Assembly: GCF_003287285.1 (NCBI RefSeq)
Contig: NZ_QMIG01000003.1
Location: 248,001 to 312,000, forward strand
Length of the DNA: 64,000 nt
Direction of reading: 5' to 3'
Source: Phytoactinopolyspora halophila
GTDB lineage: Bacteria; Actinomycetota; Actinomycetes; Jiangellales; Jiangellaceae
Numbering within the stretch: position 1 is the first letter of the stretch; every line of letters begins with the position of its first letter. Position numbers and translations under genes: made by a program. The notes under the pieces are model-generated. The model was given only the letters and a program-made list of their open reading frames with translations, ran no database searches and was not told where the DNA came from. Positions 1 through 64,000 of this stretch are shown here, piece by piece.

Positions 1-1026
1 GGGTCGGACATCGATCTCCACCATGCCGACGGCCTGCCCCGGACTGTGGTCGATGCGCACGTCCTCGACATTGGAGCCGGCAGCGCCGACGTCGGCGAAC
101 AGGCGGGCCAGCTGGCCGGGTTTGTCGTCCACCACCACGGCCACGGTGGCGAACTCGGTGTGCGCCGCACCATGCTTGCCCGGCAGCCGCGACCTGCCGT
201 CGACACCGGCGCGCATCAGCCGGTAGAGATCGGCTTGCGCCGGCTCGGCCGTGTCGAGAACGCCGATCAGCTCGTCGAGGTCGTCGCGCAGCTCGCCCAG
301 CACCGAGCGCACTGCCAGTGCATTCGCCGTGAGGATCTCGGTCCACAGCCCGGGATCACCCGCCGCCACCCTGGTGACGTCGGCGATGCCCGGGCCCGCC
401 AGGCGTACCTGGTGAGAGGGAGCGTCGACGAGACGCGCCGCCATCAGCACGCCCACCAGGTGCGGCACGTGCGACACCAGGGCCACCGCGGCGTCGTGCT
501 CGCTCGCCGTCATCGTCACCGGCGCCGCGCCGACCATCCGCGCGACGCTCAGCGCACGCGTCACCGCTTGCTGATGCGTGTGCTCGTCCGGGCAGATCAC
601 CCACGGACGGCCCTCGAACAGGTCCGGCAAGGCCGCACCGGGCCCCGAGATCTCGCGCCCGGCCATCGGATGACTACCGACGTACCGTCCGAAATCGTGC
701 GCGTGGGCGCGCACCTGGGTACCCGGCAGGACCTTCACACTCGCGACGTCGGTCGCGTACTCTGCCTCGCTCCGGCCGAGGACGCCGGCGACGACCTCGC
801 CGACCGCCTCTGGAGGCACCGCCACCACGGCCAGCTGCGCGGTCTGATCGTCCGGCTCGGCTGGACGACCGGCGCCGCGGCGAACTGCCTCGGCGAGCAT
901 CTCGGGTTTGCTGTCGCGCAGCCGGACATCGACACCCGCGCTGGACAGGGCCAGACCGACGGAGGTACCCAGCAACCCCGCGCCGACGATCAGCACGCTC
1001 TCCAGGTCGTTGCGGGTGTCGCTCAC
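1..1026 (-). CDS. tyrA: Prephenate dehydrogenase with ACT domain (3' end outside window)
   Basis: Oxidatively decarboxylates prephenate to 4-hydroxyphenylpyruvate in tyrosine biosynthesis. The reading frame begins at a GTG whose first four bases overlap the aroH stop. Residues 15-20 form the nucleotide-binding GAGLLG, followed by the family motif GSHPMAG. An ACT-type segment begins near VVVDDKPGQLARL, which suggests feedback control by an aromatic amino acid. The C-terminus runs off the left edge of the window. Coupling to aroH places chorismate mutase and prephenate dehydrogenase in one translation unit. The function is well supported; the exact length is unknown. Confidence 0.93.
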   Translation of the reverse strand, partial: MSDTRNDLESVLIVGAGLLGTSVGLALSSAGVDVRLRDSKPEMLAEAVRRGAGRPAEPDDQTAQLAVVAVPPEAVGEVVAGVLGRSEAEYATDVASVKVLPGTQVRAHAHDFGRYVGSHPMAGREISGPGAALPDLFEGRPWVICPDEHTHQQAVTRALSVARMVGAAPVTMTASEHDAAVALVSHVPHLVGVLMAARLVDAPSHQVRLAGPGIADVTRVAAGDPGLWTEILTANALAVRSVLGELRDDLDELIGVLDTAEPAQADLYRLMRAGVDGRSRLPGKHGAAHTEFATVAVVVDDKPGQLARLFADVGAAGSNVEDVRIDHSPGQAVGMVEIDVRP

Positions 1027-1412
1027 CGATCGTCCTCGTTCGGGCCGTTCCCGGCGATGTCGTCCCGCAGCACCGTCGTCCCGTGCAGGTAGACATGCCG
1101 CATGTCTTCCCGCGGTCGGGGAGTTTCGATATGGGCCATCAGCCGCACCACACGGGGCATCGCGCCCGCGATGTCGAGCTCTTGGGCACACAACAGCGGC
1201 ACGTCGGTGATGCCGAGCGCGCGAACCGCGGCGGCCGGGAACGCCGAACGCAGGTCGGGAGTCGCGGTCAAGAAGATGCTGATGACGTCGTCCGAGGTCA
1301 GGTCGTTACGCTTGAGCACCTCTTGCATGAGCTCCGACGTCCGGTTCAGCAGATGCTCATGCTCGTCGACGTCGAGCTGGGTCGCTCCTCGCACGGCTCG
1401 TATGTTCACCAT
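1023..1412 (-). CDS. aroH: Monofunctional chorismate mutase, AroH type
   Basis: Rearranges chorismate to prephenate. The roughly 129-residue protein has the AroH pattern (VRAVRGATQLD near the start, TATPDLRSAFPA in the middle, PRVVRLMAHIET near the end). The start is the ATG at 1412, because GGGGGA lies just upstream and the motif begins at once; an in-frame extension to 1445 is possible but adds unconserved residues. The stop overlaps tyrA by four bases. A 140-base gap separates it from rluB, so it may have its own promoter. Confidence 0.92.
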   Translation of the reverse strand: MVNIRAVRGATQLDVDEHEHLLNRTSELMQEVLKRNDLTSDDVISIFLTATPDLRSAFPAAAVRALGITDVPLLCAQELDIAGAMPRVVRLMAHIETPRPREDMRHVYLHGTTVLRDDIAGNGPNEDDR

Positions 1413-1552
1413 TCCCCCGTTCGTCCATCCGCGAGGCCCGACCACGTCCGAGCCTGTCCGGCCATCCGGTCCCGCACTGCTGCATCATTCACGTAAAGCA
1501 CGGTACCGTCATCGTCGCCGACATGGCGACGCGCCACGTGCTCGAGAGATGC

Positions 1553-2293
1553 TCAGAGCCCGACGTCGTGATACAGCCTGCCCGTCTCCTGCAGGGTCAG
1601 CTCCCGGGTCTGCCCCGGCGGGAGCTCACCAAGAGCGACCGGCCCGACGTGCGTGCGCACGAGGCGTCGCACCGGATGGCCGACGGCCTCCAGGAGCCGG
1701 CGGACGATGTGTTTGCGGCCCTCGTGCAACACCACCTCGACCATGGCCCGCGAGCCGAACCGCTCCCTCACCCGGAACGAGTCCACGCTCGCTTCGCCGT
1801 CGTCGAGCTCCACACCGGCGCGCAGCCGCCGCCCGACGTCCGGGCGAACGGGGCCGGGAACCTCGGCGACATACGTCTTCGACACGCCATAGCTCGGATG
1901 CGTGAGCCGGTGCGCCAACTCGCCGTCGTTGGTCAGCAGCAACAGTCCCTCGGTGTCCGCGTCGAGCCGGCCGACGTGGAAAAGCCGCTCCTCGCGATCC
2001 TGGACATACTCCGCCAGAGTGGGCCGGCCATGCGGATCGCTCATGGCGCTCACCACGCCTCGGGGCTTGTTCAGTGCCAGATACACCCTGCCCGACTCCG
2101 CGGTGGTGACCCGCAGGCCGTCGACCTTGATCACCGACCGCGCCGGATCCACCCGCGTGCCCATCACGTGGACCGTCTCGCCATCCACCTCGACGCGTCC
2201 CGCGGCGATGAGTTCCTCGCAGGCGCGCCGGCTGCCGACACCGGCCGCGGCCAGAACCTTCTGCAGCCGGACACCATCGCCGGCGTCACTCAT
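1553..2293 (-). CDS. rluB: 23S rRNA pseudouridine synthase, RsuA/RluB family
   Basis: Isomerises a uridine in 23S rRNA to pseudouridine. The 246-residue protein has an S4 RNA-binding domain (residues 8-55, RLQKVLAAAGVGSRRACEEL) and then the catalytic domain with the signature VGRLDADTEGLLLLTNDGE, which carries the catalytic Asp. KTYVAEV and GRKHIVRRL are also typical. The ATG overlaps the scpB stop by eight bases, the usual actinobacterial arrangement scpA-scpB-rluB. The assignment to RluB rather than another RsuA-family member rests on this context. Confidence 0.92.
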   Translation of the reverse strand: MSDAGDGVRLQKVLAAAGVGSRRACEELIAAGRVEVDGETVHVMGTRVDPARSVIKVDGLRVTTAESGRVYLALNKPRGVVSAMSDPHGRPTLAEYVQDREERLFHVGRLDADTEGLLLLTNDGELAHRLTHPSYGVSKTYVAEVPGPVRPDVGRRLRAGVELDDGEASVDSFRVRERFGSRAMVEVVLHEGRKHIVRRLLEAVGHPVRRLVRTHVGPVALGELPPGQTRELTLQETGRLYHDVGL

Positions 2294-2975
2294 CGGCGCT
2301 CGGGTCGGTGGACGTGAGCGCCGCCTGGCTGGGCACCGCGCGGCTCTCTCCGGGCTCGCTTTCGACGTCCTCGGCCTCCGGGAGGTAATCCGCCAGCGGC
2401 GGAAGCTCGTCGAGCGAGTTCATCCCCATCCGTTCCAGGAAGAACGATGTGGTGCGGTAGAGGATCGCGCCCGACTCGTGATCGACGCCGCCCTCTTCGA
2501 CCAGGCCACGTGTGGTCAGCGTGCGCATCACGCCGTCACAGTTGACGCCCCGCACCGCCGAGACGCGGGCCCGGCTGACGGGCTGCCGGTACGCGACGAT
2601 CGCCAACGTTTCCAGGGCCGCCTGGGTCAGTTTCGCCTGCTGCCCGTCCCGGATGAATCGCTCCACCAGCGCCGCGCAGTCCGGATGGGTGTAAAAGCGC
2701 CACCCACCGGCCACCGACCGCAGGTCGAACCCGCGCCCGGCGTCCGCATACTCCTGAGCCAGCGCCTGAAGTGCCGCCTCGACCTCAGCGCGCGGGGTCT
2801 CCAGGACCTGAGCGAGGGTGACCTCGTCGATCGGCTCGTCGGCCACCATGAGGATCGCCTCGAGTGACGCGTGCAAGCCCGGCTCGCCCTGCTCGCCATG
2901 TTGGCGGTGCTCGCCGTGTTCGCCACCGTCCCGGCCGTCCACATGTGGCTGGCCGTTCGGCTGCTCACTGCTCAC
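2286..2975 (-). CDS. scpB: Segregation and condensation protein B
   Basis: ScpB is the winged-helix kleisin partner of the SMC condensin complex. The 229-residue protein has a hydrophilic, His/Glu/Gly-rich N-terminal tail (about residues 10-33), then two winged-helix domains; ALETLAIVAYRQPVSRARVSAVRGVNCDGV is the characteristic segment and TTSFFLERMGM follows. The start is a GTG that overlaps the scpA stop (GTGA), so the two are translationally coupled. The acidic C-terminus is common in actinobacterial homologues. Confidence 0.94.
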   Translation of the reverse strand: MSSEQPNGQPHVDGRDGGEHGEHRQHGEQGEPGLHASLEAILMVADEPIDEVTLAQVLETPRAEVEAALQALAQEYADAGRGFDLRSVAGGWRFYTHPDCAALVERFIRDGQQAKLTQAALETLAIVAYRQPVSRARVSAVRGVNCDGVMRTLTTRGLVEEGGVDHESGAILYRTTSFFLERMGMNSLDELPPLADYLPEAEDVESEPGESRAVPSQAALTSTDPSADE

Positions 2976-3844
2976 TCGTTCTCCCCCACCAGCTCTGGTT
3001 CGTCGAACTCGTCACTCACCCCGACCGGAGTGTCGTCATCGTCGTCGCCGATCCACCGGATAGTCAGCTCGCCCAGCGGATTCACCTGTTCGAACGCCAC
3101 CACGCGCTCACGGTACAGCTCCAGCAAGGCGAGGAAGCGTGCCACCACGTGCGTCGTGGACGGGCAGTCCGCAGCCAACGCCCGGAAGGTGACCTGACGC
3201 GCCGCGCGCAGCCAGTCGACCACCACACTGGCCTGCTCGCGCACGCTTACCCGGGGCTCGTGCAAGTGCGCCATCCCGACCTTCGGTTCCGGGCGCGGAG
3301 CGAGCACCTTGCCGGCGAGCTGGGCCAATTCGTGGGGACCGAGCCCGACCACCACTTCCGGCAAGAGATTCGCATACCGCTCTTCGAGACCGACCGCACG
3401 TGGGAAGCGCAGCGCTTCCGCCGCCATCCGGTCCGCGAAGACACCGGACAGCTCCTTGAACGCCTTGTACTGCAACAGGCGAGCGAAGAGCAGGTCGCGG
3501 GCCTCCAACAGCGCCAGATCTTCCTCGTCCTCGACTTCGCCGCTGGGCAGCAGTCGGGCCGCCTTGAGATCGAGCAGCGTGGCCGCCACGAGCAGGAACT
3601 GGCTTGCCTCGTCCAGATCCCACTCCGCAGCCCGGATGTAATCGATGAACTCGTCCGTGACCTGCGACAGCGCCAGCTCGGTGACATCCAGCTTGTGCTT
3701 GGAGATCAGGGTGAGCAGGAGGTCGAACGGCCCCTCGAAATTGTCGAGGTGGACCGTGAACCCCTCGCCGTCGTGCTCGCCCTCGGCGCCGGACCCCGCA
3801 TCGTCGACGTCGAACAGCAGCTCGGGCTCGGTGTCGCTGGTCAC
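2972..3844 (-). CDS. scpA: Segregation and condensation protein A (kleisin)
   Basis: ScpA bridges the SMC heads together with ScpB. The 290-residue protein shows the N-terminal kleisin motif FEGPFDLLLTLISKHKLDVTEL and the C-terminal winged helix (LLELYRERVVAFEQ). The frame stays open to 4159, but the correct start is the GTG at 3844, which overlaps the parA stop in a GTGA and lies just before the conserved N-terminus; the upstream part is parA read out of frame. Highly acidic ends (DDDDDTP, EFDEPELVGENE). Confidence 0.94.
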   Translation of the reverse strand: MTSDTEPELLFDVDDAGSGAEGEHDGEGFTVHLDNFEGPFDLLLTLISKHKLDVTELALSQVTDEFIDYIRAAEWDLDEASQFLLVAATLLDLKAARLLPSGEVEDEEDLALLEARDLLFARLLQYKAFKELSGVFADRMAAEALRFPRAVGLEERYANLLPEVVVGLGPHELAQLAGKVLAPRPEPKVGMAHLHEPRVSVREQASVVVDWLRAARQVTFRALAADCPSTTHVVARFLALLELYRERVVAFEQVNPLGELTIRWIGDDDDDTPVGVSDEFDEPELVGENE

Positions 3845-4767
3845 GGCCAACGAGCCAGCACCTCCCTGGCGAGCTGCTGGTACGCCCGGGCACCGGGAGA
3901 TGTCGGGGCGAACGTGGTGATCGGCAAACCGGCGACCGTCGTCTCCGGGAAGCGGACGGTGCGGCCGACAACAGTGTGGAACACGCGATCGTCGAATCCT
4001 TCGATCAGCCGGTTGAGCACCTCCCGGCCGTGCACGGTCCGGGCGTCGTACATCGTCGCCAGCAGGCCCTCGATGGTCAGCTTCGGGTTGAGACGGTCGC
4101 GGACCTTCTCGATGGTCTCCTGCAGCAAGGCCACGCCGCGCAACGCGAAGTACTCGCACTCCAAAGGAATGATCACACCATCCGAGGCGCTCAGCGCGTT
4201 GACCGTCAGCAGCCCGAGCGAGGGCTGGCAGTCGATGAGGATCACGTCGTAATGCGCGACGAACGGCTGCAGCACGCGTGCCAGCGCCTGCTCCCGGCCC
4301 ACTTCGGTGACCAGCTGAATCTCCGCCGCGGACAGATCGATGTTGGCCGGCAGCAGATCCATCCCGTTGATCGGTGTCTTCTGCATGATATCGGCGGCAT
4401 CGAGCGAGCCGTCCATCAGCACGTTGTAGATCGACAGGTCCAGATCATGCGCGTCCAGGCCCAAGCCGACCGACAGCGCACCCTGCGGATCGAAATCGAC
4501 CAGCAGGACCCGCCGGCCATAGTCGGCCAAGGCGGCACCGAGATTGATGGTGCTGGTGGTCTTGCCGACGCCACCCTTCTGGTTGCACATGGCCACGATC
4601 CGCGCCGGACCATGCTTCTGGACGGGGCCTGGCGGCGGGAATTCGACACGCGGACGCTGGGTCGGGCCAAGGTCGAACTCTTCATCCTCGGCCGAAGCAT
4701 CCGAGGCGGCGCCGACGCCTTCGAGCGGAAGCACACCGCCCGAAGCGTCTCGGGTCGACGATGCCAC
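3841..4767 (-). CDS. parA: ParA/Soj-family chromosome partitioning ATPase
   Basis: ParA-type deviant Walker ATPase thought to act in chromosome segregation with the condensin genes downstream. After an acidic, probably disordered N-terminus of about 55 residues comes the Walker box KGGVGKTT (64-71) with its signature Lys, then LLVDFDPQGALS and VILIDCQPSLG. The start is GTG, with GGAG about eleven bases upstream. This is the orphan ParA that accompanies scpAB in actinobacteria, distinct from the parAB pair at the origin, which is not in this window. Confidence 0.92.
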   Translation of the reverse strand: MASSTRDASGGVLPLEGVGAASDASAEDEEFDLGPTQRPRVEFPPPGPVQKHGPARIVAMCNQKGGVGKTTSTINLGAALADYGRRVLLVDFDPQGALSVGLGLDAHDLDLSIYNVLMDGSLDAADIMQKTPINGMDLLPANIDLSAAEIQLVTEVGREQALARVLQPFVAHYDVILIDCQPSLGLLTVNALSASDGVIIPLECEYFALRGVALLQETIEKVRDRLNPKLTIEGLLATMYDARTVHGREVLNRLIEGFDDRVFHTVVGRTVRFPETTVAGLPITTFAPTSPGARAYQQLAREVLARWP

Positions 4768-4899
4768 GGCTTTCAGAGCTCCTCCGTGTGATGGTCATAC
4801 GGTCTCAGAGTGAGCCTACTCGCTGTGTCCACCTGTGCACGGTAGACGCCCCGCGGGAAATTCCAGATCATTTTCGGCGGCTGCGCCACGCCCGCGTGG

Positions 4900-4943
4900 T
4901 CGTCGACGATCGTGCACATGTCCATGGAGGCGATCGTTGACGA
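4900..4943 (-). terminator. Hairpin downstream of the marR gene
   Basis: TCGTCGACGATCG (4900-4912) pairs with CGATCGTTGACGA (4931-4943) with one mismatch across an 18-base loop. It lies 44 bases beyond the stop of the minus-strand MarR gene. No T-tract is visible, so termination is inferred from position. Confidence 0.45.
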
Positions 4944-4986
4944 TCAGTCATGGGATGCGCCAACGCCACACCTGCCAGGGCTGGCG

Positions 4987-5466
4987 TCAGTCGTTCGTGG
5001 CGGCACCGCGCAGGTGGGCGATGACCTTTTCGGCGCCGTCACCGAGTGCGTCGAGCTGCTCCGGGGTGAGCAGGTCGATGAAATTCCGGCGTACGGACTC
5101 CACGTGCCTGGGAGCGGCCTCGTCCATGAGGCGCAGGCCCTCCGCGGTGAGCACGGCATCGATGGCGCGCGAGTCCTCGGGATGCTTCTCGCACTCCTCG
5201 CGTCGTACCAGCCCGCGCCGCTGCATCCGGCTGAGCTGGTGCGAGAGCCGGCTTTTCGACCACAGCGTCCGACGCGCGAGCTCGATCAGACGCATCCGGT
5301 GGCCCGGCGCTTCGGAGAGCACGGTGAGGACGGTGTAGTCGGCGTCGGACAGCCCGCTCTCCTGGTTCAGGTCGCGGGCGATCTGCAGATCCAGAAGATC
5401 GCGCATCTGCCGGTAGCCACGCCACGCCCGCGCCTCACGCTCGTCGAGCCATCGCGGTTCATCCAT
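4987..5466 (-). CDS. MarR-family transcriptional regulator
   Basis: A 159-residue winged-helix regulator. The core LSDADYTVLTVLSEAPGHRMRLIELARRTLWSKSRLSHQLSRMQRRGLV carries the recognition helix, followed by the wing (REECEKHPEDSRAIDAVLTAEG). It is transcribed away from an FMN reductase gene, and the 87 bases between them carry two copies of a dyad, GTTGAC-N2-GTCAAC and GTTGAC-N2-ATCAAC. It probably represses itself and the reductase/oxidoreductase pair, with relief by an electrophile, oxidant or phenolic ligand; the ligand cannot be inferred from sequence. Confidence 0.9.
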   Translation of the reverse strand: MDEPRWLDEREARAWRGYRQMRDLLDLQIARDLNQESGLSDADYTVLTVLSEAPGHRMRLIELARRTLWSKSRLSHQLSRMQRRGLVRREECEKHPEDSRAIDAVLTAEGLRLMDEAAPRHVESVRRNFIDLLTPEQLDALGDGAEKVIAHLRGAATND

Positions 5467-5490
5467 GAGGTGTCACTGTAATCCGGCCGG

Positions 5491-5538
5491 GTTGACGTGT
5501 CAACTCAACGCTCCTAGGCTTTGAGTTGACACATCAAC
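5491..5538. promoter_or_regulatory. Paired MarR operators
   Basis: GTTGACGTGTCAAC at 5491-5504 has perfect 6-base arms and a 2-base centre; GTTGACACATCAAC at 5525-5538 has one arm mismatch. Their centres are 34 bases apart. They sit in the divergent marR / FMN reductase intergenic region and the TTGAC core could double as a -35 box, so a bound repressor would block both promoters. Confidence 0.7.
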
Positions 5539-5553
5539 CCGCAAGGAGGCGTC

Positions 5554-6120
5554 ATGCCACAGCTCGCCGTCATCGTCGCGAGTACCCGACCAGGCCGGGC
5601 CGGCCCGGCCATCGCCGACTGGTTCCTCGCCCGGGCCAAGGACCACGGCGAACTCGACGCCGGCCTCGTCGACCTCGCCGAGGTGAACCTGCCGTTCCTC
5701 GACGAGCCCGAGCACCCGTCACGGGGCCACTACCTGCACCCGCACACCAGGCGATGGAGCGCGATCGTCGCATCGACGGACGCGTTCGCGCTGGTCCTGC
5801 CCGAATACAACGGCGGCCTGCCAGCGCCGTTGAAGAACGCACTGGACTTCCTCTACGAGGAATGGGCGCACAAACCGGTCGGGCTCGTCAGCTACGGCAT
5901 GGGATCGGCCGGCAAGCACGCGGCTGGCATGGCCGAGCAGGTCGTCACGGCGTTGCGCATGCGGCCGGCACCGACGAGGGTGGCCGTTCCGCTGCGAGAA
6001 TGTTTCGGCGGCGAGGCGGTGCACCCGAACGAGGCCATGGAGTCCGCAGCCCACGGCATGCTCGACGAACTCACGTCGATGACCGGGGCGACACGCGAGG
6101 AAGGCAGTGGTGTCCGATGA
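5554..6120 (+). CDS. NADPH-dependent FMN reductase
   Basis: A 188-residue flavodoxin-fold quinone/azo-type reductase. The phosphate loop is VASTRPGRAGPA (residues 8-19), and LVLPEYNGGLPAPLKNALDFLYEEW is the flavin/dimer motif of the NADPH-dependent FMN reductase family. AAGGAGG lies seven bases upstream of the ATG. The last codons overlap the next gene (ATGA), so the two are coupled. With the MarR gene and operators upstream this looks like an inducible quinone- or electrophile-detoxifying unit. The substrate is inferred, not seen. Confidence 0.88.
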   Translation: MPQLAVIVASTRPGRAGPAIADWFLARAKDHGELDAGLVDLAEVNLPFLDEPEHPSRGHYLHPHTRRWSAIVASTDAFALVLPEYNGGLPAPLKNALDFLYEEWAHKPVGLVSYGMGSAGKHAAGMAEQVVTALRMRPAPTRVAVPLRECFGGEAVHPNEAMESAAHGMLDELTSMTGATREEGSGVR

Positions 6121-7025
6121 AAGCGGTGGTCTTCGACCGGCACGGAACGCCGGACGAGCTGCATCTCGCTGATATGGAGCGGCCGCATCCCGGACCCGGA
6201 GAGGTCCGAGTCCGGGTGCGCGCCGCGGGGATCCAACCCTTCGACGTCGGAGTCCGCGGCGGATCGCTCCCGTTCCCGGTGACGTTCCCCCAACAGCTCG
6301 GCAACGAGTTCTCCGGGGTGGTGGACCGCGTCGGCGACGATGCCGGCGAGTGGGCCGCGGGTGACGAGGTGCTCGGATGGGCATTCATGAGATCCCTCGC
6401 CGAGTACGTGGTCACCGGCGCGGACTCGATCGTGAGCAAGCCCCCGGACATGCCGTGGGACGTCGCCGGCGGGCTGTCCTCGTCGGGCGCGACCGCGTAC
6501 ACCGCGCTGCGCGTGCTCGACATCCGTCCGCGTGACACGCTGCTCGTCCACGCCGCGGCCGGCGGGACGGGAACGATCGCCACCCAGCTCGCCCGCGCGT
6601 GGGGTGCCAGCGTCATCGGCACGGCCAGTGAGGCCAACCACGCGTATCTGGCGCAGCTGGGCGCGACGCCGGTCTCGTACGGCGACGGCCTGGTCGAACG
6701 GGTGCGTGCCGTGGCACCCGACGGCGTGGATGCCGCACTCGATGCCGTGGGCGGGCAGGCGCTGCACGATTCTGTCGACCTCGTCCGGGACAAGAACCGG
6801 ATCGCCACGCTCGTCGACCACGAGCTGGCCGACGAGCTCGGTGTCGTCGGGGTGCGTGCGCAGCGTGTTCCCGAACAGCTCGGCGACCTCGTCTCCCTAT
6901 ACCAGCGGGGTGCGCTGCGCATGCCGATCCGGGAACGATTCCCCCTGGCCGCGATCGCCGATGCGCATCGCCTCGTGGAGACCGGGCACGGCCGGGGAAA
7001 GGTCGTCGTTACGCTCGATGATTGA
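6117..7025 (+). CDS. NADP-dependent quinone-oxidoreductase-like enzyme (MDR superfamily)
   Basis: A 302-residue medium-chain dehydrogenase/reductase without structural zinc cysteines. It opens with a GroES-like domain (GEVRVRVRAAGIQPFDVGVR), then a Rossmann domain with the AAAGGTGTIATQLARAWGA loop and a C-terminal GKVVV. This is the pattern of zeta-crystallin-like quinone or enone reductases. The ATG overlaps the FMN reductase stop by four bases. Together they would reduce quinones or unsaturated carbonyls under MarR control. A longer frame upstream is only the antisense-frame reading of the reductase gene. Confidence 0.88.
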   Translation: MKAVVFDRHGTPDELHLADMERPHPGPGEVRVRVRAAGIQPFDVGVRGGSLPFPVTFPQQLGNEFSGVVDRVGDDAGEWAAGDEVLGWAFMRSLAEYVVTGADSIVSKPPDMPWDVAGGLSSSGATAYTALRVLDIRPRDTLLVHAAAGGTGTIATQLARAWGASVIGTASEANHAYLAQLGATPVSYGDGLVERVRAVAPDGVDAALDAVGGQALHDSVDLVRDKNRIATLVDHELADELGVVGVRAQRVPEQLGDLVSLYQRGALRMPIRERFPLAAIADAHRLVETGHGRGKVVVTLDD

Positions 7026-7048
7026 GGGCCGTGCGGGGTGACGGTGGC

Positions 7049-7118
7049 GACTTCGATACTCACACGTGCGAGAACTTCGCCGGATCGGCGAATTGATGCA
7101 TGTTTCGGCATCGAAGTC
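7049..7118 (-). repeat. Dispersed imperfect hairpin, family B, copy 1
   Basis: The element starts GACTTCGAT and ends ATCGAAGTC. Its two halves are partly complementary over about 28 bases each, with the inner pair GCCG/CGGC near the loop. It lies between two convergent genes, 147 bases past the stop of the minus-strand flavoprotein gene. Related copies are at 34666, 35466 and 44258. The flank on the right, GTCACCACCA, is also partly shared with copies 2 and 3. Confidence 0.75.
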
Positions 7119-7264
7119 ACGTCACCACCAGAGCGTGCCGCAACTGGCCCCGTGTAGTCCGTGGCCAGCCCGTCCGCCGCTGCCGTGTTCGCACTGTCAA
7201 CCGCGGCAATCCGCAGGAACGCGAACCAACGGTGATGGGCAGACGAGGGAGTTCTTCCGTCCCT

Positions 7265-8653
7265 CTAGCGCGGTCGGTTCCTGGCCGGGTGTGCTCGTCG
7301 CCCGCCGGTGGTCATGAAGAACTGGGCGGCGGTGAGCTGCACACCCTGTGACCAGGTGGGATAGGCATGCGTCGCCGCGGCCAGCCGCCCGGTGAACATG
7401 TGGGTGGCCATGGCCAGCGCCGGTTCGTGGATCATCTCGCCGGCACGCTCGGCCACGATGGTGGCGCCCAGAACGCGTCCGCCGCCGGTCCCCCGCAACA
7501 ACCGGCGGGGACCGGCGACGAGCTTGATGAAGCCGTCGGTGCTGCCGGCAGCGAGAGCACGATCCACCTCAGCCATCGGCAGGTACGCCACCCGGGCACC
7601 CGCGCCCGCCGCGTCCTCCGTCACCCCCACCTGGGCGACCTCTGGCGTGGTGAAGGTGACCCACGGCGTCGGCTCGGGCCGGTAGCGACTCCGGCGCCGG
7701 CGCAACGAGTTCGCCGCTGCGAGGCGACCCATCTCATAGGCAGCGTGCGTGAACGGCAGCCGGCCGGTGACATCACCCGCGGCGTACACGCCACGGGTGG
7801 TGGTGGCCAGGTACTGGTCGGTGACGACGCGGCCGTCCTCGTGGCATTCGACACCGGCTGCCGCGAGGCCGAGCTCATCGGAGATGGGCACGCGCCCGGT
7901 GGCGACCAGTAGGCGTTCCGCCTCGACGGTCGTCGCATCGGACAGCGAGACCCGCACGCCGCTACGGGCACGCGCCGCCCCGGTTACCCGGGTGCCGGTG
8001 CGGACGTCGACGCCGTCACATGCCAGCACCTCGCCGACGACGTCCGAGGCCTGCGCTTCTTGTCGGGGCAACAGCCGAGCGTCCGCTTCGACGAGCGTCA
8101 CGGCCGTGCCGAAACGTGCGAAAGCCTGTGCGAGCTCGCATCCGATGGGTCCACCGCCGAGCACCACGAGGGAGGCGGGACGGTCGGTGAGATCGAAGAT
8201 CGTCTCATTGGTGAGGTACGCCGATCCGGACAGCCCAGGCACGGCCGGGACGGCCGGGCGCGAGCCGGTGGCGACCACGGCTCGCTTCGCGGGCATCGTC
8301 GTGCCTTCCACGGTGACCTTGCCCGGCGCGGTGAACGCGGCCTTGCCGAGCACGACGTCGACACCTTCCGCACGCAGCGATTCGGCGTTCTCGGTGGCAG
8401 CGATCCGCGCCACGACATCGTGCAGCCGTTGCGTGGCGTCGCCGAACGGCACTCCCCGGTTAGCCGCTTCGATCAGGGTCTTCGAGGGCACGCAACCGTG
8501 GAACGTGCAGTCCCCTCCCGGCTGGCCGTCAGACACGAGCACCGTACGAGCTCCGCGACGCGCCGCGGCACGGGCCGCGCCCAGACCGGCCGCTCCCCCG
8601 CCAATAACGATCAGGTCGGGATCACGCACGCCGGTGTCTCGGCCCCACCTCAC
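7265..8653 (-). CDS. FAD-dependent pyridine nucleotide-disulfide oxidoreductase
   Basis: A 462-residue class I flavoprotein. It has the FAD loop VIGGGAAGLGAARA, a redox-active cysteine pair in the CxxxxC form (Cys49, Cys54, CTFHGCVPSK), a second dinucleotide fold (VVLGGGPIGCELAQAF), the GVYAAGDVTG motif, and a dimerisation domain ending HAYPTWSQGV with the family's His. The C-terminal Cys pair of mercuric reductase is absent, so mercuric reductase is unlikely; it could act on another disulfide or a quinone. The GTG start overlaps the upstream paralogue's stop by four bases. Confidence 0.87.
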   Translation of the reverse strand: MRWGRDTGVRDPDLIVIGGGAAGLGAARAAARRGARTVLVSDGQPGGDCTFHGCVPSKTLIEAANRGVPFGDATQRLHDVVARIAATENAESLRAEGVDVVLGKAAFTAPGKVTVEGTTMPAKRAVVATGSRPAVPAVPGLSGSAYLTNETIFDLTDRPASLVVLGGGPIGCELAQAFARFGTAVTLVEADARLLPRQEAQASDVVGEVLACDGVDVRTGTRVTGAARARSGVRVSLSDATTVEAERLLVATGRVPISDELGLAAAGVECHEDGRVVTDQYLATTTRGVYAAGDVTGRLPFTHAAYEMGRLAAANSLRRRRSRYRPEPTPWVTFTTPEVAQVGVTEDAAGAGARVAYLPMAEVDRALAAGSTDGFIKLVAGPRRLLRGTGGGRVLGATIVAERAGEMIHEPALAMATHMFTGRLAAATHAYPTWSQGVQLTAAQFFMTTGGRRAHPARNRPR

Positions 8654-10008
8654 GAGAGATCACGCAAGGCGTCCTCGATGCCCCGGTGAAATGTCGGGTA
8701 GGCGTAGATCATGTGGCGCAGCCGCTCCACGGGTACCTCACCGTGCACCGCCACCGCGAGGGCCCCCAGGACCTCGCCGCCGGTCGGCCCGGCCGAGGTG
8801 GCGCCGACGAGGACACCGCGCTCGGCATCCGCGACCAGCTTGATAGCGCCGTCGTTGCCGGCCTTGTGGATGAAACCACGCGCCGTAGACGGCACCTCGG
8901 CGACACCGGTCTGCACGGCGAGGTTGGCCTCGCGTGCCTGCTGTTCCGTGAGACCGACCGCGCCGATCTCGGGATCGGTGAACGTCACCCTCGGCAGCGC
9001 CCGGTAATCGGCCAGGGGCCCGTCCTCACCGAGGATCTCCCGGACAACGATGCCGGCCTGATACGTCGCGACATGGGTGAAGGCACCCCGCCCGGTGACA
9101 TCGCCCACGGCCCACAGATTCTCACCGGCACGCAGGCGATCGTCGACGGCGACACGCGGCGCGGACGGATCCAGGCCCACCGTGTCGACACCGAGCCGTC
9201 CGAGATCGGCACGGCGCCCGACCGACACCAGCAGCCGCTCCGCATCCAGGCCGCTCCCGTCCTGCAACGTCAGGGTGAAACGGTCGCCGTCGCGCCCGAC
9301 CTTCGCGGCGCGGCTGTCCGTGTGCACGGCAATCCCGTCAGCTTCCAGGGCCGTCCGGGCGATCCGCGACGCCTCCGGCTCCTCGCCCGGCAACACGCGA
9401 TCCTGCGCCTCGACCACCGTCACCCGCGAACCGAACCGGGCATAAGCTTGCGCCAATTCCAGGCCAATCGCGCCACCGCCAAGCACCAGCAGCGACTCGG
9501 GCACCTCCGCGGCCTCGAGCGCCTGGCGGTTCGTCCAATACGGCGTGCCGGCCAGCCCGTCGATCGGCGGGATGATCGGCGACGTGCCCGCTGCCAGCAC
9601 CACGCCGCGCCGCGCCTCGAACGTGGTGCCGTCCACCTCGACCCGGCCCGGGCCAGCTAGCTTTCCCCAGCCCCGGACGAGCCGGCCTCCCCGGCCGGTG
9701 AACCGCTCTGCGGCGATGCGATCGTCCCAGTTCGTGGTGGCCTCGTCCCGGATCCGCCGCGCCACCGGCGTCCAATCCGGGCTCACCTCGGCCCGCCCGG
9801 ACATGCCGTTGGCCCGGCGCGTCTCGGCAACCAGGTCTCCCGCGCGTATGGCCATCTTGCTGGGAATGCATCCCCAATACGGGCACTCGCCGCCGACCAG
9901 CTCGCCCTCGATGGCAACCACGTCGAGACCAGCATCCGCCAGGGACCCAGCGACCGTCTCCCCGCCGACACCCATGCCGACAACGACGACGTCGACCTGC
10001 TCGTTCAT
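8650..10008 (-). CDS. FAD-dependent disulfide oxidoreductase, paralogue of the next gene
   Basis: A 452-residue protein of the same fold as the gene downstream. It shows the FAD loop VVGMGVGGETVAG, the redox pair Cys42/Cys47 (CPYWGCIPSK), a second nucleotide loop LVLGGGAIGLELAQAYARFG, LWAVGDVTG and the C-terminal YAYPTFHRGI with the conserved His. The start is ATG 10008, preceded by GGAGAAGG; an adjoining GTG would give one extra residue. The two tandem enzymes differ in most positions, so the duplication is old. Physiological substrate unknown. Confidence 0.87.
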   Translation of the reverse strand: MNEQVDVVVVGMGVGGETVAGSLADAGLDVVAIEGELVGGECPYWGCIPSKMAIRAGDLVAETRRANGMSGRAEVSPDWTPVARRIRDEATTNWDDRIAAERFTGRGGRLVRGWGKLAGPGRVEVDGTTFEARRGVVLAAGTSPIIPPIDGLAGTPYWTNRQALEAAEVPESLLVLGGGAIGLELAQAYARFGSRVTVVEAQDRVLPGEEPEASRIARTALEADGIAVHTDSRAAKVGRDGDRFTLTLQDGSGLDAERLLVSVGRRADLGRLGVDTVGLDPSAPRVAVDDRLRAGENLWAVGDVTGRGAFTHVATYQAGIVVREILGEDGPLADYRALPRVTFTDPEIGAVGLTEQQAREANLAVQTGVAEVPSTARGFIHKAGNDGAIKLVADAERGVLVGATSAGPTGGEVLGALAVAVHGEVPVERLRHMIYAYPTFHRGIEDALRDLS

Positions 10009-10304
10009 CACACCTTCTCCTCATCCACGATTTCGATGCCGCCATAGAACGCGACATACTTCTTGATCTTGCGGGCCAACGGGAACGGCCTGCGGTAGCT
10101 CCACGCTGCGTCCGGGAGCTCGACCCCGTCGACCGAAACCGTGTAATACGAGGCAATACCCTTCCACGGGCACAAGGTGCGTGTCCGGGTCGCAGTGAAA
10201 TACTCCGGGTTGATCGCGCCTGGCGGGAAATAGCGCTGGCCTTCGACCATCGTCGTCTCGTCGCTCTCGGCGACGACGGCGCCGTTCCATATCGCGCGAA
10301 CCAT
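10008..10304 (-). CDS. DUF427 domain protein
   Basis: A 98-residue DUF427 protein (VRAIWNGAVVAESDET near the start, CPWKGIASYYTV in the middle, AWSYRRPFPLARKIKKYVAFYGG near the end). Members are small single-domain beta proteins with no assigned reaction. The start is ATG 10304, seven bases after GGAGGAG; an in-frame extension to 10358 is less likely. It is the first gene of a three-gene operon with the two flavoproteins, with one- or four-base overlaps throughout, so a shared redox role is plausible. Confidence 0.85.
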   Translation of the reverse strand: MVRAIWNGAVVAESDETTMVEGQRYFPPGAINPEYFTATRTRTLCPWKGIASYYTVSVDGVELPDAAWSYRRPFPLARKIKKYVAFYGGIEIVDEEKV

Positions 10305-10547
10305 GGCGAGTCTCCTCCGCGTGTTGGCTGCACCAGGTAAACGAGTACGGAACGGCAACCGCCAGGGTGATTGTCAGGCCGCTGACACTCCACCCGCGTT
10401 TTCGATACCGCGTCCATGGTTCTGGGGAGTTTGCCCTCTGCCTCGATCCCCACCCGCCGACGGACGACCCCACCGACCTCGGCTTCCCGCCGGGCAGCCC
10501 GGCCGGTGTCGTCCTCACGTTGATCCTTGAGGCGGGATAATGTCATC

Positions 10548-10565
10548 TACGACGGGCGCATAGTA
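10548..10565. promoter_or_regulatory. BlaI-type operator, blaI promoter
   Basis: TACGACGGGCGCATAGTA matches the dyad TACTAT-N6-ATAGTA found at three other places in the window, with two mismatches in the left arm and identical spacing. It lies eleven bases before the repressor's GTG and just after a GATAAT that could be the -10 box (10536-10541). This position implies autoregulation. Confidence 0.6.
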
Positions 10566-10576
10566 CAGTCGAATTC

Positions 10577-10963
10577 GTGGCAGATCGCGCGCGAGAGCTG
10601 AGCAATCTCTTCGGTCCCCTCGGTGCCGAGGTCATGGACACGTTGTGGTCCTCGGACGAGCCGATGACCGTTCGTGCGGTGCTGGAGGGGCTCAACCGGC
10701 GCCGCACGGAGCCACTCGCCTACACGACCGTGATGACCGTGCTCGGCCGATTGGCCGAACGCGGAGCCGCCACCCGCACGCGGTCCGGCCGGGGCTACGT
10801 CTACCAGCCCGCGGTGCGAGACGCTGCCGAACTCGCGGTGCGTGATGTTGTCCGTGATCACGGCGATGCTGCCATCGCCCACTTCGTCGATCAGGCGAGC
10901 GCCGACCCCGAGCTGCGAGATCGTTTGCGGGCACTGCTGGAGCCAGGGGGTGAGCCGACATGA
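10577..10963 (+). CDS. BlaI/MecI/CopY-family transcriptional repressor
   Basis: A 128-residue winged-helix repressor. LGAEVMDTLWSSDEPMTVRAVLEGLN forms the helix-turn-helix, and TTVMTVLGRLAERGAATRTRSGRGYVYQP is the family's recognition helix and wing. The C-terminal half is the dimerisation region that the partner protease usually cleaves. The start is GTG with no clear ribosome-binding site, so the message may be leaderless. The stop overlaps the M56 protease gene by four bases. The target site is probably the TACTAT-N6-ATAGTA dyad seen here and upstream of a methyltransferase and a SHOCT protein. Confidence 0.92.
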   Translation: MADRARELSNLFGPLGAEVMDTLWSSDEPMTVRAVLEGLNRRRTEPLAYTTVMTVLGRLAERGAATRTRSGRGYVYQPAVRDAAELAVRDVVRDHGDAAIAHFVDQASADPELRDRLRALLEPGGEPT

Positions 10964-11841
10964 GGTCACACGCCACCCGGCACCTGGCGCACGGCGTCCT
11001 GCTGGGGGCGCTCGCTGTCACGGCGGTCGACGGCCTCGTCATACTGGGCAGCTATCTCGTGATGCTGACCTCGGTGATCGGTGGGCCTGCTTCGCTGCCC
11101 GAGCTGACGCCGTCGGTGGTGGCGTTCGGGGTTCTAATGATCACGTTCTGGTCGAGCGTGGCGTTCGGTGGGCTGAGCGCGCTCGCACGGCAGGGCACGC
11201 GCACCGTCAGGCTGGCGCGCTGGGTCGCCCGGGCCGCGGTTCCCGCCTCACCGAAGCTTGCCGCCGCGGCCGGCCGTGCCGAATCGCCGGCACCTGTCCT
11301 GGAGATTCCTGACCAGACGCCGTACGCGTTCACCTACGGAATCTGGCGCCCGCGTGTCGTCGCCAGCGCGGGTCTGGTAAACTCGGCGACGCGCGACGAG
11401 CTCGCCGCCGTGCTGCGGCACGAGAGCTACCACGTGCGCCACCGGGACCCACTCAAGGTACTCGCCCTGCGTACGTGGGCCGCGGCGCTCTTCTTCGTTC
11501 CGCTCGTGAGCCGCTTTCTTGCGCGTGTTCTCGATCACCAGGAGCTCAAGGCCGACCGCGCGGCCATGCACGATTGTGGCGTGCCTCCCGTCGCCGGCGC
11601 GTTGCTCAAATCCGCCGGCGAGCCATCCACGATGCCGGGCACCGCCGTGGCGGCAATGGGTGGCCCGGCACTCCTCGACACGCGCGTGGCCCAACTGGAG
11701 ACCGGTCACGCCCCGCGACTCTGCCGCCCCGTTCCGCCGTCCGTGCTGTTCACCAGCCTTCCGGGGATCGCGCTCATCGCCAGCTACGGCGTCCTCCTCT
11801 ATCACGTCTGCATCGCTTCCCAGATGTGCTGCCTGGTCTGA
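10960..11841 (+). CDS. M56-family membrane metalloprotease (BlaR1-like, no sensor domain)
   Basis: A 293-residue integral membrane protease. Membrane segments lie near residues 12-40 and 52-75 and at the C-terminus (near 255-280). The zinc motif HESYH is at 154-158 and a third ligand is likely in ELKAD, about forty residues later. The C-terminal penicillin-binding domain of BlaR1 is missing, as is usual for actinobacterial BlaR-like partners, so the signal need not be a beta-lactam. Coupled to the blaI-type gene, it probably cleaves that repressor to induce the regulon. Confidence 0.88.
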   Translation: MRSHATRHLAHGVLLGALAVTAVDGLVILGSYLVMLTSVIGGPASLPELTPSVVAFGVLMITFWSSVAFGGLSALARQGTRTVRLARWVARAAVPASPKLAAAAGRAESPAPVLEIPDQTPYAFTYGIWRPRVVASAGLVNSATRDELAAVLRHESYHVRHRDPLKVLALRTWAAALFFVPLVSRFLARVLDHQELKADRAAMHDCGVPPVAGALLKSAGEPSTMPGTAVAAMGGPALLDTRVAQLETGHAPRLCRPVPPSVLFTSLPGIALIASYGVLLYHVCIASQMCCLV

Positions 11842-11877
11842 GCCGACGTGACATTCCGCGTGGCACGACGTAGCAAG

Positions 11878-11911
11878 TACTATAAGTTTATAGTACTATA
11901 TCTGAATAGTA
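11878..11911. promoter_or_regulatory. Two overlapping BlaI-type operators
   Basis: TACTATAAGTTTATAGTA (11878-11895) and TACTATATCTGAATAGTA (11894-11911) share two bases. Each has perfect 6-base arms around a 6-base centre. The first lies inside a 22-base perfect inverted repeat (11876-11897). They end 38 bases upstream of the methyltransferase ATG and stand out as AT-rich in GC-rich DNA. Confidence 0.75.
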
Positions 11912-11949
11912 ATTCAGTCGGGCAACAACACCGATACGGAGGCTCCGAC

Positions 11950-12606
11950 ATGTCCACCCGTCCAGACCACCACGAACCCGAAGGCGCTACGCACGCCGTC
12001 GCCCGCCAGCGCAAGCTCTGGAACCGGCAGGCTCCCCGATACGACCGCCAGATCGCGTTCTGGGAACGGCATCTCTTCGACGATGCCCGCGCGTGGACCT
12101 GTGCCCGCGCGTCCGGCAGCGTCCTGGAGGTCGCTGCCGGAACCGCCCGGAACCTGCCCTACTACAGCGCGGACATCCAGTTCACCGGACTCGACGTCAG
12201 CCCGGCCATGCTGGACATCGCCGCCGACCGCGCCCGCGACCTCGGCCGCACGGTGCAACTCGACGACGGGGACGCCCACGCGCTCCCCTACGACGACGCC
12301 ACGTTCGACACGGTCGTCTGTACCTTCTCGCTGTGCAACATCCCCGACCATCGTCGCGCCATCACCGAGATGTATCGGGTCCTGCGCCCGGGCGGCACGC
12401 TCCTGCTCGCCGACCACGTGGTCAGCACGAGCCGCCCGATCGCCGTCCTGCAGAAAGTGATCGAGAAGGCGACGTTCTGGCTGGTCGCAGATTCACAAAC
12501 CCGCAGGCCCATGCCGCTCGTCGTCGACACAGGCTTCGTCATCGACGAGCAACGCCGGTACAAGAAAGGAATCGTCGAGCTCATTCAGGCGCACAAGCCC
12601 TCGTGA
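11950..12606 (+). CDS. Class I SAM-dependent methyltransferase
   Basis: A 218-residue UbiE/Methyltransf_11-type enzyme. The SAM site is VLEVAAGTARNL, followed by GLDVSPAMLDIAADRA and the post-loop FDTVVCTFSLCNIPD and RVLRPGGTLLLADH. The start is the ATG at 11950, with CGGAGG upstream, rather than the longer frame from 11848 that would cross the operators. The acceptor substrate cannot be told from sequence; phospholipid or quinone methylation are possibilities. Placed directly behind two BlaI-type operators, it is probably induced together with the repressor/protease pair. Confidence 0.88.
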   Translation: MSTRPDHHEPEGATHAVARQRKLWNRQAPRYDRQIAFWERHLFDDARAWTCARASGSVLEVAAGTARNLPYYSADIQFTGLDVSPAMLDIAADRARDLGRTVQLDDGDAHALPYDDATFDTVVCTFSLCNIPDHRRAITEMYRVLRPGGTLLLADHVVSTSRPIAVLQKVIEKATFWLVADSQTRRPMPLVVDTGFVIDEQRRYKKGIVELIQAHKPS

Positions 12607-12657
12607 CGAGGTGGCGAGCTCCTGCAGCTAGCCGTTGGCGCGCGCCGCGTGGACAGC

Positions 12658-13587
12658 TTACCGGGGAACATGTCCCGTGCCGGCTCGCATGTGGTGCTCG
12701 GTGACCGCGAGCCGCTCCGGCGCCGAGGAGCTCAAGTCCTCCGTGCGGCGGGCGAACCGCCGCGCCCAGGGAACGGCGGACAAGCCGTGCGCGTAGACGC
12801 TCAGGACGACGGTCGTGCCGGCTACCAACATGATCGTGTCGGCATGCGCGATCCCGGTTCGCTCCACCACGAGAAGCGCGAACAGGATTGACGCGAGACC
12901 ACGCGGACCGAACTACCCCAGGAAGATCACCGTCTCGACCTGGACCTTCGACGCGATCATCGCCACGGCCACCGCAAGTACGCGCACCACCGCCAGGCTC
13001 AGCACCGCGTACGCGACGACCCGCCAGTCCAGGTCGGCCAGCCGGGGCCCGGCGATCACCGCACCGAACATGGCGAACGTGAGCATCGCCAGCAGCTCGC
13101 CCTCGGAGAACTCGTGAACGTGCGGGCACTGCTCGCGAGCTACGGTGCCGAAACACAGCCCGGCCACGAACGCGGCGATGAATCCATTGCCGGTGGTCGA
13201 CTCGGCGAGCGCATACGCCAGCACCGCCAGCGCCAGGACGGACAGGCGCCGGTAGGTCGACGTCATCGATCCCATCGCGTCGAGGCGTTTGAGCATCCAC
13301 CCACCCGCCGTGCCTGCCAGGACGCCCGCGGCCGCACCGAGGCCGATCTGCCGCACGGTGAACCACACCCACTCGCCGGCGGAGCCGTTCGCTCCCTCGC
13401 CGGTTGCCACCACGGCGGCCAGCAGCACCACCGGCAGGGCGAGCCCGTCGTTGAGGCCGCTCTCCACGTTCAGCGTTTGCCGGATCCGCACCAGTAGCCG
13501 CCGATCAGAGATCACAGCCGCGCCGAGTGCCGCGTCGGTGGGGACAGTCCGGCAGCCCCGCCATATTCGCCGATCAGTTCGGCTCAA
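12658..13587 (-). pseudogene. Broken Na+/H+ antiporter (CPA1 family)
   Basis: The frame encodes the middle and end of a CPA1 cation:proton antiporter: TDAALGAAV, LNVESGLNDGLALP, FIAAFVAGLCFG, VIFLG, then FGPRGLASILFALLVVERTG. Two lesions are visible. The first third of the family (early membrane helices before TDAALG) is missing, and an in-frame TAG at 12913-12915 interrupts VIFLG-(W)-FGPRGLAS, where relatives have Trp (TGG). A reading frame continues undamaged after the stop to 12658. The 5' boundary is approximate. A functional antiporter is unlikely. Confidence 0.82.
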
Positions 13588-13740
13588 CCGGTCGACGCGG
13601 CACGCGCATGCCCGCGATGATGTTTCTAACGCGCGCCGATCAACGTGTGCTGGATCACGGAGCGGCCACGGCAGGCTGTACCAGGCTGCTCCGAGTTTCC
13701 GGCAGGTTCATCCCCAGGGCTATCCGGTGCGGAGGTGTCG

Positions 13741-15027
13741 ATGGTGGATTCGCGGGCATTACATGATCACGCGGCGGTTCGCGGCTATGTCGAGCAGATC
13801 TGTTTCAAGACCGGACCGCCGCGCGTGGTGGGCGCCGAGCTGGAGTGGCTCGTCGCCGATCCCCGCAGACCCGATCAACCCGTACCGATCGACCATCTCC
13901 GCGACGTCCTCAACAGGGCCGGCCCGTTCCCCGGCGGCAGTACCGCCACCTTCGAACCCGGCGGCCAGGTCGAGCTGAGCTCCCCGCCGCTGAACCTCTC
14001 CGCCTGCTGGCACGCGGTGGATGCCGACGTCGGCCACCTGCGCCACGCGCTCCGCGACGCGGGCTTCTCGCTCGTTCCATCGGCGATCGATCCGTGCCGC
14101 CAGCCCTATCGCCAGATCAACCATCCGCGCTACGACGCGATGGAAGCGTACTTCGACCGCCGCGGCCATCGCGGCCGGGTGATGATGTGCAGCACGGCGT
14201 CTATCCAGATCAATCTCGACGCCGGGGCCGACCGTGCCGACGTCGCCCGGCGATGGCACCTACTGAACGCGGTGGGGCCGGCGATGGTGGCCGCCTTCGC
14301 GAACTCCCCGATGCACGCCGGACGGGTGACGGGCTGGAAGTCCACCCGCCAGGCCGTCTGGCAGCTACTCGACCCGCCGCGCACCCGTCAGCCGCCGGGA
14401 CCGGATCCCGCAGGGGCGTGGACGCGTTACCTGCTCGACGCCCCGCTCATGCTACTGCGCACCGGTGAACCGCCGTGGACACCCGATCCCGGTGTCACGT
14501 TCGGGGCATGGATGAACGCCAGCACGGCGGGTACGAACGGCGACGGTGTCTCGACGCTGCCCTCCCTGGCGTCCCTATCGTTGCCGCCTTCCCAGGATGA
14601 TCTCGATTACCACCTCACCACGCTGTTCCCTCCCGTACGTCCGCGAGGCTGGCTGGAAATCCGCTACGTCGACACCCAAGCACCCGAGTTCTGGGCCGTA
14701 CCGGTGGCAGTCCTGACGGCGCTGGTCGGTGTCCCGTGGGCCGGCGAGATCGCCATGGCGGCAGCCGAACCCGTCACCGGTGCGTGGCTCGATGCCGCGC
14801 GGCACGCGATGGATCACCCCGGACTGGCACGTGCAGCACGGACCTGCTTCGACGCGGCCGTCGCCGCGTTGCCCACGATCGGCGCCGATCCGCGACTGGT
14901 CGCGCTCGTCGAGTCCTTCCTCGAACGATATGTCGCCCAAGCCCGATGCCCGGCCGACGACGCCCGCGCGGGCACGCCATCTGTGACCGCCGCCGTCCCC
15001 GTCACCGAATCCGAGGAGCTCACATGA
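13741..15027 (+). CDS. egtA: Glutamate-cysteine ligase, ergothioneine pathway
   Basis: Makes gamma-glutamylcysteine, the sulfur donor for ergothioneine. The 428-residue GCS2-type ligase has GAELEWLVAD near the start, FEPGGQVELSSPP, MCSTASIQINLDAG and a late LEIRYVDTQAP. The start is ATG 13741, five bases after GGAGG; the frame is open further upstream without a better start. It is the first of four overlapping genes egtA-egtB-egtC-egtD. Confidence 0.93.
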   Translation: MVDSRALHDHAAVRGYVEQICFKTGPPRVVGAELEWLVADPRRPDQPVPIDHLRDVLNRAGPFPGGSTATFEPGGQVELSSPPLNLSACWHAVDADVGHLRHALRDAGFSLVPSAIDPCRQPYRQINHPRYDAMEAYFDRRGHRGRVMMCSTASIQINLDAGADRADVARRWHLLNAVGPAMVAAFANSPMHAGRVTGWKSTRQAVWQLLDPPRTRQPPGPDPAGAWTRYLLDAPLMLLRTGEPPWTPDPGVTFGAWMNASTAGTNGDGVSTLPSLASLSLPPSQDDLDYHLTTLFPPVRPRGWLEIRYVDTQAPEFWAVPVAVLTALVGVPWAGEIAMAAAEPVTGAWLDAARHAMDHPGLARAARTCFDAAVAALPTIGADPRLVALVESFLERYVAQARCPADDARAGTPSVTAAVPVTESEELT

Positions 15028-16367
15028 AGCCGATCACACCCGCCGCCGCGGCACCCGCCGACGCCGACGAGGAACGCATCAAGGCCACCGTCGCCGACGA
15101 GCTCGAACGCGTGCGGCAGCGCAGCTTCGGCCTGACCACGGCCGTCCTCGACGAGGACGAACTCGTCGCCCAGCATTCTCAGCTGATGTCACCGCTGGTG
15201 TGGGACCTTGCCCACGTCGGCAACTACGAAGAGCTGTGGTTGCTGCGCGCCGCCGCCGGTATCGAACCGATGCGCCCGGAGATCGACGACCTCTACGACG
15301 CGTTCGAGCATCCCCGCGCCGAGCGCCCGTCGCTGCCGTTGCTCGGTCCGAGCGAGGCCAGCGACTACATCGGACTCGTCCGGCGCAAGGTCTTGGACTC
15401 GCTCGACGGCCTGCGGTTGACGCCGGATCGCTCGCTCATGGACAGCGGCTTCGTCTACCGCATGGTGATCCAGCACGAGCACCAGCACGACGAGACCATG
15501 CTCGCCACCCACCAGCTACGCCGCGGCGAACCGGCGCTCCCCGCCACGGACCCGCTGCCCGCGCCCCACGACGGCCACGTACCGGCCGAGGTGCTGGTCG
15601 AGGCCGGCGAGTTCGTCATGGGCACGTCGGCCGATCCGTGGGCCTACGACAACGAGCGTCCCGCGCACCAGGTCGACGTCCCGGCGTTCTGGATCGACAC
15701 CGTGCCGGTGTCCAACGGCGCCTACGCCGAGTTCGTCGTCGACGGCGGCTACGACGATCCGCGCTGGTGGAGCGCCGACGGCTGGGAGTGGCGGAACCGG
15801 TCAGGCAAGCGCGCCCCCGCGTTCTGGATCCGCGACGGCGAGCAGTGGTGCCGCCGGCGCTTCGGGCGGGTGGAGCCGCTGCCGGCCGACGAGCCCGTGC
15901 AGCACGTCTGCTGGTACGAGGCCGACGCCTACGCCCGCTGGGCCGGCAAGCGACTGCCCACCGAGATCGAGTGGGAGAAGGCCGCCTCCTGGGAGCCGTC
16001 CACCCGCACCAAGCGGCGCTTTCCCTGGGGCGACGACGCGCCCACCGCCGGGCACGCCAACCTCGGCCAGCTTCGCCATCGGCCCGCACCGACCGGCTCG
16101 TTCCCCGGCGGGTCGTCGCCGGTGGGCGCCCGGCAGATGCTCGGCGACGTCTGGGAATGGACGTCGAGCGACTTCACCGGCCACCCCGGGTTCTGCATGT
16201 TCCCCTACCCGGAGTATTCCGAGGTGTTCTTCGGCGCCGGGTACAAGGTCTTGCGGGGCGGCTCGTGGGCCACCGACCCGGTAGCCTGCCGAAACACGTT
16301 CCGCAACTGGGACTACCCCATCCGGCGGCAGATCTTCGCCGGATTCCGCTGCGCGAGGGATGCCTGA
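15024..16367 (+). CDS. egtB: Ergothioneine sulfoxide synthase (hercynylcysteine-forming)
   Basis: Non-heme iron enzyme that joins hercynine and gamma-glutamylcysteine with O2. The 447-residue protein has an N-terminal DinB-like domain with the likely iron ligands His64 (DLAHVGNYEE) and His151/His155 (QHEHQHDET), and a C-terminal formylglycine-generating-enzyme-like domain from VEAGEFVMGT to FRCARD. The start overlaps the egtA stop by four bases. All family landmarks are intact. Confidence 0.95.
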   Translation: MKPITPAAAAPADADEERIKATVADELERVRQRSFGLTTAVLDEDELVAQHSQLMSPLVWDLAHVGNYEELWLLRAAAGIEPMRPEIDDLYDAFEHPRAERPSLPLLGPSEASDYIGLVRRKVLDSLDGLRLTPDRSLMDSGFVYRMVIQHEHQHDETMLATHQLRRGEPALPATDPLPAPHDGHVPAEVLVEAGEFVMGTSADPWAYDNERPAHQVDVPAFWIDTVPVSNGAYAEFVVDGGYDDPRWWSADGWEWRNRSGKRAPAFWIRDGEQWCRRRFGRVEPLPADEPVQHVCWYEADAYARWAGKRLPTEIEWEKAASWEPSTRTKRRFPWGDDAPTAGHANLGQLRHRPAPTGSFPGGSSPVGARQMLGDVWEWTSSDFTGHPGFCMFPYPEYSEVFFGAGYKVLRGGSWATDPVACRNTFRNWDYPIRRQIFAGFRCARDA

Positions 16368-17131
16368 TGTGCCGCCACCTGGCCTACCTCGGCACGCCGG
16401 CATCCCTGGCCGCGCTCCTGCTGGACCCGCCGCACTCGCTGGTGCGGCAGTCCTACGCGCCCGCGCTGCAACGGCACGGCACCGTCAACGTCGACGGGTT
16501 CGGCGCCGGCTGGTACCCGCAGCACCGTACCGATGACCCGCAGCACCGCACCGCCCCGGTTCGCTACCGCCGCGCCCAGCCGATCTGGTCCGATGCGTCG
16601 TTCGCCAGCCTGGCGCCCGCCGTGGAAGCGCGATGCGTGCTCGGCGCCGTGCGCGGCGGCACACCCGGCTTTCCCGCCGACGAGTCCTGCGTCGCGCCGT
16701 TCACCCACGGACCATGGCTGTTCAGCCACAACGGCAAGGTCACCGACTGGGCGCGGGTGCGCAAGACCCTCCGCGAGGCCGTGGCCGACATCCCGGACGC
16801 GCTGGCTCCGGTCGATTCGGCGTTCCTCTTCGGCCTGGCCGTGGCCCGGTGGGAGGGCGGCGACACGCTGGGCGGCGGGCTTGCCGGCGTGATGAGCGAC
16901 GTCGCCCGCGCGGGCGGCGGATGGCTCAACCTGCTCGCCACCGACGGCCACCACCTGGCCGCCACCGTGCATGGTGACACCCTTTACCTGCGCACCGACC
17001 CGGGCTCCGTCGTGATCGCCTCCGAACCCGTCGACGACGACCCGGCCTGGACCGAACTGCCGCCCGATTCGCTCGTCGAGGCAAGTCTCGACGGTGTGAC
17101 CCGCACCGACCTTCGTGTGGAGCACGTATGA
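16367..17131 (+). CDS. egtC: Gamma-glutamyl-hercynylcysteine sulfoxide hydrolase
   Basis: Class II glutamine amidotransferase-type hydrolase that removes the glutamyl group. The start shares one base with the egtB stop, giving an N-terminal MCRHLAYLG with Cys2 as the catalytic nucleophile after Met removal. FGAGWYP, VRGGTPGF, PWLFSHNGKV and the C-terminal VIASEPVDDDP are the family motifs. Length 254 residues, normal for EgtC. The stop overlaps egtD by four bases. Confidence 0.94.
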   Translation: MCRHLAYLGTPASLAALLLDPPHSLVRQSYAPALQRHGTVNVDGFGAGWYPQHRTDDPQHRTAPVRYRRAQPIWSDASFASLAPAVEARCVLGAVRGGTPGFPADESCVAPFTHGPWLFSHNGKVTDWARVRKTLREAVADIPDALAPVDSAFLFGLAVARWEGGDTLGGGLAGVMSDVARAGGGWLNLLATDGHHLAATVHGDTLYLRTDPGSVVIASEPVDDDPAWTELPPDSLVEASLDGVTRTDLRVEHV

Positions 17132-18108
17132 CCATCCTCGGCATCGACCGCCATCTCGACGACACCGACCTCGCCCGCACCCTGGCCGTCGACGTGCGTG
17201 CGGGCCTGACCGCCACACCCAAGACGCTGCCACCGAAGTACTTCTACGACGCGCGGGGCAGCCAGCTGTTCGAACAGATTACCCGCGTGCCGGAGTACTA
17301 CCCGACCAGAGCCGAGCGGGCGATCCTCACCGCACACGCCGACGAGATCGCGCTGCTCGCGGGCGCCGACACGCTCGTCGAGCTGGGCTCGGGGTCGTCG
17401 GAGAAGACGCATCTGCTGCTCGGCGGCATGCGCACGGCCGGCGCGCTACGGCGCTACGTCCCCGTCGATGTCAGCGAGAGTGCCCTGAACGGGGCGGTGA
17501 AGGAGCTGGACGCCGACTACCCCGAGCTCGACATCCATGGTGTCGTCGCCGACATCGAGCACCACCTGCACCTGCTGCCGCGACGGGGCCGGCGGCTCGT
17601 CGCGTTCCTCGGCGGCACGATCGGCAACCTCTTCCCGTCGGAGCGACACCGATTCCTGGCGGACGTGCGCGCCTCGCTCCGTCCGGGCGATACGCTGGTG
17701 CTCGGCACGGACCTGGTCAAAGATCCACGACGGCTCGTCGCCGCCTACGACGATGCCGCCGGCATCACCGCCGAGTTCAACCGCAACGTGCTCCACGTCA
17801 TCAACCGCTCGCTGGGCGCCGACTTCCTTCCCGAGACGTTCGACCACGTTGCCACCTGGGATGCCACGAACGAGTGGATCGAGATGCGCCTGCGTGCTGG
17901 CTCCGATCACGTCGTACGGATCGCCGAACTCGGCGTGACCGTCGAGTTCGCCAACGGTGAGGAGATCCGCACCGAGATCTCGGCCAAGTTCCGCCCGGAC
18001 ACGGTGGCATCCGAGCTCGCCCTCGCCGGCTTCGCCGTCCGGTCGTGGTGGACCGATCCGGACGGCGATTTCGCGCTCACCCTCGCCACCCCCACCGAGC
18101 CCACCTAG
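17128..18108 (+). CDS. egtD: Histidine N-alpha-methyltransferase
   Basis: Trimethylates histidine to hercynine with SAM. The 326-residue protein shows the family's N-terminal LPPKYFYDARGSQLFEQIT, the SAM loop VELGSGSSEKT (84-94), VPVDVSES, FLGGTIGNL and the substrate-end TEISAKF. It is the last gene of the cluster. The C-S lyase EgtE is not encoded next to it; downstream come a hairpin repeat and an unrelated small gene, so the last step must be supplied from elsewhere. Confidence 0.95.
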   Translation: MTILGIDRHLDDTDLARTLAVDVRAGLTATPKTLPPKYFYDARGSQLFEQITRVPEYYPTRAERAILTAHADEIALLAGADTLVELGSGSSEKTHLLLGGMRTAGALRRYVPVDVSESALNGAVKELDADYPELDIHGVVADIEHHLHLLPRRGRRLVAFLGGTIGNLFPSERHRFLADVRASLRPGDTLVLGTDLVKDPRRLVAAYDDAAGITAEFNRNVLHVINRSLGADFLPETFDHVATWDATNEWIEMRLRAGSDHVVRIAELGVTVEFANGEEIRTEISAKFRPDTVASELALAGFAVRSWWTDPDGDFALTLATPTEPT

Positions 18109-18128
18109 CCCACCGAGCCCCGCCCTAC

Positions 18129-18189
18129 CCCCGCTGATCATGAACACTAAGCGACCTATGTAGCCGCATAGTGTTCATGATCAGCGGGG
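18129..18189. repeat. Dispersed perfect hairpin, family A, copy 1
   Basis: Perfect 21-base arms (18129-18149 and 18169-18189) built on CCGCTGATCATGAACACTA surround a 19-base loop containing ACCTATGTAG. It lies 20 bases past the egtD stop and just upstream of the SHOCT gene's promoter. Copies at 18582 (loop in reverse complement) and 24918. It probably works as a terminator. Confidence 0.8.
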
Positions 18190-18227
18190 ACGGGGTGTGC
18201 ACGTTGGGATGCACGATGTCTGCGTAG

Positions 18228-18245
18228 TACTATATGTAGATAGTA
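18228..18245. promoter_or_regulatory. BlaI-type operator, SHOCT gene
   Basis: TACTATATGTAGATAGTA: perfect 6-base arms and a 6-base centre, as in front of the methyltransferase. It ends 35 bases before the chosen ATG, a spacing close to that at the methyltransferase. Confidence 0.72.
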
Positions 18246-18280
18246 ATATTATGGTGCTCGAATGGAACGGTGGTAGTGCT

Positions 18281-18550
18281 ATGGGCGACATGGGGGACAT
18301 GATGAACGGCATGGGCGCCTGGATGGCCGTGTCGGCCGTATTCTGTGTGGCCCTGCTCGCACTGGTGGTGTATGGCGCCGTAGCGGCCACCCGGGCCTTT
18401 CTCCAGCACCGGCGTTCCATCGGCAGTGGATCCCGTGCTACCAGCACCGAGTCGCGGGAGCCACGCGAGATCCTGCAACGTCGCTACGCCGCCGGCGAGA
18501 TCGACGAAGACGAGTACTTCCGCAGGATCTCCGGCCTGGAACAGCCGTGA
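18281..18550 (+). CDS. Small SHOCT-domain membrane protein
   Basis: An 89-residue protein with a Met/Gly/Asp-rich N-terminus (MGDMGDMMNGMGAWM), one membrane helix (AVSAVFCVALLALVVYGAVAA) and a C-terminal SHOCT motif (EILQRRYAAGEIDEDEYFRRI), a short domain usually tethered to membrane proteins and linked to oligomerisation. The start at 18281 has GGTGG upstream; ATG 18251 in frame would add ten residues. The Met-rich head could bind a soft metal, but this is speculation. An upstream dyad matching the blaI-type operator suggests it belongs to that regulon. Confidence 0.75.
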   Translation: MGDMGDMMNGMGAWMAVSAVFCVALLALVVYGAVAATRAFLQHRRSIGSGSRATSTESREPREILQRRYAAGEIDEDEYFRRISGLEQP

Positions 18551-18581
18551 CCACTGGCAGCCACCACGACCCGGCACCGTC

Positions 18582-18638
18582 CTGCTGATCATGAACACTA
18601 TGCGGCTACATAGGTCGACTAGTGTTCATGATCAGCGG
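18582..18638. repeat. Dispersed hairpin, family A, copy 2 (inverted)
   Basis: Arms GCTGATCATGAACACTA (18584-18600) and its exact complement (18620-18636), 17 bases each; the loop is the reverse complement of copy 1's loop, so this copy is inverted. It sits between the convergent SHOCT and S9 peptidase genes, and the S9 stop codon TGA is part of the right arm. Confidence 0.8.
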
Positions 18639-20527
18639 AAAAGGAGGTGGTGCTGGAACCATGCCAGCGTGGAATCGAGCAGCACCGTGCGAGCGTCCAC
18701 GGACGTCACCACGTGCCCCTCCCCTTCGAGCAGGACCAGCTCCGCCGGCACCCCCACCTCGCGCAATCCCCCATACAACATCCGCGCCTGATCAGCCGGG
18801 ATCTTGCGATCCCGGTCACCGTGCACGACGAGCGTCGGCGTCCGGCATCGATCGAGATACGACATCGGCGACGCCGCGTCGAATTCGGCACGGCGCGGAT
18901 AGGCGGCGCCCGGGAAGAACGCCCGCCACGCCGGACCCATCGGCGACGAACCGACGAAGCTGTAGACGTCGGCGATACCGGCCCCGACGACGGCTGCCGC
19001 GAACCGCTGCGTCTGGGTCACCGCCCACGCCGTGAGGAAACCCCCGTAGCTCCAGCCGCCGATACCGAGCCGCTTCTCGTCGGCGATCCCGTCGTCTACC
19101 AGCATGTCCACCCCGTCGAGGACATCGCGCAGTGGCAGCGTCCCCAGCGACCCCCGGACCGCGTGCGCGAACTCCCAGTCCCGTCCGGTCGAACCCCGCG
19201 GGTTGGGCAGCAAGACGGCGAACCCGTTCGAGGCGAGCAGCTGCGCCCAATCCACCCACGAGCCCAGCCACCCGGCGCACCAGTGGTAGTGCGGGCCACC
19301 GTGCACGTTGACCACCGTCGGCACCGGGCCATCCACCCCGCCGGGAGGCAGGGCCAGCAGGCCGTGGATGCGAGTACCGTCGTGGCTGCTCGGCCACGAC
19401 ACCTCCTGCACGCTGCCCAGCCGGAGCTCGCGCAGCCTCGGGTTGAGGTCGCTGAGCTGGCGTGTCGTGCCGTCGGCGGCGCGCACCCACACATCGGGTC
19501 CGGCGTGCTCGCCGCTGGTCAGAAACGCCGCCCGCGTCCCCTGCGCCCCCAGCGAGAAGCGCGGGTAGCCGGCACCGACGGGGCACAGCTCGCGGGTGGT
19601 GCCGTCCACGATGTCGTGCTCCACGAGTACCGAGCCGGTCCCTCGGAAGACCTGCGCGACCACGCGCCGCCCGGCATCGCCCCACTCCGCCTTCAGTACG
19701 GTGCCGCTGCGGCCCTGCCAGAGGGACCGCACGACGCCGCCCTCGGCAGGAACGACGGCCGGGCCATGCCCATCGTCAGGTCCGCCGTGACTGAACAGGA
19801 CGTGCGTGCCGTCCGGAGACCAGGCCAGCGTCTGATCGCGCGTGGTCGGGATGCGCGCCGCGGTGCACAGAGTGCGCGACACCGCGCCCGAGGCCACATC
19901 GACGACGCACAGGCGAGCGCCGGAGCCGTCCATGCCACCGAGGTCGTCGGCGTCGTGCCCGGTGTCGTGATCGGCGTCGTGATCGGCGTCGTGATCGGCA
20001 CCGCCGGCCACGACGACGAGCTCGGCACCGTCGGGCGCCGGTGCGACGTGGGCGACGTCCAGCCGTGCGGTGCTCAGCGGCCGTAACGCCGGGACCGAGA
20101 AGTCGACCAGCCACAGCTGGCCGGTCGTCTCCGCCGCCCCGGTTCGCATGCGCAGCAGCACGACGGCGCGGTCGCCGCCCGGAAGCCACGTCAGCGCGCT
20201 CGCCCCCGTCGCCTTGACCGGCAGGGTCACCGTGCGGCTAGCCAGGCCACGGGGCACCTCGAAGCGGGTCGCCACCAGCGATGCCCCGTTCCACTCGACG
20301 TAGCCGATCGCCGTGCCGTCGTCGCTCCAGCACGGTCCCGCCGCCAGGCGCACCCGCCCGACCACCGGTTCGGCCTTGGCGTCCCCGTCGGCGGGCGCCA
20401 GCCAGAGCGACGCGTACGGACCGTCCTCGGCGGTGGTGACGGAGAAGGCGACCCATTCGCCGTCTGGCGACAGCGCCGGCGCGCCGGGCTCGGCCAGGTT
20501 GGCGAAGTCCGCGCTCACCGGCCGCAT
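18632..20527 (-). CDS. S9-family serine peptidase in the siderophore operon
   Basis: A 631-residue prolyl-oligopeptidase-type protein: an N-terminal beta-propeller (repeats such as PALSPDGEWVAFS, LAWSPDGTHVLFS) and a C-terminal alpha/beta hydrolase with nucleophile GWSYGG (near 490), Asp in VVHGDRDRKIP (near 572) and His in LEGEGH (near 604). No signal peptide is visible, so it is probably cytoplasmic. It is the last gene of a siderophore-uptake operon and overlaps the binding-protein gene by one base, so it may open the siderophore after import. A His/Asp-rich insertion (DHDADHDADHD) lies in the propeller. Its stop codon comes from hairpin A2. Confidence 0.85.
   Translation of the reverse strand: MRPVSADFANLAEPGAPALSPDGEWVAFSVTTAEDGPYASLWLAPADGDAKAEPVVGRVRLAAGPCWSDDGTAIGYVEWNGASLVATRFEVPRGLASRTVTLPVKATGASALTWLPGGDRAVVLLRMRTGAAETTGQLWLVDFSVPALRPLSTARLDVAHVAPAPDGAELVVVAGGADHDADHDADHDTGHDADDLGGMDGSGARLCVVDVASGAVSRTLCTAARIPTTRDQTLAWSPDGTHVLFSHGGPDDGHGPAVVPAEGGVVRSLWQGRSGTVLKAEWGDAGRRVVAQVFRGTGSVLVEHDIVDGTTRELCPVGAGYPRFSLGAQGTRAAFLTSGEHAGPDVWVRAADGTTRQLSDLNPRLRELRLGSVQEVSWPSSHDGTRIHGLLALPPGGVDGPVPTVVNVHGGPHYHWCAGWLGSWVDWAQLLASNGFAVLLPNPRGSTGRDWEFAHAVRGSLGTLPLRDVLDGVDMLVDDGIADEKRLGIGGWSYGGFLTAWAVTQTQRFAAAVVGAGIADVYSFVGSSPMGPAWRAFFPGAAYPRRAEFDAASPMSYLDRCRTPTLVVHGDRDRKIPADQARMLYGGLREVGVPAELVLLEGEGHVVTSVDARTVLLDSTLAWFQHHLLFR
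19961..19996 (-). repeat. 12-base tandem repeat inside the S9 gene
   Basis: Three near-identical 12-base units (GGCGTCGTGATC) in a row encode repeated Asp-His-Asp-Ala on the minus strand. The copy number may vary between strains through slippage. Confidence 0.75.
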
Positions 20528-21540
20528 CACGACTCCGGAACCGTCCCGTCGAGCAGCGCGCTGCCGGTGTCGTCCAGGATCCGTTCCGCCGCCGGGACCG
20601 AGCCGCAGTTGAACCACCACCCGGTGTCGACGGCGTAGGCATTCCCGGAGCGCACCGCGTCCATCTCGGTCCACAGCGGGTGGTTGGAGACCTGGTCGTG
20701 GGTGGCCTCGGCATCGTCGGGGTTGGTGCCCGTGGAGCCGACGAAGTAGAAGAGATGGGCCGCGTCGGCGTCCGTGAGCCGCTCGATGCTCAGCCGCACG
20801 GCGTTGTCGCCGTCCTCGGTCTCGTCGGACAGGTGCATCTCCAGCCCGACGTCGGTCAACACGGCAGCCGCGCACGATCTGGTGTAGACCCGCAGATCGT
20901 CGAGTGCCCGGATGTTGAGCAGTGACACCGGCTCGCTCGCCACTCCGGCGTCGGCCAGCTCCTCCTCCAGCTCGCTCGCCTCGTGCTCGTACTCCTGCAG
21001 GCGGTCGGCCACCTCGTCGGATCGGCCGATGGCCCGGCCCACCGTCTCCAGCGTGTCCTTCCACACCATGTCGTCCAGCGGGAGCGCGATCGTCGGCGCG
21101 ATCTCGGACAGATCCTCCTCGTACGGCTCGATGAACGACACCAGGCCGACGATGACATCCGGCTCCAGCGCCGCGATCCGCTCCACGTTCAGGTCGGTGA
21201 ACCAGCCGACGTCCTCGGCCTCGCCTGCCAGCTCGGCGTCGACGTACTCCGGGAACGGCTCGCCGAATGGCTGATAGGACGTCCCGACCACGGTGGCGCC
21301 CGCCTCCAGGGCCGTGGGCAGCGACGCGTAGGGGTCGAGCGCCACCACTCGCTCGGGATCCCCGGGCACCTCCGTCTCCCCGAGCTCGTGTTCGATCGTC
21401 CGGTCTCCGGCATCCGGCGCATCGGCATCTGTCGCATCGGACGTGCCGTCGTCACTGCCGCTGCACGCGACCAGGAGCAGTCCGGCGGAGATCGCGGCAA
21501 CCGCGGGCCGGACGGTGGTGATGCTAGGGCGTATCATCAT
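20527..21540 (-). CDS. Iron-siderophore ABC transporter, substrate-binding lipoprotein
   Basis: A 337-residue periplasmic-binding-fold protein. The signal peptide ends in the lipobox LLVAC (Cys26), so it is lipid-anchored to the outer face of the membrane. The two lobes are joined by a long helix (DEVADRLQEYEHEASELEEELADAG), typical of the FhuD/FecB family (ERVVALDPYAS, LEPDVIVG, WTEMDAVRSGNAYAVD). It is co-transcribed with two FecCD-type permeases and an ATPase under an iron box. A 70-base spacer rich in CAGGTC-like repeats separates it from the ATPase gene. The siderophore type is not predictable. Confidence 0.92.
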   Translation of the reverse strand: MMIRPSITTVRPAVAAISAGLLLVACSGSDDGTSDATDADAPDAGDRTIEHELGETEVPGDPERVVALDPYASLPTALEAGATVVGTSYQPFGEPFPEYVDAELAGEAEDVGWFTDLNVERIAALEPDVIVGLVSFIEPYEEDLSEIAPTIALPLDDMVWKDTLETVGRAIGRSDEVADRLQEYEHEASELEEELADAGVASEPVSLLNIRALDDLRVYTRSCAAAVLTDVGLEMHLSDETEDGDNAVRLSIERLTDADAAHLFYFVGSTGTNPDDAEATHDQVSNHPLWTEMDAVRSGNAYAVDTGWWFNCGSVPAAERILDDTGSALLDGTVPES

Positions 21541-21610
21541 GTCCCTTTCGTCTCTGGCAGGTCAGGTCGGGTCAGGTTTGGCAGATCGGCGGTAGGTCAG
21601 GTCGGGCGGG

Positions 21611-22420
21611 TCAGGATGCGCTGGCGGACACCGGCGCCGCCTTGCGGCCCAGCGGAACCACCAAGGGCGTGTGTGCGACCGGATCGTCGATGATCTGGCA
21701 GTCGAGGGCGAAGACGTCGCGCACCAGCGTTTCGTCGACAATCTCGGTGGGAGCGCCGCGAGCGACGACACGCCCCTCCGAGAGCGCGACCAGGTGGTGC
21801 GCATACCGGCACGCCTGATTCAGGTCATGAAGCACGACGACGATGGTGCGGCCCTCGTCCTCGTACAGCTGATGCAGCAGCTCCATGACCTCGACCTGGT
21901 AGGCGATGTCGAGGAACGTGGTCGGTTCGTCCAGCAGCAGCGTGCCGGTCTGCTGGGCCAGCGCCATCGCGATCCAGACCCGCTGGCGCTGCCCTCCGGA
22001 CAGCTCGTCCACCACGCGATGGCGCAGCTCGCTGGCACCGGTCAGCTCCAGCGCCTTCTCCACCGCGAGTTCGTCCTCCCGGCTCCACTGGTCCAGCCAG
22101 CTCTGATGCGGGTATCGGCCGCGCCCCACCAGGTCGAGAACCAGCAGCCCGTCGGGAGCGCTCGGCGACTGCGGCAACAGGCCCAGCCGCTGGGCGAGCT
22201 TCTTGCTCGGCAGCCGCGAGATCTCCCGCCCGTCGAGGTAGATCGCACCCCGCTCGGGTTTGAGCAGCCGGGCCAGGCCACGCAGGAGCGTGGACTTCCC
22301 GCACCCGTTCGGGCCCACGAGGGCGGTGATCTTCCCTTCGGGCAGGCTGACCGTGAGATCCTCGATCACCGCGGCCTTGTCGTAGGCCAGGCTCAAGTTC
22401 TCGGCTCGCAGCGCGTGCAC
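21611..22420 (-). CDS. Iron-siderophore ABC transporter, ATP-binding protein
   Basis: FepC/FecE-type ATPase of 269 residues: Walker [11 protein letters not shown]-loop [10 protein letters not shown], signature [10 protein letters not shown], Walker [13 protein letters not shown] and switch [11 protein letters not shown]. The start is a GTG sharing one base with the permease stop; a longer open frame upstream is permease sequence out of frame. It energises the two FecCD permeases. Confidence 0.93.
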
Positions 22421-23571
22421 TAGGTAACCTCCTCGTGACGGCTCGCGCGAAGCAGCAGGTACAGGAAGTACGGCGCGCCGATCAGCGGTGTGATCACACC
22501 GAGTGGTAGCCCCACGGGAACCGCGTGCTGCGCGATCAGGTCGGCGAACAGGAACAGGAAGGCGCCGATCGCGGCGGCGACAGCGAAGATGGACGGTCCC
22601 GGCGCGCGCGCCATCCGGCGAGCCAGGTGGGGCGAGATGAACGCGACGAACGCGACCGGGCCGCAGATCGCGACGGCGCTGGCCGCCAGCAGCACGCCGA
22701 CCACCAGCACGGCCAGCCGCGTGCGCTCGACCCGGACGCCGAGGGCGCGGGCCGCGTCGTCGCCCAGCTGCACGTTCTCCAGGGCGCGTCGCAACACCAT
22801 CGCCGCCGGTCCCAGCACGGCCAGCATCACCAGCAGGAACCGCACCGACGCGTCGTCGGCCCGGTGCAGCGAGCCGACCATCCACAGCACCGCCGTCTGC
22901 GCCTGGGTGCTCTCGCCCTGGACGAGGAACAGCGAGATGCCGGCACGGCAGAACGCGTCGGTGCCGATGCCGATCAGCACCATCCGGTACGGCGACAGGC
23001 CCTTGCTCCGCGCGCACAGGTACACGAGGACGGCCGCGCCGATCGCACCGGCAAACGCGCCGAGTTCCAGCAGGTGCCGGTGGCCGGCGTACGTGGTGAG
23101 CAGCGCCACGGCGACGAGTGCCGCACCCGTGTTGACGCCGATGATGTCCGGCGAGACCAGGGGGTTTCGCGCGAAGCTCTGGAAGATCGCTCCGGACAGG
23201 CCCATTGCGGCACCCGCGCACACGGCAACGGCCACCCTGGGCAGCCGGAGGTCAAGGACGATGAACTCGTGACCGTCCGTCCCCTGGCCCAGCAGCGTGA
23301 GCCACACGTCGCCGAAGGGCACCGGGTAGTCGCCGAGCGTCATGCCATAGGCGGCGATCGCCCCGCACGCGACGATCGTCGCGACGAGCACGGCGACGAC
23401 GCGGAGGTCCACCCGCCGGGAGAATCCCAGCCGGGTGTTGCGCAGCACGGCTCGCCGCCGGGCGCCGTGCGCGTTCTTCGTATCGTGGCCGTCATGCGTA
23501 TCGCGGCCGTCATGCGCGCCGCGGCCGTCATGCGCGCCGTGCGCGTCATGGTGCGTGGGTGTCCTGGCCAT
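22420..23571 (-). CDS. Iron-siderophore ABC permease, FecCD family (second subunit)
   Basis: A 383-residue permease with about ten membrane helices and the FecCD motifs ([39 protein letters not shown] is the core region; [16 protein letters not shown] near the end). Unusually, the cytoplasmic N-terminus is about 40 residues longer than normal and consists of His/Asp/Gly repeats ([17 protein letters not shown]), which could bind metal. The start ATG shares one base with the first permease's stop. Confidence 0.92.
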
Positions 23572-24563
23572 TACACCCGCCCCAACTGCCGCCGCCGGGC
23601 CAGCACGATGAACAGCGGGGCACCGACGATCGCGGTGGCGATGCCCACTTGCAGCTCGGCCGGCCGGATCACCAGGCGGCCGACGACGTCGGCGGCCAGC
23701 AGTATGACCGGGCCGCCCAGGAGCGAGTAGAGGAGGATCTTCCGGTAGTCCGGCCCGACGATCAGGCGCACGATGTGCGGCACGGCCAGCCCCATGAAGG
23801 CGATCGGGCCGGCCGCCGCGACGGCACTTCCAGCCAGCAAGACGACCGCTCCGGCGACGGCCAGGCGTACCCGGGTCACGTTCTGCCCGAGCGAGCGCGC
23901 CACCTCGGCGCCGAGCACCAGAACGTTGACCGAACGCGACATCGCGAGCGCCAGCACTAGCCCGGTCACCATGAACGGTGCCACCGCCGCGGCGACGGCC
24001 ATGTCACGGCCGGCGATGGAGCCAACCATCCAGAACCGGAACTGGTCGAGGCTGCGCTCGTCCAGCAACATGATCGCCGACGTGAACGAGCTGAGCAGGG
24101 CCGCGAGGACCGCCCCGGCGAGCGTGACCTTCGTGGGTGTCATCCCGCCACGCCCGCCCGAGCCCAGCGCGTAGACGGCGGTGGCCGACACCGCTGCTCC
24201 GGCCAGGCCGAACCAGACGTACGATGTCGGCGCGGAGATTCCGAGGACGAAGATCGCCACGATGATGGCCAGGGATGCTCCGGCGTTGACACCGAGGATG
24301 CCCGGATCGGCTAGCGGGTTGCGGGTCACCGCCTGCATGAGCGCACCCGCGACGGCCAGCGAGGCGCCGACACCGAGCCCGATGAGGGTGCGGGGAACGC
24401 GCAGCTCGCGCACGATCTGCTCGTCCGTTCCGGACAGCTCCGTGAACGAGCGGATTACCGTGGCCCAATCGAGCGAGACACTGCCGTAGCGCAGGCTCAC
24501 GAGCAGGCTGGCAAGCAATAGACTGACGGCGGCCACGGTCCAGGGCACGCCGGTCGATCGCAT
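23571..24563 (-). CDS. Iron-siderophore ABC permease, FecCD family (first subunit)
   Basis: First gene of the five-gene uptake operon. A 330-residue FecCD permease (RELRVPRTLIGLGVGASLAVAGALMQAVTRNPLADPGILGV region; GPIAFMGLAVPHIVR later) with about ten membrane helices. The start is ATG 24563, eleven bases downstream (on this strand) of the iron box; the open frame upstream to 24641 would read through the box and is rejected. Confidence 0.92.
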   Translation of the reverse strand: MRSTGVPWTVAAVSLLLASLLVSLRYGSVSLDWATVIRSFTELSGTDEQIVRELRVPRTLIGLGVGASLAVAGALMQAVTRNPLADPGILGVNAGASLAIIVAIFVLGISAPTSYVWFGLAGAAVSATAVYALGSGGRGGMTPTKVTLAGAVLAALLSSFTSAIMLLDERSLDQFRFWMVGSIAGRDMAVAAAVAPFMVTGLVLALAMSRSVNVLVLGAEVARSLGQNVTRVRLAVAGAVVLLAGSAVAAAGPIAFMGLAVPHIVRLIVGPDYRKILLYSLLGGPVILLAADVVGRLVIRPAELQVGIATAIVGAPLFIVLARRRQLGRV

Positions 24564-24573
24564 CCCGGCGAGA

Positions 24574-24592
24574 TTAGCATAGCCTAGCCTAA
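24574..24592. promoter_or_regulatory. DtxR/IdeR iron box
   Basis: Read on the minus strand, TTAGGCTAGGCTATGCTAA agrees with the DtxR/IdeR consensus TTAGGTTAGSCTAACCTAA at 16 of 19 positions. It lies between the siderophore-uptake operon and the divergent SelW-like gene, so iron-loaded repressor could silence both. Confidence 0.85.
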
Positions 24593-24628
24593 TATTCTTC
24601 GTCGGCTGCGATGCCCGAGGATGTGACG

Positions 24629-24940
24629 ATGAGGCAACCACGCGTCGAGATCGAATACTGCACGCAATGCCGGTGGCTGCTGCGAGCCGCGTGGACGGCG
24701 CAGGAGCTGCTGACCACGTTTTCCGACGAGCTCGGCGAGGTCGCGCTGGTGCCCGGGACCGGTGCCGTGTTCAACGTGCGCCTGGACGAGGAGATGCTCT
24801 GGTCACGCCAGGAGCAAGGCGCACATCCGGACCTGGCAGACCTCAAACGTCTGGTCCGCGATCGGATCGCGCCCGGGCGCAGCCTCGGCCACACCGACCG
24901 ACGCTCCCCTCCGCCCCCTCCCGCTGATCATGAACACTAG
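24629..24940 (+). CDS. SelT/SelW/SelH (Rdx)-family redox protein
   Basis: A 103-residue thioredoxin-like protein. The redox motif CTQC lies at the N-terminus (VEIEYCTQCRWLLRAAW), followed by AQELLTTF, ALVPGTGAVFNVRLD and the C-terminal APGRSLGHTDR, as in bacterial Rdx proteins with Cys in place of selenocysteine. ATG 24629 has GAGG eight bases upstream; an in-frame ATG at 24611 lacks one. The last residues (ADHEH) and the stop codon are encoded by the arm of hairpin A3. It diverges from the siderophore operon across the iron box. Confidence 0.85.
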   Translation: MRQPRVEIEYCTQCRWLLRAAWTAQELLTTFSDELGEVALVPGTGAVFNVRLDEEMLWSRQEQGAHPDLADLKRLVRDRIAPGRSLGHTDRRSPPPPPADHEH

Positions 24941-24980
24941 GCCACCCATGTAGTCGCTTAGTGTTCATGATCAGCGGGAG
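24918..24980. repeat. Dispersed perfect hairpin, family A, copy 3
   Basis: Perfect 22-base arms (24918-24939, 24959-24980) around a 19-base loop, same orientation as copy 1. It supplies the TAG stop of the Rdx gene on the plus strand and the TGA stop of the membrane-protein gene on the minus strand, so it lies across the ends of both convergent genes. Confidence 0.85.
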
Positions 24981-25615
24981 AGGGACCTGGCGCGGCGGAG
25001 CGGGTGGAGGAGGTGGCGACGCCAGGACCGCGCCCAGTAGATCGCGGCGCCCAGCAGGGCCAGGCCGCCGGCCACCACGGCACTCTTCCAGTCGTCGTGA
25101 GGCCGCGCCGAGAACTCCCACCACACGTAGGTCGAGCCGGTATCCATGCCCCAGAACAGCAGGATCGCCACGCTGACCAGCGGGAGGAGCCAGCTGCGTG
25201 ACCAGCCGAACATCCGTCCTGATAGCAATGCCAGGCCCAGCCACGCGATCATGGCACGCAGGGCGATCAACGCCGTATCACCACCCAGGCCAAGCCACGC
25301 GACCACGGTGAACGAGCCCAGGTACAGCACCACCGATCCGGCCAGGTAGAGGTGCTGGACACGCCAGTACTCCCGGACCGCCGCGCTTTCGAGCTCGCCC
25401 AGCGGGCTGTGCAGGAGCACCGCGGGCATGATCGCCACGATGAGTGACAGCAACCGCCACACCGGCAGCGTCGCGACGCCCTCGGCGATCGGTACCGGGT
25501 TCGCCACCTCGTGGTGACCGACCACCACGGTCACCACCGACACCAGGGCAACCACCACCGGGCCGAACCAGCAGCGACGTAAGAACAGGAAGGTCCGCAG
25601 ATCTTCGATGCTCAC
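24971..25615 (-). CDS. Membrane protein of an ABC exporter operon
   Basis: A 214-residue protein with about six membrane helices (for example WFGPVVVALVSVVTVVVG and YLAGSVVLYLGSFTVVAWLG) and basic ends. No catalytic motif is visible. It follows the larger membrane protein by twelve bases and the ATPase gene beyond it, so it is probably a permease subunit of an ABC-2-like exporter. The start is GTG 25615. Its stop codon belongs to hairpin A3. Confidence 0.7.
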   Translation of the reverse strand: MSIEDLRTFLFLRRCWFGPVVVALVSVVTVVVGHHEVANPVPIAEGVATLPVWRLLSLIVAIMPAVLLHSPLGELESAAVREYWRVQHLYLAGSVVLYLGSFTVVAWLGLGGDTALIALRAMIAWLGLALLSGRMFGWSRSWLLPLVSVAILLFWGMDTGSTYVWWEFSARPHDDWKSAVVAGGLALLGAAIYWARSWRRHLLHPLRRARSLSR

Positions 25616-25627
25616 CGCGGCCCGGCC

Positions 25628-26956
25628 CTAGCTCTGGCCATCCCGGGGGCAGATCGAGCGGTACTCCTCGACTTGCTCCTCGGCCCACTCGAACTGCTCC
25701 TCCCGGGAGAGGTCGCCGTTGGCGACGTCGAAACCGCGCTGCAACTGCTCCCCCACCTCGGGATCACCGGCGGGGATCTGCCCCGGGCTTCCACCACCGG
25801 CGAGATAGTGCTCCAGCCAGCTGTCTATTCGCAAGGTCACATCCCGCGCCTCGTCCACCTCGCGCGCGCACTCACCCTGGTAGCCGCGCCACGAGATCAT
25901 TCGTGCGATCTCCCGCGTGATTGCCCCCGGGCTGCCGTCGAAGATCTCGAACGTCGAGCTGCCCTGTTCTTCGTCTCCCAGGTCGACGGTGCCGTCATCC
26001 AGCCGGTCAACGCGATAGCGCAGTCCATATTCCCAGGCCACGTCTTCCTCGCGGACGAAGATGTCCGGTAGCGCCTCGACCCGCTGGCTGATCTCTGCCA
26101 CCACCGGTGCGTACTTCTCGTGCTCTGGCCACAAGCACAGCTTCATCTGGTCACCGCGGCACAGCGGGTCCACGGCAGCACGTTCGGCGATCGCCGGGCC
26201 CGCGGCGCGGCCAAGGGCGAAGACCGAGATCATCACTACGACACATGCCGGAACCAGCACTAACGGCCGCGCCCACGGGTAGGAAGGCTGCTCGGCACCA
26301 CGCAACGAGCGCGGCTTGCGCACGGGGAGCAGGATCGCGACGGCACACAGCGCGACGGCCGCAGCCACCCTGGTCAGGACGACGAAGAGATCGACATGCG
26401 TGTCCGGATACCCGGATATCACGACGATGCGCTCGCCGCCGATCTCACCGAAGTAGGCGAACGCCAGGAAACCGCCGATACCGGCCACCACGGCAGCGAT
26501 CGCGGACGGCAGGTACTTTCCCAGGATCCAGCCAGCGCCGACGGCCGCGAGCATCGGGAACAATCCGAGCAGCCAGTAGCCGGGAACGAGCGAGAATCCC
26601 GGCGGACTCTGCGGGAGCGTGCGTGCGAGCGCGACGACGAAGCCCACGCAGTAGGCGACGACGGTCACCGCCGCGATCGACGCCACGCCCAGCAGCTCGC
26701 GCTGCCATCGCGGGCGCACCGAGGCTTCGAGCTGCTCGGCCAGTCCCAGACGTTCCTCGCGGCGGGCGGTCCACGCGGCGTAGGCCGCCGCGAGCATGGC
26801 GAGGAACATGGCCGGCATCTGTGCGGCGACGGCCGTCTCGGGCCACACCCCGACCCAGTGATCGTCCCGCAGGAAGATCATGGATAGGTCGACGGCAATC
26901 AGAAACGGAAGCAGCCACAGCGCGTTCGCGTGCCGCAGGACGCCGATGAGCCTCAT
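25628..26956 (-). CDS. Membrane protein with C-terminal soluble domain, ABC exporter operon
   Basis: A 442-residue protein: about seven membrane helices up to residue 260, then a soluble domain of roughly 180 residues rich in Glu, Asp and Trp with four Cys (CRGDQMKLC, GECAREVD, SICPRDG) that may form disulfides outside the cell. The start overlaps the ATPase stop by four bases (ATGA). By position it is the main permease of the exporter. I do not recognise the soluble domain. Confidence 0.72.
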   Translation of the reverse strand: MRLIGVLRHANALWLLPFLIAVDLSMIFLRDDHWVGVWPETAVAAQMPAMFLAMLAAAYAAWTARREERLGLAEQLEASVRPRWQRELLGVASIAAVTVVAYCVGFVVALARTLPQSPPGFSLVPGYWLLGLFPMLAAVGAGWILGKYLPSAIAAVVAGIGGFLAFAYFGEIGGERIVVISGYPDTHVDLFVVLTRVAAAVALCAVAILLPVRKPRSLRGAEQPSYPWARPLVLVPACVVVMISVFALGRAAGPAIAERAAVDPLCRGDQMKLCLWPEHEKYAPVVAEISQRVEALPDIFVREEDVAWEYGLRYRVDRLDDGTVDLGDEEQGSSTFEIFDGSPGAITREIARMISWRGYQGECAREVDEARDVTLRIDSWLEHYLAGGGSPGQIPAGDPEVGEQLQRGFDVANGDLSREEQFEWAEEQVEEYRSICPRDGQS

Positions 26957-27702
26957 ATAGCCGTCGCCTCGGCATTCTCCAGCACGCGGATGTAGCCGCG
27001 CTCGAGTGGGGTTGCACCCGTGGACGGCGCATCGCCGAGCGCGGCCAGCTCGTCTTTCGTCCCGTGGAAGAGGGCACGCCCTTCGTTCATGACCACGACG
27101 TCACCGCCGAGAGCGTCGACGTCATCGACGAGGTGAGTGCTCAGCACGACGGTGGCCTGCTGGCCACAGCGCGACACGATCTCCCGGAAGGCCACGCGTT
27201 GCTGGGGGTCCAGCCCCACCGTGGGTTCGTCGAGCAGGACAACGGCGGGCTCACCGACCAGCGCCCACGCGATGCCGGCCCGGCGGATCATCCCGCCGGA
27301 CAGCTTGCGCATCTTCGTCTTGGCGTGCTCCGCGAGCCGCACGTCGTCGAGCACCGAGGCCACATGCGAGGAGCGCTGCTGCCGGGGCACACCCCGGATC
27401 CAGGCGGCATAGTGCACGAAGTCCTGGACGGTGAGGGATGGATCGTAGCCAAAGGCCTGGGGTAGGTAGCCGATGCGGTGCCGCGCCTGCTGAAGCGCCG
27501 CAGGGCTGTCGATCACGTGCCCGTCGACGCTGAACGTTCCCGACGTGGGTGGCTTGATCGTCGCCAGCGTGCGCAACAACGTCGTCTTGCCCGCACCGTT
27601 CGGCCCCAGCAGCGAGACGATGCCGGGGCCCAGACGCACGGACAGGCCGTCGATGATCACCCGCCCGCGATAGCTCTGCCGCAGGTCACAAGCCTCGATC
27701 AT
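26953..27702 (-). CDS. ABC transporter ATP-binding protein (exporter type)
   Basis: A 249-residue ATPase: Walker A GPNGAGKTT, Q-loop YLPQAFGYDPSLTV, signature LSGGMIRR, Walker B VVLLDEPTVGLDP, switch STHLVDDV. The sequence pattern and the GYIRVL tail match ATPases of ABC-2-type exporters. ATG 27702 begins right at the domain; the frame is open to 27777 but that part is not conserved. First gene of a three-gene operon with the two membrane proteins. Confidence 0.88.
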   Translation of the reverse strand: MIEACDLRQSYRGRVIIDGLSVRLGPGIVSLLGPNGAGKTTLLRTLATIKPPTSGTFSVDGHVIDSPAALQQARHRIGYLPQAFGYDPSLTVQDFVHYAAWIRGVPRQQRSSHVASVLDDVRLAEHAKTKMRKLSGGMIRRAGIAWALVGEPAVVLLDEPTVGLDPQQRVAFREIVSRCGQQATVVLSTHLVDDVDALGGDVVVMNEGRALFHGTKDELAALGDAPSTGATPLERGYIRVLENAEATAI

Positions 27703-27847
27703 GTCCACCCCGTGCGTCGACTCGCATCGCGTGAAAAGACGGACCCCCGCATGTCGCCCCTCACTCCGGCACCACATCTACCATGCCATCGCGTGCCGGG
27801 GCACGGATCCGTCCACCAGCGTGACGATCACATACGAGGATGCTGTA

Positions 27848-28213
27848 TCAGTGTGCCCGGAGGGCATCGGCGAGTATGGCGGCCTGGCTGAGGTCCGGAT
27901 CCTTGGTTGCGGTCAGCAAGGTCACCGGCTGCTCTCCCGCTACCGCCCGCAGGCGTTCCAGCGCCTCCGCCCGCTCGGGTTCGCCGAGCTCGGCGCGGTA
28001 GTGCCGGGCGAACTCCGCGAAGCGTTCCGGGTCGTGGCCGTACCAGCGACGCAGCTCCGTCGAGGGAGCCACCTGCTTGCACCATTCGTCGATCTGCGCG
28101 TGGTCCTTGCGCAGCCCACGCGGCCAGACCCGGTCGACCAGCACCCGCCAGCCGTCGGCGGCACGTGCTGGCTCGTAGATTCGGCGAACGTTCACCTGCC
28201 GCTCGCTGCTCAT
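27848..28213 (-). CDS. DUF488-family protein
   Basis: A 121-residue DUF488 protein: VRRIYEPARAADGWRVLVDRVWPRGLRKD near the start, then APSTELRRWYGHDPERFAEFARHYRAEL and VTLLTATKDPDLSQA. The family is small, soluble and of no established reaction. It stands alone between the ABC exporter and the TetR gene, on the same strand as both. The ATG at 28213 is the only good start. Confidence 0.86.
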   Translation of the reverse strand: MSSERQVNVRRIYEPARAADGWRVLVDRVWPRGLRKDHAQIDEWCKQVAPSTELRRWYGHDPERFAEFARHYRAELGEPERAEALERLRAVAGEQPVTLLTATKDPDLSQAAILADALRAH

Positions 28214-28245
28214 GGCGCCAGCCTATGCGCGCTCCAGCGCCGGAT

Positions 28246-28827
28246 TCACCGATCACCAACCATTCGCCTGGTGGTTTCCATGAGCTGTTCACGTAGCTGT
28301 GCCGACGCCTTGCCGGGCTCGTCGAAACGTTCCAGGATAAGGCCGGTGAGCTGCGGCAGGGTCGAGGGCCATGCAGCCAGCCCGATCAACGTGATCAGCA
28401 TCGTAGCGGCGTGCACATCTGCGGGAGCGTCCAGCGCGTCCGCGAGCGCCTGAACTTTCCTGGCATAGTGCCGGGACCGCTCCTCGTGTCGCGGTAGCGA
28501 GCCCTGATCACCGTAGTGCAGGGCTTCCCACATGAGCAGCCGCAGGAGCTGGGGGTTCTCGCGGTGAAAGTCGTAGATGCGGCCGACGTATGCCGCCAGA
28601 TCCCCGGACGGCAGTCCCAGGGCGGCGGTGTGTTCGTGCAGCACGTCGACCATCACTTCCTCGAAGAGGGCCTCCTTGCTGCCGAAGTGACCGTATATCC
28701 GCTCCTTGTTCACGCCTGCACGCTCGGCTATGCGCGCCACACGGGCACCGCCGACGCCGTGTGCGGCGAACTCGTCGCGCGCGGCCGCCAGAAGCTCGGC
28801 GCGCGTGGCAGACGGATCGCGAGGCAT
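28246..28827 (-). CDS. TetR-family regulator of the adjacent MFS gene
   Basis: A 193-residue TetR repressor: the DNA-binding domain spans about residues 5-50 (AELLAAARDEFAAHGVGGARVARIAERAGVNKERIYGHFGSKEALFEEV), followed by the ligand-binding helical domain. It is transcribed away from an MFS transporter gene, with a CCAACCA/TGGTTGG dyad between them. The start is ATG 28827; a GTG nine bases earlier is also possible. The open frame far upstream crosses the operator and is rejected. Confidence 0.9.
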   Translation of the reverse strand: MPRDPSATRAELLAAARDEFAAHGVGGARVARIAERAGVNKERIYGHFGSKEALFEEVMVDVLHEHTAALGLPSGDLAAYVGRIYDFHRENPQLLRLLMWEALHYGDQGSLPRHEERSRHYARKVQALADALDAPADVHAATMLITLIGLAAWPSTLPQLTGLILERFDEPGKASAQLREQLMETTRRMVGDR

Positions 28828-28919
28828 GCCGTTCACGGTATCGAACGCGAGCGACAGGTCGCGGCAGCCCACCGTTTGAAGTGTTCCCCTCACGGTCACG
28901 ATGGCCGCTCTCACGTTTG

Positions 28920-28935
28920 CCAACCAACTGGTTGG
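28920..28935. promoter_or_regulatory. TetR operator
   Basis: CCAACCAACTGGTTGG: arms CCAACCA and TGGTTGG with two bases between, continued by another TTGG. It lies 17 bases before the MFS start in the divergent tetR/MFS region. Confidence 0.7.
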
Positions 28936-28952
28936 TTGGTTACGTTCGGGAC

Positions 28953-30170
28953 ATGACCACGACGACTTCCCCGTCCTCCTCGCGCGCTTCCACGGCGACA
29001 CCATGGGCTCCGACCCTGCGCACCACCGTGTTCCTGACGATCTGCGGCATCCTGATGGTCGGCCAGCTCTACACGGTGCTGGCCCTGCTCGAACCGATGA
29101 GCACGTCATTCGGCGTGGACGCCGAGACGGTGACATGGACATCCACGGCGTTCGCGCTGGCCTACGCCGTGGGATTCCTGATCTTCGGTCCGCTGTCGGA
29201 TCGATTCGGCACACGCCGGATCATGACTGTGGGCATGGCGGCGACAGCTGCCACGACGGCACTGGTCGCCGCGGCCCCCGGCATGGAAGCCGGCGTTGGC
29301 CTGCGCGCGCTTCAAGGGCTGACTGCCGCGTCGCTGGCGCCGGCGGCGTTTTCCTATGTCGCCGCACGCATCGCGCCGAACCGTCGCCCACTCGTGCTGA
29401 CGTGTTTGACCAGCTCCTTCCTGGCGTCGGCACCGATCATGCAGGTGGGCGCGCAGGGCCTCGCGCGGGCGACGAACTGGCAGGCGGTCTTCCTGACCTG
29501 CGCGCTGTTGATCGCGGTCGTGGCACTGATCATGCCGGCGGTCTTGCGCCCGGATCACACCCAGAAGGTGGGAAGCGTCAGCGCGGCCTTCACGGCCATG
29601 CCAGCACTGTTGGCGAATGGCCGCCTGCTGGCCCTGTTCGCCGCGACGACGACCCTCCTCGGCGGCTACGTCGCCATCCTGACAGCCGTCACGATCGCCG
29701 GCCCTCCCGCGATGGCCGACGACCCGGCAACGTTGCTCGTCCTGCGCGCGTCGGGCCTTCCGGTGATGATCGTGGTGCCCGTACTCATGCCCCTGCTCAC
29801 TCGCCTCCACCCGCACGTCCGCATACCTGGCGGGCTGGCGCTCGCCGCCGTCGCCGCGTGGAGCGCCTCGCTTGCCGGGCACGACGTCCTACCGCTCGCC
29901 GCGACGCTGATGGCGTTCGTGGCCGGGATACTCGTCGCGGCACCGGCTCTGGTCCAGGCGATCGCGGGGATCGCCGGCCACCGCCAGGGCGCCGCTACCG
30001 CGCTGTACGCGTTCGCCATGTTCGTGGGAGCCAGCCTGGGGCCGCAGCTTGCCGGCAGCCTGGCGGCGCGGGGATTCGCCGGCATCGTCCAGCTGGTTGC
30101 CGTCGTCGCCGCGCTTGGCGCGCTGGTCTCGCTGGCCGGCAAGAAGGCAAGCGGGCGAGCCAACCCGTGA
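28953..30170 (+). CDS. MFS transporter (drug efflux type)
   Basis: A 405-residue major facilitator with about twelve membrane helices. GPLSDRFGTRRIM is the loop 2-3 motif. The nearby TetR gene and operator suggest substrate-induced efflux. It is close to the DHA1 group by motif and length; the substrate is unknown. The start ATG follows TTCGGGAC. Its stop lies directly beside the stop of the convergent MarR gene, with no spacer. Confidence 0.88.
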   Translation: MTTTTSPSSSRASTATPWAPTLRTTVFLTICGILMVGQLYTVLALLEPMSTSFGVDAETVTWTSTAFALAYAVGFLIFGPLSDRFGTRRIMTVGMAATAATTALVAAAPGMEAGVGLRALQGLTAASLAPAAFSYVAARIAPNRRPLVLTCLTSSFLASAPIMQVGAQGLARATNWQAVFLTCALLIAVVALIMPAVLRPDHTQKVGSVSAAFTAMPALLANGRLLALFAATTTLLGGYVAILTAVTIAGPPAMADDPATLLVLRASGLPVMIVVPVLMPLLTRLHPHVRIPGGLALAAVAAWSASLAGHDVLPLAATLMAFVAGILVAAPALVQAIAGIAGHRQGAATALYAFAMFVGASLGPQLAGSLAARGFAGIVQLVAVVAALGALVSLAGKKASGRANP

Positions 30171-30629
30171 TCAGTGAGTCCCGTCGAGGTGCGTGTGATA
30201 TTCCAGGACCCGGCCAAGGAGCGAGGCCAGGTGCGCGCGTTCCTCCGGGGAAAGCGGCTCGAACAGGTCGTCCTGAGCGAGGCGTACCTGCTCATCCAGG
30301 TGCCGCAGCATGCCGCTGCCCTCGGGTGTGAGCGAGACGGTGTTGCGCCGCCGATCGGTCTCGTCCGGACTTCGCACCACCAATCCGCGCGCCGCGAGAT
30401 CGTCCACGGCAGTGACGATGTCGCTACGGTCCATCCGGCACATCCGGCCGAGCGCTGCCTGACTACAGGGGCCTGCCTCGTCCAGCGCAGCCATGACGGC
30501 GTAGTGATGCGTGCGAAAGTCCGCCAGCCGGTGCGCCACGATGCGGTGCGCATGCGCCGCTGCCTGCGTCAACTGCCGGCTCGGTATGCGCCGCAGGCGT
30601 TCGGGTGTGGGGTCGTCGATGGGCATCAT
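30171..30629 (-). CDS. MarR-family transcriptional regulator
   Basis: A 152-residue winged-helix regulator: HHYAVMAALDEAGPCSQAALGRMCRMDRSDIVTAVDDLAARGLV (helix-turn-helix), wing RSPDETDRRRNTVSLTPEG. It diverges from a SnoaL-like gene across two strong dyads with the core GTTGG-N5-CCAAC. The start is one of two adjacent ATGs (30629 or 30626); the extension to 30662 would run over the first operator. Confidence 0.9.
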   Translation of the reverse strand: MMPIDDPTPERLRRIPSRQLTQAAAHAHRIVAHRLADFRTHHYAVMAALDEAGPCSQAALGRMCRMDRSDIVTAVDDLAARGLVVRSPDETDRRRNTVSLTPEGSGMLRHLDEQVRLAQDDLFEPLSPEERAHLASLLGRVLEYHTHLDGTH

Positions 30630-30643
30630 CCGCAGTCTAGGCT

Positions 30644-30709
30644 TTGTTGGACCTACCAACAATCTGCTAACGTGGCGTAATCGTTGGGACCACCAACGAT
30701 TACGCCACG
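30644..30709. promoter_or_regulatory. Two MarR operators with core GTTGG-N5-CCAAC
   Basis: Site 1 (30644-30662) has TTGTTGG/CCAACAA arms. Site 2 (30671-30709) has perfect 17-base arms. Both keep the core GTTGG-N5-CCAAC, with centres about 37 bases apart. Site 1 lies next to the marR start, site 2 next to the SnoaL-like gene. Confidence 0.75.
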
Positions 30710-30724
30710 ATCAGGAGTACGGAC

Positions 30725-31201
30725 ATGACCACGGAGCACTCCCCTGACCGCATCAACGAGCTCGAGCAGCGGCTCGCCACACTCGAAGATCACGCCGAGA
30801 TCACCGATCTGCTCGCCCGGCACGGGCGGTGGCTCGACCAGAAACGTTTCGACGACGCGCGTTCCGTCTTCACCGAGGATGCTTCCATTCTCGTCGCATC
30901 CGGCGACGTGCGCGGCGCCGATCGGCTCGCGGAGCTGGCACGGAAGAGTCATGGGGACTTTTCACTGACTCACCACATGACGACGAATCCGCAGATCGAG
31001 ATCGACGGTGATCACGCGACCGTGGTCGCCCAGCAAATCGCGGCCTTCTGCCGTGACGGCAGTGAGCCGGAGTTCATCGTCGGCGAGCAGTACCGCATGC
31101 AGGCCGTTCGTACCCGGCATGGCTGGCGGTTCTCGCGCGTGCAGGGCGAGCAGCTGTGGCGGATCCCAAGTTCGCCCGAAACGGCACTCACGGCCTCGTA
31201 G
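30725..31201 (+). CDS. SnoaL/NTF2-like protein
   Basis: A 158-residue protein of the nuclear transport factor 2-like fold (EITDLLARHGRWLDQKRFDDARSVFTEDASI, LTHHMTTNPQIEIDGDHA, RYRMQAVRTRHGWRFSRVQGEQLWRI pattern). In this family such proteins are small-molecule isomerases, dehydratases or ligand binders. GGAG stands upstream of the ATG. It faces the MarR gene across two dyads, so it is likely repressed by it. The substrate is unknown. Confidence 0.8.
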   Translation: MTTEHSPDRINELEQRLATLEDHAEITDLLARHGRWLDQKRFDDARSVFTEDASILVASGDVRGADRLAELARKSHGDFSLTHHMTTNPQIEIDGDHATVVAQQIAAFCRDGSEPEFIVGEQYRMQAVRTRHGWRFSRVQGEQLWRIPSSPETALTAS

Positions 31202-31290
31202 ACCCCCAATCCCGGAAGGCCGCTTTCTCGGCGCGACAGAATGCGCCGATATCCCATCTGGTGGAACCAGAATGTGCGGTTTGGCCGAGA

Positions 31291-31320
31291 TTCGGAAATT
31301 ACTGGGGGCCAATTTCCGAA
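31291..31320. terminator. Hairpin between the SnoaL-like gene and the LPDTG gene
   Basis: TTCGGAAATT and AATTTCCGAA pair perfectly across a ten-base loop. It lies 90 bases past the SnoaL-like stop and about 80 bases before the next gene. No T-tract follows, so it may be a terminator or a regulatory hairpin. Confidence 0.4.
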
Positions 31321-31397
31321 ATGTCTGATTTCAGGCATTGACGCCAACGCAAATCCCCACTAAACAGCCTCTCGGCATAATTCCAGTTAGGGGGGAC

Positions 31398-32132
31398 ATG
31401 TTGAGAAAGATCATGATGGCAGTGCCCATGGCACTGGCACTCGCCGTGGGTGGCACGACCGCAGCCGGGGCGAGCACGAGCGAGATCGAGCCGAGTGTGG
31501 ACGTCGCGTGCGAGGACGGCACGCCCACCATCGGCGTCGACGATCTGCACGACGCCGAACGCTGGCACATCGTCACGGTCGGCGGCGACGACGCCGGCAC
31601 CACGATCCTCTCGGACGAGGACGGCACCACGAGCGTGTCGGTGGAACCCGGCCAGTACGAGCTGGCGTGGTGGGTCGACGAGCAGCTTCCGTACGAGACG
31701 CTCTCCATCGACGTTCCCGCGTGTGACGAGGACGAGGATGAGCAGGACGAGGATGAAGAGCAAGAGCAGGAAGAACAATGTGTCGACGTCAACACGGCCG
31801 GTCTCGAAGAACTGCAACTGCTGAAGCACATCGGGCCGGATCGCGCCGCACAGATTCTCGACCTGCGGCCGTTCACGTCCATCGCCGACCTCGACCGTGT
31901 CGACGGGCTGCGCGCCGGTGGCGAGCGGCTGCAGGAGCTGGTTGCCGGCGGTAACGGCTTCCTGCCGCTGTGCCCGTTCGACGACGACGCAGATGACGAG
32001 AAGGAGGAGGACGACGACACCGGAGGCGAGGCCCTGCCCGACACCGGAGCTCCGGCACTGCTCGCGCTGGTCGGCCTGGGCGTGACCGGAATCGGCGGCG
32101 GCCTGGCCATGCTGCGGCGTCGCTTCATCTGA
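31398..32132 (+). CDS. Sortase-anchored surface protein with helix-hairpin-helix domain
   Basis: A 244-residue secreted protein. Signal peptide 1-26 (MAVPMALALAVGG core), an N-terminal beta-like domain (30-108, perhaps MSCRAMM/SdrD-like), an acidic linker (EDEDEQDEDEEQEQEEQ), a ComEA-type helix-hairpin-helix domain (128-185: VDVNTAGLEELQLLKHIGPDRAAQIL), a second acidic stretch, then a sorting signal LPDTG (213-217), membrane helix and basic RRRF tail. GGGGGG precedes the ATG at 31398; the longer frame lacks a signal peptide. A cell-wall protein with a DNA-binding-type domain is unusual; function unknown. Confidence 0.82.
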   Translation: MLRKIMMAVPMALALAVGGTTAAGASTSEIEPSVDVACEDGTPTIGVDDLHDAERWHIVTVGGDDAGTTILSDEDGTTSVSVEPGQYELAWWVDEQLPYETLSIDVPACDEDEDEQDEDEEQEQEEQCVDVNTAGLEELQLLKHIGPDRAAQILDLRPFTSIADLDRVDGLRAGGERLQELVAGGNGFLPLCPFDDDADDEKEEDDDTGGEALPDTGAPALLALVGLGVTGIGGGLAMLRRRFI

Positions 32133-32165
32133 TCGCGCCGCATTTCCTGACCGAACGATCGGCGT

Positions 32166-32212
32166 CGCCCTGGCGGGCGTCACCTCCCCCGGAGGGACCG
32201 CTCGCCAGGGCG
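32166..32212. terminator. Bidirectional terminator hairpin
   Basis: CGCCCTGGCGGGCG (32166-32179) pairs with CGCTCGCCAGGGCG (32199-32212), one mismatch, with a 19-base loop. It sits exactly between the convergent LPDTG gene and recombinase-partner gene. Confidence 0.65.
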
Positions 32213-32220
32213 TCACCATG

Positions 32221-33168
32221 TCATCGTTGCCGCAACTCCCGCGTCGAGCGATCCAGTTCGCCGAGAGCGTCCTGCAGATCGCGATCCACCTCGGAGAGGC
32301 GCTCCTCGAACTCGTCGAGCAGGCTTTCCATCGCCTCGTAGAGCTCACGCCCGGGTTGCCCGCCGTGACGCTCCGCCGTACCGCTGGCTGGCATCTCCCC
32401 GGCGCCCGGTGCGTCGGCGTCATCGGCCGCCCGGAGCCGGGTCGCGATGATCGTCGTCACCGAGCGGGTGGACAAGGGCTGGCGCAGCGGCCACCCGTGC
32501 TGATCGAACCCGGTGAACAGCGGCCGTCCCGCGTACGGCGCCGTGGTGGGCAGCGGCCGCTCGCAGTCGTGGCGCTCGGGATGGTGCCCCATCGTGTCGA
32601 ACTCCCCGGCGAGCCACTCGCGTGTCCCCCGCCAGCCGGTGGCGTGCCCGCACCTGGCGAGCCGGAGCCACCGGGTGTACGCGCAGACCGGACATGCCGC
32701 CGCCACGTCGGTGCGTTCCAGCGATGCCACGGGACCGGGAAGTCCCCGCACCGCAGACTCGTCGACACGCAGCAAGCCGAGAGCGAGGTCGCAGACCTGC
32801 CGTCGGGTCAGCCCACCCAGGCACACCAGGGCCAGCACGGCGGCGTCGCGGCGGCCGGCGAGCGCGCGTGGCCAGGCGTGCACCGGTATCTGCGCGAGCG
32901 CGGTCATCACCCGCGTCGTGTCGAATCGCGTCGCGGGCTGCACCGGCTGGCCCGCCATCGCACGTATGTGGCCTCGGATCGCCTCGTCGTGTCCTGGCGC
33001 CGGCAGCCCGGCGCGCTCGTGCATCACGTTGATCTCGCGTACCCGCCGGGCCAGCGTGGCGGGCGCCGCCGGGCACTCGCGCAGGAACCGCAGCACGGTG
33101 TGGGCATCGGCGCCCAGCGGCTCGATGTCCCACGAGGCGCACCAGTCCACGTAAAGCGACGTGCTCAC
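32221..33168 (-). CDS. Tyrosine-recombinase-like protein lacking the catalytic C-terminus
   Basis: A 315-residue protein translated from a GTG that overlaps the upstream recombinase stop by four bases. It resembles its neighbour over the first two thirds: core-binding helices, RRDAAVLALVCLGGLTRRQVCDLALG in the position of the first catalytic Arg, and the shared CPVCAYTRWLR (neighbour: CVVCAWVRWLR). After PLSTRSVTTIIATRL the HxxR, second His and Tyr of recombinases are absent; instead there is a Gly/Ala-rich linker and a predicted coiled coil (ESLLDEFEERLSEVDRDLQDALGELD). It may be a structural partner. A larger open frame begins upstream but belongs to the neighbour. Confidence 0.72.
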   Translation of the reverse strand: MSTSLYVDWCASWDIEPLGADAHTVLRFLRECPAAPATLARRVREINVMHERAGLPAPGHDEAIRGHIRAMAGQPVQPATRFDTTRVMTALAQIPVHAWPRALAGRRDAAVLALVCLGGLTRRQVCDLALGLLRVDESAVRGLPGPVASLERTDVAAACPVCAYTRWLRLARCGHATGWRGTREWLAGEFDTMGHHPERHDCERPLPTTAPYAGRPLFTGFDQHGWPLRQPLSTRSVTTIIATRLRAADDADAPGAGEMPASGTAERHGGQPGRELYEAMESLLDEFEERLSEVDRDLQDALGELDRSTRELRQR

Positions 33169-34340
33169 AATCCCAGCTCCAGGACGGCGTTGCCGACCAG
33201 CGGCACGTACTCGCGGTCGTAGACGTCCACCATCGCGTCCGACCCGTGCCTGGTCTGGCGGCGGATGGCACGTGGATCGGCACCGTTGCGCCGGGCCTGG
33301 GTGACGAACCCGGCGCGCAACGAGTGGAACCCGATGTCGTGCGTGAAGCCCGCCTCGGCGGCCCGGCGCTTGACCATGACGTGCAGCGCGTCGCCGCTGA
33401 CCGCCGACGGGTTGAGCCTGCCGCCGCGGAGGATGCCGCGCAGCAGCGGCATGTCCCGCGCCAGTTCGGGACCGCCCGACCGGCACACGTGCTGCCACTC
33501 CTCCCACGGCGGCTGGGATCTGACTGCCCGCATCGCCGCTGGCCGGCCCCGCTCGGAGGCATCGACGACGCGGAGCCAGCGCACCCACGCACACACCACA
33601 CACGTGTGGGGGTAACGCCCGTACGGCAGGGCGACTGTCGCGCCCTGGCCGGTCTGGTCGGTCTTCGACGAGGGCAGGAACACGTGCAGGCCGTCGTGCG
33701 GGTGCCAGGTGACCTGGCCCGTGGTGAGCCCGGCCAGCTCGCTGCGGCGAAACGCACCGGCAAAGCCGGCAAGCAGCACGAAGGCGTCGCGCGCCGCGGA
33801 AAGCCCGGCGGGCCAGGTGGGATAGCTCATCGCGGCCAGAATCGTCTTCACGTCATCCAGCAGGAGCGGCCGCATGCGCCTGGGCCGGTGCTGGCGCCTG
33901 CGTTCGATGCCGTTGATGACATCGCGCACCTGTTTGTCCCGGGTGGGGCTCGGATGCCCGCCGTCGCGGTGATGGCGGCTGATCGCCGACAGTCGGCGCT
34001 CCATGGTGGTCGATGTGAAGGCCGGATTCCCCTCCTCGTCCACCTGAAGCGACATGTCGGCGAGATAGAGCATGACGGTCTCGACATCCGCGGGAAGCGC
34101 CGTTCGTCCGGCGAATTCGCACCACGTGACGAAGTGTTCCCAGTCCTTGCTGTAGAGCTGGCGTGTGCGCTGGGAAATGCTGTTTTCCCGATGTTCGGCA
34201 GCAGTAGAGCGCAGCAGATCGAGTATTGCCTCTGGTTCGGATATTTCAGCCGAGTTGGCGCCTGAGTGAACGGTAGAACCGTCAGTATGCGGCGATGGTC
34301 GGCTGATTGCCTGTGTTGGGTGCGAGCGCTCGACAGCCAT
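33165..34340 (-). CDS. Tyrosine recombinase/integrase
   Basis: A 391-residue site-specific recombinase. SAM-like core-binding domain about 45-150, catalytic domain 158-391. The active-site set is complete: Arg198 (FRRSEL), Lys226 (SSKTDQ), His339-Leu-Arg342 (FHSLRAGF), His365 (TRHGS) and Tyr374 (VDVYDRE). A Cys pair (CVVC, 247-250) sits in the catalytic domain. GGAAGG lies upstream of the ATG. The gene is coupled to a recombinase-like gene without active site. No att core, excisionase or phage gene is seen nearby. Confidence 0.9.
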   Translation of the reverse strand: MAVERSHPTQAISRPSPHTDGSTVHSGANSAEISEPEAILDLLRSTAAEHRENSISQRTRQLYSKDWEHFVTWCEFAGRTALPADVETVMLYLADMSLQVDEEGNPAFTSTTMERRLSAISRHHRDGGHPSPTRDKQVRDVINGIERRRQHRPRRMRPLLLDDVKTILAAMSYPTWPAGLSAARDAFVLLAGFAGAFRRSELAGLTTGQVTWHPHDGLHVFLPSSKTDQTGQGATVALPYGRYPHTCVVCAWVRWLRVVDASERGRPAAMRAVRSQPPWEEWQHVCRSGGPELARDMPLLRGILRGGRLNPSAVSGDALHVMVKRRAAEAGFTHDIGFHSLRAGFVTQARRNGADPRAIRRQTRHGSDAMVDVYDREYVPLVGNAVLELGL

Positions 34341-34665
34341 GAACCTTCCAGCATCTGTGTCAGATATACTGATATTATCGCGTGTCTTAACCGCAACACG
34401 AGAAGCGAGAATCCCGCAAGACCGCTTTATTGGCGTTTGTCATATTTCATCCGTTACATACCGATCTGGGCGGCTACTCGTCCCCGACGAGCGTCCATAT
34501 TGAGCACGGAAACGATGATGTTGATCGTGCGTCGAGTCCAGGACTCGCCCCCACGATCTGCCCTACGCGGAGTGCGGCCTAACAGCCCTGGCAGTACCCG
34601 GAAATCAGCGACCTTACGAGCGATCCACGGCCAGCTGTCGGGCGGCCGTAGAGATCCATACGCCA

Positions 34666-34733
34666 ACTTCGATATTCAGACATGCGAAAATCTCGCCGCA
34701 TTGGCGGATACGTGCATTTTTCGGTATCGAAGT
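34666..34733 (-). repeat. Dispersed hairpin, family B, copy 2
   Basis: Starts ACTTCGATA and ends TATCGAAGT (perfect nine-base ends), with an inner stem CGCC-GCATT-GGCG at the loop. It lies 126 bases past the stop of the DinB-like gene (minus strand). The right flank AGCCCGCCACCA is shared with copy 3. Confidence 0.78.
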
Positions 34734-34747
34734 CAGCCCGCCACCAC

Positions 34748-34825
34748 GGCATACTTGCCGGGTCGGGGCAACGCCGCGATAAGCCGCGACGGAGCCCGCA
34801 CCGGGTCAATGTCGCGGCTTATCCC
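34748..34825. repeat. 78-base block with perfect hairpin, present in one DinB duplicate only
   Basis: GATAAGCCGCGAC (34778-34790) and its complement (34811-34823) form a perfect 13-base stem with a 20-base loop. Comparison with the second duplicate, where CCACCAC is joined directly to TGCGTTGACCTGG (35542 onwards), shows that the whole block 34748-34825 is extra here (or lost there). Confidence 0.7.
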
Positions 34826-34858
34826 TGCGTTGACCTGGCGCGGACTTCGTTCGGGTGG

Positions 34859-35398
34859 CTACAGCCCCACGGCACCGTCGATCCGTTCGCGTAGCAGGTC
34901 GGCGTGGCCGTTGTGCCGGGCATACTCCTCCACCATGTGGAACAACACCCAGCGCAACGAGACCTGGCCACGATCCGGCTCATCGCCGAGTATGTCGAGA
35001 TTCGGCGCGTCGGCCACGAACTGCTCGGCGAACGCGATCTCGGCTCGCCACAACCGCCATGCCTGCGCAACGGTCTCCGGATCGGCTACGGCGCCATGGA
35101 AATCCGCGTCCCGGTCGGCTGTCGACCAGAAGTGCGGCGGCGCATCCTGACCGGCCAGCCGACGCCGAAACCAGAGACGTTCCACGTCCGCCATGTGCCG
35201 GATCAACCCCAGCAACGACATCGGCGACGGCTCGACGCTGCGGCGAGCCAGCTCCTCGGAGCCGAGACCGGCACACTTGAATTCCAAGGTCTCGCGCTGA
35301 AACCGCAGGAAACCCGCCACCGTCGCCCGCTCGTCGGCCCGCAACGGCGCGTCTACGCGCGGGTCGGCATCGGTCTGGTTCGATATCTCAGCAGACAT
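34859..35398 (-). CDS. DinB/DUF664-family protein
   Basis: A 179-residue four-helix DinB-like protein. Likely metal ligands are His in LIRHMADVERLWF and the His pair in ARHNGHADLLRERIDG, the family pattern. Members are putative thiol-dependent transferases or hydrolases in actinobacteria, but no reaction is known for this one. It ends in front of hairpins B2 and the 78-base block. A 5'-truncated duplicate lies immediately upstream (on this strand). Confidence 0.85.
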   Translation of the reverse strand: MSAEISNQTDADPRVDAPLRADERATVAGFLRFQRETLEFKCAGLGSEELARRSVEPSPMSLLGLIRHMADVERLWFRRRLAGQDAPPHFWSTADRDADFHGAVADPETVAQAWRLWRAEIAFAEQFVADAPNLDILGDEPDRGQVSLRWVLFHMVEEYARHNGHADLLRERIDGAVGL

Positions 35399-35465
35399 GG
35401 CGACATGCTACGCGGGCCGATCCCAGCGGACTCCAGGATTTTTCGGGGTCGATCACGATTCCGGC

Positions 35466-35533
35466 ACTTTGATGCCGAGACGTGCGCCAAAACGCTGATC
35501 CGTCGTGATTAATGCATGTTTCGGTATCGAAGT
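35466..35533 (-). repeat. Dispersed hairpin, family B, copy 3
   Basis: Starts ACTTTGATGCCGA and ends TCGGTATCGAAGT, so the outer stem pairs with a single mismatch. It lies 48 bases past the end of the truncated DinB-like copy and has the same right flank (GGCCCGCCACCA) as copy 2. Confidence 0.75.
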
Positions 35534-35580
35534 CGGCCCGCCACCACTGCGTTGACCTGGCGCGGCCCCCGTTCGGGTGG

Positions 35581-35940
35581 CTACTCCCCGACGGCACTGT
35601 CGATCCGTTCGCGTAGCAGGTCGGCGTGGCCGTTGTGCCGGGCGTACTCCTCCACCATGTGAACCAACACCCAGCGCAACGAGATCTGCCCCCGCTGGGA
35701 CCCGCGGCCAATGACATCGAGTTCCGGCGCGTCGGCCACGACCTGCTCGGCGAACGCGATCTCGGCTCGCCACAACCGCCACGCCTGCGCGACGATCTCG
35801 GGATCGGCTACGGCGCCATGGAAACCCGCGTCCCGGTCGGCCGTCGACCAGAAGTGCGGCGGCGCATCCTGGCCTGCCATGACCTGGCGAAACCAGATGC
35901 GCTCCACATCGGCCAGGTGCCGGACCAAGCCGATCAGAGC
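35581..35940 (-). pseudogene. 5'-truncated duplicate of the DinB-like gene
   Basis: Encodes GLVRHLADVERIWFR to RERIDSAVGE, largely identical to residues 64-179 of the intact copy at 34859, including all putative metal-binding His. The N-terminal helix is missing; homology stops where the XRE-cupin gene ends, and the two overlap by a few bases. An internal GTG or ATG could give a 115-residue product, but without the first helix the fold is incomplete. The two copies differ at many third positions, so the duplication is not recent. Confidence 0.78.
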
Positions 35941-36680
35941 GATTCGAGCACGAACCAGATCCCCACGGCGGGCTCCATGCCGTCGTTGCGGTAACCGTGC
36001 GGCGTGGTGGAGTCGAAGGACACGGCGTCGCCGGGTACGAGCCGGTGCTCGTCGAAACCGAGGGTGAGAACCAGCTCGCCGTGGACGACGTAGCCGTACT
36101 CCACGCCCGGGTGGCGCATGAGCCGGCCGTTGCCGGCCGAGGTGCTGCCGGGCTCGTAGGTGATGCGCAGGAAATCGACGTGGGCTCCGGGCACCTGGCC
36201 GAGGCGTTCCCAGGTCACGCCGGAGTCGAGGGTCAGCACTTCACGCTGCGCGGGCTGCACCACGGGCCCGACCCGTCGCCCCCGGTCCGGTCCCGTCACC
36301 CGCAATCCGGAGCCCGCAACGCTCTCGCCCGCCACGCTCTCCCCCGCTGCGGCGGCGACCGCGGCGATTCCGGCGGCACCGTGCTCGAACGGGCTCTCGC
36401 CGCGCACCCCTGCCCCCGCGCTCGCTCCGGCGCTGCCTGGTTCACCCGATCCGGCCAGCGCCTGATCGGGACGCTCGAACAGGTCCTCGACGGACACGCC
36501 GAGCACGTTGGTGATCGCGTAGAGCGTGCTCACTGACGGGCGGCTCTTGCCGGTCTCGATCTGGGAGATCAGGCTGGGCGACACCCCGATCTCGCGGGCC
36601 AGCGCGCGGGCGCTGATGCCGGTGCGCAGCCGCTCGGCACGAAGTCGATCTCCGATGTCGAGCGCAGATTCGCGGGTCAC
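35934..36680 (-). CDS. XRE-family regulator with C-terminal cupin
   Basis: A 248-residue regulator. Helix-turn-helix at about 8-62 ([45 protein letters not shown]), a Gly/Ala/Ser-rich linker with repeats ([11 protein letters not shown]), and a cupin sensor domain at about 165-248 ([36 protein letters not shown]). This architecture usually senses a catabolite. It diverges from the catabolic operon starting at 36858. The start is GTG 36680 with AGGAG upstream. The last codons run into the truncated DinB copy. Confidence 0.88.
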
Positions 36681-36771
36681 CCGGCGCACTCCTCTCCCCG
36701 GCTGATCAGTACAAGTTAACACTCTACGCCATGCCGTCCGTCTTTGATGCGAGAACCACGGGCTTCACGTA

Positions 36772-36800
36772 TTGACGGCACCGCCCGCGTGTTCAATGAT
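36772..36800 (+). promoter_or_regulatory. Candidate promoter of the 36.9-44.2 kb operon
   Basis: TTGACG (36772-36777) and AATGAT (36795-36800) are separated by 17 bases, 58 bases before the first ATG. The motif TTAACACTC occurs on both sides (36717-36725 and 36826-36834) and could be the XRE-cupin binding site. Confidence 0.5.
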
Positions 36801-36857
36801 GATTAGCACTACTGCACACATGCCTTAACACTCCCTCCCCGAAAGAGGTGACGGGCG

Positions 36858-38171
36858 ATGGCGATTCGAACCTTCGGCCCCAACGCCGTGGACTGGGAGG
36901 AGCGAGTCGATCTCGACCGGCTGCGCCGCGCCCGCCTGGATCGGTTGCGCGCCACGCTGGACGCCTCGGATCTGGGCGCCGTGCTCTCGTTCGACTTCTC
37001 CAACATCCGCTACATGACCTCGACCCACATCGGCACGTGGGCGATGGACAAGCTCATCCGGTTCGCCCTGCTGCCGCGCGGTGGCGAGCCCGTGGTCTGG
37101 GACTTCGGCTCGGCCGCGAAGCACCACCAGCTGTACAACCCGTGGCTGGACGGCGAGCAACGCGCCCGCGCGGGCATCTCCACGCTGCGGGGTGCCTTCC
37201 ACCCCGACGCCGGTATCGCTGCAGACGTGGCTACGAAGGTCGCGACGGTCCTGCGCGAGCACGATCTCCACCGTGAGCCGCTCGGCATCGACGTCGCCGA
37301 GATGCCGGTGCTGGAGGCACTTCGAGCGGAAGGGCTCGACGTCGTCGACGGCCAGCAAGTGTTCCTGGAGGCCCGCCGGATCAAGACACCCGACGAGATC
37401 ACCTTGCTTACCCAGGCCTGTTCCATGGTCGACGCCGCCTACGAGGAGCTGTACACGTTCCTACGGCCCGGCGTGAAGGAGAACGAGTGCGTCGGCGTGG
37501 TCAGCAAAGTGCTCTACGACCTGGGCAGCGAGTTCGTCGAAGGGGTCAACGCGATCTCCGGTGAGCGCTGCTCACCACACCCCCACGTCTACAGCGACCG
37601 CCTCGTCCGCCCGGGCGACCCCGCGTTCTTCGACATCCTGCACAGCCACCTCGGCTATCGCACCTGCTACTACCGCACCTTCGCCGTCGGCAGCGCGTCG
37701 CGGGCCCAGCGCGACGCCTACGTCCGCTGCCGCGAGTACATGGACCGCTCGATCGAGCTCGTCAAACCCGGTGCGACGACGGCGGACATCGTGTCCGTGT
37801 GGCCGCGTGCCGAGGAGTTCGGCTTCCCCGACGAGACGGCGGCGTTCGCGCTGCAGTACGGGCACGGCGTGGGGCTGTCGATCTGGGAGAAGCCCATCTT
37901 CAGCCGGCTCGTCTCGTTCGACCACCCCGAGACGATCGAGGAAGGGATGGTCTTCGCCCTGGAAACCTACTGGCCCGCCGCCGACGGCTGGTCCGCGGCA
38001 CGCATCGAGGAGGAGGTGGTCGTCACGGCCGACGGATGCGAGGTCATCACCAAGTTTCCGGCCGAAGAGCTCCTCGTGGCCGGGCGCAAGTACTGGACTG
38101 TGGGAGGGGAGCTCGACACCGCACGTGAAGCGCAGTCGCACCTCAACACGCGGGGAGGTGAGCGGCGATGA
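36858..38171 (+). CDS. M24-family (creatinase/prolidase-like) hydrolase, atypical metal site
   Basis: A 437-residue protein with the two-domain pita-bread fold: N-terminal domain to about 170 (SFDFSNIRYMTSTHIGTWAM), catalytic domain to the end. Of the five usual metal ligands, Asp259 (FFDI), His336 (YGHGVG), Glu369 (ALET) and a late Glu (about 385) are in place, but the second Asp (D in DITRTF of prolidases) is Cys270 (TCYYRTF). It resembles the creatinase/DddP side of the family rather than aminopeptidases. First gene of the operon; the likely role is C-N or related bond cleavage in substrate breakdown. AGAGG precedes the ATG. Confidence 0.82.
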   Translation: MAIRTFGPNAVDWEERVDLDRLRRARLDRLRATLDASDLGAVLSFDFSNIRYMTSTHIGTWAMDKLIRFALLPRGGEPVVWDFGSAAKHHQLYNPWLDGEQRARAGISTLRGAFHPDAGIAADVATKVATVLREHDLHREPLGIDVAEMPVLEALRAEGLDVVDGQQVFLEARRIKTPDEITLLTQACSMVDAAYEELYTFLRPGVKENECVGVVSKVLYDLGSEFVEGVNAISGERCSPHPHVYSDRLVRPGDPAFFDILHSHLGYRTCYYRTFAVGSASRAQRDAYVRCREYMDRSIELVKPGATTADIVSVWPRAEEFGFPDETAAFALQYGHGVGLSIWEKPIFSRLVSFDHPETIEEGMVFALETYWPAADGWSAARIEEEVVVTADGCEVITKFPAEELLVAGRKYWTVGGELDTAREAQSHLNTRGGERR

Positions 38172-39187
38172 CGGCTGCCAGCGACTCCCCTGCCAGCACC
38201 GGGGCGGCCCTGGGCGCCACCGAGCTGCTCGCGCTCTACGAGCAGATGCAGGTCATCCGCCGCGTCGAGAAGGCGGCCCACGACCTGTTCATGTCCGGCC
38301 TGGTCAAAGGGACCACGCACCTCGCCGCCGGGCAGGAGGCCGTCGCCGTCGGAGCCAGCGCGGCGCTGCGGCCTGACGACTACGTGTTCGCCACCTATCG
38401 CGGCCACCACCATGCCCTCGCGCGCGGGGCAACACCGCAGGAATGCCTGGCCGAGCTGATGAGCCGGGCCACCGGCCTGTGCCGGGGCAAGGGTGGGTCG
38501 ATGCACCTGACCAAGGCGTCCACCGGCATGCTCGGCTCGTACGCCATCGTCGGCGCGCACCTGCCGATGGCCGCCGGGGCCGCGTGGTCGGCGCAGCTGC
38601 GCGGCACCGGCCAGGTCGCCGTCGCGTTCTTCGGTGACGGCGCCACCAACATCGGTGCCTTCCACGAGGCGCTCAACCTCGCCGCGATCTGGCGGCTGCC
38701 GGTCCTGTTCATCTGCGAGAACAACCTGTACATGGAGTACACGCCGATTGACACCGTCACCTCGGTGACCAACCCCGCGGCCGATCGGGCGGTGGCCTAC
38801 GGGCTTCCCGGCCACGTCGTCGACGGCAACGACGTCGTGCTGGTCCACGACACCGTCGCCGGCGCCGTCAGCCGCGCCCGCGCGGGCGAGGGCCCCACGG
38901 TGATCGAGGCACGGACCTACCGGCACTACGGGCACAGCCGGTCCGACCCGGCGAAGTACCGGCCCGCCGACGAGGTGGAGCGCTGGCTCGCGCACGATCC
39001 CCTGACCCTGGCTCGCACCCGGCTCGAATCACTCGGTGTCGCGGCCGCGGAGCTTGACGAGGCCGAGACCCGGGCTTCGGGCATCGTCGACGACGCGATC
39101 GACGCCGCGAAGAACGCGCCCGAGGCCGACCCGGCCGAGGCGTTCACCGACGTGTGGGCGGATGGAGGCAACACATGGCGGACCTGA
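38168..39187 (+). CDS. TPP-dependent dehydrogenase E1 component, alpha subunit
   Basis: A 339-residue pyruvate/acetoin-dehydrogenase-type E1 alpha: YRGHHHALARG, GKGGSMHL, the TPP motif GDGATNIGAFHEALNLAAIWRLPVLFICENN (split across helix and sheet) and YRHYGHSRSDPAKYR with the phosphorylation-loop region. The start overlaps the M24 gene by four bases. It pairs with the beta subunit that follows. No E2 or E3 gene is present in the operon. Confidence 0.92.
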   Translation: MTAASDSPASTGAALGATELLALYEQMQVIRRVEKAAHDLFMSGLVKGTTHLAAGQEAVAVGASAALRPDDYVFATYRGHHHALARGATPQECLAELMSRATGLCRGKGGSMHLTKASTGMLGSYAIVGAHLPMAAGAAWSAQLRGTGQVAVAFFGDGATNIGAFHEALNLAAIWRLPVLFICENNLYMEYTPIDTVTSVTNPAADRAVAYGLPGHVVDGNDVVLVHDTVAGAVSRARAGEGPTVIEARTYRHYGHSRSDPAKYRPADEVERWLAHDPLTLARTRLESLGVAAAELDEAETRASGIVDDAIDAAKNAPEADPAEAFTDVWADGGNTWRT

Positions 39188-40155
39188 TCACCTATCGCGA
39201 GGCTGTGGCCGAGGGCATCGCACGCGAGATGCGCCGCGACCCGAGCGTGGTCTGCCTGGGCGAGGACATCGGCGCCGCGGGCGGCGTGTTCAAGACGACG
39301 GTCGGGCTGCTCGACGAGTTCGGCCCCGGGCGCGTGTGGGACACTCCCATCTCCGAGCAGGCCATCACCGGAGCCGCCATGGGCGCCGCCATGACCGGCC
39401 TGCGACCCGTCGCCGAGATCATGTTCAGCGACTTCCTCGCGTGCTGCTGGGAGTACCTGGCCAACGAGATTCCCAAGGTCCGCTACATGACCGGCGGCCA
39501 GGTCACCGTGCCGCTGGTGGTGCGCACCGCCAACGGGGGCGGGCTCGGCTTCGGTGCCCAGCACTCGCAGGCAGTGGAGAACTGGGTGTTCACCGTGCCC
39601 GGCCTCAAGATCGCCGCGCCGTCCAGCCCGGCCGATCTCGTCGGGCTGACGGCGGCCGCGATCCGTAGCGACGACCCCGTGGTCGTGTTCGAACACAAGG
39701 GCCTGTTCGCCAGCAAGGGCGCCCCGGCGCCCCCGGATCACGTCGTCGAGCTGGGACAGGCCAGCGTCATACGCGAGGGCAGTGACGTCACGCTCGTCGC
39801 TCTCGCCTCGACGGTGCGCACGGCCGTCGAGGCGGCCGAGCGCCTCGCCGCCGAGGACATCTCGGTCGAGGTGATCGACCTGCGCTGCCTGGTGCCGCTC
39901 GACGTTCGCACCGTGCTCGCCTCGCTTGAACGAACCTCGCGGCTGGTCGTCGTCGAGGAGAACCCGTACCAGGGCGGATGGGGCGGCACGCTGGTGTCGC
40001 TCGTCGCCGACGAGGGATTTCACTTGCTCGACGCGCCCATCAAGCGGGTCGCGTCAGCGTGCGTCCCCCTCCCCTTCGCCGATGCTCTCGAAGAGCGAGT
40101 CATCCCCACCGCCGACGGCGTGGCCGACGAGATCCGCGCGCTCGCCGCCTACTGA
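39175..40155 (+). CDS. TPP-dependent dehydrogenase E1 component, beta subunit
   Basis: A 326-residue transketolase-like beta subunit: VVCLGEDIGAAGGVFKTT, DTPISEQAITGAAMGAAMTGLRPVAEI, TVPLVVRTANGGG, and a C-terminal transketolase domain (SDVTLVALASTVRTAVEAA, EVIDLRCLVPLD, VVEENPYQGGWGG). ATG 39175 follows GGAGG at the right distance and lies 13 bases inside the alpha gene. With no E2 lipoyl transferase nearby, the alpha-beta pair may borrow an E2/E3 or act as a decarboxylase/ligase. Confidence 0.92.
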   Translation: MADLITYREAVAEGIAREMRRDPSVVCLGEDIGAAGGVFKTTVGLLDEFGPGRVWDTPISEQAITGAAMGAAMTGLRPVAEIMFSDFLACCWEYLANEIPKVRYMTGGQVTVPLVVRTANGGGLGFGAQHSQAVENWVFTVPGLKIAAPSSPADLVGLTAAAIRSDDPVVVFEHKGLFASKGAPAPPDHVVELGQASVIREGSDVTLVALASTVRTAVEAAERLAAEDISVEVIDLRCLVPLDVRTVLASLERTSRLVVVEENPYQGGWGGTLVSLVADEGFHLLDAPIKRVASACVPLPFADALEERVIPTADGVADEIRALAAY

Positions 40156-40255
40156 TCCGCAACATCACTCATCCGCCAGCTTCACCAACCGCCCACGACA
40201 CCCGTCGAGCAACGCCATTCCTCAGTCAACGCGGACGCAGGAAGAGGTACCGCAG

Positions 40256-41608
40256 ATGACCCACCGCACACTGATCCGTGGTGGCCACATCCTCACCATG
40301 GACCCGCACCTGGGCGACCTGCCCCACGGCGACGTCCTCGTCGAGGACGACACGATCGTCGCCGTCGACCAGCACATCGACGCCGACGCGGAGGTGATCG
40401 ACGCCACCGGCCACATCGTCCTCCCCGGATTCGTCGACACCCACCGGCACACCTGGGAGTCCGCCATCCGCGGATGTGCGCCCAACTCCACCCTCGACGA
40501 TTATTTCGTCGACGTCCTCGATACGTTCGCTCCCGCGTATCGCCCCGACGACGTGTACGCCAGCAACCTGGCCGGCGCGCTGGAATGCCTCAACGCCGGC
40601 ATCACCACGCTGGTGGACTGGTCGCACATCAACAACACGCCGGAGCATCCCGACGCCGCCATCACCGCGCTGCAGGAGACGGGTATCCGTGCCCAGTACG
40701 CCTACGGCTCGGCCAACACGTCGCTGGCCACGTACTGGTTCAACAGCTCCGAGGTGATACCCGCCGACGACGTCCGCCGGGTCCGCGAGACCTACTTCCC
40801 CGGCGACGACGGGCTGCTCACTCTCGCGCTGGCGACCCGCGGGCCGGGATTCTGCCAGGACGACGTGGTGACGACGGAATGGGCGCTGGCCCGTGAGCTT
40901 GGCATCCCCATCACGGTGCACGTGGCCATGGGCCGCATGGCCGGCCGGTTCGCCATGGTCGAGCAGCTCGACCGGCTCGGCTTGCTCGGCCCGGACACCA
41001 CGTACGTGCATGCCTGCTACTTCAGCGACCACGAGTGGCAGCGCGTCGCCGACACCGGCGGCACGGTCTCCATCGCGGCCCAGGTCGAGCTGCAGATGGG
41101 GCACGGCTGGCCGCCGGTGAACAAGTCGTACCAGTTCGGCCTGCGCCCGAGCCTGTCGGCGGACGTCGTCACCACCGTGCCCGGCGACATGTTCACCCAG
41201 ATGCGGGCGGCTTTCGGCGGGGAACGCGCCCGGGTCAATGCCACCTGCTGGGAGGCGAACACTCCCGTGCCGGACACGATGCTCACGGCCCGGCAGATGC
41301 TCGAGATGGGCACCATCAACGGGGCGCACGTCGCCGGCGTCGAGGATCGCACCGGGTCGCTCACGCCCGGCAAGCAGGCCGACATCGTGACCATCGACGC
41401 GAGCGCGATCAACGTCACCCCGGTCATCGACCCGGTGGCGGCCGTCGTGCTCTGCGCCGATGTCAGCAACGTGGACACGGTGCTGGTGAGCGGCACCGTC
41501 CGCAAGCGTGACGGCAAGCTCGTCGGCGACATCGACCGTGCCCGCGAGCTTGTCGAGGCCTCGCGTGACTACCTCGTCGACGCCACCGCCACCAAGGAGG
41601 CCGCCTGA
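40256..41608 (+). CDS. Amidohydrolase-superfamily deaminase/hydrolase
   Basis: A 450-residue TRZ/ATZ-type amidohydrolase. Metal site: HxH in VDTHRHTW, His in ITVHVAMG, His in YVHACYFSD, Asp in LRPSLSADVV; the TIM barrel is framed by a beta-sandwich (N-terminal HILTMDPHLGDLPHGDVLVEDD, C-terminal GSLTPGKQADIVTID). Relatives deaminate guanine, 8-oxoguanine, triazines and methylthioadenosine. ATG 40256 has GGAAGAGG upstream. The substrate is probably an N-heterocycle or amidine derivative, given the enzymes around it. Confidence 0.87.
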   Translation: MTHRTLIRGGHILTMDPHLGDLPHGDVLVEDDTIVAVDQHIDADAEVIDATGHIVLPGFVDTHRHTWESAIRGCAPNSTLDDYFVDVLDTFAPAYRPDDVYASNLAGALECLNAGITTLVDWSHINNTPEHPDAAITALQETGIRAQYAYGSANTSLATYWFNSSEVIPADDVRRVRETYFPGDDGLLTLALATRGPGFCQDDVVTTEWALARELGIPITVHVAMGRMAGRFAMVEQLDRLGLLGPDTTYVHACYFSDHEWQRVADTGGTVSIAAQVELQMGHGWPPVNKSYQFGLRPSLSADVVTTVPGDMFTQMRAAFGGERARVNATCWEANTPVPDTMLTARQMLEMGTINGAHVAGVEDRTGSLTPGKQADIVTIDASAINVTPVIDPVAAVVLCADVSNVDTVLVSGTVRKRDGKLVGDIDRARELVEASRDYLVDATATKEAA

Positions 41609-42528
41609 TGGATAGCCGGCATCTGGTGCACCGGGCAGCGCAGGCGTCATACCAGGCGCCGCCCGGATGGTCGGACGTCGCGACTGGCTACCGCCGCTGG
41701 ACCGTGGTGGGGGAAGGTTCCGGATCCGTGCACACCGGGTTCGGGATCTGCGAGCTGGAGCCCGGCGGCATGGTACCGGCGCACGTCCACTCGTTCGAGG
41801 AAAGCTTCCACGTGCTCGACGGCAGCGCGATCATCGAGACCTCCGACGGTTCCTACCGCGTGGGGCCCGGGGACTACGGGCTGATCCCGGTCGGCGTGCC
41901 GCACGCCTGGCGCGTGGATGCCTCGGCGGACAGCGTCGTGCGCTGGGCCGAGATGCAGGGCCCGCAGCCGCGTTCCCGCACCGGTGAGGACACCTTCCTG
42001 GTGCCGCCGCTGCCGAAGCACGATCCGATACCCGTGGACGTGCGTGACCCGCGAACCCGCGGCCTGGGCACCATCTCCCCCGCCCACATGGACCCGACCA
42101 AGCAGAGCCAGGACCTGCTCGCGGTGTCGGCCAGCATGCGCACCGCGCTGCTTGTCTACAGTGGCATCACCGTGAAGATGATGGTCGACAGCGACCTGGG
42201 CGCCCAGCTGACCTCCATGTTCATGGTCCAGTACGAACCCGAGGGCGTGGCCGGCGCGCATGACCACCCCTTCGAGGAGACGTACCTGATCCTGGAAGGG
42301 GCCGTCGAGGCGAGCTTCGACGGCGAGCGGCACGTGCTGCAGCCGGGCGACGTCGCCTGGGCCGGCGTCGGCTGCGTGCACTCGTTCAAGAACGTCGGCG
42401 ACGGGCGGGTGCGGTGGCTGGAGACCCAGGCACCGCAGCCACCGCCCCGGCACTCCTACCGGTTCGCCCGGGATTGGGACTACCTGCGAGAACAGCTCGC
42501 CACGCACGCCGAAGGGAGCATGCCATGA
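41608..42528 (+). CDS. Double-cupin protein
   Basis: A 306-residue bicupin. Both domains keep metal-binding motifs: HVHSFEESFHVLDG with PVGVPHAW (first, about 55-105) and HDHPFEETYLILEG with GVGCVHSF (second, about 215-270). This layout is seen in ureidoglycine aminohydrolase and in some dioxygenases. The start shares one base with the amidohydrolase stop. It may release ammonia or open a ring after the amidohydrolase step; this is inference from order and fold. Confidence 0.85.
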   Translation: MDSRHLVHRAAQASYQAPPGWSDVATGYRRWTVVGEGSGSVHTGFGICELEPGGMVPAHVHSFEESFHVLDGSAIIETSDGSYRVGPGDYGLIPVGVPHAWRVDASADSVVRWAEMQGPQPRSRTGEDTFLVPPLPKHDPIPVDVRDPRTRGLGTISPAHMDPTKQSQDLLAVSASMRTALLVYSGITVKMMVDSDLGAQLTSMFMVQYEPEGVAGAHDHPFEETYLILEGAVEASFDGERHVLQPGDVAWAGVGCVHSFKNVGDGRVRWLETQAPQPPPRHSYRFARDWDYLREQLATHAEGSMP

Positions 42529-43241
42529 CACAGCCGCGCGCCGTTCTGGTGATCGGCGGCACCTCGGGAATCGGGCTGGAGGTGGTCCGGCATTTCGCCG
42601 CCGCCGGCGACGACGTCGTGCTGACCGGCAGGGACGGTGAACGCGCGGAGTCGATCGCGAAGTCGGTTGCCCAGGAGCTCGACGGCCGGGTCCGTGGTAT
42701 CGCGCTCGACCTCACCCGCGTGGACGAGATCGCGGCGGCGCTGTCCGGGATCGAGAGGGTCGACGACATCGTGCTCGCCGCCGTGGACCGCGATCACAAC
42801 ACCGCTGCCGACTACGACACCGCCGCAGCGCAACGGCTCGTGACCCTCAAGCTCGTCGGCTACACCGAGGTGGTCCACGCGGTGCTGCCCCGGATGAGCG
42901 ACGACGGGTCGATCGTGGTGTTCGGCGGGCTCGCCAAGGACCGGCCATACCCGGGCTCGACGACCGTGTCCACGGTGAACGGTGGCGTGATCGGGATGGT
43001 GCACACGCTGGCCAACGAGCTGGCACCCATCCGGGTCAACGCCGTGCACCCGGCCATCGTCGGCGACAGCCCGTTCTGGAGCGGCAAACCCCCGGAGATG
43101 TTGGATGGATTTCGATCCCGGACCCCCACCGGGCGGCTGACCGCGATGGCCGACGTCGTCGACGCTGTGGCGTTCCTGCTGCGCAACGGGTCAGTCAACG
43201 GTGTGAACCTGAACGTGGATGGCGGGTGGTTGCTGAAATGA
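42525..43241 (+). CDS. SDR-family protein without the catalytic Tyr/Lys
   Basis: A 238-residue short-chain dehydrogenase fold with the cofactor loop GGTSGIG (11-17) and a normal C-terminal end (NGVNLNVDGGWLL). The YxxxK active site is missing: at the expected place stands Val148-S-T-V-Asn152 (GSTTVSTVNGG), and the Ser before it is Gly (VVFGG). It may bind a nucleotide or act by a different mechanism. It overlaps the cupin gene by four bases (ATGA). Confidence 0.83.
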   Translation: MTQPRAVLVIGGTSGIGLEVVRHFAAAGDDVVLTGRDGERAESIAKSVAQELDGRVRGIALDLTRVDEIAAALSGIERVDDIVLAAVDRDHNTAADYDTAAAQRLVTLKLVGYTEVVHAVLPRMSDDGSIVVFGGLAKDRPYPGSTTVSTVNGGVIGMVHTLANELAPIRVNAVHPAIVGDSPFWSGKPPEMLDGFRSRTPTGRLTAMADVVDAVAFLLRNGSVNGVNLNVDGGWLLK

Positions 43242-44182
43242 CCGCACCGGAGGACGGCACACACCACGCCCGGATCGCCGTCGTGGGAACCGGCCGTATG
43301 GGCGCGGCCATGGCGGTGCGGCTGCACGAGCGCGGCACCGACGTCGCCGCCGTGCACAACCGGACTCCCGCCAAGGCGGAGGCGGTGGCCGGGCGGTTCG
43401 ACCCGCAGGCCCGTCCCCGAGTGGCGGCCACGCCGCGCGAGGCCGCCGCGCTGGCCGACGTCGTCATCGTGTCGCTGGGCGACGATGACGCGGTGCGCGG
43501 CACCTATGCCGGTCCCGAGGGCTTGGCCGCCGGGCTGCGTGATGGGTCCACGGTCGTGGAGACCAGCACGATCGACCCGCGAACCGTGCACGAGCTCGAA
43601 CGGATGGTCGAGCCGGGCGGCGGGGCGCTGCTCGACGCCCCCGTGTCCGGCAGCGTGCCGCTGGTCGAGAAGGGCGAGCTCACCTTCCTGGCCGGTGGTT
43701 CGGCGGATCCGCTGGAGCGGGTCCGGCCGGTACTCGACGCGCTGGCTCGGCGGGTGTTCCACGTCGGCGGTACGGGCACCGGCGCGGCCATGAAGCTGGC
43801 CGTCAACGCCATGGTGATGGGGCTGAACCAGGTGCTGTCGGAGGCGCTGGTGCTCGCCGAGAAGGCCGGTGTGGAGCGTGGCACCGCGTACGAGGTGTTC
43901 CAGGCCAGCGCTGTCGGCGCGCCGTTCGTGCACTACAAGCACGATGCCTTCGTGCACCCCGATGAGACGCCGGTCGCTTTCAGCCTCGACCTCGTGGCCA
44001 AGGACCTCGCCCTCATCACCGGCCTCGCCGAGCGCCTCGGCGTGCGAATGCAGCAGACCGAGACCAACCGGCACGTGGCCCGGGCCGCGATCGAGGCCGG
44101 CCTCGGCGGGCAGGACATGAGCGCTATCGCGGGCTTCCTCACCGACGGTCCCGGCGACCGATCCGGCCGGGCAGGCGACTGA
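43238..44182 (+). CDS. 3-hydroxyisobutyrate dehydrogenase-like beta-hydroxyacid dehydrogenase
   Basis: A 314-residue NAD(P)-dependent enzyme: Rossmann loop VVGTGRMGAAMA, substrate loop DAPVSGSVPLVEKGEL, and catalytic Lys in GTGAAMKLAVNAM. It follows the SDR gene with a four-base overlap and ends the operon. Family members oxidise beta-hydroxy acids (3-hydroxyisobutyrate, tartronate semialdehyde). With the E1 genes upstream, it probably feeds a hydroxyacid/oxoacid intermediate. A duplicated GATCCGGCCGGGCAGGCG at the very end (44160-44193) suggests local slippage. Confidence 0.88.
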   Translation: MTAPEDGTHHARIAVVGTGRMGAAMAVRLHERGTDVAAVHNRTPAKAEAVAGRFDPQARPRVAATPREAAALADVVIVSLGDDDAVRGTYAGPEGLAAGLRDGSTVVETSTIDPRTVHELERMVEPGGGALLDAPVSGSVPLVEKGELTFLAGGSADPLERVRPVLDALARRVFHVGGTGTGAAMKLAVNAMVMGLNQVLSEALVLAEKAGVERGTAYEVFQASAVGAPFVHYKHDAFVHPDETPVAFSLDLVAKDLALITGLAERLGVRMQQTETNRHVARAAIEAGLGGQDMSAIAGFLTDGPGDRSGRAGD

Positions 44183-44257
44183 TCCGGCCGGGCAGGCGTT
44201 CACCCGCGACGGTACGGCACGCGGCGTCTGGTCCTCACCAGCGCCCGGTGTCGCGGC

Positions 44258-44325
44258 ACTTCGATGGCCAGACGTGCACGAAAACGCCGTTCAGCCGCAA
44301 TTAGCGCATGTTTGAGCATCGAAGT
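44258..44325 (-). repeat. Dispersed hairpin, family B, copy 4
   Basis: ACTTCGAT...ATCGAAGT with outer stem GCACTTCGATG/CATCGAAGT; the middle has ACGTGCACGAAAACG as in copy 3 (ACGTGCGCCAAAACG). It lies 44 bases past the stop of the minus-strand reductase-like gene and between convergent genes. Confidence 0.75.
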
Positions 44326-44368
44326 CGGACCTGCCCGGCCGTCTGATGGCGAGTGCGGATTCCGGATC

Positions 44369-45007
44369 TCACCCGACGACGCGGTACTTGATATGCGTGA
44401 CGCCCGGAGCGTCGATGGCGCGTACCTGTTCCACCTCGAGGCCGTCCACGTTCTCGAACAGGCGCTCGCCGCCGCCGAGCAGAACCGGCGTGACGTGCAG
44501 CTCGAACTCGTCGACCAAGCCTGCCGCGAGGTACTGCTGGACGACGTTGGCGCCGCCGGCCAGCGAGACGTCCTTGTCACCTGCGGCGTCGCGTGCCTGC
44601 GCGAGCGCCGACTCGATCCCGTCGGTGACGAAGTGGAACGTGGTGCCACCCTCCATCGTGAGCGGCTCCCGAGGATAGTGCGTGAGGACGAACACCGGAG
44701 CGTGGAAGGGAGGGTTGTCGCCCCACCAGCCCGTCCACGGTTCCTCTCCCCACGGGCCCGGGCCTCCCCCGAACATGTTCCGGCCCATCACGACGGCCCC
44801 CACGTTCGCCTGCGCCTCCTCGACCACGGGAGTGCTGGCGTTCACCGTGCCGCCCTCCAGGCCCTGTGCCCGGCGCCACGCCTCCAGTCCGAAAACCCAC
44901 TGGTGCAGGCGCATACCGCCCACGCCGATCGGGTTCCGCTCGCTTTGCTCCGGTCCCGCGACGTACCCGTCCAGCGAGATGGCCAGCTGGAACCTGAACT
45001 TTCCCAT
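44369..45007 (-). CDS. Dihydrofolate-reductase-family protein (RibD C-terminal domain)
   Basis: A 212-residue RibD_C/DHFR-like protein: QLAISLDGYVAG near the start, VVMGRNMFGGG, VFVLTHYPREPL, VSLAGGANVVQQYLAAGLVDEFELHVTPVLLGGGERLF. These stand-alone members bind NADPH and are called deaminase/reductases, though the substrate is unknown. GGAG precedes the ATG. Single gene, downstream of the giant protease gene on the same strand with a 158-base gap. Confidence 0.88.
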   Translation of the reverse strand: MGKFRFQLAISLDGYVAGPEQSERNPIGVGGMRLHQWVFGLEAWRRAQGLEGGTVNASTPVVEEAQANVGAVVMGRNMFGGGPGPWGEEPWTGWWGDNPPFHAPVFVLTHYPREPLTMEGGTTFHFVTDGIESALAQARDAAGDKDVSLAGGANVVQQYLAAGLVDEFELHVTPVLLGGGERLFENVDGLEVEQVRAIDAPGVTHIKYRVVG

Positions 45008-45165
45008 CGAATCTCCTTCGCTCGGTCCGGTTCACCCGTCGACTCCCGCGTCGACGCTTCTTCCGCATCACCGGATACAGACCGGCCGAGTTCGCGAAAT
45101 TCATCGCGGGTGACAGCACGGCATTCCGAGCTCGATCGCCTCGCCGGCGGCAAGCACGCCACAGA

Positions 45166-48100
45166 TTACCCCGGCATCGTGATGTCCGGGCCGTCGAACT
45201 CCACGACCAGGCCGTCCACGTCCAGCTCCGCGCCCAGCGAGTAGTCGCCCCCCGGCAGGCCACTGAGCATGTACAGGTACCGGCCGAACACCCAGCGCAT
45301 GTCGTAGCGCTGCACCACGGCGCCCCCGCGGTCGCGGACCACCAGTACCCCGGACTCGGCGGGTGCCCCCGTCGGGGCGCCGTCCCGGTCCACTCCGTCC
45401 AGCTCCAGCATCACCGGCCGGGTCCGCCCGCTGCCGGCCACGTGCCACTCCGGTTTCCAGCCCGCGGCCCGGTGCTCGGCCGCGCCTGCCCATCGCACGG
45501 CGTTGACCAGCAACCGGGAACCGTCCTCGGTCCATCCAAGCCCGGGGCCGACGGTGTCGGTCACCGCGCTCGCCGACAGCACCACCTCGATGCTGCCCAC
45601 GGTGCGCCAGTCGTACCCGGCGGCCAGCCCGGTCACCGGGTCCTCGCCGTCGCGCTGCACCGACAGGTCCGCCAGCGGTTGCCCGGCGTAGGAGTCGAGC
45701 ACGCTGTAGTACCCGCCGTCGACGATCAGCCGGGCCGGGTCGGAGAGCCCGGCGAACAATTCGTGTTCGCCGCCGAACCCGGTCAGCTCGACCGGCCCGT
45801 CGCCGTAGCCGTGGGCGCCGACGTCGACGCGGTCCGTGTGGCGCTCCAGCAGCCGCACGCCTCCCCGGTCGGTGCCCCACGTCCCGGTGAACACCACGCT
45901 CACCTCCGCGTCGTCGGCGGCGGAGAGCATCGTGTCGAACGTCTCCCCGTCCGGTGAGCCGCCGTTGATGACGAGCACGTCATACCGGTCGAGCGTGCCG
46001 GCACTCTCCCACTCCCGATCCCACGCCACCGGAGCGGCCGCCTCCCCGGCTTCGCGCAGCAGGCCGATCACCGCGCCGTCGACGTCTCCCAGGACGCCCA
46101 CGTCGACGGGGCGCAGCTCGACGTCCAGGGTGGCCGGCTCCTCCGCCGTGATCGTGACCTCGGCCGTCGCCGGGAGGAACCCGTCGGCGGTGACGGTGAC
46201 CTCGTAGTCGCCCTCCAGCAGGTCGCCGGCGGCGTACGCGCCGGCGTCATCCGTGCGTGCCGACCAGTCCGACGTGCCCTCCGGGCCGGACCCCGCCAGC
46301 GCCGCTCCCGCCACCGGCTCGCCGTCCGCCGCGGAGGTCACCGTGCCGACGACCTCGCCGCGTGGCAGCGGTGCCAGCTCGACGTCCAGCGTCGTGGTGC
46401 CGGACTCCGGCACCTCCACGGTCCGTTCGGCCACCTCGAACCCGAACGCCTCGACCCGGATCGCGTGCGTCCCCGATGGCAGGCCCAGGACGTAGGTTCC
46501 ATCGTCGCCGGTGGTGGTGCTCGCGCCACCGTCCACGGCGGTGACCGTGGCGTCCGCCACCGGCTCGCCATCCGCCGTCACCACGCCGGCCACCTCGGCC
46601 TGGCGGGCCTCGACCGCCCACGCCACCGCATTGCGGTAGATGCGCTCCGCATCGGTGGTCCAGCCGTCGCCGGGACGGCCGTACGAGCTGGCCGCCAGCC
46701 CGGAGAGCAGGATCTCCACGCTGGACGGCGAGCTGAACCGGTACCCCACCGCCTCGCCGAGATCGTCGCCGTCGGTCTGCGAGCGCAGGTTCGCGATGGT
46801 GGTGCCGCTGTAGTCCGCGTACGACAGCCACTGCTGGTTACCGCCCGGATTGGTGATCAGCTCGATCGGCTCGCCAGCGGGGTAACCGGCGAAAATCGGG
46901 TGCCCGTCGCCGGAACCGGGCACGTACTCCACCGCCTCGGGGACGAACCCGTCGTCGACACTGGCCGGGTCCCCGCGATAGTCGGACAGCTCGCCGATCG
47001 AATAGCCGCCCCACTGGCCGGCGAACAGCACCGACACCTGGGCCTCCCCGGCGGCATCCACCACGGCTTCGAACCCCTCGCGGTGTGACGACAGGATGGT
47101 CCCGTTGAAGATGACCAGATCGACGTCACCGGCCTGCCCGAGGCGCGTGGCCAGCTCGCCGAGTCCGGAACCGGCGACCTGCTCCACGTCGTAGCCGTCC
47201 GCGTCGAGCAGCTCGGTCACCGAATCGCCGAGGTCACGAACCACCGCCACGGTACGCGATGACGTCAGGGCGACGTCCATCGCACGCGTCTCGCCCCCGG
47301 CCACATCGACCCGCTCCTCGTGGGCCTGATACCCGTCGGCGGTGACGCGCAGCGTCCACTCCCCCTCCGGCACGTCTTCGATGACGTAGCCACCCTCGTC
47401 GTCCGTGGTGGTGGACAGCGGCGTGCCGGAGAGCGCGACCTCGGCACCGGCCACCGCGTCGCCGTCCGGACCGGTCACCGTGCCGCTGACGGTGCCCATC
47501 GGCTGCGGCGCGAGCTCCACGATCGGACGGACGACCTCGCCTGCCTCGACGCTGACCGTGACCTCCTCGGTGACGTAGCCGAAGCTCGCCGCTTCGAGCG
47601 TCCACTCTCCGGGAGCCAGCGGGATGACGAAGCTGCCGTCGCCCTCGCGCGCCGGATACGTCTGTCCGGTTTCCGCCACGGTCACCTCGCCGCGCAGGGG
47701 CGTTCCGGCCGTGCTGCCCGGCTCGCCGACCAGCGTGCCCCGCACGTCGGCCCCGAGGTCCGCCCCGTCCAGGGCGTAGCCGAGCGCGTTGCGCAGCAGC
47801 CGTTCCGCGCCGGAAGTCCAGCTGTCACCAGCGACGTCGCCGTGGGCCGGGTAGCCGTACCTGCTGACCGACAGCGTCCCGAGCAGCACGTCGACCGCTC
47901 CCGCGCCCCGGTGGCGCACCCCGGCCAGCCCGCGCCCGTCCTCGTCGTCGCTGCTGACGGTCGCGACGGTGGTGCCGCTGAACCCGTCGAACCAGGAGTA
48001 CTCCGCGCCGTCCTCCACCAGCGGGAAGGATTCCTCCAGCCCGGCCAGCAGGGCGTGGCCGGGCTCGGCCGCATGGGCCGACACCTCACCATCGCTACGA

Positions 48101-51100
48101 CCCTGACCGGCGACGGCCGGGTCGCCGCCGTAGTCCGACAGGTACCGGAACGATCCCCGGCCGTACTGGTCCAACCAGAGCACCGGGACGCTGGCCCGGG
48201 TCGCCGCGTCGTCGAAGGCGGCCAGCCCGTCCGCGCCGGGATCGAGCCCCGGGTACGAACCCATGTTCGCCACGACGAGATCCAGATCGCCCACGCGGCC
48301 GGTGTCGTCCCAGCTCAGCGGTTCCGGCGTGTAGCCCCAGTACTCCAGGTACCCGGCGAGGCGCTCGTCATAGTCGTCGATGATCCCCACGATGGGCGAC
48401 GGCCGCAGCTCGACGTCGGCCGGTGCGACCTCGCCGGCAACGACGGTCACCGGCACCCGGGTACGCACGTGGCCCTCCGCCCGGATCTCCAGCTCGTACT
48501 CGCCGGGTTCCACCAGGTCGAGCGCATACGAGCCGTCCTCGTCGGTGGTGGCTTGCAGCGGGGTACCGAGCAGGGACACCAATGCCCCCTCGACCGGCTC
48601 GCCCCCCGCGAGCGGCCCGGTACCGATCTCGTCGCCGGCGGTCACCGTTCCGGACACGGATCCGGTATCGGCCGGTTCCAGCTGCACGTCCAGCGACGTC
48701 GCGGCGTTGCGCTCGACACTGACGGCGCGTTCGGCCACCGCGTAGCCGAACGCGGAGAACCGCAGCGTGTAGTCACCGGGCTCCAGCGCCACCACGTACG
48801 AGCCGTCGGCGTCCGTCTCGGCCCGCGCCCCGGTCTCCACCACCTCGACGGTGGCCGGCAGCGGGGTGCCATCGACCCCCACCACCGCGCCGTCGACGCT
48901 GCCCAGGCCGGGAGCTGCGGCCCAATCGATCGCGTTGAGGTAGAGCTGCCGCCCGTCATCGGTCCAGTCTTCGCCCGGTCCCTGGAAGAAGCTGGCCGCC
49001 ATGCCGCCCAGCAGCAGGTGCACGCTTCCCGGGGTGCGGGGAGTGTAGGCGGCTCCCACGCCCCGCGTGCCGCCCTCCTCGGTGACAAGGTCGGCCAGGG
49101 CGGTGCCCGAGTACTCGACGAGCGCGGCAGCGTACCGGTCCGCGCGCAGGATCTCCGGCCGGTCCGCGACACCCTCGAAGAGGGGGTGCTCCGGCACGCG
49201 CGGCGCGTAGCTGACGATCCCTTCCCGGCTGACCGGTTCGCTGCCCGCCGGATCCTCCAGGTATTCGCGCAACAGCCGCGCGCCGCCGTAGGAGCCGAAC
49301 CGGTCATCCGGGAAGATGCCGCTCACCTCGGCGGCGTCCATAGCGTCCAGGAAGTCGCGGAACCCGGCCTCGCCCGGGTCGTCGGGATCGTTGAAGACGA
49401 CGACGTCGAACTCGCCGACACGATCCACGTCACCCCAGCCGATGTCCTCGGCCGCGATCTCCGCCGCCGTGAGGACGTCGACGACGGGATCGCTCGCGTA
49501 GTCGCCGAGCACCCCGACCCGCGCGGCGGCGTCCAGCTCGACGTCGACGACGGTTTCCTCTCCTGCCTCGATCTCCACCTCGTCGCTCGCGCTGAGGTGG
49601 CCGCCGGCGCTGACCTCCAGCTCGTAGGTGCCGCCGGGGACGTCGTCGATCCGGTACGCGCCGGCATCGTCCGTTGTCGTTTCCAGATCCGCCCGGGGCA
49701 GCGAAACCCGCGCGCCCTCGATCGGTTCGCCGTCACGTGCGCTGGTGACGGTGCCGCTCAGCGCACCGGCTCCGGAGTCCGCGAGCTCGACGTCCACGGC
49801 GCGGGACTCCCCGGCTTGCACCGTCACGTCTTTCTCGACCGGTGTCGTGCCGACCCGGGAAAAGCGCAGCGTGTGCTCGCCGGGCGGCAGGAAGATCCGG
49901 TACGTGCCGTCGTCGGCCGTCATGACCGTTTCCCCGGTGGTCACGGCCTCGACCGTCGCCGCCAGCGGCTCGCCGCTCGCGGCCGTGACCGTGCCGCTTA
50001 CCTCGCCGAACTCGGCGTCCATGGCGTAGGACACCGCGTTGTCGACGACGGTCTCCGCTGCGGGCAGCCAGTCCGTCTCGGGATCACCCCACGACGCGGC
50101 CGCCGCCAGCGAGCCGAGCAGCACGTGCACGCCGTCGGTGCCGCGTGGTGCGTAGCCGATGCCGCCGCCGGTGACACCGTGGTCGTCCGTATGCAGCTCC
50201 GCGACCGTCGTGCCGGAGTAGCCGTCGAAGGCCGACCACGCGGTTCCCGGCACCAGGATCCCGGTGCGCTCCCCGGGAACGAGGCCCTCGGTCAGGGGGT
50301 GTTCGGCCGTGGCCACGAGCGACACCCGGCCCGCTCCCATGTGGTCGTCCGGGGCGGATTCGGGATCGCCCACGTGATCGATCAGGTGGTTGATCGCACC
50401 CCAGCCCAGCGACCACTGATCCAGCCAGACGACGCTGGTTCCGGCCGCGTCGGTGGCGTCGAGGAACTCGACGAACGTCTCCTGGCCCGGGTCGGTGTCC
50501 CGCGCGCCGTTGGCGACCACGGCGGAGAAGTCACCCGGGCGGGAAGCCACATCGGCGTAGCTGGTCGGTTCCGTCGCATACCCCAGGTCTTCAAGCACGG
50601 CACGGATCTTGCCGTCATGGTCACCCACCACCGCCACGTCATAGCGGGTCAGGGTCAGTTCCACCTGGGCGGTCTCCCCGGCGGTGACCTCCACCTCCTC
50701 GTGGACCGGGGCGTATCCGGTCAGCTCGGCCGTGAGCCCGTAGCTGCCGGCCGCGACCTCGCCGAAGCCGAAGGCGCCGTCGGCGTCCGTGCTCACCGGA
50801 TCGTGCGGCGCACCGCTGAGCGTGATCGTGGCATCCGGCACGGGCTCCCCGGCCTCGTCACGGACCACTCCGGTCACGCCGCCGTCGTCGACGGCCGCCA
50901 GCTCGGCGTCGACGGTCACGGTGCGGCCCGCCACCACGTCCACCGCCCTGCTCTCGCCGGTGAGCCCGTAGGCGGAGATCTCGACGGTGTACTCGCCGGG
51001 CGGGTGGGCGAGCTCGAAGTGGCCGCTCTCCGGGTCGGTCCGCACCTCGGGGCCGGTCTCGGTGACCGTCACTCTCGCCTCGATCGGACCGTCCGGGCCG

Positions 51101-54100
51101 GTGACCGTGCCCTCGATGGTTCCCGTGGGGTGGAAGGCGTAAAGGTTGCCCCGCGCGTCCGCCGTGACCAGCCGCCCGTCCGCGTAAGCCGCCGACGAGG
51201 TCACGTTGCCGCCGGTCTCGGCGTCCCACACCAGCTCGCCCGTGGCGGCGTCCAGCGCCCACACCCGGTGGTCCAGCTGCGAGCCACCCACCACGTAGCC
51301 GTCGTCGCTCACCATCACCGACGCGCTCACCACGCCCGAGACACCGTGATGCCAGACCGGCTCGCCGGTCTCGCGATCGTAGGCGACCACCGTGCCGCGC
51401 CCGTGCGAGCCGGCGATCACCAGATCGCCATAGACGGCCGGGGTGCTGCCCTGGCCATCGCCGTGCGAATCGGCCTCCCACAGCACCTGTCCCGTGTCCG
51501 CAGCGATCGCGAGCATGCTGCCGTCGCCGTCGCCGTCCGTCGTGGGGACGTAGACCGTGCCGTCGACGACGCTGGCGCCACCGATGAAGTAGTCGTCCTG
51601 GCGGGCCAGCGTCCAGACCCGCTCGCCGGTCTCCACATCGAGGGCGATCAGCTCGCCATCGTCAGCGTTGCCCACCACCGCCATACCGTCCCCGACCGCC
51701 GGACCGGCGAACACGGACGTGCCGACGTCGGCCGACCAGAGCTCCTCGCCGGTCTCGGCGTCGAGCGCGAGCACCGTATCCTCCCGGGCCTGCGTGGGAC
51801 CGGTCGCGGCATAGACCACGCCGCCGACGACGCTCGGTGCGGTGTAGACCGTGCGCCGGTCGGGTGTGGACACCGACCACAGCTCCGCGCCGGTCTGCGC
51901 ATCCAGGGCGTAGATGCCGCCGTCGAGCCCGCCTCCGGTGTAGACGGTGCCGCCGGTGCCGTCGCTGCCGCCGGTGCCGTCGCTGCCGTCGGTCACCGCG
52001 GGTGCGCCGCGCAGGGTGCCGCCCGCCTGGAAGGTCCACTGCCGCTCCCCCGTGCCGGCGTCGCGCGCGGCGAGCTGGCCGCCGTCCGAGCCGTGCACCA
52101 CCAGGCCGTCGGCGATGACCGGCGAGGCGAACACCACGTCGCTTCCGGCGTCCGCGGTCCAGCTCGGCTCCAGCGTGCCCGCGGCCAGGCTGTCACCGGA
52201 CAGGCCGCTGCGCGTGGCATTGTTCTGGTACTGGGCCCAGCCATCGGCACTGGGCTGGGTCAGCGGCTCCAGCGTGATCGCCAGCTCGGCGTCGCCGTCC
52301 ACGGTGACGTCCAGCTTGGCCGGTTCGTGCCCGGCCGCGGAAACCCGCAGCGAGTACGTCCCGGCCGCCACGTCCAGGGCGAACCGGCCATCGTCGCCAG
52401 TCCGCACCGGATCCAGCGGCGTGCCGGGCAGGCTGACACGCGCATGCGCGAGCGGCTCACCGTCGTCGACGCCGGTCACGATGCCCGAGAGCTCGTGTTC
52501 GGCCGCAACGTCGAGCTCGGCGTCGAGCGTGCTCGTCTCCCCGGTAGTGATGGTCACCCCGGCCGCGTGCTCGGCGTAGCCATACGCGCTGATGGTGACC
52601 GTGTGCTCCCCTTCGGGGACATCCAGCTCGTAGGCGCCGGTCTCGCCGTCGCTCTCGGTGCTGGCCGCCGCGGCGCCATCGCCGGCGGTGACCGTCGCCA
52701 CCAGCGGGCCGTCGGGACCGGTGACCGTGCCAGACAGCGTGCCCGAATGGGCGACGCGCGTGACCGCCGCGTGAGCGTCAACGATGCCGGCGCCGTAATC
52801 GTCGTCGGGGACCTCACCCATGTGCGGCTCCGCCCGGGCGGTGTCCTCAAGCTGCTCGCGGATCTCCTCGATGGTCAGCTCCGGCGCGGCAGAAAGCATG
52901 AGCGCGACGGCACCCGTGGCGTGCGGCGCGGCCATGGAAGTGCCCGAAATAGTGTGATAGCCGCCGTCGATCAAGTGCCGTGGCCAGGCCGAACGGATCC
53001 GGTATCCGGGAGCGCTGACCTGCGGCTTGCGGTATGTCTCGCCGTCCCAGACGGCCGGGCCACGGCTGGAGAAACCCACGACGAGATCGTTGACGTCCGT
53101 CGCCCCGATGCCGATGGCGTTCGGGAAGCTGGCCGGCGAGCCGACCGTGCCCGGTGCCGGGCCGTTGTTGCCGTTCGCGAACACCGGGACGATTCCCGCC
53201 GCCTCCCACGCGGCGACGTCGTCCCAGAACTCCGTGCTGGTGGTGGCATCCGAGCCCCACGAGTTGTTCACCACGTCCGGCGCGGCCCCGGGATCGCCGC
53301 CGGGAGCCAGCATCCACTGGAAACCGTCGTGAATGATGGACGCGGATGTGGAGCCGGAATCGCGGAAGATCTTCGCGGCGATCCACTCCGCGTCGGGGGC
53401 GACGCCGGTGAGCTCGCCCGGGGCGTCGCCAACGATGCTCCCGGCCACGTGCGTCCCGTGACCGCCGCCGTCGCCGGGCGTCGGGTAGTTCTCGCCGGTG
53501 GCCGCATGCCAGCTGGCCTCGGGGTCGCCGTCGGTGCCCCGCCAGGACGCGGCGAGCGCCGGATGCTCCCCGTCCACCCCGCCATCCATGATGCCGACCA
53601 CCACATCCTCGCCGCGCACGCCGTACTCGCCCCAGACGTCGGGCGCGTTCACCGACTCCAGACTCCAGCTCGGCAGGAGTGGCTCTCCGGGCTCGGGTTC
53701 GACCGGTTCGGGAAGGGTGATCTCCTCGTCGAGAGTGACACTGGCGACGTCGGGGTGCTCGGCGATCTCGCGTAACGCCTCGCCGTCGACGGCGGCGGCG
53801 AAACCATTGAAGATCCAGAACGACGTGACGCCGTCCGCGCGTCCCCCGGCCTCGTGTTCATCGAGGAGCTGGCGCACACCGTCTTGGCCGGCGTCGGCCG
53901 TCTCCTGTAACTCCTCGACTACCGTGCGGGCGCGGGCCTCCTGCGCCCGTTCCGCGACGGCGTTCAGGTCCTCGCTGGTGACGGCGTCGTCGCGGGTGCC
54001 GTCGCTCGCGTCGTCGCGGGTGTTGTTGCTGGTGTCGTCGGCGATGTCGCCACTGGTGCCGTCGCTGATGTCGCGGTCCGCACGGGCGCGGGCGGCCGCG

Positions 54101-54573
54101 TCGTCGGCGGCGTCCGCCGCTTGCTCGGCCAGGGCACGCATGTCGACCTGATCGCGCAGCCGGATGATGACATCCGCCGTGCCATCGGCGTCGAGGGTCT
54201 CGTGAACCTCGTCATCCACGCCTGTTGGTACGTCAGATGTCCCCGCAGGGAGATCCTCGGCTCGCGACGCGCCCAAGGTGTCCGGCTCGATCGGGAGGCC
54301 GGTGGTCAGGTCGTGGGCGTCGCTCGCCTCACTCGCATCCGCCTCACTCGCATCCGCCTCACCCGAATTCGCCTCACTCGCATTCGTGTCGCCGCTGGTG
54401 TCGCTGGTATCGGGCGTCTCGTCCGTTCGCGTCGTCTGGTCAGCGCTGGTGAGCCGCGCCGCGGGTGGGTCGGCCGCTGCGGGAGCGGTCGTGGCTGCTA
54501 CGAGCGTGACGCCGAGGAACACGGCCGCGATGCGGTGAGCGGCCGTGCGGGCAGGAAAGAAACGCGTGACCAT
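45166..54573 (-). CDS. Giant secreted S8 (subtilisin-like) protease with propeller and five repeated modules
   Basis: About 3135 residues. Order: signal peptide (1-35); acidic repeat tail; I9-like propeptide with inserted Asp/Thr-rich linker (to about 270); S8 domain about 300-575 with catalytic Asp (GIMDGGVDG, near 328), His (GGHGTHVAG, near 372) and Ser (SGTSMAAPH, near 544); two carboxypeptidase-regulatory-like beta domains; a PQQ-type propeller (about 780-1150, repeats ending ALDAETGEELW); then five copies of a Rossmann-like module (near 1310, 1685, 2060, 2435, 2820), each joined by regulatory-like beta domains. ATG 54573 follows GGAGG; a GTG at 54594 is weaker. Extracellular; substrate unknown. 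Confidence 0.88.
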   Translation of the reverse strand: MVTRFFPARTAAHRIAAVFLGVTLVAATTAPAAADPPAARLTSADQTTRTDETPDTSDTSGDTNASEANSGEADASEADASEASDAHDLTTGLPIEPDTLGASRAEDLPAGTSDVPTGVDDEVHETLDADGTADVIIRLRDQVDMRALAEQAADAADDAAARARADRDISDGTSGDIADDTSNNTRDDASDGTRDDAVTSEDLNAVAERAQEARARTVVEELQETADAGQDGVRQLLDEHEAGGRADGVTSFWIFNGFAAAVDGEALREIAEHPDVASVTLDEEITLPEPVEPEPGEPLLPSWSLESVNAPDVWGEYGVRGEDVVVGIMDGGVDGEHPALAASWRGTDGDPEASWHAATGENYPTPGDGGGHGTHVAGSIVGDAPGELTGVAPDAEWIAAKIFRDSGSTSASIIHDGFQWMLAPGGDPGAAPDVVNNSWGSDATTSTEFWDDVAAWEAAGIVPVFANGNNGPAPGTVGSPASFPNAIGIGATDVNDLVVGFSSRGPAVWDGETYRKPQVSAPGYRIRSAWPRHLIDGGYHTISGTSMAAPHATGAVALMLSAAPELTIEEIREQLEDTARAEPHMGEVPDDDYGAGIVDAHAAVTRVAHSGTLSGTVTGPDGPLVATVTAGDGAAAASTESDGETGAYELDVPEGEHTVTISAYGYAEHAAGVTITTGETSTLDAELDVAAEHELSGIVTGVDDGEPLAHARVSLPGTPLDPVRTGDDGRFALDVAAGTYSLRVSAAGHEPAKLDVTVDGDAELAITLEPLTQPSADGWAQYQNNATRSGLSGDSLAAGTLEPSWTADAGSDVVFASPVIADGLVVHGSDGGQLAARDAGTGERQWTFQAGGTLRGAPAVTDGSDGTGGSDGTGGTVYTGGGLDGGIYALDAQTGAELWSVSTPDRRTVYTAPSVVGGVVYAATGPTQAREDTVLALDAETGEELWSADVGTSVFAGPAVGDGMAVVGNADDGELIALDVETGERVWTLARQDDYFIGGASVVDGTVYVPTTDGDGDGSMLAIAADTGQVLWEADSHGDGQGSTPAVYGDLVIAGSHGRGTVVAYDRETGEPVWHHGVSGVVSASVMVSDDGYVVGGSQLDHRVWALDAATGELVWDAETGGNVTSSAAYADGRLVTADARGNLYAFHPTGTIEGTVTGPDGPIEARVTVTETGPEVRTDPESGHFELAHPPGEYTVEISAYGLTGESRAVDVVAGRTVTVDAELAAVDDGGVTGVVRDEAGEPVPDATITLSGAPHDPVSTDADGAFGFGEVAAGSYGLTAELTGYAPVHEEVEVTAGETAQVELTLTRYDVAVVGDHDGKIRAVLEDLGYATEPTSYADVASRPGDFSAVVANGARDTDPGQETFVEFLDATDAAGTSVVWLDQWSLGWGAINHLIDHVGDPESAPDDHMGAGRVSLVATAEHPLTEGLVPGERTGILVPGTAWSAFDGYSGTTVAELHTDDHGVTGGGIGYAPRGTDGVHVLLGSLAAAASWGDPETDWLPAAETVVDNAVSYAMDAEFGEVSGTVTAASGEPLAATVEAVTTGETVMTADDGTYRIFLPPGEHTLRFSRVGTTPVEKDVTVQAGESRAVDVELADSGAGALSGTVTSARDGEPIEGARVSLPRADLETTTDDAGAYRIDDVPGGTYELEVSAGGHLSASDEVEIEAGEETVVDVELDAAARVGVLGDYASDPVVDVLTAAEIAAEDIGWGDVDRVGEFDVVVFNDPDDPGEAGFRDFLDAMDAAEVSGIFPDDRFGSYGGARLLREYLEDPAGSEPVSREGIVSYAPRVPEHPLFEGVADRPEILRADRYAAALVEYSGTALADLVTEEGGTRGVGAAYTPRTPGSVHLLLGGMAASFFQGPGEDWTDDGRQLYLNAIDWAAAPGLGSVDGAVVGVDGTPLPATVEVVETGARAETDADGSYVVALEPGDYTLRFSAFGYAVAERAVSVERNAATSLDVQLEPADTGSVSGTVTAGDEIGTGPLAGGEPVEGALVSLLGTPLQATTDEDGSYALDLVEPGEYELEIRAEGHVRTRVPVTVVAGEVAPADVELRPSPIVGIIDDYDERLAGYLEYWGYTPEPLSWDDTGRVGDLDLVVANMGSYPGLDPGADGLAAFDDAATRASVPVLWLDQYGRGSFRYLSDYGGDPAVAGQGRSDGEVSAHAAEPGHALLAGLEESFPLVEDGAEYSWFDGFSGTTVATVSSDDEDGRGLAGVRHRGAGAVDVLLGTLSVSRYGYPAHGDVAGDSWTSGAERLLRNALGYALDGADLGADVRGTLVGEPGSTAGTPLRGEVTVAETGQTYPAREGDGSFVIPLAPGEWTLEAASFGYVTEEVTVSVEAGEVVRPIVELAPQPMGTVSGTVTGPDGDAVAGAEVALSGTPLSTTTDDEGGYVIEDVPEGEWTLRVTADGYQAHEERVDVAGGETRAMDVALTSSRTVAVVRDLGDSVTELLDADGYDVEQVAGSGLGELATRLGQAGDVDLVIFNGTILSSHREGFEAVVDAAGEAQVSVLFAGQWGGYSIGELSDYRGDPASVDDGFVPEAVEYVPGSGDGHPIFAGYPAGEPIELITNPGGNQQWLSYADYSGTTIANLRSQTDGDDLGEAVGYRFSSPSSVEILLSGLAASSYGRPGDGWTTDAERIYRNAVAWAVEARQAEVAGVVTADGEPVADATVTAVDGGASTTTGDDGTYVLGLPSGTHAIRVEAFGFEVAERTVEVPESGTTTLDVELAPLPRGEVVGTVTSAADGEPVAGAALAGSGPEGTSDWSARTDDAGAYAAGDLLEGDYEVTVTADGFLPATAEVTITAEEPATLDVELRPVDVGVLGDVDGAVIGLLREAGEAAAPVAWDREWESAGTLDRYDVLVINGGSPDGETFDTMLSAADDAEVSVVFTGTWGTDRGGVRLLERHTDRVDVGAHGYGDGPVELTGFGGEHELFAGLSDPARLIVDGGYYSVLDSYAGQPLADLSVQRDGEDPVTGLAAGYDWRTVGSIEVVLSASAVTDTVGPGLGWTEDGSRLLVNAVRWAGAAEHRAAGWKPEWHVAGSGRTRPVMLELDGVDRDGAPTGAPAESGVLVVRDRGGAVVQRYDMRWVFGRYLYMLSGLPGGDYSLGAELDVDGLVVEFDGPDITMPG
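54326..54385 (-). repeat. 15-base tandem repeat in the protease gene
   Basis: Four 15-base units based on GCCTCACTCGCATCC encode Asp/Glu-Ala-Ser-Glu-Ala-type repeats in the acidic tail after the signal peptide. The copy number could vary. Confidence 0.8.
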
Positions 54574-54707
54574 CACGTCTGACCTCCACGACACAGGTCA
54601 GCGATCTCTCCCCCGACAGCCGTTCAACGCTAGAGACCGGCCGAGCGGTTTTCATGTGATCCGTCACGGTATAGACCACTATCACCGCCTGTAAAGGGTG
54701 TGATCAT

Positions 54708-54777
54708 CACTTCTTGGGTGTGCGGAACGTCCAGGCGGCTATAACGGGCTCTGGACGTTCCGCACACCCAAGAAGTG
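54708..54777 (-). terminator. Perfect 26-base hairpin
   Basis: Arms 54708-54733 and 54752-54777 are exact complements (both carry TTGGGTGTGCGGAACG or its complement) around an 18-base loop. It lies 20 bases past the stop of the GntR gene and 135 bases upstream of the protease start. Likely the GntR terminator, protecting the protease promoter from read-through. Confidence 0.7.
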
Positions 54778-54796
54778 GCACGCTCCGATTCGCCGC

Positions 54797-55471
54797 TTAC
54801 GACGGAAACGCGTCCGTGCGCTCCGCGTGCCGCAGTTCTTCTTGCAAGCGTGCCACGTGCGCTCGCCCGGCATGCTCGGCAGCTTCCGGGTCGCGGGCAG
54901 CGACAGCGTTGAAGATGGCCCGATGCTCGGCCACCGTCTGGGGCAGCCCTCCGAGCGAGCGGTGCGTGGTGAACATCCCGATGCGGATCTGGCCTTGCAG
55001 CACGTCCAGGGATTCGACCAGGCGGCGGTTTCCCGCCACCCGGCGGATCTCGGAGTGGAACCGTTGGTCGAGTTCATAATGCCGTTCGACATCGTCGACG
55101 GCGGCGGCCTGCTCGTGCTCCTCCATCAGCTGCCGCAGCCGCGTGACGTCGTCGTCGGATGCACGCTGGGCAGCGAGACGAGCAGCCAGACCCTCCAGCA
55201 CCTCGCGAAGCGCGTAGATCTCGACCAGATCCTCGGATCGGATGTCCGCCACGACCGCCCCTTGATGAGGCTCCAGGCGAGCTAGCCCTTCGTGTGCGAT
55301 GCGGGTGATCGCCTCCCGAGTGGGGCTCCGGCTGATACCCAGTTGACGGGCCAACTCGGGCACGGAGAGTCGATCTCCGGGTTCGAGCTGATGACTCAAT
55401 ATGGCGTCGCGCAGGGCCACATAGGCCTGTTCTGCCAGTGCGCCGCTTCGCTTGGGCTGTCGTAGCTCCAC
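54797..55471 (-). CDS. GntR-family regulator, FCD subfamily
   Basis: A 224-residue regulator: GntR winged helix (ALAEQAYVALRDAILSHQLEPGDRLSVPELARQLGISRSPTREAI) and an all-helical FCD ligand domain with putative metal/ligand residues (RFHSEIRRVAGN, VAEHRAIFNAVAARD). The start is GTG 55471, six bases after GGAGG; the frame is open to 55507. It diverges from the tctCBA operon and probably senses the transported carboxylate or its product. Confidence 0.9.
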   Translation of the reverse strand: MELRQPKRSGALAEQAYVALRDAILSHQLEPGDRLSVPELARQLGISRSPTREAITRIAHEGLARLEPHQGAVVADIRSEDLVEIYALREVLEGLAARLAAQRASDDDVTRLRQLMEEHEQAAAVDDVERHYELDQRFHSEIRRVAGNRRLVESLDVLQGQIRIGMFTTHRSLGGLPQTVAEHRAIFNAVAARDPEAAEHAGRAHVARLQEELRHAERTDAFPS

Positions 55472-55527
55472 TCTCAACCTCCACCAGAGGCACACAGCGT
55501 GTGACATGCGATCTTCGTGGTCAACCC

Positions 55528-55565
55528 TTGACGTAGAACATTACATGCACCATGCTACGTGTAAT
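55528..55565. promoter_or_regulatory. Candidate tctC promoter and GntR operator
   Basis: TTGACG (55528-55533) may be the -35 box, with CATGCT at 17 bases spacing. Overlapping it, ATTACATG (55540-55547) and CGTGTAAT (55558-55565) form an imperfect dyad (seven of eight pairs). Weak but well placed. Confidence 0.4.
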
Positions 55566-55666
55566 CAATCGGAGATGCGGCCATGCCGTCTCCAACTCGT
55601 CACACGCGTGGGAACGCGACAGGCACACGAACAGAGCACAACGGCTCGTGCGAAAGGATCACGCGG

Positions 55667-56650
55667 ATGCCGACACGGCGAGAATTCCTACTCACCACCG
55701 CAGGCGCCGGGGCAAGTCTGTTCCTGGTGAACTCGTGCAGCGACCAGGGCTCTTCGGGAAGCAACTTTCCGCAGCGTCCCATCACCCTGGTCGTGGGATC
55801 TGCGGCAGGAGGCAGCACCGACCAGACCGCGCGCGCACTGACCGCGAACTTCCAGCTCGACGCGGACATCAGTGTGCAGAACCGCGAGGGAGGGAACCAG
55901 ACCATCGCGCTGGCCGAGGTCGCCAACGAGGATCCCGATGGCTACACCCTGATCCTCGCCTCGAACGGGCCGTTCTCCACCGAGATGACGCTTCGGGAAG
56001 TGCAGTACACCATCGACGACTTCGTGGCCATCACCGGAGTCATCCAGGAACCCCAGGCCATCGCGGTACGTGCCGACTCCCCGTGGGAGAGCCTCGACGA
56101 TCTGCTGCAGGTGGGCGCCTCCGAACAACCGCTGCGGGCCGGGCAATCCGGCTCGGGAAGCTGGCTCCGGCTCGTCCACGACGCCCTTTACAACCGAGGC
56201 GGCGTGGACGCCAACAACGTGCCGTTCGACGGATCGGCCCCGGCGATCCAGGGCTTGCTGGGCGACGAGATCGATTCTGTGGTTGCCAGCCTGGCCGAGC
56301 TCAAACAGTACGTCGATTCCGGCGACGCCCGATACCTGGGCATCTTCTCCGAAGAGCGCAGCGACCTGGATCCCGACGTCCCCACCGTGCAAGAACAGGG
56401 ATACGACGTTCCCGCGGTCACCGTCACCAAGTCCATCCTCGCCCCGGCCGGCGTTCCCGACGACGTCGTGCAAGCACTCCGGGACGGCTTCGCGGACACC
56501 TTCGACACCGACGACTACCAGGCATTCATCGACGAGAACCTTCTCGAACCCCGGGAGATCGGCGGAGACGAGGTCATCGACGGGCTGAAATCCGATCAGG
56601 AGAAGGCCCAGACGCTCATCGAGGAACTCGACGTTGACGTGGACGGATAA
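55667..56650 (+). CDS. tctC: Tripartite tricarboxylate transporter, substrate-binding lipoprotein
   Basis: A 327-residue TctC/Bug-family binding protein. The N-terminus has a twin-arginine motif (TRREFL, Arg4-Arg5) and a Cys24 in LVNSC, so it may be a Tat-exported lipoprotein. ITLVVGSAAGGSTDQTARAL and NREGGNQTIALAEVANEDPDGYTL are the carboxylate-binding loops. ATG 55667 is chosen because the signal peptide starts there and AGGA precedes it. First gene of tctCBA. Confidence 0.92.
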   Translation: MPTRREFLLTTAGAGASLFLVNSCSDQGSSGSNFPQRPITLVVGSAAGGSTDQTARALTANFQLDADISVQNREGGNQTIALAEVANEDPDGYTLILASNGPFSTEMTLREVQYTIDDFVAITGVIQEPQAIAVRADSPWESLDDLLQVGASEQPLRAGQSGSGSWLRLVHDALYNRGGVDANNVPFDGSAPAIQGLLGDEIDSVVASLAELKQYVDSGDARYLGIFSEERSDLDPDVPTVQEQGYDVPAVTVTKSILAPAGVPDDVVQALRDGFADTFDTDDYQAFIDENLLEPREIGGDEVIDGLKSDQEKAQTLIEELDVDVDG

Positions 56651-57128
56651 GGCAGCTGTCCGCCTGAGCGACCGGACAAAGGATCGCTGCAGCGGGATCG
56701 TGCTGTTCGTCGCCGGTCTGGGCCTGTGGTTCTACTCCGCCCATTCGCTGCAGCGGGGACTCAGCGGCCCGACGGAGATCGGGCCCGAGTTCTTCCCCCA
56801 ATTCTTGGCCGTTGCGTTGATGGTGCTCAGTCCCGGACTGGTGATCAAGAGCTTCCTCAAACGTGACACCGAGTACCGGCGGCCGCAGGAGCGCGACGAG
56901 CGCACGAAACAGGACAATCCGAACGCAACCTTCTACGTGTTCGCGTTCACCGGAATGTACGTGCTGCTCGCCGAGCCGCTCGGCTTCGTCCCGGCGACCC
57001 TGCTGACCATGGCGCCTCTCATGTGGCTGCTGTCGGTTCGCCGGTGGTACTTCTACGTCGCGCTCGTGATCTTCGTGCTCGGCGTCCAGCACGTATTCCA
57101 GACGTACATGTACATCCAGCTACCGTAG
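56634..57128 (+). CDS. tctB: Tripartite tricarboxylate transporter, small membrane subunit
   Basis: A 164-residue protein with about four membrane helices (IVLFVAGLGLWFYSAHSL; FFPQFLAVALMVLSPGLVIKSF; FYVFAFTGMYVLLAEPLGFV; WYFYVALVIFVLGVQHVF), the TctB pattern. The likely start is a TTG at 56634 inside the end of tctC, with GAGGA upstream; no ATG or GTG is available before the first helix. Confidence 0.85.
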   Translation: MTWTDKAAVRLSDRTKDRCSGIVLFVAGLGLWFYSAHSLQRGLSGPTEIGPEFFPQFLAVALMVLSPGLVIKSFLKRDTEYRRPQERDERTKQDNPNATFYVFAFTGMYVLLAEPLGFVPATLLTMAPLMWLLSVRRWYFYVALVIFVLGVQHVFQTYMYIQLP

Positions 57129-57151
57129 CCGTCGACGGGGAAGGCAGACGC

Positions 57152-58648
57152 GTGGCAGATCAGATCATCGGTGGCCTCACAACCCTCCTCGAACCGGCGA
57201 ACTTCGTCTTCATGTTCGTCGGTGTCGCGATCGGAATCGTCTTCGGTTCCCTTCCGGGTCTCACGGCCACGCTCGGCGTCGCCGTGATGCTCACGTTCAC
57301 CTTCGGAATGGCGCCGGTTCCGGCGGTCATGCTCCTGATGGGCGTGTACGCGGGCGGGATCTATGGCGGTGCGATATCGGCGATTCTGATCAACACGCCC
57401 GGCACGCCGTCGTCGGCGGCAACGGTGCTGGACGGCTACGCGCTCACCCGCCAGGGACGCGCGGGCGAAGCGCTGCGCATCGCCACGTTCGCCACCGCGT
57501 TCGGCGGCATCCTCAGCGCCCTGGTCCTGCTCTTCGGCGCTCCCCAGCTGGCCAGGGTCGCCCTGGAGTTCGGGCCGGCCGAGTTCTTCGCGCTGGCGTT
57601 GTTCGGTCTCGCTGTCATTTCCGGCGTCAGCGGCGGCTCCTTGCTCAAGGGCCTCCTCATGGGAATTCTGGGGCTGCTCATCTCTACCGTCGGGCTGGAC
57701 CCCGTCGGTGGCCTCCCCCGGCTGACCTTCGGTATGGACAACCTCCAGGGTGGCGTCGAGCTGATCCCCGCCCTCGTCGGGCTGTTCGCCATCGCCGAGT
57801 TGATGCGGCGCGCGCCCGGCGCACATCTCGGCGCGCAACGATTCGAAACAGCTGATACCCCGTTCCCCTTCACGCGGGCCTTTCGATATACCCGCACACT
57901 GGTCAAATCCAGCGCGATCGGCACCTTCATCGGTGCCATCCCCGGCGCCGGGCCGGGTATCGCGTCGTTCCTGAGTTACAACGAAGCGCGGCGAAGCTCG
58001 AAGAACAAGGAGAAGTTCGGCAAGGGCGCACGTGAAGGGGTTGCCGCGTCCGAAGCGGGCAACAACAGCGCCACCAGCGCCACCCTCATCCCGCTGCTCA
58101 CACTCGGCATCCCGGGCGACACCGTCACTGCCGTCCTGCTCGGTGCGCTGGCGCTACAGGGCCTGCGACCCGGTCCCGAGCTGTTCGTCGATCACGCCGA
58201 CATCGTCTACGCCATCATGCTCGGCCTGATCATCATTCAGGTCATGCTGTACGTCCAGGGCCGGATCGCCGCACGGTTGTTCGCCAGGGTTGCCACCGTT
58301 CCCCCGAACCTCCTGATACCGGTCCTGATCGTGCTCATGTTCGTGGGCGCGTATTCGGTGAACAACACCGTGTTCGACACCCGCGTGATGATGGTGTTCG
58401 GCCTCGTCGGCTATATCGCGCACAGATTCGGATTCCCGGTTGTGCCCATGCTGCTGGGCATCGTCCTCGGCCCCATCGCCGAAACCGGCTTCCGGCAGGC
58501 GCTCCTGCAATCGGGCGGCGATCCGGGCGTCTTCTTTACCAGGCCACTTTCGCTCACGTTCATCACCCTGGCCGTGCTGTTGTTCGTTGCGCCCCTGATC
58601 GCGCAGGGGGTCAGCCGGCTCAGACAGCGTGACCGAGTCAGCACGTAA
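57152..58648 (+). CDS. tctA: Tripartite tricarboxylate transporter, large membrane subunit
   Basis: A 498-residue TctA permease with about twelve membrane helices. The family segments GSLPGLTATLGVAV, YAGGIYGGAISAILINTPGTPSSAAT and TLGIPGDTVTAVLLGAL (Gly/Pro loops) are intact. GTG 57152 is preceded by GGGGAAGG. It completes the secondary uptake system for a carboxylate; the adjacent enolase-superfamily gene suggests a sugar acid. Confidence 0.93.
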   Translation: MADQIIGGLTTLLEPANFVFMFVGVAIGIVFGSLPGLTATLGVAVMLTFTFGMAPVPAVMLLMGVYAGGIYGGAISAILINTPGTPSSAATVLDGYALTRQGRAGEALRIATFATAFGGILSALVLLFGAPQLARVALEFGPAEFFALALFGLAVISGVSGGSLLKGLLMGILGLLISTVGLDPVGGLPRLTFGMDNLQGGVELIPALVGLFAIAELMRRAPGAHLGAQRFETADTPFPFTRAFRYTRTLVKSSAIGTFIGAIPGAGPGIASFLSYNEARRSSKNKEKFGKGAREGVAASEAGNNSATSATLIPLLTLGIPGDTVTAVLLGALALQGLRPGPELFVDHADIVYAIMLGLIIIQVMLYVQGRIAARLFARVATVPPNLLIPVLIVLMFVGAYSVNNTVFDTRVMMVFGLVGYIAHRFGFPVVPMLLGIVLGPIAETGFRQALLQSGGDPGVFFTRPLSLTFITLAVLLFVAPLIAQGVSRLRQRDRVST

Positions 58649-58736
58649 CACCCGACGGTCGCGGTGCCTGCCCTCGCCTCCCTGCGGTGCGAGGGTGCGA
58701 GGGTCGGCACCCGTCCCCTACTGGAAAGGCAGGCCC

Positions 58737-59915
58737 GTGCGAATCACGAAGATCGAAACAGCGCTTCTGGACGCCAACTTCGAGTGGCTCCTGGTGCGCG
58801 TGCGTACCGATAGCGGTCTGACCGGAGTGAGCGAGGCGCACTGGGGGTTCGGTGTGCGCGACGCCATTCACCGGTTCGCCCAGTACCTCGAAGGACGCGA
58901 CCCGCGCCACGTCGAACGACTCTGGCGCGAGATGTACGAGCTCGTCAGCGGTGCAGCCTGGCAAGGCTCGACCATCTGCGCCATGAACGGCATCGAGATC
59001 GCACTGTGGGACCTGCTGGGCAAATATCTCGGGCAGCCGGTGTGGCAGCTGCTGGGCGGCACGTACCGCGACGACGTGCGCATCCTTCTCGACCTGCACG
59101 CCGGGGAAAGCTACAAGCTCGGCGACAAGACCAAGGTCGGCTGGAGAAACCCGGAAGCGGCGTACGAACCCTCCGCGTATGCCGAGCGAGCTCGAAACGC
59201 CGCCGCGCGCGGATTCACCGCGCTCAAGTTCGACATCGACATACCCACGATCCGCGAGCTGGACCCCTTCAACCACTGTGTCACCCCGGGCCAGGTGGAT
59301 CAGATCGTCGAGATCGTGGGCGCGGTGCGCGACGCCGTCGGCCGCGACGTCGACGTCGCCATCGATTGCCACTGGCACTACAACACCGCGGATGCGATCC
59401 GCATCGCCAAGGCCCTGGAACCGTTCGACCTGTTGTGGCTGGAAGATCCCGTACGGCCGGAGAACGTCGCCGCCATGGCCGAGGTCACCAGGAACACCGC
59501 CACCCCGATCTGCACGGGCGAGAACCTGTACCTCTCGCACGGCTTCCGGGAACTGCTCGGCACGAATGCCTGCCGGATCATCGAACCCGACTTCCCGCGC
59601 AGCGGGGGTATCAGCGAGTCGAGACGGATCGCGCACCTGGCGGAGATGAACTACGTGCCGTTCGCGCCGCACAACGTCGGCGGTCCGCTCGCCACGATCG
59701 CGGCGTCACACGTCTGCGCGAACGTGCCGAACTTCCTGGTGCTGGAGTTTCACGCCGACGACATACCGTGGTACAGCGATCTGATCACCGGCGACGTTCC
59801 CGCCTTCACGGGAGGGGCGCTGCCCGTCACCAGCTCCCCCGGATTCGGCGTCGACATCAACGACGACGTGGCGAAGGAGCACCAGAAGTATCCCGATGAA
59901 CCGTTGTGGCAGTAA
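58737..59915 (+). CDS. Enolase-superfamily dehydratase/racemase (mandelate racemase group)
   Basis: A 392-residue enzyme. Metal ligands Asp210 (VAIDCHW), Glu236 (LWLEDPV) and Glu262 (CTGENLY); general acid/base candidates Lys164 (ALKFDID), His212/His214 and His312 (FAPHNVGG). The group includes galactarate, gluconate and mannonate dehydratases and mandelate racemase; the specificity cannot be read off. GTG 58737 follows GGAAAGG. It is probably co-transcribed with tctCBA and acts on the imported acid. Confidence 0.88.
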   Translation: MRITKIETALLDANFEWLLVRVRTDSGLTGVSEAHWGFGVRDAIHRFAQYLEGRDPRHVERLWREMYELVSGAAWQGSTICAMNGIEIALWDLLGKYLGQPVWQLLGGTYRDDVRILLDLHAGESYKLGDKTKVGWRNPEAAYEPSAYAERARNAAARGFTALKFDIDIPTIRELDPFNHCVTPGQVDQIVEIVGAVRDAVGRDVDVAIDCHWHYNTADAIRIAKALEPFDLLWLEDPVRPENVAAMAEVTRNTATPICTGENLYLSHGFRELLGTNACRIIEPDFPRSGGISESRRIAHLAEMNYVPFAPHNVGGPLATIAASHVCANVPNFLVLEFHADDIPWYSDLITGDVPAFTGGALPVTSSPGFGVDINDDVAKEHQKYPDEPLWQ

Positions 59916-59943
59916 TATCCGCTCGGGCTCTGCCGTACCAGGA

Positions 59944-59989
59944 TTTCTTGGGCCGTAACACGTCTACAGCCGTGTTACGGCCCGAGAAA
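59944..59989. terminator. Bidirectional terminator hairpin
   Basis: TTTCTTGGGCCGTAACACG (59944-59962) pairs with 59971-59989 at 18 of 19 positions with an eight-base loop. It lies between the convergent enolase-superfamily and ABC ATPase genes; the arms end in A/T runs on both sides. Confidence 0.75.
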
Positions 59990-60017
59990 GCGTGCCAAAC
60001 ATGATCATTCGGAGGGA

Positions 60018-61109
60018 TCAGGCGTAGGCGGCGCCGGTCTCCACGTCGAACAGGTGCGCGTACGCGCCGTCGGTGGTCAGCTTCACGGATTCCTCGATCT
60101 CGACGCGCTGGTCGCGGGATGTCCGGGCGGTGATCACCGCATCGTCGATGTTGACATGCACGTAGTATTCCGAGCCCAGCTGTTCCACCATTTCCACGGT
60201 GCCCGACAGCGTGCCGGAACGCGCGGCGGTCTGGTCGAGATACAGCCGCTCCGGGCGGACTCCCACCTCGACCGTGTCCACGTCCGCCGGTATCGCCGCG
60301 GCTCGCTCCCTCGGCAACGGAATCTGGACACCCGGGCTCACCAGCTCCGTGTCACCATCGGCCGACCTGCGCACCGAGCAGCGGAGGAATCCCATGGCCG
60401 GCGTTCCGATGAAGCCCGCCACGAACCGGTTGGCGGGATAGTCGTAGAGATGGTCAGGGGTTCCCACCTGCTGGATCATGCCGTCACGCATGACCACGAT
60501 CCGGTCGCCCATGGTCAGCGCCTCGACCTGATCGTGCGTGACATACACGGCCGTCGCGGTCACCGTCTTGTGCACCTTGAGAATCTCGGCGCGCATCTGC
60601 ACCCGCAGGTGCGCGTCCAGGTTGGACAGCGGCTCGTCCAGCAGGAACGCCGACGGATCCCGCACGATCGCCCGCCCGAGCGCGACCCGCTGGCGCTGTC
60701 CCCCGGAAAGCTGCTTCGGGCGGCGGCGCAACAGGTCGCCGATCCCCAAGAGCTCGCCCGCCTGGCGCACCCGCTCGTCGATCTCGGACTTGGAAATCTT
60801 GCGGCGGCGCAGGCCGAACGCCATGTTCTCGTAGACGCTCTTGTGCGGGTAGAGGCCGTAGTTCTGGAACACCATCGCGATGTCGCGGTCTCCGACGTCG
60901 ATGTTGTTGACGCACACGTCGTCGAAATACACGTCGCCACCGCTGACGGGTTCGAGCCCGGCGATGATGCGCAGTAGTGTCGTCTTGCCCGAGCCCGACG
61001 GCCCGACCAGCACGACGAACTCGTGATCGTCGATGTCCAGGTTGCAGTCCCGCAGGACCAGCTCGGAACCATAGCTCTTCTCGACATCGCGCAGCGAGAT
61101 CTTAGCCAT
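60018..61109 (-). CDS. Carbohydrate ABC transporter ATPase (UgpC/MsmK type)
   Basis: A 363-residue ATPase: Walker A GPSGSGKT (36-43), Q-loop MVFQNYGLYPHKSV, signature [14 protein letters not shown], Walker B FLLDEPLSNLDA, switch YVTHDQVEA, then a C-terminal TOBE/OB regulatory domain (VEVGVRPERLYLD, VEMVEQLGSEYYVHVNI). ATG 61109 has GGAAGG upstream; the adjacent TTG two codons earlier is rejected. Last gene of the operon that starts outside the right edge. Confidence 0.93.
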   Translation of the reverse strand: MAKISLRDVEKSYGSELVLRDCNLDIDDHEFVVLVGPSGSGKTTLLRIIAGLEPVSGGDVYFDDVCVNNIDVGDRDIAMVFQNYGLYPHKSVYENMAFGLRRRKISKSEIDERVRQAGELLGIGDLLRRRPKQLSGGQRQRVALGRAIVRDPSAFLLDEPLSNLDAHLRVQMRAEILKVHKTVTATAVYVTHDQVEALTMGDRIVVMRDGMIQQVGTPDHLYDYPANRFVAGFIGTPAMGFLRCSVRRSADGDTELVSPGVQIPLPRERAAAIPADVDTVEVGVRPERLYLDQTAARSGTLSGTVEMVEQLGSEYYVHVNIDDAVITARTSRDQRVEIEESVKLTTDGAYAHLFDVETGAAYA

Positions 61110-61164
61110 CGTCAACCTTCCAACGTGCCCGGGCCGTGCCCGTGGTCATGGTCTCGTTCACGTC

Positions 61165-62058
61165 TCACTCACCTGCCACGGCGCCGGCCGTCAGTCCCCG
61201 CACCATCGACCGCTGGATCGCGAAGAAGGCGATCAGGAGCGGAATCGACGTCAGGACCGATGCCGCCATCATGCCGCCCCAGTTCGTCTTGAACTGCCCG
61301 GTGAAGCTGAGCATCAAGCCCGACGGCAGCACCTGGTTCTCGATGGTGTTGATGAGCGCCAGCGGATAGATGATGTTGTTCCATACGTCGATGAAGATGA
61401 AGGTGGCGGTGGTGAGCAGCCCGGGAATCGTCAGCGGCAGGGCCACTCGTAACAAGATCTGCCAGCGCGGATAGCCGTCGACCCGGGCTGCCTCGATGAC
61501 TTCCTTGGGAACGCCGTCGAAGAAGCCCTTCATCAGCCACACGCCGAAGGGCACCGCGAACGAGATGTAGCCAATGATCAACCCGAGCATCGTGTTGATC
61601 AGATTGGCATTCAGCAACAGCAAGTACAGCGGCCCCAGCAGCACCACCAGGGGAAGCATCCGGGTGAGCAGGATCAGGAAGCTCATCGGCTCCCGCAGGC
61701 GGAAGTTGCCCTTGGAGAGCGCGTAACCCCCGAACGCCGAGAGCACGAGCGAGATGAGCGCCGCCGCCGCGGCGGTGATGACGCTGTTCACGACGAACGA
61801 GCCGAAGGGCATGGCACCGTTGAACAGGCTCTGGTAGTTGCCCATCGTGTACTCGTTCGGCAACAACGACGGATCCGACTGCGTTGCCTCGAGTTCCGGT
61901 TTGAACGACGTAGACAACATCCAGTAGATCGGCGCCAGGGCGAAGAACAGCGCGACGGCGATGCCGACGTTGCGGGCGGCCCGTCCACCGCGCTGGCGCC
62001 GTGCACGCGGCGCCGGCCGGGCCGCTGGCGCGGATCGCTCGGACACGGCCACGGCCAT
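61165..62058 (-). CDS. Carbohydrate ABC transporter permease (MalG type)
   Basis: A 297-residue inner-membrane permease with about six helices. The EAA motif that contacts the ATPase reads EVIEAARVDGYPRWQILLRVALPLTIPG. The basic, Ala-rich N-terminus (ARPAPRARRQRGGRAAR) is cytoplasmic. ATG 62058 is preceded by GGAGGGG and shares one base with the upstream permease stop. Confidence 0.93.
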   Translation of the reverse strand: MAVAVSERSAPAARPAPRARRQRGGRAARNVGIAVALFFALAPIYWMLSTSFKPELEATQSDPSLLPNEYTMGNYQSLFNGAMPFGSFVVNSVITAAAAALISLVLSAFGGYALSKGNFRLREPMSFLILLTRMLPLVVLLGPLYLLLLNANLINTMLGLIIGYISFAVPFGVWLMKGFFDGVPKEVIEAARVDGYPRWQILLRVALPLTIPGLLTTATFIFIDVWNNIIYPLALINTIENQVLPSGLMLSFTGQFKTNWGGMMAASVLTSIPLLIAFFAIQRSMVRGLTAGAVAGE

Positions 62059-62972
62059 CAGGATCCCCTCCTCAGCATGCGGGCATAGGCGATGGCGAAG
62101 AGCAGGAGCAGCACCAGCCAGATCACACCGACGGCCGAGGCGTAGCCGAGTTCGAAGCTGGTGAACGCCAGCCGGTACACCCACACGACGAGTGTGGTGG
62201 TGGCATATCCCGGTCCGCCTTCGGTCATCGCCCAGATCTTGCCGAAGTCGTTGAAGTTCGCGACCACCATCAGCAGGCTCGCGATCAGCGCGGCGTTGCG
62301 CATGTACGGCAGCTTGATGTGCCGCGCCATCGCCAGGCCCCGGGTGCTGTCCACGCGCGCCGACTCGATGACCTCGTTCGGCACGGCGGCGAGCGCGGCG
62401 CCGAAGACGAGCACGAAGAACGGCGTCTGCGCCCACACGTTGGCCGCGACCACCGTGGGCAGCGCCCACGTCGACGAGACGAGCCAGTCCACCGGCTGAT
62501 CGGTGATGTTCAGATCCATCAGCAGGGCGTTTATGACGCCGCTCTGCGCGTCGAACATGTACCGGAACAGGAACGCCACGACCACGAACGGCACCGCCCA
62601 CGGCGTCAGCAAGAGCGTCTTGACGACCCGTGCCCGGCCGCTGAGGTTCTCCACGAGCAACGCCACCATGGCACCGATGATCGCTGCGATCGCCACCGAT
62701 CCGAACGTGTAGATGGCCGTATTCCGCAGCGCTTCCCAGAAGATCGGATCATCGACCAGCTGCTCGAAGTTGGCGGTGCCGACCGGCGTGGGGTCGGCAC
62801 CGGCCAACGGATTGAACTCGGTGGTCGACAGCTGGATGGCACGGACGATCGGATACCCGATCACCACGCCGATGGCGATCAGGGCCGGCAGGATCATCCA
62901 GTCCATCCACGGCCGCCGGCCCAGCCCCGTTCGCCGCCGCGGCTGCCGCGGCGCAATTGCGGTGTTCGTCAT
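62058..62972 (-). CDS. Carbohydrate ABC transporter permease (MalF type)
   Basis: A 304-residue permease with about six helices and the EAA motif EVIESARVDSTRGLAMARHIKLPYMR. It forms the heterodimeric channel with the MalG-type protein. ATG 62972 starts two bases after the binding-protein stop; a TTG two codons earlier overlaps that stop and is not preferred. Confidence 0.92.
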   Translation of the reverse strand: MTNTAIAPRQPRRRTGLGRRPWMDWMILPALIAIGVVIGYPIVRAIQLSTTEFNPLAGADPTPVGTANFEQLVDDPIFWEALRNTAIYTFGSVAIAAIIGAMVALLVENLSGRARVVKTLLLTPWAVPFVVVAFLFRYMFDAQSGVINALLMDLNITDQPVDWLVSSTWALPTVVAANVWAQTPFFVLVFGAALAAVPNEVIESARVDSTRGLAMARHIKLPYMRNAALIASLLMVVANFNDFGKIWAMTEGGPGYATTTLVVWVYRLAFTSFELGYASAVGVIWLVLLLLFAIAYARMLRRGS

Positions 62973-62974
62973 CC

Positions 62975-64000
62975 TCAATCGAGTGCCGATTCGAGCTTGC
63001 TCTGGATGTCCTCGGCGACGTCGGCCGGGTCAGCACCGCTCGTGACGATCTGTTGCAGACCGGCCATAACCGGACCGTATCCCGCGGAGAACGTCTGACC
63101 GTACGGCGGAACCGTGAACGTCGGGTTGATGTCCTCGATGAACGACTGCCGCACCGGAGTGTCCATCAGTTCGGCGACTTCCCCTTCCGGTTCGGTGACC
63201 GGTGGCAGCGCCAGCGCGGTGTCCATGGTGTAGTCGACGATCGCATCCTCCGAGGTGGACAGGTACTCGATGAGCTCTGCGGCGGCTTCCTTGTTCTCGG
63301 AGTTGTTGAAGATCACGAGCTGATGGCCCTGATTGACCGAGTACGGCTCCCCGGACGGCCCGGTGGGCAGGGTCGTGACCCCCCACGCCTCGAAGAACTC
63401 CTCGTCCGACATGCCATTGGTGTCCTGCACCACGCCCTGGAAGACGTCCTGATCCCAGATGAACGCGACCTCGTCCTGCGCGGCCTGGGGCCGGAACTCG
63501 CCGATCTTGCGTCCCGGCTCGATGTAGTCGTTGCTCGCCAGCTCGCTCATCCAGGACAGGTACTCCACCATCTCCGGGCTGTTCGCGTTGGCGCCCGATT
63601 CGCCGAAGGGCTCGGCCCCGAACGTCTTCATCCACGCCCAGTTCGCGCCCAGCCCGAAGGGCCGGTTCGTCACATCAAGACCCAGGGGCGTGATGCCGGG
63701 GAACTCCTCCTTGATGGCCGCCAGCGCGTCCATGAGCTCGTCGATCGTCTCGGGCGGCTGCTCCGGATCCAGGCCCGCGTCGGCCATGAGGCCCTTGTTG
63801 TACCAGAAGCCTTGCGGCGAATCGATCCACGGGAACGCGACGAGCTCGCCCTCGTACGTGCCGCCCTCGACGTCCGCCGGGTTCACCGCGGAGATGGTCT
63901 CCTCGTCGAGGTGCTCCCCGAGCGGGGCGAGCGCCTCGGTGGAGGCGACCGCGAACGTGTCGTTGCCGGCCAGCTGCGCCACGTCCGGCGGATTGCCCGC
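62975..64000 (-). CDS. Carbohydrate ABC transporter, extracellular binding protein (5' end outside window)
   Basis: At least 341 residues of an SBP_bac_1-type sugar-binding protein: FPWIDSPQGFWYNKGLMADAGLDPEQPPETIDELMDALAAI is the typical hinge segment; QGHQLVIFNNSENKEAAAELIEYLS follows. The open frame runs through 64000 (AGNPPDVAQLAG), so the signal peptide lies to the right of the window. It delivers the sugar to the two permeases downstream. Confidence 0.92.
   Translation of the reverse strand, partial: AGNPPDVAQLAGNDTFAVASTEALAPLGEHLDEETISAVNPADVEGGTYEGELVAFPWIDSPQGFWYNKGLMADAGLDPEQPPETIDELMDALAAIKEEFPGITPLGLDVTNRPFGLGANWAWMKTFGAEPFGESGANANSPEMVEYLSWMSELASNDYIEPGRKIGEFRPQAAQDEVAFIWDQDVFQGVVQDTNGMSDEEFFEAWGVTTLPTGPSGEPYSVNQGHQLVIFNNSENKEAAAELIEYLSTSEDAIVDYTMDTALALPPVTEPEGEVAELMDTPVRQSFIEDINPTFTVPPYGQTFSAGYGPVMAGLQQIVTSGADPADVAEDIQSKLESALD

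Follow-up and report, generated by a model that had tools for sequence, protein, structure and literature searches.

A very large S8 protease of Phytoactinopolyspora halophila with five diverged modules of predicted amidotransferase/ThuA-like fold

A gene on the minus strand of a 64,000-nucleotide stretch of the Phytoactinopolyspora halophila genome (the window) encodes a predicted secreted S8 protease of 3135 aa, the C-terminal half of which carries five diverged copies of a module of about 210 residues. The module is an unregistered family with an already known fold, and structure prediction supports the assignment of this fold to the class I glutamine-amidotransferase (GATase)/ThuA-like type. 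The five-copy protease architecture is unusual, and no published work on such a protease was found in the literature. On analysis of the evidence, we lean slightly towards the view that the modules are position-specialised binding units which, as an array, target the S8 protease to its substrate or to a surface.

The open reading frame (P0001; 45166–54573) runs from an ATG at 54573 to a stop codon ending at 45166, and Jiangella orthologues of the product are 3102–3144 aa long. An earlier note, made from the letters of the window alone, had placed the gene correctly and left its strand unstated; the gene and all features of the protease given below lie on the minus strand. A likely signal peptide, recognised by inspection of the sequence by eye, spans aa 1–35 (MVTRFFPARTAAHRIAAVFLGVTLVAATTAPAAAD; 54469–54573). 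A weak Pfam match to an I9-type prodomain (aa 253–287) lies upstream of the Peptidase S8 catalytic domain (aa 321–596; 52786–53613), which was detected with 184.3 bits against a Pfam PF00082 cut-off of 21.8 (E 4e-54) and has its triad motifs intact, with Asp330 in DGGVDGEHP, His372 in GGGHGTHVAGS and Ser546 in GTSMAAPHATG. A BamB/PQQ-type beta-propeller at about aa 816–1164 (51082–52128) was revealed by matches to Pfam PF13360 and PF13570 and to BamB-type NCBIfam models, conforming with the claim of the note that protease and propeller precede the modules. Twelve stretches of the protein match CarboxypepD_reg in Pfam, and the Pfam scan recognised no cell anchor. The C-terminal tail (aa 3033–3135; 45169–45477) is without a Pfam match and was modelled as a low-confidence stretch (pLDDT below 50) followed by a small, mostly beta domain (pLDDT 60–84) in the second AlphaFold2 (AF2) model described below.

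The modules M1 (aa 1310–1520; 50014–50646), M2 (aa 1683–1888; 48910–49527), M3 (aa 2059–2270; 47764–48399), M4 (aa 2439–2656; 46606–47259) and M5 (aa 2822–3032; 45478–46110), the last being the most diverged copy, follow each other with periods of 373, 376, 380 and 383 residues. A segment of about 200 residues recurring five times with a period of about 375 had been described from the sequence, and all those of its motifs that were checked were present. Across most or all of the module, all ten pairs of M1–M5 share 30–37% identity with BLAST E-values of 1e-14 to 1e-27, and the pairwise local alignment scores were z = 20–30 above shuffled sequence for every pair; the copies are clearly diverged, as had been noted, and clearly homologous. 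The closest pair is M1/M3 (37%, E 9e-27), both of which are clear homologues of M2. In the module alignment, D9, H114 and N198 (numbered as in M2) vary little or not at all, an LDxW-type motif recurs, the Trp preceding the last helix is invariant (W1502, W1870, W2252, W2638 and W3014 in M1 to M5) and the elbow loops are aromatic, with W1387 in M1 and W2521 in M4.

The linkers between the modules are repeats themselves, with 35–48% mutual identity, and consist of carboxypeptidase-regulatory-like domains: L12 (49528–50013) matched CarboxypepD_reg, PEGA and SdrD_B in Pfam, L23 (48400–48909) was assigned from Pfam and inter-linker similarity, L34 (47260–47763) has Pfam matches and a domain directly before M4 that is beta-rich in the AF2 model, and L45 (46111–46605) comprises two beta-rich domains according to Pfam and the AF2 model. 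The five-copy arrangement is not a chance product, since it is kept at 64–67% protein identity in nine Jiangella genomes.

An AF2 model of M2, for which 32 modules from the source genome, five Jiangella genomes and two single-module proteins were used as input, was obtained with a pLDDT of 93.1 and a pTM of 0.91. Its best structural match in VIA-align was ThuA-like 1T0B, with a Z of 18.3 and an rmsd of 2.8 over 191 of 206 residues. Next in rank came further ThuA-like and GATase1-like proteins at Z 13–16; many GATases were matched at Z 13–15, and Foldseek was concordant. A second AF2 model, covering aa 2359–3135 and based on 40 sequences (pLDDT 85.9, pTM 0.53), showed M4 and M5 with the same order of elements as M2 and with beta-rich domains in between; the pTM of 0.53 is consistent with a flexible order of domains. 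The earlier note had guessed at a class I GATase-like or ThuA-like fold, a guess that is supported by these models, in which M2, M4 and M5 are concordant rather than different in fold.

The note had also seen no conserved catalytic Cys in the modules and had considered a binding module on that ground; in fact, there is no Cys among all 3135 residues of the protein, which excludes Cys-type amidotransferase chemistry. Catalysis by the modules through a site without Cys, made up of the elbow Asp (LDQW) and conserved His residues, is very unlikely. It would fit the near-invariant D9, H114 and N198 and the repeated LDxW-type motif, as well as a His in the LLS[AS]HG segment of the single-module L027 (7213–7848, minus strand) and L035 (1495–2154, minus strand), which lies near the LGH/GGH of ThuA proteins from related genomes, but the elbow Asp is missing in M4 (AGQW) and M5 (TGTW), and the five-copy modules lack this His of the single-module proteins.

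Sequence searches did not place the modules in an annotated family with a known role; a match of this kind would have counted against the reading given in the note. Neither ThuA (PF06283) nor any other relevant Pfam family matched M1–M5 at E-values up to 10, and ThuA did not match any of 17 diverse modules at E-values up to 1. The Pfam and NCBIfam matches of these 17 modules were scattered and mutually inconsistent, the best having an E-value of 0.0019 (DUF6440, one member), and were rejected. A PDB sequence search with the five-module profile gave nothing credible (best E 0.6). In profile-profile comparison by hhalign with 16 ThuA sequences, one of them partial, nearly all from Jiangellaceae and the rest from one other genome, the modules were matched with probabilities of 75% and 63% (E 2.5e-5 and 7e-5, as calculated for a single comparison). 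Distant kinship of the modules with ThuA is therefore likely, with the sequence evidence falling short of proof.

Jiangellaceae are rich in very large ThuA-domain proteins, as seen from 5–13 ThuA matches per genome in G001, G004–G006 and G008–G012, many of them in frames of 1400–2200 aa. In the source genome itself, about 19 kb past the end of the window (G000:C39:331358-332434), a 1402-aa frame matches ThuA (PF06283) in two separate stretches, as if the match had been divided by an insertion, and the same split was seen in frames of about 1190–1390 aa in several relatives.

A tree of 52 modules grouped the copies by position: M1 to M5 were resolved as one clade each, containing the source copy and nine Jiangella copies, with a support of 100/98 for M2 and 100/100 for each of the others. 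Because this grouping by position spans two genera, the duplications are older than the genus split, with no homogenisation of the copies afterwards. The loop that follows the fourth parallel strand also differs between positions and reads WLDQWSLGW in M1, FPDDRF in M2, WLDQ[YF]GR in M3, AGQWGG in M4 and FTGTWG in M5. Judged by sequence order, it falls roughly at the site of the nucleophile in GATases. Across the six genomes compared, each position shows its motif unchanged or almost so. Separate clades together with a fixed elbow-loop motif at each position suggest that the modules have specialised.

Among ten orthologues, invariant residues make up 56% of the modules versus 42% of the linkers (Fisher p 5e-9), 75% of the S8 domain and 59% of the propeller. 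Being more conserved than the linkers, the modules are not mere spacers. An explanation in which they only raise the protease off the cell, their surface sites being irrelevant, would draw on the beads-on-a-string layout, the regular spacing and the pTM of the second model; we rate it as quite unlikely in view of the significantly higher conservation of the modules, the fixation of loop motifs by position across genera, and the lack of a recognised cell anchor in the five-module protein.

The five-copy protein was found in nine of 12 Jiangella genomes (G001, G006, G009, G015 and G017–G021), a genus of the same family as the source organism, and was absent from G011, G013 and G016; no other genus of the family was found to have it among those searched. 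The orthologues share the 64–67% identity with the source protein over 2816–3021 aligned residues. G020 has an additional, separate S8 protease of 1283 aa with one module. Beyond the family, when up to 396 genomes from the whole phylum were sampled, a full module turned up only in G171, a member of another class; it sits there in an S8 protease of 1892 aa that has cell-wall-binding CWB2 repeats. Weak matches in G204, G225, G182, G205, G023 and G287 were partial or unrelated, that in G023 overlapping a ThuA-family protein, and G258, with a short partial match (profile 91–143), was not counted as a member.

A translated search of plasmids revealed the module in the haloarchaea Haloarcula, Halomicrococcus, Halocatena, Natrialba, Natrononativus and Natronococcus. 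All haloarchaeal module proteins examined have an S8 domain; six are annotated accordingly, and in two annotated only as carboxypeptidase-regulatory the domain was confirmed by Pfam. At L060 of Halocatena marina (2382–6856), the annotated gene of the S8 protease overlaps that of a carboxypeptidase-regulatory-like protein, and the pair looks like a single long protein broken up by a frameshift.

A search for the module alone in other proteins, as had been suggested, thus returned single copies that were always within S8 proteases, and no full-length module outside an S8 protease was found in the genomes and plasmids searched. Module-bearing S8 proteases mostly also have CarboxypepD_reg, CARDB, dockerin or CWB2 domains. 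The exclusive co-occurrence with S8 proteases would be expected if the modules acted on the protease itself, inhibiting it intramolecularly or gating its substrates. We hold this to be extremely unlikely, given that the modules lie about 700–2400 residues from the protease, past the propeller, and that a prodomain, weakly matched to the I9 type, already precedes the S8 domain.

The protein is very acidic, with 543 Asp + Glu versus 153 Lys + Arg and a Lys content of 0.2%. Strongly acidic composition is common in salt-adapted proteins. With haloarchaea sharing the module and the protein being acidic, a halophile-associated exchange of the module is plausible.

The neighbouring genes code for an amidohydrolase, a cupin, an SDR, a dehydrogenase, a GntR/FCD regulator, a TctC/TctA transporter and an enolase-type enzyme, and the neighbourhood holds no hint of carbohydrate or cell-wall functions. 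As none of these genes was found within about 4–6 kb of the Jiangella orthologues, they probably do not belong to the system. Immediately downstream, the protease gene is followed by a gene for a RibD C-terminal-type reductase (44372–45007, minus strand; E 2e-19); a plus-strand frame overlapping it (44264–45244) has no Pfam match and is probably not a gene. Inside the protease gene, an antisense open frame of 2151 aa extends over 47320–53775 (plus strand), and the Jiangella loci contain two further open frames of more than 3000 aa. The long antisense frame most likely reflects high G+C codon use rather than a gene.

The targeting function towards which we lean would operate as follows. The C-terminal half would be a flexible string of five non-catalytic modules, spaced by the carboxypeptidase-regulatory-like domains. 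In each module, the old active-site end of the parallel sheet would provide a putative site for a surface polymer, with a polysaccharide, the glycan of a glycoprotein or a similar compound as candidate ligand. By virtue of their differing, fixed site loops, the five positions may each recognise another portion of a complex substrate, and the array may retain the protease at its target in the way that arrays of carbohydrate-binding modules (CBMs) do for glycoside hydrolases. Polymer binding is inferred because two structural neighbours, 8AA2_G and the CBM87 of Agd3, are non-catalytic domains with experimentally demonstrated binding of polysaccharide. The targeting reading also draws on the homology and fold of the copies, the absence of Cys, the stronger conservation of modules than of linkers, the position-specific clades and loops, and the occurrence of all full-length matches in S8 proteases. 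Against binding stands that the fold alone does not give function, as it is shared by catalytic amidotransferases and a glycosidase accessory domain. Furthermore, the idea that conservation is concentrated along the sheet's active-site edge was not supported, the difference in the share of invariant residues being non-significant (65% versus 57%, p 0.28), and the gene neighbourhood, as described above, does not point to carbohydrates or cell walls.

GH42 beta-galactosidases possess a non-catalytic GATase-like domain with a role in oligomerisation or protein–protein contact. As GH42 enzymes are among the structural neighbours of the M2 model (5XB7, Z 13.9; 6LVW, Z 13.2; 5E9A, Z 12.9) and some relatives have dockerin, CARDB or CWB2 attachment domains, the modules might instead be protein–protein or oligomerisation units that build protease multimers or attach the protease to a cell-surface partner. 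We consider this unlikely, since five diverged copies with position-specific loops exceed the needs of simple oligomerisation and the relatives use one copy.

Returning to the targeting array, a more far-reaching version, which we put forward tentatively and regard as doubtful, would see in it a multi-specific recognition array with five ligand specificities for a composite extracellular target, and in the module an unregistered family that has spread between haloarchaea and actinobacteria with S8 proteases. The domain family occurs in Archaea and Bacteria, here only in S8 proteases, and annotation pipelines that build on Pfam and NCBIfam miss the module. It may extend the small set of polymer-binding, non-catalytic ThuA-like domains to secreted proteases, and the array could account for how very large secreted proteases locate their substrate. 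The five diverged, individually conserved copies would represent a natural series for ligand change on one scaffold.

Among known systems, the modules resemble ThuA-like 1T0B in the superposition given above and, by eye, in a His-Pro segment near the middle of the domain and in the W-A at the end of the C-terminal helix, but differ from it in having an identity of 10–15% and in falling below detection by the Pfam ThuA model. Class I GATases share the overall fold (e.g., 2D7J, Z 14.9; 1I1Q_B, Z 14.2), whereas the modules lack the Cys nucleophile. The single-module S8 proteases of Haloarcula, Halocatena, Natrialba and Halomicrococcus and those at L027 and L041 carry true sequence homologues of the module. 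These haloarchaeal and actinobacterial proteins differ in having one copy each instead of a five-copy array, often combined with CARDB, dockerin, NosD or CWB2 domains, and in the absence of a propeller match. A similar non-catalytic, Rossmann-like N-terminal domain is known from NDST1 (PMC10864358), to which the M2 model aligned with a Z of 12.8. The C-terminal domain of a levan surface glycan-binding protein from Bacteroides (8AA2_G), reported to be ThuA-like by DALI and to bind levan (PMC7618045), belongs to a lipoprotein of a glycan uptake complex rather than to a protease and is present in a single copy, but resembles the modules (Z 14.7) in being non-catalytic, surface-exposed and placed after Ig-like domains. 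In Agd3, the N-terminal domain is devoid of the Cys-His-Glu triad and binds exopolysaccharide via D242, W292 and W344 (PMC7229062). The distance of W344 to where the aligned range ends, 18 residues, equals that of W188 in M2, and the two Trp may be equivalent in position. This CBM87 (6NWZ, residues 147–362) occurs once, on a carbohydrate esterase, has galactosaminogalactan as its ligand and shows 9% structural identity with the M2 model, but like the modules it is a GATase-like, non-catalytic domain without the triad on a secreted enzyme (Z 13.7).
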